From contig NZ_JAOPXI010000135.1 of the NCBI RefSeq assembly GCF_025965215.1, positions 1 through 32,642 on the forward strand: DNA of 32,642 nt. The letters are read 5' to 3'. Made by a program: the position numbers and the translations under genes. Source of the stretch: Marmoricola sp. (GTDB lineage: Bacteria; Actinomycetota; Actinomycetes; Propionibacteriales; Nocardioidaceae). Positions 1 through 32,642 of this stretch are shown here, piece by piece (position 1 is the stretch's first letter; the number at the start of each line of letters is the position of its first letter). A model generated the notes under the pieces. That model did no database searches. It was not told where the DNA came from and saw only the letters and a list, made by a program, of their open reading frames with translations.

Positions 1-2
1 TC

Positions 3-3000
3 ACCACCGACAAGGTCAGCTCGGTCAGCGCCGACGGCCAGACCTCGGACGTCTCGTGGTGGTCGCCGACGTACAAGAACGACGCCAAGGAGATCCTGGT
101 GCTGCCGCTCAGCGGAGCGCAGTTGACCCTGAACCGGGCGCTGTCCTCCGCGTCGACGCCGGCCGGTCCGCAGTTCAGCGCCACCACCACGCCATCGCTC
201 ACCTGCGCAGGGGGCACGATCACGGTGGCGGGCAACCTGAACACCGGCACCTCCGGTGTCCCGGTCACCGTCCACCTGGACGAGAGCCAGATCGACCCGG
301 GTCAGGCGGGCATCAGCGCCTCGACCACGACCGGTACCAACGGGGCCTACAGCGTCACGATCGCGACGCCGGGTGCCAGTGACGGTCTTCTCAAGGTCGG
401 CTCACGTGCCAACTGGGGCATCGAGGTCACCAGCGCAGCCACGACCGCGGTCGGTGCCAGCACCGTCGTCGTCACGCCGACCGACTGCAGCTCCATCGCG
501 TACACCGGTGCGACCAGCGCGCCGGTGGCAGGCTCGGGCACCGCCAGCGCCACGCTGACCGACCTGGCCGACCCGAACGGTGCCGGGGGCAAGGTCGTGA
601 CCTTCACCCTCGCTGGCGGAGCCACGGTCAGCGCCACCACCAACGCCGCCGGCGTCGCCACGGCGACGCTGCCGATGAACGGTCCCGTCCGGAACACCAC
701 CGTCTCAGCCTCGTACGCGGGCTCGCCCGGCCTCGCGGCAGCCAGCACCTCCTCGGCGTTCTCGGTCCGGGTCAACCCGACGACCACGTCGGTGGTGGCC
801 TCGCAGTCCTCGGTCACCATCAACGACCCGGTGACCTTCACCGCCAGCGTGACGCCGACCATCGGCAGCAACCCCGGCGGCGGGGTGCAGTTCCTCGTGG
901 ACGGCAACGCCTTCGGTGCGCCGGTCGGTTTGAACGCGTCCGGCTCCGCGACCAGTCCGGCGATCTCGACGCTGGGCCTGGGCACCCACACCGTGCAGGC
1001 CATCTACAACGGTGACGCGAACTTCGGTTCGAGCCCGTCGTCGGTCATCACCATCAAGGTGCACGTCCCGTTCCTGCCGATCACAGTCAGTGAGTCCATC
1101 ACCCCCTCGAGCAGCGTCGCCGGCCAGGCGGTGACCCTGTCCTCGCACGTGGGCACGACCTCGGGGTCTGGGCACCTGCCAGGAACCGTGACCTTCACCG
1201 AAGGCGGCAACGTCTTCGGTACCGCGCCGGTGGACTCCTCGGGCAACGCCTCGGTCGTCACCTCGTCGATCCCGGTCGGTGCGCACTCGATCGTCGCCAC
1301 CTACTCCGGTGACGACGAGTACAACGGCGGGTCGTCGGCGCCGGGCAACCTCAGCGTGGCCAAGGACGATGCCACCGTCGTCCTCAGCTCGTCGAACACC
1401 ACCCCGGTCTCGGGTGAGTCGGTCAACTTCACCGTCAACGTGGGAGCGGCAGCCCCTGGTTCGGGGACGCCGACCGGCACCGTCCAGCTCCTGATCGACG
1501 GTGCCGATTCCGGCTCGCCGGTCGCCCTGACCGGTGGCTCGGCCAGCTTCGACCCGGTGACCACGCTGCTCGCGGGCAACCACACGGTGTCGGTCGCGTA
1601 CAGCGGCGACAACAGCTTCAAGACCGGTGCCGACACCCGGGCCGAGACGGTCTCGGTGGCTGCCACCAAGACCGTGCTGACGGCAACCCCGTCGCCGGCC
1701 TCGGAGAACCAGCCGGTCACGATCAAGGCGAACGTCTCGGCGATCGCACCAGGTGGGGGTTCGCCGACCGGAACCGTGATCTTCTCCTCGGACGGCGGGG
1801 TCATCGGTGCCGGTTCGCTCAGCGGCGGGCAGGCCACCACCACGGTGACCGACCTGGCTCCCGGACCGCACTCGATCACGGCCAGCTACTCGGGTGATGC
1901 CGCCTACAGCGCGAGCAACGCTGCGCCGATCAGCCTGACGGTCATCGCCGGCGCGGCGGTCGTCGCGACCCACGCGAGCGTCACCTCGTCACAGAACCCG
2001 TCGACCTACGGCCAGCTGATCACGTTCAGCACCAAGGTCACCGCGGACGACGGGTCTGTGCCCTCGGGTTCGGTCCAGTTCGCGGTCGACGGCACCAACG
2101 TCGGCAGCCCGGTCGACGTCGGTCCCACCGGCGTCGCGCAGAGCCCGACCCTTGCCTCGCCAGAGCCAGGCGACCACACGGTCAGCGCGGCGTTCGTCGG
2201 AAACCCGGGGTACGGCAACACCGGTGACCAGCTCACCCAGACTGTCGCCGATGCCGACGTGAACGTCGCGCTGACGTCCTCGAACGCGTCGAGCACCTAC
2301 GGCCAGGCGGTCACCTTCCATGCGGTGATCTCCTCTCCGCAGGCCGGTACGGGTGACCCGAGCGGGTTCGTGCAGTTCCGGGTCGACGGTCACGCCCTCG
2401 GTGCCGCGGTCGCGCTCGCGGGTGGCACCGCGGACAGCGCTGCCACCTCGACCCTGGCGCCGGGCACCCACACGGTGACGGCGGTGTACTCGGGTGACGC
2501 GCACTTCGTCTCCGGGGTCCAGACGCTGACCCAGAACGTCGGCAAGATCGGCACCGGGACGACCCTCACGGTCGCACCCGGTACGACGACGTTCGGACAG
2601 GCTGCCCAGTTCACCGCCACGGTGACTCCGGCCAGCACCGCCCAGGGTGCTCCGACCGGAACGGTGACGTTCAAGGACGGCAGCACGACGCTCGCCACGG
2701 TCACCGTCGGCTCCTCGGGCACCAGCGGCACCGCGACCTTCACCACCAGCAGCCTCGGCGGCGGGACGCACCTGGTCACGGCGACGTACTCGGGCTCGGC
2801 GGTCTTCGGGGGCAGCACCTCGGCGGGCACCACGCTCACCGTGGCCAGACGGGCGACCACGGTGTCCGCGGACGCCGCGCTGATCAAGCTGCTGCCGGGC
2901 CTCGGCATTCCGCTGGGTCAGCTCCGGGCGACCGTCACCTCGGCCAGCGGACCGGTGGCCGGCGTCCCGGTGGTCTTCACGATCGGGACCGCCACGGTCT

Positions 3001-3149
3001 GCACGACCACGACAGACGGGTACGGCGTCGCGACCTGCAACGCGTTCTCCCAGCTGCTCAGCCTCACCCTGTTCAACGGCTACACGGCCACCTTCGCCGG
3101 GAATGCCGACTACGTCGGCTCCGCCCAGCAGGGGACCCTCATCAAGTGA
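3..3149 (+). CDS. Secreted Ig-like repeat protein, 5' truncated by window edge
   Basis: The frame is open from base 3 with no stop upstream, so the true start and any signal peptide lie outside the window; the GTG at 99 is only an internal codon. After a non-repetitive segment comes a Big_1-like domain (about 475-775). Seven repeats of roughly 95-100 residues follow, each with a 'VTFTA.V' strand, a 'G.VQF.VDG' strand and a closing 'HTV.A.YSGD..F' strand, as in bacterial Ig-like domain 3 (Big_3_5-type) repeats. The last about 100 residues form a different cap with a CX11C cysteine pair (VC...ATC). No LPXTG signal or C-terminal membrane helix is seen, so attachment, if any, is non-covalent or through the missing N-terminus. 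The likely role is as an extracellular stalk, adhesin or matrix protein, but the ligand is unknown. The downstream gene is a paralogue. Confidence 0.85.
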   Translation, partial: TTDKVSSVSADGQTSDVSWWSPTYKNDAKEILVLPLSGAQLTLNRALSSASTPAGPQFSATTTPSLTCAGGTITVAGNLNTGTSGVPVTVHLDESQIDPGQAGISASTTTGTNGAYSVTIATPGASDGLLKVGSRANWGIEVTSAATTAVGASTVVVTPTDCSSIAYTGATSAPVAGSGTASATLTDLADPNGAGGKVVTFTLAGGATVSATTNAAGVATATLPMNGPVRNTTVSASYAGSPGLAAASTSSAFSVRVNPTTTSVVASQSSVTINDPVTFTASVTPTIGSNPGGGVQFLVDGNAFGAPVGLNASGSATSPAISTLGLGTHTVQAIYNGDANFGSSPSSVITIKVHVPFLPITVSESITPSSSVAGQAVTLSSHVGTTSGSGHLPGTVTFTEGGNVFGTAPVDSSGNASVVTSSIPVGAHSIVATYSGDDEYNGGSSAPGNLSVAKDDATVVLSSSNTTPVSGESVNFTVNVGAAAPGSGTPTGTVQLLIDGADSGSPVALTGGSASFDPVTTLLAGNHTVSVAYSGDNSFKTGADTRAETVSVAATKTVLTATPSPASENQPVTIKANVSAIAPGGGSPTGTVIFSSDGGVIGAGSLSGGQATTTVTDLAPGPHSITASYSGDAAYSASNAAPISLTVIAGAAVVATHASVTSSQNPSTYGQLITFSTKVTADDGSVPSGSVQFAVDGTNVGSPVDVGPTGVAQSPTLASPEPGDHTVSAAFVGNPGYGNTGDQLTQTVADADVNVALTSSNASSTYGQAVTFHAVISSPQAGTGDPSGFVQFRVDGHALGAAVALAGGTADSAATSTLAPGTHTVTAVYSGDAHFVSGVQTLTQNVGKIGTGTTLTVAPGTTTFGQAAQFTATVTPASTAQGAPTGTVTFKDGSTTLATVTVGSSGTSGTATFTTSSLGGGTHLVTATYSGSAVFGGSTSAGTTLTVARRATTVSADAALIKLLPGLGIPLGQLRATVTSASGPVAGVPVVFTIGTATVCTTTTDGYGVATCNAFSQLLSLTLFNGYTATFAGNADYVGSAQQGTLIK

Positions 3150-3171
3150 TCCTCCACCCTCCGTCTCCAAG

Positions 3172-3205
3172 CCCCTTCGGGGGTGCGATGCCAGGGATGC
3201 CCTGG
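3172..3205 (+). other. Two tandem hairpins in the gap between the Ig-repeat genes
   Basis: CCCC-TTCG-GGGG (3172-3183) and CCAGGG-ATG-CCCTGG (3191-3205) are perfect small stems in the 74-base gap. The second ends just before the purine-rich ribosome binding region (3206-3217) of the next gene. There is no T-run, so a classical terminator is not supported. They could be mRNA stabilising, partial-termination or translation-control elements. Confidence 0.4.
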
Positions 3206-3223
3206 AGAAGGAAAAGGCCCATC

Positions 3224-6200
3224 GTGCGCAGACTCACCGCGGTTGTTTCGGCCGCAGCTCTGACACTCGGTTTCACGGTCGCGTTCGCCACAGCGGCTGA
3301 CGCCACCATCACGTCTCCGCTCACCGGGGCTGTCGTCGCGGGCAATTTCACGATCCAGGACTCCGGCACCGGTGCGGACGGAACGTTGTGCGTCAACGGC
3401 ACCAAGCCGAACGTCACGTTGTCGCTGATCAACGCGGCGAATGTCACGGTGTTCACCCAGAACATCCAGTCGACCAGCGCGGTGACCAGCAACGTGATCG
3501 ACTCGCACTCCTTCCCGAACGGGACGTACACGGCCCGCGCGGCCGAGCAGAAGCGAACCGGTTTCATCGGTTGCTCGAACAGCACCACGACGGTGAACAA
3601 CACCATCACGATCCAGAACGTCACCAACATCGCGCTGTCGGCCGGTACGCCGGGCTCAGCGCCCCAGAACACCAACCTGGTCGTGTCGGCGACGCTGGTC
3701 GACCCGAACCTCGGCACCCAGGTGCTTCCGGGACGCTCCGTCTCCTTCACGCTGTCCGGCGGCACGACGGTCGTCGGTACCACCGACGCCAACGGCGTCG
3801 CCACGGCCACGCTGCCCATCGCCGGACCGCCGCGCCCCGGTGCCACGATCACGGCGTCGTTCGCCGCGACCGCCTTCTACACCGCGAGCTCGTCGGTCCG
3901 ATCGATCGACGTGACCCAGAACGCGACCGCGACGACGGTTGCGCAGCCGGCTGACGTCGTCCACGGCCAGGCGACCAGCTTCTCGGCCACCGTGGCCGCC
4001 ACCAACGGCACCGGAACCCCGACCGGGACCGTCCAGTTCAAGGTGGACGGCACCAACTTCGGCTCCGCGGTCACGCTCGTCGCGGGCGCCGCCTCCAGCG
4101 CCTCGACCTCCACCCTGAGCACGGGGTCGCACGCGATCACAGCGGTGTACAGCGGTGACCCGAACTTCTTCGGCAGCACGTCGGCCGCGAAGACCCAGCA
4201 GGTCAACAAGGCAGCGACCACCACCGGGCTGACCGACGCCCCCTCTCCGACGGTCAGCGGACAGGCGGTCGTGTTCACGGCGACCGTCGGTGTGACCGGT
4301 GCCGGCGCGGGTTCACCGACCGGTGCGGTGCAGTTCAACATCGACGGCCAGCCGTTCGGCACCGCCGTCCCGTTGAGCGGCAGCACAGCGACACTGAGCG
4401 TGAGCAACCTGTCGACGGGCAACCACAACGTCGTGGCCGTCTACAACGGCGACGGGGACTTCTCCTCGAGCTCGTCGGCGACGATCACCCACGGTGTCAA
4501 CAAGGCCGACTCCAACCTGAGCATGACGACCTCCGACGCCAGCGCGGTCGCGGGTGAGCCGCTGACGTTCACGGCGAACGTCACCGCCGTCGGTCCCGGG
4601 GTCGGTACGCCGAGCGGAACCGTCCAGTTCGCGGTCGACGGCGTCAACCTCGGTGCTCCGGTGCCGCTGGTCGGCGGCCAGGCAAGCTCGCCGGTCGCCC
4701 ACCTGGACGCCGGCTCACACCACGTGACGGCCAACTACGCCGGGGACGGCAACTTCGGCGGGTCCAACAACAGCCTGACCCAGGCCGTGATCGCCGCACA
4801 CACGACGACCACGGTGACGTCCTCGCCGAACCCATCGGTCTTCGGGCAGTCGGTCCAGGTCCACGCCGAGGTCACTCCAGTGGCCCCCGCGACGGGCAAC
4901 CCGATCGGTGCCGTGCAGTTCATCGTCGACGGGAACCCGGCCGGGGCATTCGCAGTTCTGGCCGGCGGCCAGGCGGACGCGACGCTGACAGGCCTGTCGG
5001 TGGGCGACCACACGATCACCGCCAAGTACCTGTCGGGTGACGAGAACTTCATCACCAGCACCTCGGCTCCGCTCACCCAGACGGTGAACAAGGCGTCGAC
5101 GACCACGTCCCTGGTCAGCAACGCCCCGAACTCGGTCTTCGGCCAGCCGGTGACGTTCACCGCGAGCGTCTCCGTGGTGGCTCCGGGTGCCGGTTCTCCG
5201 TCGGGCACGATCGTGTTCACCGACGGCGCGACCGTGATCGGTACCCAGCCGGTCAGCTCGTCCACCGGTGAGCAGGCATCGATCACGGTGTCCAACCTGA
5301 CCGTGGCGCAGCACGCCATCACCGCGACGTACAGCGGCGACGGCAACTTCAACCCGAGCAACGGCTCGGTGGTCCAGAAGGTCACCCGCGCGCTGACCTC
5401 GACGGTGGTCGCCTCCTCGGCGAACCCGGCCCAGAACGGCCAGGCCGTCCAGTTCACCGCCACGGTGTCGCCGGTCGCCCCCGGTGCCGGCAACCCGAGC
5501 GGCACCGTGCAGTTCACCGTCAACGGTGTGCCACTCGGTGGCGGGGCCACGATCGTGGACGGGGTGGCGACGAGCACCAGCTTCGCCTCCCTGACACCCG
5601 GCAAGTACACGGTCTCCGCGGCGTACAGCGGCGATGGCAACTTCGTGGCGAGCACTGGGGTCCTCGACGAGGGCACGGGCCAGACCATCACCCAGGGCTC
5701 GACGTCGATGACGGTCACGGCGGGCCCGAACCCGTCGGCGTACGGCGGAGCGGTCACGGTGACCTCGACGGTGACAGCGGTGGCCCCGGCCACGGGGAAG
5801 CCGACCGGTGTCGTCCAGATCTGGGAGGGCAGTGAGCTCCTTGGGGCGACCAGCCTGGCGCCGTCCTCGACGGCCGGCACCTCGGTGGCCACGTTCGTGA
5901 CCACCCACCTGAGCTCCGGGGCGCACGCCCTGCAGGCCGTGTACGTCGGGAACTACAACTTCACCGGTGCCACCGCCGCAACGTCGGAGACGGTCAGCCG
6001 TGCCCCGTCAGTGACGGGCATCGCCTCGTCGGTCAACCCGGCGGTCTACGGCGACCCGGTGACGTTCACCGCCACGGTCTCCTCCGCCGGTGCCACCCCG
6101 ACCGGGTCGGTCACCTTCAAGGAGGGCAGCACGGTGCTCGGCACCGCGACGCTGGCCACCACCGGTGGGAACCAGACGGCATCGGTGTCGGTGGCCGGCC

Positions 6201-6652
6201 TGCACGCAGGCACCCACAACGTCGTTGCGGTCTACGGCGGTGACACCTCGACCGCCGGCAGCACCTCGCCGGCGTTCAGCGAGACCGTCACGGCCGCTCC
6301 GGTGAACCTGTTCGCGGCCGACGTCAACAACCCGGCCGACCCGCTGCCGCCGAAGAACGGGTACATCCGGGCCCTGCTGACCGACCGCTTCGGGAACCCG
6401 CTCGCGGGACAGACGATCCGGTTCGACAGCACCGCGGGCCCGGCACGTCCCTCGAAGCACCTCTGTGACGCCGTCACCGACGCGAGCGGGATCGCGGAGT
6501 GCTCCGACACCGTGATCAGCATCGACCTCGGGCTGGCCCCGGGTGACCAGCTGCTCGACATCCACGGGACCTACGACGCGACCTTCGCGGGCACGGCTGA
6601 CTACCAGCCGGCAACCTCACGGGGTCACGAGTACGGCGACGGGACCGAGTAG
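3224..6652 (+). CDS. Secreted Ig-like repeat protein, paralogue of upstream gene
   Basis: I chose the GTG at 3224 because a purine-rich GAGAAGGAAAAGG stretch sits just upstream and the protein then opens as a clean signal peptide: MRRLT, a hydrophobic Ala/Val/Leu stretch, and a likely cut near ATA-ADA at residues 24-28. The frame is open back to a GTG at 3146, but that would add a non-signal-like proline-rich leader. The mature protein (1142 residues in all) has an N-terminal domain with two cysteines, a Big_1-like domain, eight Ig-like repeats of about 95-100 residues ('GQ.V.FTA.V', 'SGTVQF.VDG', 'AVYSGDGNF') and a C-terminal cap with a CX11C pair (LC...AEC) like that of the gene before it. 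No sortase signal or anchor is visible. It probably acts outside the cell in adhesion or matrix building; the ligand is unknown. The two genes lie 74 bases apart on one strand and may be co-transcribed. Confidence 0.85.
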   Translation: MRRLTAVVSAAALTLGFTVAFATAADATITSPLTGAVVAGNFTIQDSGTGADGTLCVNGTKPNVTLSLINAANVTVFTQNIQSTSAVTSNVIDSHSFPNGTYTARAAEQKRTGFIGCSNSTTTVNNTITIQNVTNIALSAGTPGSAPQNTNLVVSATLVDPNLGTQVLPGRSVSFTLSGGTTVVGTTDANGVATATLPIAGPPRPGATITASFAATAFYTASSSVRSIDVTQNATATTVAQPADVVHGQATSFSATVAATNGTGTPTGTVQFKVDGTNFGSAVTLVAGAASSASTSTLSTGSHAITAVYSGDPNFFGSTSAAKTQQVNKAATTTGLTDAPSPTVSGQAVVFTATVGVTGAGAGSPTGAVQFNIDGQPFGTAVPLSGSTATLSVSNLSTGNHNVVAVYNGDGDFSSSSSATITHGVNKADSNLSMTTSDASAVAGEPLTFTANVTAVGPGVGTPSGTVQFAVDGVNLGAPVPLVGGQASSPVAHLDAGSHHVTANYAGDGNFGGSNNSLTQAVIAAHTTTTVTSSPNPSVFGQSVQVHAEVTPVAPATGNPIGAVQFIVDGNPAGAFAVLAGGQADATLTGLSVGDHTITAKYLSGDENFITSTSAPLTQTVNKASTTTSLVSNAPNSVFGQPVTFTASVSVVAPGAGSPSGTIVFTDGATVIGTQPVSSSTGEQASITVSNLTVAQHAITATYSGDGNFNPSNGSVVQKVTRALTSTVVASSANPAQNGQAVQFTATVSPVAPGAGNPSGTVQFTVNGVPLGGGATIVDGVATSTSFASLTPGKYTVSAAYSGDGNFVASTGVLDEGTGQTITQGSTSMTVTAGPNPSAYGGAVTVTSTVTAVAPATGKPTGVVQIWEGSELLGATSLAPSSTAGTSVATFVTTHLSSGAHALQAVYVGNYNFTGATAATSETVSRAPSVTGIASSVNPAVYGDPVTFTATVSSAGATPTGSVTFKEGSTVLGTATLATTGGNQTASVSVAGLHAGTHNVVAVYGGDTSTAGSTSPAFSETVTAAPVNLFAADVNNPADPLPPKNGYIRALLTDRFGNPLAGQTIRFDSTAGPARPSKHLCDAVTDASGIAECSDTVISIDLGLAPGDQLLDIHGTYDATFAGTADYQPATSRGHEYGDGTE

Positions 6653-6660
6653 CCCGTACC

Positions 6661-6709
6661 CACGCGCAGCGCCCCCCCGGTGATCACCACCGGGGGGGCG
6701 CTGCGCGTG
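6661..6709. terminator. Perfect 22-bp bidirectional terminator hairpin
   Basis: Arms 6661-6682 and 6688-6709 are exact reverse complements around a 5-base loop (atcac). The hairpin lies 8 bases after the stop of the Ig-repeat gene and 5 bases before the end of the convergent gene at 6715. There is no T-tract on either strand, which fits the U-less terminators common in high-GC actinobacteria. Confidence 0.85.
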
Positions 6710-6714
6710 GCCGG

Positions 6715-7374
6715 TCAGGGGCTCGTCGGCGTGCTCGTCGCGCTCGGGGTGGGCGCCTGGGTCGGGCTGCCGGTGGGCCCGGACGTCGTACCCGAGGTGG
6801 GGTCGGACGAGGGATCGCTGGACGGGGTGGCTGACGGGGTGACTGACGGGGTCGGTGCCGGGGGGCCGGGAGTCGTCGTCGGTGAAGGCCGGGTCGTCGG
6901 CGCGTTCACGGTCGGCGTACGGGTGTGCCCGGCGCGGTGCGAGCCCGTCGCGGCGCCGAGGGTGGTCCCGCTGGCGCTGGAGGTGCCGAGCAGGGTCGAG
7001 AGCGGTCTGCCGAGGATGCCCTCAAGTCCGGTCACCGATCCGAGGCTGAGCGCGAGGACGGCCGCTGCCGACAGGGCGATCGTGTTCCAGCGCGGCCGTG
7101 GGTGCTCGGCCGGTGCCGGCGGGGGAGCGACCGCGGCCGGGCCCCAGCGCGTCGCCGTCCTCAGCATCGCGTCCCGGCTGCGCTGCAGGGAGGCGCTGTA
7201 CATGGAGCTCGCGATGGTCGCGATCACGCTGGCCACTGCGGCGCCGGCGATCGTGCCGGCCACGCCGAGGTAGGAGGAGGCGAAGGCAGCCGACGCAGCC
7301 GCCAGGGCGCTGGCGGCGATCTGCGTCAGGGTGATCGTCGGGCGGTGGCCGTGATCGGGTGGTGAGGCTGGCAT
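6715..7374 (-). CDS. Small membrane protein with Pro/Ser/Thr-rich tail
   Basis: ATG at 7374 is preceded by a GGAAGA ribosome binding site about 7 bases upstream, giving 219 residues. Residues about 12-55 are an alanine-rich hydrophobic region that could make one or two membrane helices. Residues about 95-120 form another helix, followed by roughly 75 residues of Thr/Ser/Pro repeats (such as PSATPSSDPSSDPTSG) running to the stop. The tail is probably extracytoplasmic and cell-wall spanning, and could be a glycosylation target. I do not recognise a family and assign no function. The gene follows the alpha/beta hydrolase by 91 bases on the same strand; that gap contains a GC-rich inverted repeat near 7413-7431, so co-transcription is possible but not certain. 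Confidence 0.75.
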   Translation of the reverse strand: MPASPPDHGHRPTITLTQIAASALAAASAAFASSYLGVAGTIAGAAVASVIATIASSMYSASLQRSRDAMLRTATRWGPAAVAPPPAPAEHPRPRWNTIALSAAAVLALSLGSVTGLEGILGRPLSTLLGTSSASGTTLGAATGSHRAGHTRTPTVNAPTTRPSPTTTPGPPAPTPSVTPSATPSSDPSSDPTSGTTSGPTGSPTQAPTPSATSTPTSP

Positions 7375-7465
7375 GGGGTCTTCCGGCTCGGGGTGCTGTC
7401 CCCTATGGAACGCGCCGCCCGCGACGGCGGTTTCGTCCCGGCGACGTGATCCCGCCCACGCCGGG

Positions 7466-8119
7466 TCAGGTTGTGGGGGCGATCCGGTCCAGCACGCCGC
7501 GTGCCTCGGTGAGGGCGATCCTGTTCCAGTCGGCCGCGCCGGCGAGCATGTAGTGCCCGCGCCCGGGAACATCGATGAAGCGTGCGGAGGCTGCCTGGGG
7601 TGTCGCCCGCTCGACGTAGCGCCGGCTGGCCCTCGGACTTGTGATCCGGTCCTTGCTGCCGTGCGCGACGACCAGGTGCTTGCTGGCGAGCGCGGTGACC
7701 GGGTCGTCGTGAGGCAGCCACGGCGCGAGCCCGACCATGCCGACGACCCCGGGCTGGTCGGTGACCCTGGACGCCGCCCGGGCGCCCATCGAGTGGCCGA
7801 CCAGCACGATCGGCAGGTCGGGGAACTCCTCGGCGACCTGGGCGAGCGCGCGTCGCGCGTCTGCCACCGGGCCGGGCACCGGACCATCGCCCGCGTTCCA
7901 GCCCTTGAGGGTGAACTTCAAGACGCCGACGCCGATCCCTGCCCGGCTGAGGCCCGGGGCGATGTAGCCCGCCATGGTACGGGTACGGCGCAGCGCCAGG
8001 TTGCGACTGTCCACCCGGCGCCGGCTCACATCGGCGCCCCCGTGCAGCATGACCACGAGGCCGTGTAGGTCCGCGGGCAGCGGTCCCATCTCCAGGTTCG
8101 ATTCCGGGTTGTCGACCAT
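7466..8119 (-). CDS. Small alpha/beta hydrolase
   Basis: The 217-residue protein has a single hydrolase core. The oxyanion region is LVVMLHGGAD (residues 21-30), the nucleophile elbow is GHSMG with Ser110, the likely acid is Asp157 (GSKD) and the likely base is His189 (GRGHYM). It has no signal peptide or membrane helix, so it is cytoplasmic. Its size matches dienelactone-hydrolase-like or KANL3/Tex30-like hydrolases, and the substrate cannot be read from sequence. ATG 8119 is preferred because AGAGGA lies 7 bases upstream. An open frame continues upstream across ligA on the opposite strand, but that part is a composition artefact. The gene is divergent from ligA with a 111-base gap. Confidence 0.85.
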   Translation of the reverse strand: MVDNPESNLEMGPLPADLHGLVVMLHGGADVSRRRVDSRNLALRRTRTMAGYIAPGLSRAGIGVGVLKFTLKGWNAGDGPVPGPVADARRALAQVAEEFPDLPIVLVGHSMGARAASRVTDQPGVVGMVGLAPWLPHDDPVTALASKHLVVAHGSKDRITSPRASRRYVERATPQAASARFIDVPGRGHYMLAGAADWNRIALTEARGVLDRIAPTT

Positions 8120-8218
8120 GCGGCCATCCTCTCGTGCGGGTGGTCGCGGCGGTGGCGACACCGAGGATTCGGAACCCGGACGGCAACGGATGGGTGCCGC
8201 GGTGTCGGCGTCACTCGA

Positions 8219-12589
<4,371 letters not shown>

Positions 12590-12597
<8 letters not shown>

Positions 12598-14626
12598 GCT
12601 GTGGTGCCATCGCCGTCCGCACCCGCGCGGAGGCAGCCCGGCCCTGGCGGACCGACAAGCTCGATGGCGGCACGGTCGACGCGGCTGCGGGGACGCCGTC
12701 CGGGAGGCCGGGGACGGCGCCGGGGAGCGTGCGGAACAACCACAGCGACAACGTCCTCATCGCCGCCCAGTCGCCCGGAACAGTCCGCAGTGAGATCAGT
12801 CCTTCGTCGGGCGCAGCACCGCGTTCTTCGCGAACCACCAGGAGCTCGAGCGGTCGGGCCCCGCGCATCTCGACCTGGACATGAGTCTGGTCAGCCAGCA
12901 CCCAGAACGGGACGCGAGCCCGCATCCCGCCGACGGAGACGTCGACCAGTTCGCTGGCGAACCCGTTGACCGTCACGGTGCTGTTGACGGTGAACCGCGG
13001 CGCGTTGCGACGAGAGGACGCGTACTCGACGGCACGGATCCGACGCACCCCCAGCGTCACGGCGGTCGCCGCGATCAGCAGCCAGATGCCCGAGGCGACG
13101 GTTGCACCGGGGGTCGCCCGCCACGGAACCAGGCCCGCCAGGCCGACGGCGGCGTAGCCCAGGACGGCGACCAGGACGGCGAGCAGGACCTCGAGCACCC
13201 GCGGAACCCGGCTCTTGGTCCGTACGGCGCTCCCGGCCTTCGGCGTGACCTGGAGCTGCGGGCTCCGACGCGTCAGCAACCACCAGGCGCAAGACAGTCC
13301 GACCGGTATCCGCACCATCCGCAGGGCAAGTGCAGTGGTCCAGCTCAGCTGGTGCCGATAGAACCGCTTCGTTCCCCAGAGACGGATCGCGAACGTCGCC
13401 GAGAAGACCGCGGCGAAGGTCAGCGGCGGTGCGGTCGAGGTCTGCGCACCGGTCAGCAGCAGCGCCACCGGGACCATCAGGACCAGGACGGTGGCTGCAC
13501 CTTCGAGCCACCACAGCGATCCGGACAGGTACTCGTAGTAGTTGCGCCAGGACATCCCGCGCTTGGCTCCCCACAGCCCCTCCTTGACGAGGACCTGCAT
13601 CGCTCCGAGGCCCCAGCGTCGGCGTTGGAGCAGGTACTGCTCGGCGGTGCTCGGCGCCAGGCCGACGGCGAGCGTCTGGTGGTGGTACGCCGTACGCCAG
13701 CCGGCCCTGATCAGTGCGAGCGTGGTGTGCATGTCCGCGACGACCGTGTCGGTGGCGACCCCGCCGATCTCTCTGAGTGCGGCGGTGCGGACCACCGCGG
13801 TCGAACCGCACCAGAACGGTCCGGCCTCGGGATGGTTGCGTGCGGCCATGCGCACGTTGAAGAACAGGCCCTGCTCACCGTTGATGCCGTCGTCGTCGAA
13901 GGCTCCGGCGTTGTAGAAGCTCTGCGGACCCTGCACCAGGCCGATCCGGGGATCGGCGAACCAGCCGAGGGTCGAGGTGAGGAAGCCCTCCAACGGGACG
14001 TGGTCGCAGTCCAGCACGGCGAGCAGATCGATGTCCTCGGCGCCGGCCGCGGCTTCGTCGGCGATCAGGGCCAGCGCGTGGTTGAGATTGCCTGCCTTGG
14101 CGTGGTCGTGGACAGGGCGGCACACGTAGCGCGCGCCGTAGGTGCGGCAGATCTCGGCCACCCACGGTCGGTCGCCGTCGTCGAGCACCCACGTCTCGTG
14201 CGCAGGCTCCAGCGCGACGGCGGCGGCGATGGTCGGGGCGATCACCTCGGCCAGCTCGTCGTACGTCGGGATCAGGACAGCCACGCGCATGCCGTCCGGT
14301 GCCGCGGTCACCGGCGCAGGAGCGGAGGAGTCGATGTTCCACAGCGTGCCCAGCCGGAAGACCATGCCGATCAGCGGGATCGCCTCGAACGCGACCAGGA
14401 CGATGGCAGCGACCAAGTTCGGGCCCGAGGAAGGCAGGGTGAACACGACGCGCCAGGTGACGTAGCCGATGAGAGCGGTCAGTGCGGCCAGGCCACCCAG
14501 ATGGGCCATCACGCGGGAACGCCGCTCCTCGGCGCTGGGCGGGCCCAGCAGATCGGCCCAACCTGCGATCTCGCCGGGCGAGGAGGCGTGCTTCGGCGGG
14601 CGCGCGCTCAGGATGTCGATGGCCAT
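12590..14626 (-). CDS. BcsA-like family 2 glycosyltransferase with C-terminal PilZ domain
   Basis: This 678-residue membrane synthase probably polymerises and exports a polysaccharide from a nucleotide sugar. Two helices (about 42-92) precede the GT2 domain, which shows DDG (149-151), the metal-binding DCD (206-208), a catalytic-base Asp298 (VADMHTTL, where cellulose synthases usually read TED) and QRRRW (334-338). A block of further helices (about 370-530) follows. The C-terminal PilZ domain carries the cyclic-di-GMP motifs RxxxR (R540-NAP-R544) and DxSxxG (D562-G567). The product sugar is unknown; cellulose is possible but no bcsB- or bcsZ-like neighbour is present. It is first in an operon with the GGDEF-EAL gene. 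ATG 14626 has no strong Shine-Dalgarno; CATGGT lies exactly 6 bases upstream and could be a leaderless -10. Confidence 0.9.
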
Positions 14627-14677
14627 CCATCAACCATGATTCACACCAGGGCGATATGGGGCGAATATGGCCTAATT

Positions 14678-14691
14678 GGGACTAAAGTCCT
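14678..14691 (-). promoter_or_regulatory. DosR/DevR-like palindrome upstream of the exopolysaccharide operon
   Basis: GGGACTAAAGTCCT matches 13 of 14 bases of the GGGACTWWAGTCCC core of the mycobacterial DosR/DevR box (TTSGGGACTWWAGTCCCSAA); the outer bases match poorly. It lies 52-65 bases upstream of the glycosyltransferase start, in a locally AT-rich stretch. The repeats gcgatatgg (14651-14659) and gcgaatatgg (14661-14670) sit between it and the gene. Control by hypoxia or redox signals is an inference. Confidence 0.5.
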
Positions 14692-14721
14692 TGAAATTAC
14701 ATCCGATCGGCCTGCTCGGGC

Positions 14722-15204
14722 TCAGCGGCCGTCCTCGTTCAGGATCTGCTCCCGCAGGATGTCCGCGTGACCGGCGTGCCCGGAAAGCTCCCGCACCATG
14801 TGCACGTAGATCCAGCGCAGGTTCAGCGGACTCCTGCGGTTGTGCATCGCGAGGTCGTCCAGGGTGTAGCCCGCGGCGATCTCGCGAGCCTCGGCACACA
14901 CCTCGCGATAGCGCGCGATCACGCCCGCGACGCTGTCGTCGTCGGTGAACCCGAAGCTGCTGTCGATGTCGTCGGGCAGGCCCAGCTCGGCCCGCGTACG
15001 CCCGGCCAGCGCGACGTGGAACCAGACCTGTTCGACGAAGGTGGCGTGCTTGACCAATCCTATCGGCGTCGTCAGGGACGGCACCAGGCGCCGGCGCGCC
15101 TGTTCTTCGGTCAGACCCTCGAGTCCGGCGACGATCTCCTCGCGCGCGGCGTCGAGGAAACCGTCGAGCTGGGTGCGCTCCTCGGCGATATAGGTCGGTT
15201 CCAT
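14722..15204 (-). CDS. DinB-like (DUF664) four-helix-bundle protein
   Basis: The 160-residue protein has the layout of the DinB/DUF664 superfamily. It opens with a long helix (EERTQLDGFLDAAREEIVAG). The LVKHATFVEQVWFH segment supplies a His at about residue 53, and YVHMVRELSGHAGHADILRE near the C-terminus supplies the paired His residues; together these form the usual three-histidine metal site. Family members include mycothiol- or bacillithiol-dependent S-transferases and maleylpyruvate isomerase relatives, so a thiol-dependent detoxification role is possible but unproven. ATG 15204 is placed exactly 6 bases after a TACGCT hexamer, so the transcript is probably leaderless. The gene is divergent from the epimerase gene. 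Confidence 0.87.
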   Translation of the reverse strand: MEPTYIAEERTQLDGFLDAAREEIVAGLEGLTEEQARRRLVPSLTTPIGLVKHATFVEQVWFHVALAGRTRAELGLPDDIDSSFGFTDDDSVAGVIARYREVCAEAREIAAGYTLDDLAMHNRRSPLNLRWIYVHMVRELSGHAGHADILREQILNEDGR

Positions 15205-15210
15205 GGCGTC

Positions 15211-15216
15211 AGCGTA
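15211..15216 (-). promoter_or_regulatory. -10 hexamer of leaderless promoter for the DinB-like gene
   Basis: On the minus strand TACGCT (TAnnnT) is followed by GACGCC and then the ATG, the same 6-base geometry seen before ligA, gatC and the divergent epimerase gene. Confidence 0.6.
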
Positions 15217-15256
15217 ATGACGGTCACGTTCCCGCGCGCGGCATCGGTGGCACCCC

Positions 15257-15262
15257 TAACCT
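15257..15262 (+). promoter_or_regulatory. -10 hexamer of leaderless promoter for the epimerase gene
   Basis: TAACCT is followed by exactly 6 bases (CTCCCC) and the ATG at 15269. No Shine-Dalgarno sequence is present. It is about 40 bases from the opposing -10 of the DinB-like gene. Confidence 0.6.
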
Positions 15263-15268
15263 CTCCCC

Positions 15269-16336
15269 ATGAGGAACATCGATCCCACGGCGCCGGTCCT
15301 GGTCACGGGCGGCAGCGGGTACGTCGCGAGCTGGGTCGTGCGCTACCTCCTGGAAGACGGGAAGACGGTGCGCGCGACCGTGCGCGACCCGAAGAAGAAG
15401 AACGGCCTCGAGCACCTGCACGCGCTGGCCGAGGAGCACCCGGGCCGCCTGACGTTGCACCGCGCCGAGCTGCTCGAGCCCGGCAGCTTCACCGACGCGA
15501 TGGTGGGGTGCGAGCTCGTCATCCACACCGCGTCGCCGTTCCTGCTCGGCAAGGTGAAGAACCCGCAGAAGCAGCTGATCGCGCCGGCCCTCGAAGGCAC
15601 CCGCAACGTGCTGGCGAGCGTGAACGAGGTTGACTCGGTCAAACGCGTGGTGCTCACCAGCAGCGTCGTGGCCATCTACGGGGACACTATCGAGATGGTC
15701 GGCAAGGACACTTTCACCGAGGACGACTGGAACACGACCAGTACCCCGACCCACCAGGAGTACTCCTACTCCAAGACGGTGGCCGAGCGGGAAGCCTGGG
15801 ACATCCAGGCCGACCAGGACCGGTGGGACCTGGTCACCATCCATCCCGGACTGGTGCTCGGCCCGGCGCTGACCACGGTGAGCAAGTCCGGGTCGATGGC
15901 GACGATGAACCACTTCACCGACTTCAGTCTCGCCGGCGGAGCCCCGGCGATGGAGCTCGGCGTGGTCGACGTCCGCGACGTCGCCCGGGCACACATCGCT
16001 GCCGGCTTCACCCCCGAGGCGCACGGGCGTTACATCACCAACGCGGAGTCGATGAGCATGCTGCAGATCGGGCGAGCGCTGCGCGAGAAGTTCGGGTACC
16101 GCCCGTCGTTCCCGCTGTTCGAGGCCCCGAAGCTGCTGATCAAGCTCGGGGCACCGGCGGCCGGGCTGACCCGCAAGTACGTCGAGTTGAACGTCGGGTA
16201 CCCGCTGCGCTTCGACAACTCGCGGACGGTTCGCGAGCTCGGGATCAACTTCCGCCCCGGCGCGGAATCCGTCGTCGAGCACTTCCAGCAGATGATCGAC
16301 GACGGGATGGTCAAGGCCGTGGGCTCGGCCCGCTAG
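15269..16336 (+). CDS. NAD-dependent epimerase/dihydroflavonol-4-reductase-like extended SDR
   Basis: The 355-residue protein has a Rossmann fold. The nucleotide-binding loop at residues 13-20 reads TGGSGYVA, with Ala where the final Gly of TGxxGxxG normally stands. An arginine-rich stretch after beta-2 (TVRATVRDPKKK) hints at NADPH preference. The catalytic pair is Y165-SYS-K169, preceded by the VVLTSSVVAIYG serine region. The C-terminal substrate domain is typical of dihydroflavonol-4-reductase, cinnamoyl-CoA reductase and 3-beta-HSD relatives, so the reaction is probably NAD(P)H-dependent reduction of a carbonyl. The substrate is not evident. It is cytoplasmic. The start is supported by the leaderless TAACCT hexamer. 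Confidence 0.88.
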   Translation: MRNIDPTAPVLVTGGSGYVASWVVRYLLEDGKTVRATVRDPKKKNGLEHLHALAEEHPGRLTLHRAELLEPGSFTDAMVGCELVIHTASPFLLGKVKNPQKQLIAPALEGTRNVLASVNEVDSVKRVVLTSSVVAIYGDTIEMVGKDTFTEDDWNTTSTPTHQEYSYSKTVAEREAWDIQADQDRWDLVTIHPGLVLGPALTTVSKSGSMATMNHFTDFSLAGGAPAMELGVVDVRDVARAHIAAGFTPEAHGRYITNAESMSMLQIGRALREKFGYRPSFPLFEAPKLLIKLGAPAAGLTRKYVELNVGYPLRFDNSRTVRELGINFRPGAESVVEHFQQMIDDGMVKAVGSAR

Positions 16337-16354
16337 GGCCGTGCTCGCCGCGGT

Positions 16355-16373
16355 CATCGAGCTTGCCGAGATG
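16355..16373 (+). repeat. REP-like element, copy 1 (CATC/GATG arms)
   Basis: CATCGAGCTTGCCGAGATG has 4-base complementary ends around an 11-base core, GAGCTTGCCGA. A second element in gatA (18215-18233) has the related core GAGCCTGTCGA with different complementary ends. Similar short elements are scattered through many actinobacterial genomes. This copy lies in the 77-base gap between the epimerase gene and gatC. Confidence 0.55.
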
Positions 16374-16401
16374 TGCTGACGGGCGCACAGTCCGAGCACC
16401 C

Positions 16402-16407
16402 TAGGAT
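16402..16407 (+). promoter_or_regulatory. -10 hexamer of leaderless gatC promoter
   Basis: TAGGAT (TAnnnT) is followed by TGGCGC and then the gatC ATG at 16414. The predicted first transcribed base is the A of the ATG. It would drive gatC-gatA-gatB. Confidence 0.65.
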
Positions 16408-16413
16408 TGGCGC

Positions 16414-16713
16414 ATGCCTGAGATTTCCCGTGACGAGGTGCGCCATCTGGCCGATCTCGCCCGGATCGAGCTCGACGACGCCGAGCTCGACCACCTTGCT
16501 CCCCAGCTCTCCGTGATCCTCGAGAGCATCGCCTCGATCGCCGGTGTCGCGGCCGCGGACATCCCGCCGACGTCGCACGCGCTTCCGCTGACCAACGTGT
16601 ATCGCGACGACGTCGTCGTACCGTGCCTCACCGCGGAGCAGGCCCTCTCCGGCGCGCCGGCGAGCGAACAGCAGCGGTTCTCGGTGCCGAGGATCCTGGG
16701 AGACGAGCAGTGA
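16414..16713 (+). CDS. gatC: Asp/Glu-tRNA amidotransferase subunit C
   Basis: GatC is the small (99-residue) subunit that wraps around GatA and stabilises the GatCAB complex, which converts Glu-tRNA(Gln) and/or Asp-tRNA(Asn) to the amide forms. The family pattern is clear: [17 protein letters not shown] at the N-terminus, a helical [15 protein letters not shown] segment, then a C-terminal extended part with [15 protein letters not shown]. It is first in a three-gene operon, its stop overlapping the gatA GTG by 4 bases (GTGA). No ribosome binding site is visible, consistent with a leaderless transcript from the TAGGAT hexamer. Confidence 0.96.
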
Positions 16714-18251
16714 CTCTCCTGAAGAAGAGTGCTGCGGAGTTCGCAGCGATGCTCGCCGCGGGCGACGTCACGAGCGTCGAGCTCACCCAGGCGTGCCTGG
16801 ACCGCATCGCCGCCGTCGACGGGGCCGTGCACTCGTTCCTGTACGTCGACGCCGAGGGTGCGCTTGCGCAGGCCGCCGCCTCCGACGCCCGCCGGGCGGC
16901 CGGTACGCCGGCCTCCGAGCTCGACGGCGTGCCGATCGCTGTCAAGGACGTCCTGGCCACCCAGGGGCTGCCCACCACCTGCGGCTCGAAGATCCTCGAA
17001 GGCTGGATCCCGCCGTACGACGCCACGGTGGTCGCGCGCCTGAAGGCCGCCGGCCTGCCGATCCTCGGCAAGACCAACATGGACGAGTTCGCGATGGGCT
17101 CCTCGACCGAGCACTCCGCCTACGGGCCGACGCACAACCCCTGGGACCTCGACCGGATCCCGGGTGGTTCGGGTGGCGGCTCGGCCGCCGCGGTGGCGGC
17201 GTTCGAGGCTCCGCTCGCGATCGGTACCGACACCGGCGGCTCGATCCGCCAGCCGGGCGCGGTCACCGGCACCGTGGGCCTCAAGCCCACCTACGGCGGT
17301 ATCTCGCGCTACGGCCTGGTCGCGATGGCGAACTCCCTGGACCAGGTCGGCCCGGTCACCCGGACCGTGCTCGACTCCGCCCTGCTGCACGAAGTGATCG
17401 GCGGGCACGACCCGCTCGACTCGACCAGCATCGACCAGCCGCTGCCGGCGCTCGTCGCCGCAGCGCGCGACGGTGCCTCGGGTGACCTGAGCGGGCTGCG
17501 GGTCGGCGTCATCGCCGAGCTCCGCGGTGAGGGGTACCAGGCGGGTGTCCAGCAGCGCTTCGACGAAGCCGTCGCGCTGCTCGTCGGAGCCGGTGCCGAG
17601 GTGGTCGAGGTCTCCTGCCCGAGCTTCGCGCACGCGCTGGCCGCCTACTACCTGATCATGCCGAGCGAGGCGTCCTCGAACCTCGCACGCTTCGACGCGA
17701 TGCGCTACGGCCTGCGGGTGGTCCCCGACGGTGACCCGAGCGCCGAGGACGTGATGCGCGCGACCCGCGATGCCGGTTTCGGTGACGAGGTGAAGCGCCG
17801 GATCATCCTGGGCACCTATGCCCTGTCCAGCGGCTACTACGACGCCTACTACGGACAGGCACAGAAGGTGCGCACGCTGATCAGCCAGGACTTTGCTGCT
17901 GCGTTCGACCTCGCCGACGTGCTCGTCTCACCCACCGCCCCGACCACGGCGTTCAGGATCGGGGAGAAGCTCGACGACCCGCTCGCGATGTACCTCAACG
18001 ACGTCGCCACGATCCCGGCGAACCTGGCCGGGATCCCCGGAATCTCGATCCCCGCCGGGCTGGCACCCGAGGACGGCCTGCCGGTGGGCTTCCAGGTGCT
18101 CGCACCCGCGCTGGCAGACGATCGCCTCTACCGGGTCGGCGCTGCGCTCGAAGCCCTGCTGGAGAAGCAGTGGGGCGCGCCGCTGCTGAGCCAGGCACCC
18201 GAGCTGACCCCGGCGGTTGAGCCTGTCGAAACCTCAGGAGGTGCCGCATGA
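16710..18251 (+). CDS. gatA: Asp/Glu-tRNA amidotransferase subunit A (amidase)
   Basis: GatA releases ammonia from glutamine or asparagine for transfer to the misacylated tRNA. The 513-residue protein has the amidase-signature catalytic set Lys79 (PIAVKD), cis-Ser154 and nucleophile Ser178 ([11 protein letters not shown]), with the glycine/serine loop [12 protein letters not shown] (151-161). GTG 16710 overlaps the gatC stop and is preceded by GGGAGA; an in-frame start further upstream at 16623 would lie wholly inside gatC and is rejected. The C-terminal tail (about residues 500-513) reads [12 protein letters not shown]. It is partly encoded by a 19-base REP-like element at 18215-18233 and looks like an insertion-derived extension past the conserved fold. 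The stop overlaps the gatB ATG by 4 bases. Confidence 0.97.
18215..18233 (+). repeat. REP-like element, copy 2, inside the 3' end of gatA
   Basis: GGTTGAGCCTGTCGAAACC has complementary ends GGTT/AACC around an 11-base core related to copy 1 (GAGCYTGYCGA). It encodes V-E-P-V-E-T in the gatA tail. It ends 2 bases before the AGGAGGT ribosome binding site of gatB, so folding could affect gatB translation. Confidence 0.6.
18236..18242 (+). promoter_or_regulatory. gatB: Strong Shine-Dalgarno of gatB
   Basis: AGGAGGT stands 5 bases before the gatB ATG and lies inside the last codons of gatA. It is the strongest ribosome binding site in this operon, which otherwise relies on overlap (gatA) or on a leaderless start (gatC). 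Confidence 0.75.
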
Positions 18252-19744
18252 CCACCACCCTCATGTCCTACGACGACGCCATCGCGGCCTTCGACCCGGC
18301 CATGGGCCTGGAGGTCCACGTCGAACTCAACACGGCCACCAAGATGTTCTGCGGTTGCCCGACCGAGTTCGGTGCGGAGCCCAACACCCAGACCTGCCCG
18401 ACCTGCCTGGGCCTGCCGGGCTCGCTGCCGGTGGTGAACCGGAAGGCCGTCGAATCGGCGATCCGGATCGGGCTCGCCCTGAACTGCGAGATCGCCGCCT
18501 GGTGCCGGTTCGCCCGGAAGAACTACTTCTACCCGGACATGCCGAAGAACTTCCAGACCTCGCAGTACGACGAGCCGATCGCTTTCGACGGTTTCCTCGA
18601 CGTCGAGGTGGAGGGGGAGACCTTCAGGGTCGAGATCGAGCGCGCCCACATGGAGGAGGACACCGGGAAGTCGCTGCACGTCGGTGGTTCGACCGGTCGG
18701 ATCCAGGGTGCCGACTACTCCCTGGTCGACTACAACCGCGCCGGTATCCCGCTGATCGAGATCGTCACCCGCCCGATCACCGGAATGGGGGCGAAGGCCC
18801 CCGCCGTGGCGCGCGCGTACGTGGCGACCCTGCGCGACCTGCTGCTCGGGCTGGGGGTGTCCGACGTCCGGATGGAGCAGGGCTCGATGCGGTGCGACGT
18901 CAACCTGTCGCTGGCACCGAGCGGGAGCGACAAACTGGGCACGCGCACCGAGACCAAGAACGTCAACTCGCTGCGCTCGGTCGAACGGGCCGCCCGCTAC
19001 GAGGTCTCGCGCCAGGCGACCCTGCTCAGCGCGGGGGAGTCGATCCTGCAGGAGACCCGGCACTGGCACGAGGACACCGGGGTCACGACCTCGGGCCGCG
19101 AGAAGTCCGATGCCGACGACTACCGCTACTTCCCCGAGCCCGATCTGGTGCCGATGGCGCCGCCGACCGAGTGGGTCGAGGAGCTGCGGGCCGCCCTGCC
19201 CGAGCCGTTGCGTGTGCAGCGGGCCAGGCTCCAAGCCGTCTGGGGCTTCACCGATCTGGAGATGCGCGACGTCGTGGCGTCCGACGCCGTCGGCCTGATC
19301 GAGCAGACTGTGACGGCCGGGTCCTCGGCGCAGGCGGCCCGCAAGTGGTGGGTCTCCGAGCTCACCCGCCGGGCCAACGAGGACGGCATCGAGCTCGCCG
19401 AGCTGCCGATCACACCGCAGCAGGTCGCGCGGATCCAGGCACTGGTCGACGAGGGCTCGATCAACGACAAGCTGGCGCGCCAGGTATTCGACGGCGTACT
19501 GGCCGGCGAGGGTGAGCCGGATGGCGTCGTGGCCGCCCGCGGGCTTGCGGTCGTCTCCGACGACGCAGCGCTCGGCGAGGCCGTCGACCGTGCCATCGCT
19601 GCCAACCCGGACGTCGCCGAGAAGATCCGCGACGGCAAGGTGGCTGCCGCGGGAGCGCTCATCGGCGCCGTGATGGCCCAGATGCGTGGACAGGCCGATG
19701 CCGGGCGGGTCCGTGAGCTGATCCTGGAGAAGCTTGCACCCTAG
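18248..19744 (+). CDS. gatB: Asp/Glu-tRNA amidotransferase subunit B
   Basis: GatB binds the misacylated tRNA and activates the Glu or Asp side chain with ATP before amidation. The 498-residue protein shows the cradle-domain GLEVHVEL (20-27), a zinc site with Cys35, Cys37, Cys50 and Cys53 (CGC...CPTC), and the [18 protein letters not shown] signature. [13 protein letters not shown] and the C-terminal helical plus YqeY-like tail ([25 protein letters not shown]) follow. It overlaps gatA by 4 bases (ATGA). Only the GatCAB complex is encoded here; whether the cell uses it for Gln, Asn or both depends on glnS and asnS, which are not in the window. Confidence 0.97.
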
Positions 19745-19750
19745 ATCCGA

Positions 19751-19759
19751 TGCTAGTCT
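19751..19759 (+). promoter_or_regulatory. Extended -10 promoter ahead of the cobalamin riboswitch
   Basis: TGCTAGTCT combines the TGn extension with a TAnnnT hexamer (19754-19759), 7 bases after the gatB stop. The predicted transcription start is near 19766, just before the riboswitch. No convincing -35 was found. Confidence 0.5.
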
Positions 19760-19765
19760 CAGCCC

Positions 19766-19890
19766 GTTCCTCGCTTTGAGGAGCTGCACCATCCGCCACG
19801 TCCGTGGTCGGGGAAAGCCGGTCGAATCCCGGCGCCGACCCGCAACCGTAGGTCGCATTCGTGCGACGAGTCGGAGCACCCGCCACGCGA
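19766..19890 (+). promoter_or_regulatory. Cobalamin (vitamin B12) riboswitch aptamer
   Basis: The 222-base leader between gatB and the next gene holds the hallmarks of the cobalamin riboswitch. GGGAAAGCCGGTCGAATCC (19811-19829) corresponds to the conserved GGGAA...GGTGcGAAtCC element, and the following GCCGACCCGCAACCGTA (19834-19850) to the conserved GCnGaCCCGCaAC core. A 6-bp hairpin with a TTCG loop (GTCGCA/TGCGAC, 19852-19867) comes next, then a B12-box-like AGTCGGAGCACCCGCC (19869-19884). Binding of adenosyl- or other cobalamin normally represses the downstream gene. Position and orientation tie it to the secreted toroid protein at 19966. The outer boundaries are approximate. Confidence 0.88.
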
Positions 19891-19920
19891 CGTCTTTGCA
19901 CACACGCTGTCGTGGAAAAC

Positions 19921-19943
19921 AGCGGTGGCATGCCGCCGCCGCT
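19921..19943 (+). promoter_or_regulatory. Hairpin in the presumed expression platform
   Basis: A 9-bp stem with one G-U pair (19921-19929 with 19935-19943, 5-base loop) lies between the aptamer and the GGAAGG ribosome binding site (19952-19957). The palindrome AGGGCCCT (19955-19962) overlaps that site. With no T-run, control is more likely at translation initiation than termination. Confidence 0.45.
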
Positions 19944-19965
19944 GAGCAGCCGGAAGGGCCCTCCC

Positions 19966-21591
19966 ATGTCACTCTTCACGCGCCGTCTCGGCGCCCTCGT
20001 AGCTACGTCGGCGCTCGCCGTCTCCGGGCTCGGGCTCGTCGCCGGTCCGGCCGGGGCTGTGGTCCCGACGCCGGCCGCCTCCGGTGCCAGCTGGCTCGCC
20101 GGCCAGCTCACCAGTGGGCTGATCCACAACGACCAGTACGGCTTCGACGACTACGGCCTGAGCATCGACACGGCCTTCGCCCTCGACGCGGTCGGCGGGG
20201 ACGTCTCTTCGATCGCCACCGCCTTGGCGCCGCACATCGCCGGTAGCTCGGGGTACACCGAGGCCGACGAGTACTCGTTCGCGAACCCGCCAGTGTTAGT
20301 CCAGCACGGGTACTACGCCGGCGCGACCGCAAAGGCGCTGGTCTTCGCCCAGCTCGCGGCCCAGGATCCGACGACGTACGGCGGGGTGAACCTGGTGCAG
20401 AACCTGGAGAACCGGGTCCTCGGTACCGGCGCCCAGACGGGTCGCATCGCCGATGACAGCTCCTACGGGGACTTCGCCAACACGATCGGCCAGGCGTACG
20501 CGGCCGAGGGTCTGGCTGCCGCCGGATCGACCAAGGCGAGCGAGGTCCTGACATACCTGCTGGGCCAGCAGTGCGCCGCGGGCTACTTCCGGCTCAACTT
20601 CTCGGACCCCGGTGCTGCCGTCCAGACCTGCGACGCCACCGGCGGGCCCGCCGATCCGGACGTCACGTCGACCGCGATCCTCGCCCTTCTTCCCCAGATC
20701 GACAGCAACGCCAAGGTCGCTCGCGCGATCGGCAAGGCCGAGGCCTGGCTGCTGGGCCAGCAGCACACCGACGGATCATTCAGCGGGGGCACCTCGACGA
20801 GCTCGCCGAACGCCAACAGCACCGGCCTGGCCGGCTGGGCGCTGGGCGATCTCGGTGACACCGGCGCGGCCAGCAACGCGGCGGTCTGGGTGCGCCAGCA
20901 CCAGGCCGACGAGCTGGCCGGATGCTCGAGCCACCTGTCCACCGAGACCGGCGCGATCGCTTACGACAACTCGGCCCTGGCGAACGGGCGGGGCGTCGGG
21001 ATCACCACAACCACCCAGGACCAGTGGCGTCGCGCCACCTCGCAGGCCCTCGCGGTGCTGCAGTGGGCTCCGACCGCGACCCCCGCCCTCGCTCTGAGCG
21101 GCCCCACGGGATACGTGGAGGCCGGGAAGACGGCCAGCTACCGCGTCTCGGGAGCCGTCCCGGGCCAGACCGTCTGCGTCTCCGGCATCGCTATCTCGGT
21201 TCCCGGGGCTGCCGGCTTCGTCGGTACGACGACGGTCCGGGTGACGATCCCGGCCGGTACGGCGACGCGGACCGTCTCGGTCACCGATGGCGTGTCGTCG
21301 ACGTCGGTGCAGACCAAGGCCCTCGGGGCTGCGATCCTGCACGTGACCCCGGCGAGGTTTCGGGTCACCCGCGGCACCCTGGTGAAGGCGACGGTCTCCG
21401 GCCTGGCCGCCGGGGAGAAGGTCACGCTCCGGTTCCGTGGGCGTGTCGTGGCCACCGGCGCTGCGACGAGCACCGGCAGATTCGTCCGCTTCGTCCGTGT
21501 CGGCCGGGTTCTCGGTCGGGCGACGCTGTCGGCCACCGGTCAGTTCGCGGACCTTCGCCGCGGAAGCGCGTTCATCCGCGTCGTCGTCTGA
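19966..21591 (+). CDS. Secreted alpha/alpha-toroid protein with Ig-like domains, under B12 riboswitch (candidate cobalamin-binding protein)
   Basis: ATG 19966 follows GGAAGG by 8 bases and begins a signal peptide (MSLFTRRLG, hydrophobic core, likely cut near AGA-VV at about residue 31); a GTG at 19861 lies inside the riboswitch and is rejected. Residues about 40-367 are helical repeats of the prenyltransferase/squalene-cyclase alpha-toroid type, with recurring WLAGQL (43), YLLGQQ (197) and WLLGQQHTDGSF (261) units. Two Ig-like beta domains follow (about 375-455 and 458-541); there is no anchor motif. Cys203, Cys222 and Cys320 lie in the toroid. Eukaryotic intrinsic factor and transcobalamin use the same alpha-toroid fold to hold B12, and repression by B12 fits a scavenging role, so extracellular cobalamin capture is the leading inference. 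No enzyme active-site motif such as DxDD was seen. It is monocistronic, closed by a terminator. Confidence 0.85.
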   Translation: MSLFTRRLGALVATSALAVSGLGLVAGPAGAVVPTPAASGASWLAGQLTSGLIHNDQYGFDDYGLSIDTAFALDAVGGDVSSIATALAPHIAGSSGYTEADEYSFANPPVLVQHGYYAGATAKALVFAQLAAQDPTTYGGVNLVQNLENRVLGTGAQTGRIADDSSYGDFANTIGQAYAAEGLAAAGSTKASEVLTYLLGQQCAAGYFRLNFSDPGAAVQTCDATGGPADPDVTSTAILALLPQIDSNAKVARAIGKAEAWLLGQQHTDGSFSGGTSTSSPNANSTGLAGWALGDLGDTGAASNAAVWVRQHQADELAGCSSHLSTETGAIAYDNSALANGRGVGITTTTQDQWRRATSQALAVLQWAPTATPALALSGPTGYVEAGKTASYRVSGAVPGQTVCVSGIAISVPGAAGFVGTTTVRVTIPAGTATRTVSVTDGVSSTSVQTKALGAAILHVTPARFRVTRGTLVKATVSGLAAGEKVTLRFRGRVVATGAATSTGRFVRFVRVGRVLGRATLSATGQFADLRRGSAFIRVVV

Positions 21592-21602
21592 CGACCCGGA
21601 CA

Positions 21603-21635
21603 CGAAGGGCCCCGGTCGCTGACCGGGGCCCTTCG
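21603..21635. terminator. Perfect 15-bp bidirectional terminator
   Basis: Arms 21603-21617 and 21621-21635 are exact reverse complements with a 3-base loop (gct). On the plus strand TCATT follows, and on the minus strand the stem comes directly after the stop of the hydrolase at 21636. It separates two convergent genes. Confidence 0.87.
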
Positions 21636-22565
21636 TCATTCCGGTGAGTCGACGCGGTCGAGCAGGTCGAGCAGAAGCTCGTGGACCTCGGCGGGCTTCT
21701 CCATGGCGATGAAGTGACTGCCGTTGAACTCGACGTACTCGCCACCGTCGATCCGCGTCGCGGCCGTGAGCATGTCGGCGGCTGACGCCAGGACGTCCCA
21801 GTGCCCGGCCACGAAGGTCGTCGGGACGGCGATGTCGCGCAGCGAGACCCGCACGTGCCGCGAGGTCTGGACCGCGAGGTGCATGTACCAGTCGATGGGG
21901 GTCTGCAGCATCTCGTGGACCGTGAGCGCGGTGAGCTCGGCGTCGGCCACGGGGAACATGAACCCGCTGTGACTCAGTACGGCGACCGTCTTCGGACCGA
22001 TCGGCAACTGCCGGAAGATCGGGCTGAGCGGACCGCCGAGCAGGCCCATCAGACGGGCTGCGTTGACCGTGATCGCGGCCCGGGCGAACCGCGGGATCCG
22101 CAGGGGAGCCAGCATGGAGGAGAAGGTCCCGCCGGGCACGCCTGCCACGGCGAAGAGGCCGGTGACACGATCGGGGTGCATGAATGCGAGCTCGAACGCC
22201 GTGTTCACGCCCATCGACCAGCCCATGACCACACAGGAGTCGAGTCCGGCGTCGTCTAGCACGGCCAGCGCGTCCTCAACGAAGGCATCGATCCCGACGT
22301 GGCCGGGGTCGACGGGGCGGCCCGAGCCGCCGGTGCCACGGTGGTTCCACGAGATCACGTGCACACCGCAGTCGGGGTCGAGCAGAGCCGGCCAGGCGTA
22401 CGGGTTGGTACCCAGGCCGTTGCACAGCAGCACGGTCGGGCCGGCGACGTCGTTGGTCCAGGCCTGCAGCTCGGTGCCGTCGCTCGCTGGGACCGTGTAG
22501 AAGCGGAGAGCGAGGCTGTCGTCGGCATCGTCGACGACGCGCAGGTCGACTGCGGATGCGGACAT
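21636..22565 (-). CDS. Alpha/beta hydrolase
   Basis: The 309-residue protein has a classic alpha/beta hydrolase core: LLCNGLGTNPYAW around the oxyanion hole (46-58), SWNHRGTGGS (72-81), nucleophile Ser117 in GWSMG, the likely acid in GHWDVLAS and the likely base in GSHFIA near the C-terminus. A cap region (about 150-215) of helices may define the substrate. It has no signal peptide. Family relatives include lipases, esterases, haloalkane dehalogenases and polyhydroxyalkanoate-related hydrolases, and I cannot choose among them. ATG 22565 is preferred over an in-frame start at 22604 because CAAACT lies exactly 6 bases upstream (leaderless geometry) and conserved-looking sequence begins there. 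Confidence 0.88.
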   Translation of the reverse strand: MSASAVDLRVVDDADDSLALRFYTVPASDGTELQAWTNDVAGPTVLLCNGLGTNPYAWPALLDPDCGVHVISWNHRGTGGSGRPVDPGHVGIDAFVEDALAVLDDAGLDSCVVMGWSMGVNTAFELAFMHPDRVTGLFAVAGVPGGTFSSMLAPLRIPRFARAAITVNAARLMGLLGGPLSPIFRQLPIGPKTVAVLSHSGFMFPVADAELTALTVHEMLQTPIDWYMHLAVQTSRHVRVSLRDIAVPTTFVAGHWDVLASAADMLTAATRIDGGEYVEFNGSHFIAMEKPAEVHELLLDLLDRVDSPE

Positions 22566-22657
22566 GGCCCGAGTTTGCCCCAGCCCCGCTGCGTAAGGGG
22601 GCATTCGTGGCTCAGATCACGAGCCGCGTCGTGGGTGGTCTCGGGTCCTGGGTGGGA

Positions 22658-22876
22658 TCAGCCGACGTGGCGGGCCGGGGCGACCGGCGTCGTCTCGGCC
22701 GTCCTGGTCTGTCGCGACAGGTAGCCGGCGACGAATTCCTCGACCTCGATGCGTTCGAGTCGGCGCGCGGTCAGGATCGTGCACGCGGCCATCGCGTTGC
22801 GGCGTGCCTGCTCCTGGCTCCGGGTCGACCAACGCGCCACGAGACCCAGAGGTGTGGCGGCGTACAGATTGCTCAT
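22658..22876 (-). CDS. Small 72-residue protein of unknown function
   Basis: The ATG at 22876 has an excellent Shine-Dalgarno, GGGAGGA, 6-7 bases upstream, much better than most genes here. The 72-residue product begins MSNLYAATPLGLVARW and continues with an Ala/Arg-rich helix (QEQARRNAMAACTILTARRLE). No signal peptide, clear membrane helix or zinc motif is seen. I do not recognise the family. The gene is divergent from ilvD with about 200 bases between starts. An inverted repeat at 22959-22978 could regulate either gene. Confidence 0.65.
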   Translation of the reverse strand: MSNLYAATPLGLVARWSTRSQEQARRNAMAACTILTARRLERIEVEEFVAGYLSRQTRTAETTPVAPARHVG

Positions 22877-22958
22877 CCGGGTTCCTCCCTCTTGGTGGTG
22901 GTGAAGCCCTGAATCTGTCAGGCGCGTGCAACGGGACGGTCACCTGTGTGTGACGAGT

Positions 22959-22978
22959 ATGTGAACTAGGTCTCACAT
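22959..22978. promoter_or_regulatory. Inverted repeat, candidate operator between the small gene and ilvD
   Basis: ATGTGAACTAGGTCTCACAT has perfect 6-base arms (ATGTGA/TCACAT) with an 8-base spacer. It resembles a CRP-type site but CRP sites have a 6-base spacer, so a GntR-type or other dimeric regulator is equally likely. It lies about 97 bases upstream of ilvD and 82 bases upstream of the small gene. Confidence 0.45.
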
Positions 22979-23074
22979 CGCAGGACCGAATCAGGACCCG
23001 ACTCAGCCTCCTGGGATGGTCAAGGGACGAAACCCCTCCCCGGACGGCTGGTGCGGTCGTAGAGAATGACACCC

Positions 23075-24760
23075 ATGACGACCCCGGATTCCGCGCCCGA
23101 CATGAAGCCCCGTAGCCGCGATGTCACCGACGGCCTCGAGAAGGCCGCCGCGCGCGGGATGCTCCGGGCGGTGGGCATGGGCGACGACGACTGGGTCAAG
23201 CCGCAGATCGGCGTCGCGTCGAGCTGGAACGAGATCACTCCCTGCAACCTGTCCCTGGACCGGCTGGCGAAGGCGGTGAAGAACGGCGTGCACGCCGCGG
23301 GCGGCTACCCACTGGAGTTCGGCACCATCTCGGTTTCCGACGGCATCTCGATGGGCCACGAGGGGATGCACTACTCGCTGGTCAGTCGTGAAGTCATCGC
23401 CGACTCCGTCGAGACCGTGATGATGGCCGAGCGCCTCGACGGCTCGGTGCTGCTGGCGGGGTGCGACAAGTCTCTCCCCGGGATGCTCATGGCCGCGGCC
23501 CGGCTCGACCTTGCCTCGGTGTTCCTGTACGCCGGCTCGACGATGCCCGGCAGCGTCGACGGCCACGACGTGACGATCATCGACGCCTTCGAGGCCGTGG
23601 GAGCCTGCCTGGCAGGAAAGATCACCCGGGAGGAGGTCGACAGGATCGAGCGGGCGATCTGTCCCGGCGAAGGTGCGTGCGGCGGCATGTACACCGCGAA
23701 CACGATGGCCTCGGTCGCCGAGGCGCTGGGGATGTCGCTGCCCGGGAGCGCCGCTCCGCCTGCCGTCGACCGCCGCCGTGACGGCTTCGCGCACCGCTCC
23801 GGCGAGGCTGTGGTCGCGATGCTCGCGCAGGGCATCACCGCGCGCCAGATCATGACGCGTGAGGCATTCGAGAACGCGATCGCTGTCGTGATGGCCCTCG
23901 GCGGCTCCACGAACGCCGTGCTGCACCTGCTGGCGATCGCCCGTGAGGCCGAGGTCGACCTCAGCATCGACGACTTCAACACGATCGGCGACAAGGTCCC
24001 GCATCTCGGTGACCTCAAGCCGTTCGGCAAGTACGTGATGAACGACGTCGACAAGATCGGCGGCATCCCGGTCGTGATGAAAGCCCTGCTCGACGCCGGC
24101 CTGATGCACGGCGACACCCTGACCGTGACCGGCAAGACCATGGCCGAGAACCTGGACGCACTGAATCCGAAGGGCGTGGACGACGAGGTCATCCGCGCAC
24201 TGAGCCGCCCGATCCACAAGACCGGCGGCATCACCATCCTCAAGGGCTCGCTTGCCCCGGAGGGTGCCGTGGTGAAGTCAGCCGGCTTCGACGACACCAC
24301 CTTCACGGGCACGGCCCGGGTCTTCGACGGCGAGCGGGCCGCGCTCGACGCCCTGACCGAGGGCCGGATCCACGCCGGAGACGTCGTGGTGATCCGGTAC
24401 GAGGGTCCCAAGGGCGGACCGGGCATGCGCGAGATGCTCGCCATCACCGGCGCCATCAAGGGCGCCGGACTCGGCAAGGACGTCCTGCTGATCACCGACG
24501 GTCGGTTCTCCGGTGGCACGACCGGCCTCTGTGTCGGTCACATCGCTCCCGAGGCTGTCGACGGCGGCCCGATCGCCTTCGTGCGCGACGGTGACCCGAT
24601 CACGCTGGACGTCGCGAACAAGACGCTCGAGGTGGCGATCGAGGACCTCGCCGCCCGCAAGGAAGGCTGGATGCCGAACCCGCCGAAGTACACCCGCGGC
24701 GTGCTCGGCAAGTACGCCAAAGTCGTGCAGTCTGCGGCGCACGGAGCCGTCTGCGGCTGA
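23075..24760 (+). CDS. ilvD: Dihydroxy-acid dehydratase
   Basis: IlvD dehydrates 2,3-dihydroxy-isovalerate and 2,3-dihydroxy-3-methylvalerate to the keto acids that precede valine/leucine and isoleucine. The 561-residue protein carries the three cluster/metal cysteines in expected settings: Cys57 (TPCNLS), Cys130 ([10 protein letters not shown]) and Cys202 ([14 protein letters not shown]). GPGMREML and the C-terminal [18 protein letters not shown] motif are also present. The start is ATG 23075 ([12 protein letters not shown]); another in-frame ATG lies three codons upstream at 23066. A weak GAGAAT -10-like hexamer at 23062-23067 would start a transcript at about 23074-23075. It is separated from ilvB by 4.7 kb of unrelated genes. 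Confidence 0.96.
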
Positions 24761-24874
24761 GGCGACCCGGCTGTTGGCAGAGCGCCGCGATTGGGGCTGT
24801 TGAACCGGGTCCTTCGCCGATCCGAACGGTTCGCTCGGAGATCGCCTACACGTAGATCCCTGATCAATCCTCCT

Positions 24875-24915
24875 GAGACCGGCGTGACGCGCGTCGATTG
24901 GTCGGGTCTCTCTTT
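24875..24915 (+). terminator. Possible terminator downstream of ilvD
   Basis: GAGACC (24875-24880) pairs with GGTCTC (24905-24910), enclosing the palindrome GACGCGCGTC, and is followed by TCTTT. The loop is long, so this is a weak candidate. The preceding bases 24761-24874 hold no supported gene; they contain an imperfect stem around GAACGGTTC. Confidence 0.35.
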
Positions 24916-24917
24916 GT

Positions 24918-25372
24918 GTGGACTCTCTACGAAACTTCTTGGGCTCGATTGACCACGATGATGGTGGCCCTGGATCGGCCACGGTGGTGCTCGTCGAGCC
25001 GGCTACGCCAGCCGAGGCAGATGCGCAGATCGGTACGTGCGGGTCGGGCTACAGGCTGGCTCAGTACGACTACGCGTATCCCGGGTACAACGGGATCGGA
25101 CAGTTGATGTGGAAGATCACCTGGCGAAAGCGTTGGTGCTACAACGCGGCTCAGCTTCGGAACGGAAGCGTCTACGCTCCGGTGACTCGTACTACTCCGA
25201 CAGGGATGCGCGAGGCACAGCTCACCCGTCGGTTCCGCGTTGGAGACACATGTCGTGGTTCAAGATTCGCCTGGACCTCTGCGTGATCAAGATGCTCATC
25301 TGCGCTGCGAATTACTACAGGATCGGCACCGTGGGCTGCTCCGACGGGGCCACGAACGTGATTTTGCCGTGA
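24918..25372 (+). pseudogene. Frameshifted remnant of a small cysteine-containing protein
   Basis: Two overlapping frames each look like part of one protein. The first (from 24918) reads ATPAEADAQIGTCGSGYRL...GIGQLMWKITWRKRWCYN...SVYAPVTRT. Near 25190 its coding character moves to the frame one base back, which continues YYSDRDARG...RWRHMSWFKIRLDLCVIKMLICAANYY and ends at 25372. The joined product would be a Trp/Tyr/Cys-rich protein of about 150 residues, resembling small secreted actinobacterial proteins of unknown function. VVLVEPATPAEA looks like the end of a signal peptide whose beginning is missing. A single-base loss near 25180-25195 would explain the shift. The stop overlaps the next start as GTGA, a relic of coupled genes. 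The segment is lower in GC than its neighbours (31 of 60 bases at 25261-25320). A sequencing error cannot be excluded. Confidence 0.5.
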
Positions 25373-25616
25373 GGGTCAGACCGGCTCAGGCACTACCGAT
25401 CACACGACGGACGCGCGTCAGCCAATACCTGGTCATCGTGTTCGTGATGGCGATCTCGCTCGTCGGCGTCTTTCCCTGCCACGTGTTGTCACTGTTCCCG
25501 CTGGCTGCAGCGATCCAGTTTCCGTTGGTCGACCCGCGTTGTCAGGTGGGGCGACCGCCGCGATCTCAGCGGGTCTCCTTACTGTCGGCCTGGCGTCCGT
25601 GGCTGGAGTCGGATGA
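25369..25616 (+). pseudogene. Frameshifted remnant of a small two-helix membrane protein
   Basis: GTG 25369 overlaps the previous stop. Residues from ITRRTRVSQY lead into a hydrophobic segment (YLVIVFVMAISLVGVFPC, then LSLFPLAAAIQF). Beyond about 25530 this frame turns into arginine-rich, non-coding-looking sequence. The frame one base back instead reads LSGGATAAISAGLLTVGLASVAGVG, a good second membrane helix, and stops at 25614-25616. A one-base loss near 25530-25545 would restore a protein of about 80 residues. Both this and the upstream remnant are shifted in the same sense. Bases 25617-25747 hold only a 7-bp GC hairpin (25621-25640) that may be a terminator. Confidence 0.45.
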
Positions 25617-25747
25617 GCGCCAGCGGGGTGGTTCCCGCTGCGCACGGCGACGGAGTAAAGCCCTCGATACACCGGCTGGACTGGCCTTTCGCCCCGGAAC
25701 ATCGTTCACGCTGAGGTCGATCACTCCGTCGGCCTGTTGCGGTTGAG

Positions 25748-27340
25748 TTAGCGGCTCGCCGAGACGAACGAGTACTCGCCCAGCCATCCGTCGCCGGACG
25801 CCGGAACCATCGCTGCGCAGCCGGCGCGCAGGTCCTCACAGTCGATGCGCGCGCCGGTGCTGCTGGTGATGTCGAGGCGCGAGCGGAAGTGCCAGGAGAA
25901 CAGGTTCGGGTCAGTGGCCGGGTCGATCGCTCCGGTCGCCGCATCCTCCTGCCACCGCCGGGTCAGCAGCATCGCGTCGGCGTCGGGCCTGTGCTCCAGG
26001 TACTTCTCGAACCACGCCGTCGTGTACCAGGTGGTCATGTCGATCGCCCGCAGCGCGGACGGGGCGACGACCGGGAGGTCGGCGAAGCTCAGGTGCGTCC
26101 CGCCGCGGACCAGGATCTGGCCGGTGTCGACGCCGGCTGCCGAGTAGGCCAGCGAGGCGCGCGACTTGCCGAGCGGGTTCGGAGGCGCGAGGTAGGGGAT
26201 CGGGGCGAGCAGGTAGTCGCCGGCGATGCCCAGGATCGGCTTCGTGACCGCCGGTGCCGGCCCACCAGGGGTGGAGAAGCACGTCGTGTTGAATCCGTAG
26301 GTGAGGTAGGGCAGTCCTCCGAAATCAGGCGCCGGGCTGCTGAGGCTGGCGGCTTCGTCCGGCGCCGGGGAGACCGGGAGGCAGAGCGAGTCGAGCGCAA
26401 CGGCGGTATCGACCCTCGGGTCCTTCTGAGCCAGCCAGGACGCTGCCTGGGCGCCGTAGGAGTGGCCGGTCAGGCCGATGCGGCTGGGGTCGACCAGGCT
26501 CCCCAGCGGGTCGTACGCCGCATCGAGGCCGGCTGCCGCCCGGCGTATCTGCTTGGCGGCGTGGGACGTGCCGGTGCTGGTGCTCGGGCGAGGCAGGAAG
26601 GGGTGGGCCGGCGAGGACAGCAGGAAATCGAGGGCGTCCTGGGCGCCGTCGTAGAACGGGAGGCCGTTGCCGCCGAGGACGTCCTGGGTGATCGGGCGGG
26701 GGCCGATCAGGCCGAGCAGCGGTGCGCCTGCGAACGCGTCCTCGGTCTGGTCGGGGGCCTGCCCGAACTGGTCGGACATCCCTTCGCCCTGGGTGTCGAA
26801 GGTCATCACCACGAACCCGGCCTTCGCCAGGCTCTGGGCCAGGTACCACCAGCCCTGCTCGTACCCGATGATCGAGCCGTTGACGATCACGATCGCGGGA
26901 CGCTTCGCGGGCCCGGCCACGGTGGCCCACACGTGACCCGAGATCGTGGCCCCCGAGCGCGACGTGTACAGGACGGGGCGGACCAGACCGCCGCGTGCCG
27001 TCCAGCCGTCGAGGCGAGGGTCGATCGGGCAGGCGAGGACCGTCGTGCACGAGTTCGGGTCGGGGTGCCGCTCCGGGTCGGCGGCGAGGGTCAGCAGCTT
27101 GGCCAGCTGGTAGGAGAGGGTGTCGGCAGTGATGCCCGCCATCAGGTCGGGGTGCATGGTCGCGTTCTGGCCGGTGATCGCGAGGTTGTCGGACTCGCAC
27201 GTCGTGTACGCCAACGTGTTCGCTGCCGCGTTCGCGCAGTCGGTGCCCGACGCGGCGATCGCCGGGGATCCCGGGGCCGCGAGCGTGAGTGCGGCCGCAA
27301 GCAGCAGTGCGCGACGTACCGTCGCGGTTCCCGGCATCAT
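25748..27340 (-). CDS. Secreted alpha/beta hydrolase
   Basis: The protein has 530 residues. MMPGTATVRRALLLAAALTLAAPG is a signal peptide with a likely cut after AIA (about residue 29). A hydrolase core follows, with AIVIVNGSIIGYEQGWW at the oxyanion side, TFDTQGEGMSD (180-190), nucleophile Ser294 in GHSYG and a His in GGTHLSF near residue 420. Several cysteines (35, 48, 98, 104 and a C-terminal pair) suggest disulfides, consistent with export. The long insert between the strands and the C-terminal 90 residues are unassigned. The family could be dienelactone-hydrolase-like or acetylhydrolase-like, and the substrate is unknown. The first of two adjacent ATGs is preferred because CAGACT (27347-27352) lies exactly 6 bases upstream. 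It is divergent from the gene at 27465. Confidence 0.87.
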   Translation of the reverse strand: MMPGTATVRRALLLAAALTLAAPGSPAIAASGTDCANAAANTLAYTTCESDNLAITGQNATMHPDLMAGITADTLSYQLAKLLTLAADPERHPDPNSCTTVLACPIDPRLDGWTARGGLVRPVLYTSRSGATISGHVWATVAGPAKRPAIVIVNGSIIGYEQGWWYLAQSLAKAGFVVMTFDTQGEGMSDQFGQAPDQTEDAFAGAPLLGLIGPRPITQDVLGGNGLPFYDGAQDALDFLLSSPAHPFLPRPSTSTGTSHAAKQIRRAAAGLDAAYDPLGSLVDPSRIGLTGHSYGAQAASWLAQKDPRVDTAVALDSLCLPVSPAPDEAASLSSPAPDFGGLPYLTYGFNTTCFSTPGGPAPAVTKPILGIAGDYLLAPIPYLAPPNPLGKSRASLAYSAAGVDTGQILVRGGTHLSFADLPVVAPSALRAIDMTTWYTTAWFEKYLEHRPDADAMLLTRRWQEDAATGAIDPATDPNLFSWHFRSRLDITSSTGARIDCEDLRAGCAAMVPASGDGWLGEYSFVSASR

Positions 27341-27452
27341 GGCGTCAGTCTGTCCGCGTACGGGAGCCGGGGACATGACCGTGGGCGCCGGGATTCTTGA
27401 CCCTGCTGCGCACACGCCACAACCGGGGGTGCGCCCGGTTGACCTGGTGGTG

Positions 27453-27458
27453 TCGAAT
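27453..27458 (+). promoter_or_regulatory. Candidate leaderless -10 for the membrane-anchored protein
   Basis: TCGAAT is followed by 6 bases (GGACGG) and GTG 27465. It departs from TAnnnT at the second base but has the same spacing as other starts in the window. It supports a start later than the in-frame ATG at 27375. Confidence 0.35.
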
Positions 27459-27464
27459 GGACGG

Positions 27465-28508
27465 GTGGAGACGCAGGCGGCCGAGCCGGCCCCGTACGAC
27501 GGCCAGGACTGGGTCCCGCTCTATCTCGTGTCGCTGATGCTCGTGGTCCTGCTGCTCGTCATCGGGGCGATCGCTCACGCCGGGACGACTTCGAGGACGG
27601 TTCCCGTGCGGTCGCACCACCGACCTCCGGCGCCTGCGACCAGCGGACCGCTGTCGGTCACTCCCCCCACGGCGTCGGCGACTCCGGAGGCACCTCCGGG
27701 CGCGCCCCTGCCGGTCTACGCCGATGACCTCCCCGGCCGGGTGACCCGCATCTTCGGCGCGGGCCGGATGCTGGTGGCCTACTACGGCACGGCAGGCACG
27801 GGGTCTCTCGGCGTGTTGGGGGACGCGTCGCCGGACGCGATCATGCCGCGCCTCGACCGGGCGGCGCACGCCTTCGCGGTCGGCGGACGCACGGTCCAGC
27901 CTGTCTTCGAGCTGATCGTGACGGTGGCCCACCGTGGCGCCACCCGGACCGGCGACTACAGCGCGGACATCGACCACGCGCTGGTCCGCAGCTACATCGA
28001 GGCCGCCCACCGGCACGGAGCACTCGTGGTCCTGGACCTCCAGCCCGGCCGGGCGAGCTTTCCCGTCGTCGCCCGGCGCTGGGCCTGGGCCCTGGCCGAT
28101 CCCTGGGTGGGTCTGGCACTGGACCCGGAGTGGCGGCTGGGTCCTCACGGCATCCCCGGTCGCCGGATCGGATCCGTGGGCGCCGCGGAGATCAACGAGA
28201 CCTCCCGCTGGCTCGACGACTTCACCGCAAGCCACGACCTGCCGCAGAAGGTCTTACTGCTGCACCAGTTCCGCACGGACATGATCCGCGACATCGGGCG
28301 CGTCCTGCCCCGGGCGCACCTGGCGATGGTCCAGCACGTGGACGGCTTCGGGCCGCCGCGCACCAAGCTGGCGACCTTCCACGCCGTGGTCCGTCCCCGG
28401 CAGTTCGTGCTCGGCTTCAAGCTCTTCTACCGCCAGGACGTGCCGCGGATGCGGCCCGCGCAGGTCTTCCGGATCCGTCCGCGGATCCAGTTCGTGAGCT
28501 TCCAGTGA
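27465..28508 (+). CDS. Membrane-anchored protein of unknown function, possible glycosidase-like barrel
   Basis: I place the start at GTG 27465 (347 residues). From here on nearly every third codon base is G or C, while codons between the in-frame ATG 27375 and 27465 include att, ctt, cct, gct, cca, caa, gtt, aat and gga. A single helix (about 18-38) follows a short cytoplasmic N-terminus, then a Pro/Ser/Thr linker (41-82) and an extracytoplasmic domain (83-347). That domain has alternating strands and helices: MLVAYYG, QPVFELIVTV, GALVVLDLQPG, WVGLALDPEW, KVLLLHQF, HLAMVQHVDGFG, FVLGFKLFYRQD and RPRIQFVSFQ. This looks like a TIM-barrel related to glycoside hydrolases, with Asp/Glu at several strand ends. 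No family is assigned. The stop overlaps the GNAT gene start by 4 bases. Confidence 0.8.
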   Translation: METQAAEPAPYDGQDWVPLYLVSLMLVVLLLVIGAIAHAGTTSRTVPVRSHHRPPAPATSGPLSVTPPTASATPEAPPGAPLPVYADDLPGRVTRIFGAGRMLVAYYGTAGTGSLGVLGDASPDAIMPRLDRAAHAFAVGGRTVQPVFELIVTVAHRGATRTGDYSADIDHALVRSYIEAAHRHGALVVLDLQPGRASFPVVARRWAWALADPWVGLALDPEWRLGPHGIPGRRIGSVGAAEINETSRWLDDFTASHDLPQKVLLLHQFRTDMIRDIGRVLPRAHLAMVQHVDGFGPPRTKLATFHAVVRPRQFVLGFKLFYRQDVPRMRPAQVFRIRPRIQFVSFQ

Positions 28509-29197
28509 GCCGGGTCAACGAGTTCGGGCAGCCGATCGGGGACGCTGTCGAGTGGTCCATGCGCGCGCAGGTGGCACCGGTGACGCTGGTCGGCCAGTGG
28601 TGCCGCGTCGAGCCCTGGTCGCACGAGCACCTCGATGCCCTGTACGAGGCGGCCGTTCGCCGTTCACCGGCGAGCCTGTGGACCTACCTGGCCACCCCGC
28701 CGCTGGATCGTCGCGAGGGCCTGGGCGAGTGGCTCGACGGCCTGGCCGACGATCCGGCGGCGGTGCCGCTGGTGATCTGCCGTCCGGACGGGCGTGCGGT
28801 CGGGACGGCGTCGTACCTGCGTCTGGACCACACGAACGGATCGGTCGAGGTCGGTGCGATCGCGTACGCCGCCGAGCTCCAGCGGACCACGGCCGCGACC
28901 GAGGCGATGTACCTGATGGCCCGGCACGTCTTCGACGATCTCGGGTATCGCCGCTACGAGTGGAAGTGCGACTCGCTGAACGCGCCCTCGCGACGTGCCG
29001 CCGAGCGGCTCGGCTTCCGCTACGAAGGCAGGTTCCGCAACGCCGTGGTCTACAAGGGCCGCAACCGCGACACCGACTGGTACTCGATCACCGATGCGGA
29101 GTGGCCGGCGATCCGGTCGGCGATCGAGGCCTGGCTCACCCCCTCGAACCAACCCGGGGGAGTCCAGCAGCACCGGCTCACCTTGCCCGTCGACTGA
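28505..29197 (+). CDS. GNAT-family N-acetyltransferase (RimJ/RimL type)
   Basis: The 230-residue protein matches the acetyl-CoA-dependent RimJ/RimL branch of the GNAT family. After VTLVGQWCRVEPWSHEHLDALYEA comes the core beta strand GRAVGTASYLRLDHTNGSVEVGAIAYA. LQRTTAATEAMYLMARHVFDDLGYRRYEWKCD then occupies the acetyl-CoA-binding position, and NAPSRRAAERLGFRYEGRFRNAVVYKGRNRDTDWYSI is the diagnostic C-terminal block. It may acetylate a protein N-terminus, a small amine or an antibiotic; the substrate is not indicated. GTG 28505 overlaps the preceding stop (GTGA), implying coupled translation with the membrane-anchored protein. Confidence 0.9.
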   Translation: MSRVNEFGQPIGDAVEWSMRAQVAPVTLVGQWCRVEPWSHEHLDALYEAAVRRSPASLWTYLATPPLDRREGLGEWLDGLADDPAAVPLVICRPDGRAVGTASYLRLDHTNGSVEVGAIAYAAELQRTTAATEAMYLMARHVFDDLGYRRYEWKCDSLNAPSRRAAERLGFRYEGRFRNAVVYKGRNRDTDWYSITDAEWPAIRSAIEAWLTPSNQPGGVQQHRLTLPVD

Positions 29198-29217
29198 CCC
29201 AACTAGCGAGATGGGTG

Positions 29218-29232
29218 TCCCAGATCGTGGGA
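29218..29232. promoter_or_regulatory. Inverted repeat upstream of the ilvB promoter
   Basis: TCCCAGATCGTGGGA has perfect 5-base arms around a 5-base spacer. It ends 16 bases upstream of the predicted -35 of the ilv leader transcript, a usual place for an activator or repressor site. The regulator is unknown. Confidence 0.45.
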
Positions 29233-29248
29233 TGGCTGGCATAGTGAG

Positions 29249-29278
29249 TTGAGTGCCCGGCGGCACGAGGGGCACTAT
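29249..29278 (+). promoter_or_regulatory. Promoter of the ilvB leader transcript
   Basis: TTGAGT (29249-29254) and CACTAT (29273-29278) are separated by 18 bases. The -10 is followed by 6 bases and the leader-peptide ATG at 29285, so the transcript should begin on the leader start codon. Confidence 0.6.
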
Positions 29279-29284
29279 GTGTCC

Positions 29285-29326
29285 ATGCGTTTTGAGATTC
29301 TTGTACGCACGCGACGCGTGAGCTGA
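29285..29326 (+). CDS. Branched-chain amino acid leader peptide
   Basis: A 13-codon frame encodes MRFEILVRTRRVS, with Ile, Leu and Val codons in a row (ATT CTT GTA, 29297-29305), the three end products of the pathway. Low charged tRNA for any of them would stall the ribosome there. It is followed by alternative RNA hairpins and a T-run before ilvB, the layout of ilv attenuators described in other actinobacteria. No Shine-Dalgarno is needed if the mRNA is leaderless. Confidence 0.85.
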   Translation: MRFEILVRTRRVS

Positions 29327-29406
29327 GGCCATCACCTCGAAGCTCCCGCGTCGACCCCTCGCTGCCATTCATGGCCGGGGGGTTTTTTGATGCAGGAACC
29401 CCGGCC
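29314..29406 (+). terminator. ilvB transcription attenuator
   Basis: Three alternative pairings are visible. Stem 1:2 uses ACGCG/CGCGT (29314-29318 with 29347-29351), GAGCT/AGCTC and AGG/CCT. The terminator pairs the C-rich 29354-29366 segment with GGCCGGGGGG (29373-29382) and runs into six Ts (29383-29388). The antiterminator candidate is GGCCAT (29327-29332) with ATGGCC (29371-29376), which would disrupt the terminator's 3' arm; a ribosome stalled on Ile-Leu-Val could favour it by blocking stem 1:2. A further CCCCGGCC (29399-29406) can also pair with GGCCGGGG. No other gene is seen in 29198-29441. Confidence 0.78.
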
Positions 29407-29441
29407 AGCAGACGACGAAGACCAGACGAGATGAGTAGGCG

Positions 29442-31214
29442 ATGACCGAGCAGGGCGGCAACAGGAGCGGGACCCAGGTCACCGGTGCCCAGAGCCTGAT
29501 CATGTCCCTCGAGAGCGCGGGTGCCGAGAACATCTTCGGCATCCCCGGCGGCGCCATCCTCCCGGCGTACGACCCGCTCTACGACTCGAAGATCCGGCAC
29601 ATCCTCGTACGCCACGAACAGGGTGCCGGCCACGCTGCCCAGGGATACGCCGCTGCCACCGGCAAGGTCGGTGTCTGCATGGCGACCAGCGGTCCAGGTG
29701 CCACCAACCTGGTCACCCCGATCGCCGACGCGTACATGGACTCGGTCCCGATGGTCGCCGTCACCGGTCAGGTCCCGGCGGCCGCGATCGGTACCGATGC
29801 CTTCCAGGAAGCCGACATCCGCGGCATCACGATGCCGATCACCAAACACAACTTCCTGGTCACCGACCCCGCGGAGATCCCGCGGACGGTCGCCGAGGCG
29901 TTCTACCTGGCTTCGACCGGACGTCCCGGTCCGGTGCTGGTCGATGTCGCGAAGTCGGCGTTGACGGCGATGACCGACTTCGTCTGGCCGAGCGAGATCA
30001 ATCTTCCCGGCTACCGGCCGGTGACGCGTCCGCACGCCAAGCAGATCCGCGAGGCCACCAAGCTCATCCTGGAGTCGCGTCGCCCGGTCCTGTACGTCGG
30101 CGGTGGCGTGATCCGGGCGCGAGCGTCCAAGGAGCTCCGCGTGCTCGCCGAGATGACCGGCATGCCGGTGGTCACCACGCTGATGGCGCGTGGTGCGTTC
30201 CCCGACAGCCATCCGCAGCACCTCGGCATGCCCGGCATGCACGGCACCGTGGCCGCGGTGGCGGGGTTGCAGAAGAGCGACCTGATCATCAGCCTGGGCG
30301 CGCGCTTCGACGACCGCGTCACCGGCAACCTCGATTCGTTCGCGCCGGGGGCCCGGGTCATCCACGCCGACATCGATCCCGCCGAGATCGGCAAGAACCG
30401 GTTCGTGGACGTCCCGATCGTGGGCGACTGCCGCGAGGTGCTGGCCGATCTGGTCGTCTCGCTCCAGAGCGAGCAGGACGCCGGCAACACCGGAGACTTC
30501 GAGGGCTGGGTGAAGTTCTTGGCCGGGGTCAAGGAGCGCTACCCGCTCGGGTACGACACGCCGGCCGAGGGCCTCGCGCCGCAGTACGTGATCCAGCGCC
30601 TCGGCGCGATCAGCGGTCCCGAGTCGATCTACTGCGCCGGCGTCGGGCAGCACCAGATGTGGGCCACCCACTACGTCGGGTTCGAGAACCCGAACACCTG
30701 GATCAACTCGGGCGGCCTGGGCACGATGGGGTTCGCCGTCCCGGCAGCGATGGGCGCCAAGGTGGGCTGCCCGGACACCACCGTGTGGGCGATCGACGGC
30801 GACGGCTGCTTCCAGATGACCAACCAGGAGCTGGCCACCTGCACGATCGAGGGCATCCCGATCAAGGTCGCGATCATCAACAACGAGTCGCTCGGCATGG
30901 TGCGGCAGTGGCAGACGCTGTTCTACGAGAGCCGGTACTCCAACACGGACCTGCACACCGGCCCGGCACGACGGATCCCGGACTTCGTCAAGCTCGCCGA
31001 CGCCTACGGCGCCGTCGGGCTGTCCTGCGACAACGCCGCTGACGTCGACGCGACGATCAAGAAGGCGATGGAGATCGACGACGTACCGGTGGTCGTCGAC
31101 TTCCGGGTGCACCGCGATGCCATGGTCTGGCCGATGGTCGCTGCGGGCACCTCGAACGACGACATCAAGTTCGCCCGCGACCTGGCCCCCGAATTCGACG
31201 AGGACGACCTCTGA
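29442..31214 (+). CDS. ilvB: Acetolactate synthase large subunit
   Basis: IlvB condenses pyruvate with pyruvate or 2-ketobutyrate, using ThDP, FAD and Mg2+, in the first common step of valine/leucine and isoleucine synthesis. The 590-residue protein shows the pyrimidine-activating Glu59 ([14 protein letters not shown]). [12 protein letters not shown] in the central FAD region and the ThDP/Mg motif [15 protein letters not shown] (from about residue 453) ending in IINN also fit. ATG 29442 is preceded only by a weak AGTAGG; a four-codon frame (ATG AGT AGG CGA TGA, from 29431) ends overlapping this start and might couple its translation. ilvN follows with a 1-base overlap. Expression is predicted to be controlled by the upstream attenuator. 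Confidence 0.97.
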
Positions 31215-31759
31215 TGTCCATCCACACGTTGTCCGTGCTCGTCGAGAACAAGCCCGGTGTGCTCGCGCGCATCGCCGGCCTGTTCAGCCGCCGCGGGTTC
31301 AACATCGACTCCCTCGCCGTCGGTCCGACCGAGCACCCGGACATCTCCCGGATGACCATCGTGGTCAACGTCGAGGAGATCGCGCTGGAGCAGGTCACCA
31401 AGCAGCTCAACAAGCTCATCGAGGTCATCAAGATCGTCGAGCTCGACGGCCGCGAGGCCATCGAGCGCGAGCTGCTGCTGGTCAAGGTCAAGGCCGATGT
31501 CGAGACCCGCTCGCAGGTCCTGGACGTCGTCCAGCTCTTCAAGGCGCGCGTGGTCGACGTGGCCACCGACGCGATCACCCTCGAGGTCACGGGCAACTCC
31601 GCCAAGCTCGCCGACTTCCTGCGGGTGCTCGAGCCGTTCGGCATCCGCGAGCTGGTCCAGTCCGGCCTGGTGGCTATCGGCCGCGGGCCCCGTTCGATCA
31701 GCGAGCGCACCTTGCGCCCCGTCCCGGTACCCGTGCCGAACGCGAAGGTCATCGCCTGA
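31214..31759 (+). CDS. ilvN: Acetolactate synthase small (regulatory) subunit
   Basis: IlvN activates IlvB and confers valine feedback inhibition. The 181-residue protein has the N-terminal ACT domain (HTLSVLVENKPGVLARIAGLFSRRGFNIDSLAVG, residues 3-36, containing the ligand-contact region) and the C-terminal ACT-like domain with LLLVKVKAD and the FGIRELVQSGLVAIGRG block. Length is in the usual range with a slightly long tail. The ATG overlaps the last base of the ilvB stop (TGATG), so the two subunits are translationally coupled. Confidence 0.96.
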   Translation: MSIHTLSVLVENKPGVLARIAGLFSRRGFNIDSLAVGPTEHPDISRMTIVVNVEEIALEQVTKQLNKLIEVIKIVELDGREAIERELLLVKVKADVETRSQVLDVVQLFKARVVDVATDAITLEVTGNSAKLADFLRVLEPFGIRELVQSGLVAIGRGPRSISERTLRPVPVPVPNAKVIA

Positions 31760-31801
31760 CATCATCGGTGGTTGCACTCGCGGCCGCCGAACCCGGACTG
31801 A

Positions 31802-32642
<841 letters not shown>

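Follow-up and report, generated by a model that had tools for sequence, protein, structure and literature searches.

The window, the whole 32,642-nucleotide stretch of DNA that we analysed, carries at its gatCAB locus a gene for a secreted 541-residue protein with its own leader RNA (Table 1). An initial annotation had described this gene as a riboswitch-controlled bacterial counterpart of intrinsic factor and transcobalamin, followed by a strong terminator and standing apart from any transporter or B12 biosynthesis gene. Its isolation was borne out: no transporter or B12 gene was seen by eye next to it among the called window genes, and none of its window neighbours was assigned to the beta, T, ATPase or S class. 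The terminator can be kept in part, as the segment 21595-21645, which holds the hairpin after the stop codon, is strongly folded (z -8.0) but the hairpin lacks a T-tract; it also touches the end of the convergent gene at 21636-22604.

Table 1. Features of the toroid gene, its leader and its downstream flank, in window coordinates
Feature	Coordinates	Strand	Basis
Cobalamin-riboswitch-type leader, short form, including conserved downstream hairpin	19771..19928	+	model R1 match; RF00174 below gathering score
Conserved aptamer core: P4 and CCCGCAACCGT box	19812..19849	+	pattern search; near-invariant columns in alignment A7
Conserved CGCTG...CAGCG hairpin upstream of start codon	19905..19924	+	alignment A7
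GGAAGGG, Shine-Dalgarno-like	19952..19958	+	sequence
Secreted alpha-toroid protein, 541 aa	19966..21591	+	ATG 19966, stop ends 21591; AF2 model
Signal peptide, residues 1 to ~31	19966..20058	+	sequence by eye; N-terminus low-confidence in model
Alpha-toroid domain, residues ~32-372	20059..21081	+	helix pairs in model; profile of 25 relatives
Two Ig-like beta domains, residues ~373-541, accessory, in a minority of relatives	21082..21588	+	AF2 model; Foldseek
Strong GC hairpin between convergent genes, terminator-like, without T-tract	21602..21636	.	fold z-score, sequence

To characterize the leader we used a covariance model (R1) derived from 52 homologous leaders, a set that omits the window leader and its 81%-identical relative (L066). 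These 52 were taken from 71 dereplicated leaders; among the 19 set aside were those that diverged most and several long-looped ones. With this model, whose E-values are rough, the window leader scored 128.9 bits (E 2.3e-30) at 19771-19928, the best of the five R1 sites listed in its genome; the second-best site (89.8 bits) belongs to a gene cassette on another contig (C5, described below), and other cobalamin-type sites reached at most 35.9 bits. Across the 52 leaders, two-sided changes that keep the pair occurred in 14 of the 24 predicted pairs. Apart from one in P4, the covarying pairs lie in helices that the leader-picking pattern does not cover (columns 66-78/164-178 and 120-125/145-150). 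The invariance of the core itself partly reflects selection because the leaders were chosen with the core pattern. The R1 score and the covariation in homologous leaders thus confirm the cobalamin-type aptamer that had been read from the sequence. Searched against the Rfam cobalamin riboswitch family (RF00174), the leader was matched at 19788-19901 on the + strand with an E-value of 1.1e-4, but its 25.8 bits fall short of the gathering score of 31.5, and no family reached its gathering score in an Rfam scan of the window. The RF00174 gathering score was likewise missed by 10 of 17 scanned homologue loci in addition to the window's own locus (L012), and was reached by 8 of 19 scanned sources, namely 7 of the 17 homologue loci and the C5 leader. 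The core and helices of RF00174 are conserved in the window leader, but in a short form that scores below the family threshold. In an alternative fold, the 3' arm of the hairpin at 19905..19924 can pair within the downstream segment 19920-19944, a possible expression platform through which the leader might switch.

The leader is tightly associated with toroid genes. In 94 loci, 96 of 113 toroid genes had the core within the preceding 450 nt or inside their own first 60 nt, which exceeds chance: the same held for 12 of 872 genes without an assigned class and for none of the 327 beta, T, ATPase and S genes of these loci. This survey of homologues, which the initial annotation had proposed as a check on the riboswitch association, came out in its favour, and the association is found both in the named loci (72/73; 74 were fetched, of which one, L134, had no called toroid gene) and in the first 20 neighbourhoods (19/20), two sets that overlap in species. 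Across the phylum, R1 matched 17 of 20 loci at E < 1e-5 and 19 of 20 at E <= 0.1, these loci being drawn from 40 genomes with a beta-domain match; a toroid gene was detected at E <= 0.01 in 14 of the 20.

The predicted structure of the protein (AF2, mean pLDDT 91.8) consists of a helical toroid and two Ig-like beta domains, which, together with a signal peptide recognized by eye, upholds the domain composition first proposed for it. Of 196 genomes of the order, 69 have a match to the protein, limited in three cases to the Ig-like part, and the dN/dS of the protein against the nearest relative is 0.18 (0.20 for gatB), such that the toroid is under purifying selection. By itself, the protein gave no significant match in Pfam, NCBIfam or PDB sequences (the sole Pfam row being TED, E 0.18), and no match to NCBIfam SCO2321 at E <= 1. 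A PDB search with a profile of 25 relatives returned squalene-hopene cyclase and complement TED chains, the best being terpene cyclases, with transcobalamin absent among the 43 sequences listed; Pfam SQHop_cyclase_C matched 12 of the 25 relatives. When the model was compared by Foldseek, the Ig-like part dominated, with complement, Ig and FnIII chains but no transcobalamin among the best 50 of 1938 rows. The AF2 model and the profile matches of the relatives agree with the initial annotation as to the alpha-toroid.

Because the Ig-like part dominated this comparison, we modelled instead a natural fusion of the toroid with a beta domain. The fusion (L051) shares 40% identity with the window toroid protein across 426 columns and 55% with the neighbouring beta protein across 114 residues. 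When its predicted structure was searched against the PDB with Foldseek, transcobalamin filled ranks 1-11 (E 2e-8 to 1e-6; alignments of 468-488 columns). Confidence in the beta part of this model is low to moderate, with block means of 45-77, and the model superposes on transcobalamin at an rmsd above 20 Å, so the mutual placement of the two domains is not predicted. Further fusions were found at L059, L122, L124, L130 and L178, and at L193 with a weak toroid match.

In relatives, the toroid gene is linked to genes for a secreted, anchored beta-type protein and for an ECF transporter (T, ATPase and S components), usually with the leader and toroid gene first. A single strand carried all four partners at 55 of the 73 named loci and in 18 of the first 20 neighbourhoods, as counted from gene tables of a simple GC3-based caller that missed some genes (for example the toroid in L134, T in L097 and the ATPase in L179). 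The beta family aligned with DUF4430 at E 7.8e-5 and 62% probability (hhalign), and one protein of the same order links the two, while none of 19 scanned beta proteins matched Pfam DUF4430; among 198 genomes of the phylum, DUF4430 was present in 34, the beta family in 40 and both in four. Of the 11 matches of a PDB profile search with the complete beta alignment, the best fell on the Pro/Ser-rich tail and none was to transcobalamin. One alignment (A5) was discarded, having placed C-terminal halves of toroids on the beta part, and another (A6) was used after test alignments. The T component of the C5 cassette is CbiQ-like below the Pfam cut-off (E 0.0072), and the S component matched no solved chain or characterized S component, so that its substrate is presumptive.

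The initial annotation had the Ig-like domains take the place of the beta domain, a reading that we reject. Of the 113 toroid genes, 33 encode the Ig-like pair (by a profile built from nine of the proteins counted), and in 27 of those 33 cases the same strand of the locus also carries a beta gene. The beta domain is encoded by a gene of its own or, in some relatives, joined to the toroid in one chain; the window toroid carries Ig-like domains and no beta domain on its chain, and the beta gene of its genome lies on C5.

There, a cassette encoding the beta protein and the T, ATPase and S components sits behind its own copy of the short leader; its neighbours on either side, identified by eye, are an hmgA-like gene and a DUF1697-like gene. 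The ATPase scores above the cut-off of cbiO TIGR01166. This context supports the earlier suggestion of an importer encoded elsewhere. The ECF proteins of C5 group apart from those of close relatives, pointing to a different descent, and consequently pairing of the cassette with the window toroid is not guaranteed. A toroid gene without adjoining beta-ECF genes was found in the window genome, G153, L066 and L068, with the same split at the same locus in G153, and one further genome (G161) has a beta-ECF cassette and no toroid match. A single shared history for all cassettes at the hmgA locus was rejected, as the G161 cassette (L206) groups with L194 and apart from L010 and L204. The window genome also encodes B12 synthesis genes, such that B12 uptake need not be essential.

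Taken together, context and predicted fold suggest that the window gene probably encodes the alpha-toroid half of a two-piece extracellular receptor for B12 (cobamide). The transcobalamin-like role first put forward is thereby supported for the toroid, with the beta part assigned to a separate protein and not to the Ig-like domains. In the mechanism that we infer, scarcity of B12 would lift repression by the riboswitch and permit synthesis and secretion of the toroid, which outside the membrane would meet a second secreted protein, comprising a beta-grasp-type domain, a flexible linker and a C-terminal membrane anchor. The two proteins would enclose the cobamide in the manner of the two transcobalamin domains, and the closed pair would pass it to the S component of the ECF transporter. 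In the window lineage, the toroid would have been kept at the gatCAB locus and would work with the beta-ECF cassette of different descent, each behind its own leader. There is about an even chance that this amounts to an Actinomycetota-wide two-gene surface B12 receptor feeding an ECF importer, in which the window lineage pairs a resident toroid with a cassette of foreign descent and coordinates them solely by matching riboswitches.

The split arrangement invites other readings. The toroid might be a lone extracellular cobamide binder (a store, sponge or shared carrier) tethered to the cell wall by its Ig-like pair, with C5 independent of it; the four toroids without adjoining beta-ECF genes, the differing ancestry of the C5 cassette and the toroid-less cassette of G161 would all fit. 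We nevertheless consider this improbable, as toroid genes are accompanied by beta genes at most loci read and some loci carry the two fused, the toroid and C5 loci both keep the same leader type, and transcobalamin binds its ligand between both domains (PMC1796856). The split locus and the other descent of the ECF cassette could also mean that the toroid of this lineage is a leftover from the loss of a native beta-ECF set, which is very unlikely given an intact frame and leader, a dN/dS of 0.18 against the nearest relative, and the persistence of split toroids in G153 and L066.

Two further alternatives concern what the proteins do. The ligand imported under the B12-type riboswitch might not be B12 itself but, for example, a corrinoid precursor, cobalt or heme; the S component resembles no characterized one, the likeness of T to CbiQ stays below the Pfam cut-off, and cobalt transporter genes have also been reported under B12 riboswitches (PMC3766115, in the portion available). 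This is unlikely, since a transcobalamin-like domain pair suits a corrinoid, and the 2007 analysis of related systems, as far as its accessible text goes, also favours B12 or precursors (PMC1796856). Finally, the toroid could be a secreted enzyme under B12 control, terpene-cyclase-like or cobamide-modifying, in keeping with squalene-hopene cyclases as the closest solved sequences among the 43 listed and with the SQHop_cyclase_C matches. The catalytic motif of squalene-hopene and other type II terpene cyclases is DxDD, and the window protein contains no D.DD (DPDV occurs at residues 230-233), leading us to reject a terpene cyclase identity. An enzymatic role in general is very improbable, the protein being secreted, most relatives read being transporter-linked, and the fused relative best matching transcobalamin.

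The receptor reading, if correct, would give a prediction of 2007 concrete form as a two-protein system open to simple binding assays, and binding of B12 by toroid and beta protein only together would show extracellular B12 capture for ECF import. It would also provide bacterial two-piece and fused relatives for comparison with intrinsic factor and transcobalamin, and the toroid at the gat locus with a beta-ECF cassette of other descent offers a natural test of whether the halves are interchangeable.

That prediction (Burroughs et al. 2007, PMC1796856) was the sole account of bacterial toroid-beta B12 systems that we found, and it qualifies the earlier statement that no member with such an architecture had been characterized; no account was found of the two-gene form, the riboswitch link, the phylum-wide spread or the relocated cassette, with preprints and many subscription papers outside the scope of the search. 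As described in its accessible portions, bacterial toroid and transcobalamin-type beta-grasp (SLBB) proteins in CbiO/CbiQ operons were predicted to scavenge B12; the system described here shares with these the toroid, a putative beta-grasp-type partner, CbiO- and CbiQ-like genes and the proposed scavenging, and fusions to Ig folds are likewise mentioned there. It differs in having two genes in place of one, with the 19 scanned beta proteins below Pfam DUF4430 detection, and in its riboswitch-type leader, a word ("riboswitch") that occurs nowhere in PMC1796856. Moreover, the window host has B12-synthesis genes, whereas the bacteria treated in that paper usually lacked key ones, and its CbiO- and CbiQ-like genes are on C5 and not in the operon of the toroid, with which they share one locus in most relatives read. 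The NCBIfam families SCO2321 and SCO2322 are weak kin: a related toroid (L047) reaches 58.8 bits with the former and the C5 beta protein 30.5 bits with the latter, far under the curated cut-offs of 300 and 85, respectively; the family descriptions name no function, and the receptor reading, if true, would suggest one for families named by locus only. Animal transcobalamin, intrinsic factor and haptocorrin resemble the system in combining an alpha-toroid with a beta domain, a likeness seen via the L051 fusion, and in transcobalamin the ligand is sandwiched between both domains (PMC1796856, in the text available). Unlike that family, the system is bacterial, has a riboswitch-type leader and an ECF transporter, shows no significant sequence match, and in the window genome has its two domains as separate proteins on different contigs. 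To ECF-CbrT of Lactobacillus delbrueckii (PMC5997447) the likeness lies in the proposed B12 import by an ECF-type transporter, but the S family here matches no solved chain in sequence. In the accessible part of that paper CbrT is itself the high-affinity binder and no separate extracellular receptor is described, whereas the system proposed here would supply its ECF importer through a dedicated pair of extracellular receptor proteins.

Between gatB and the toroid gene lies a leader that matched the Rfam cobalamin family (RF00174) with 25.8 bits (E 1.1e-4), below the curated cut-off of 31.5, so that the covariance search proposed in the initial annotation recovered the family but not a score above its threshold. 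As an independent test, we aligned 52 leaders from upstream of homologous genes and built a covariance model (R1) from which the window and its nearest relative were excluded. The window leader scored 128.9 bits against this model (E 2.3e-30), supporting a cobalamin-riboswitch-type leader ahead of the toroid gene. RNAalifold predicted 24 pairs over the 52 leaders, 14 of them with pair-keeping changes on both sides; the covarying pairs fell nearly all in helices beyond the conserved aptamer core, the core itself being the criterion by which leaders were picked. Across the window's own genome (206 contigs, 3.6 Mb, 94.8% completeness; the window is contig C90), the top two R1 sites were the window leader and one on another contig, C5 (89.8 bits), while the next sites reached at most 35.9 bits and coincided with other RF00174 sites. 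Near the end of the leader, a conserved CGCTG/CAGCG hairpin competes with a GC-rich pairing downstream, and at the equivalent stretch several relatives carry, by eye, GCGGGT, complementary to the aptamer's ACCCGC, a possible switching contact.

Coordinates of the features discussed, on the window or on the locus named
Feature	Sequence	Location	Strand	Description
Leader	Window	19771-19928
Hairpin region	Window	19905-19944
Toroid gene	Window	19966-21591	+	ATG at 19966; 541 aa
Long reading frame	Window	99-3149		1016 aa
Long reading frame	Window	3197-6652		1151 aa
RF00174 site and two following genes	C175 (L011)	about 8679-9900		33.5 bits; 75-aa and 286-aa proteins
Beta-ECF cassette	L206 (genome G161)	3637-8054		leader - beta - T - ATPase - S

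The encoded protein begins with a signal peptide (by eye), and its predicted structure is a helix-pair toroid at residues about 32-372 followed by two Ig-like domains, with a mean pLDDT of 91.8, in agreement with the fold initially proposed. The Ig-like pair occurs in 33 of 113 toroid genes and probably plays an accessory part, as a spacer or in binding to the wall. By sequence, the protein had no significant match in Pfam, NCBIfam or the PDB; a profile of 25 relatives matched other alpha-toroids (squalene-hopene cyclases and the TED domains of complement), and transcobalamin was not among its sequence matches. The DxDD motif of terpene cyclases is not present in the window protein. Relative to its nearest named relative, a metagenome-assembled Marmoricola (81% identity), the toroid gene has a dN/dS of 0.18, similar to the 0.20 of the adjacent gatB, and is thus under purifying selection. 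Elsewhere in the window, two very long reading frames have a secreted, repeat-rich look (by eye).

Of 196 genomes of the order that were searched, 69 contain a match to the toroid protein, with the Ig-like part alone matched in three of the 69. We examined 20 neighbourhoods in a first set and 74 named loci, where the leader is usually followed, in this order, by genes for the toroid, the beta protein, ECF T, a double ATPase and ECF S; toroid genes follow the ECF genes in L059, L060, L061, L138 and L139. All four partners lie on one strand in 55/73 named loci and 18/20 of the first set; of the other 18 named loci, several of which are truncated by contig ends, 11 have some partners and 7 none. 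The leader core occurs upstream of a toroid gene in 72/73 named loci and 19/20 of the first set. Counted by gene, it precedes 96/113 toroid genes, compared to 12/872 unclassed genes and 0/327 beta, T, ATPase and S genes. Among the 17 toroid genes that lack the core, 15 share their locus with a second toroid gene. In a phylum sample of 20 loci, drawn from the 40/198 genomes with a beta-domain match, R1 matched 17 at E < 1e-5 and 19 at E <= 0.1, and 14 have a toroid gene. Ten loci (L052, L078, L080, L093, L098, L101, L102, L104, L107 and L109) carry tandem toroid genes with a leader between the copies and a first copy lacking the short leader. The Kribbella-type loci L054, L056 and L126 encode toroid proteins of 798-863 aa, seemingly with two toroid domains each (by eye), and a small additional beta-like gene beyond the S gene on the opposite strand.

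In the window, as first noted for transporters, none of the genes adjoining the toroid was labelled as beta or ECF. Candidate partners reside on C5, in a cassette whose leader precedes genes for beta (252 aa), T, ATPase and S and which is flanked by homogentisate dioxygenase-like and DUF1697-like genes (both named by eye). Faulty binning is an unlikely source of this split, because G153, a genome of 6 contigs, repeats both loci in the same two settings. The toroid likewise stands alone at the gat locus in L066 and L068, and G193 and G061 have a single complete operon there. When T, ATPase and S sequences from 38 loci were concatenated for a tree, the cassettes of C5 and G153 grouped together (support 1.0) and joined L135 (Phycicoccus) and L181 (same class), again with support 1.0, apart from the other Nocardioidaceae operons. 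The native beta-ECF genes may have been lost and replaced by a foreign cassette carrying its own leader, while the toroid remained. The cassette of G161, at the same kind of locus as that of C5 (beside an hmgA-like gene), groups elsewhere; this genome has no toroid match, and in its beta protein the signal peptide is followed by just the second half of the domain.

By eye, aligned beta proteins open with a signal peptide, continue with a ~120-residue domain marked by invariant Cys and Trp residues and, after a linker rich in Pro, Ser and Thr, end in a C-terminal membrane anchor. DUF4430 is described as the C-terminal domain of transcobalamins (PMC4350170). The Pfam DUF4430 model matched 0/19 beta proteins, and among 198 phylum genomes DUF4430 occurred in 34 and the beta family in 40, both together in only 4. 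Profile-profile comparison of the beta family with actinobacterial DUF4430 gave E 7.8e-5 and a probability of 62% over most of the domain. One same-order protein bridges the families: it matches DUF4430 at E 4.8e-4 (below cut-off) and also, with E 3.5e-10, the beta family, the latter match owing part to the signal peptide. Among the first set and the named loci, five relatives encode toroid and beta as a single protein, in transcobalamin order (L051, L122, L124) or reversed (L059, L130), and further fusions occur in phylum loci L178 and, weakly, L193. The predicted L051 fusion had a mean pLDDT of 80.8, high in the toroid and 45-77 in blocks of the beta part. In a comparison with 350,542 PDB chains, transcobalamin took every one of ranks 1-11 (E between 2e-8 and 1e-6), and a squalene-hopene cyclase came next. 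TM-scores of 0.31-0.45 and rmsd of 22-23 A, read as unfixed domain placement, mean that this match backs the pairing of the two domains but not their closed form. The domain-pair likeness to transcobalamin belongs to the L051 fusion model rather than to the window protein.

These results suggest a model in which low B12 would leave the leader permissive, so that the toroid would be made and secreted. Transcobalamin sandwiches its ligand between its two domains (PMC1796856); similarly, the anchored beta protein and the toroid would sandwich a cobamide, which the ECF S component could then take over from the pair. Genes for making B12 are also present in the host (cobQ, cobU, cobT, cobBC, cobO, cobM, cobIJ, cobN and cobF, the cobU and cobM matches falling just below cut-offs), so uptake may spare the cost of synthesis without being required. 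Synthesis genes and a scavenging-type system occur side by side in this organism. On contig C172 (L008, L009), a biosynthesis cluster (cobQ to cobF) has four RF00174-type sites, three above cut-off; on C175, the two proteins following an RF00174 site have a CbtB/CbtA cobalt uptake look (by eye).

The initial annotation knew of no characterised member with this architecture. This stands insofar as we found no later test in searches of open-access papers, but the kind had been predicted: Burroughs et al. (2007; PMC1796856) classed the C-terminal domain of transcobalamin with secreted SLBB domains of bacteria, described fusions to toroids, in either order, and to Ig-fold domains, reported operons that include CbiO- and CbiQ-like genes, and proposed a role in B12 scavenging. 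In the main text, 'riboswitch' has 0 occurrences and 'actinobacter' a single one, which concerns ComEA. Given that prediction, the system described here is a split, riboswitch-linked variant of the kind foreseen in 2007, not a new kind.
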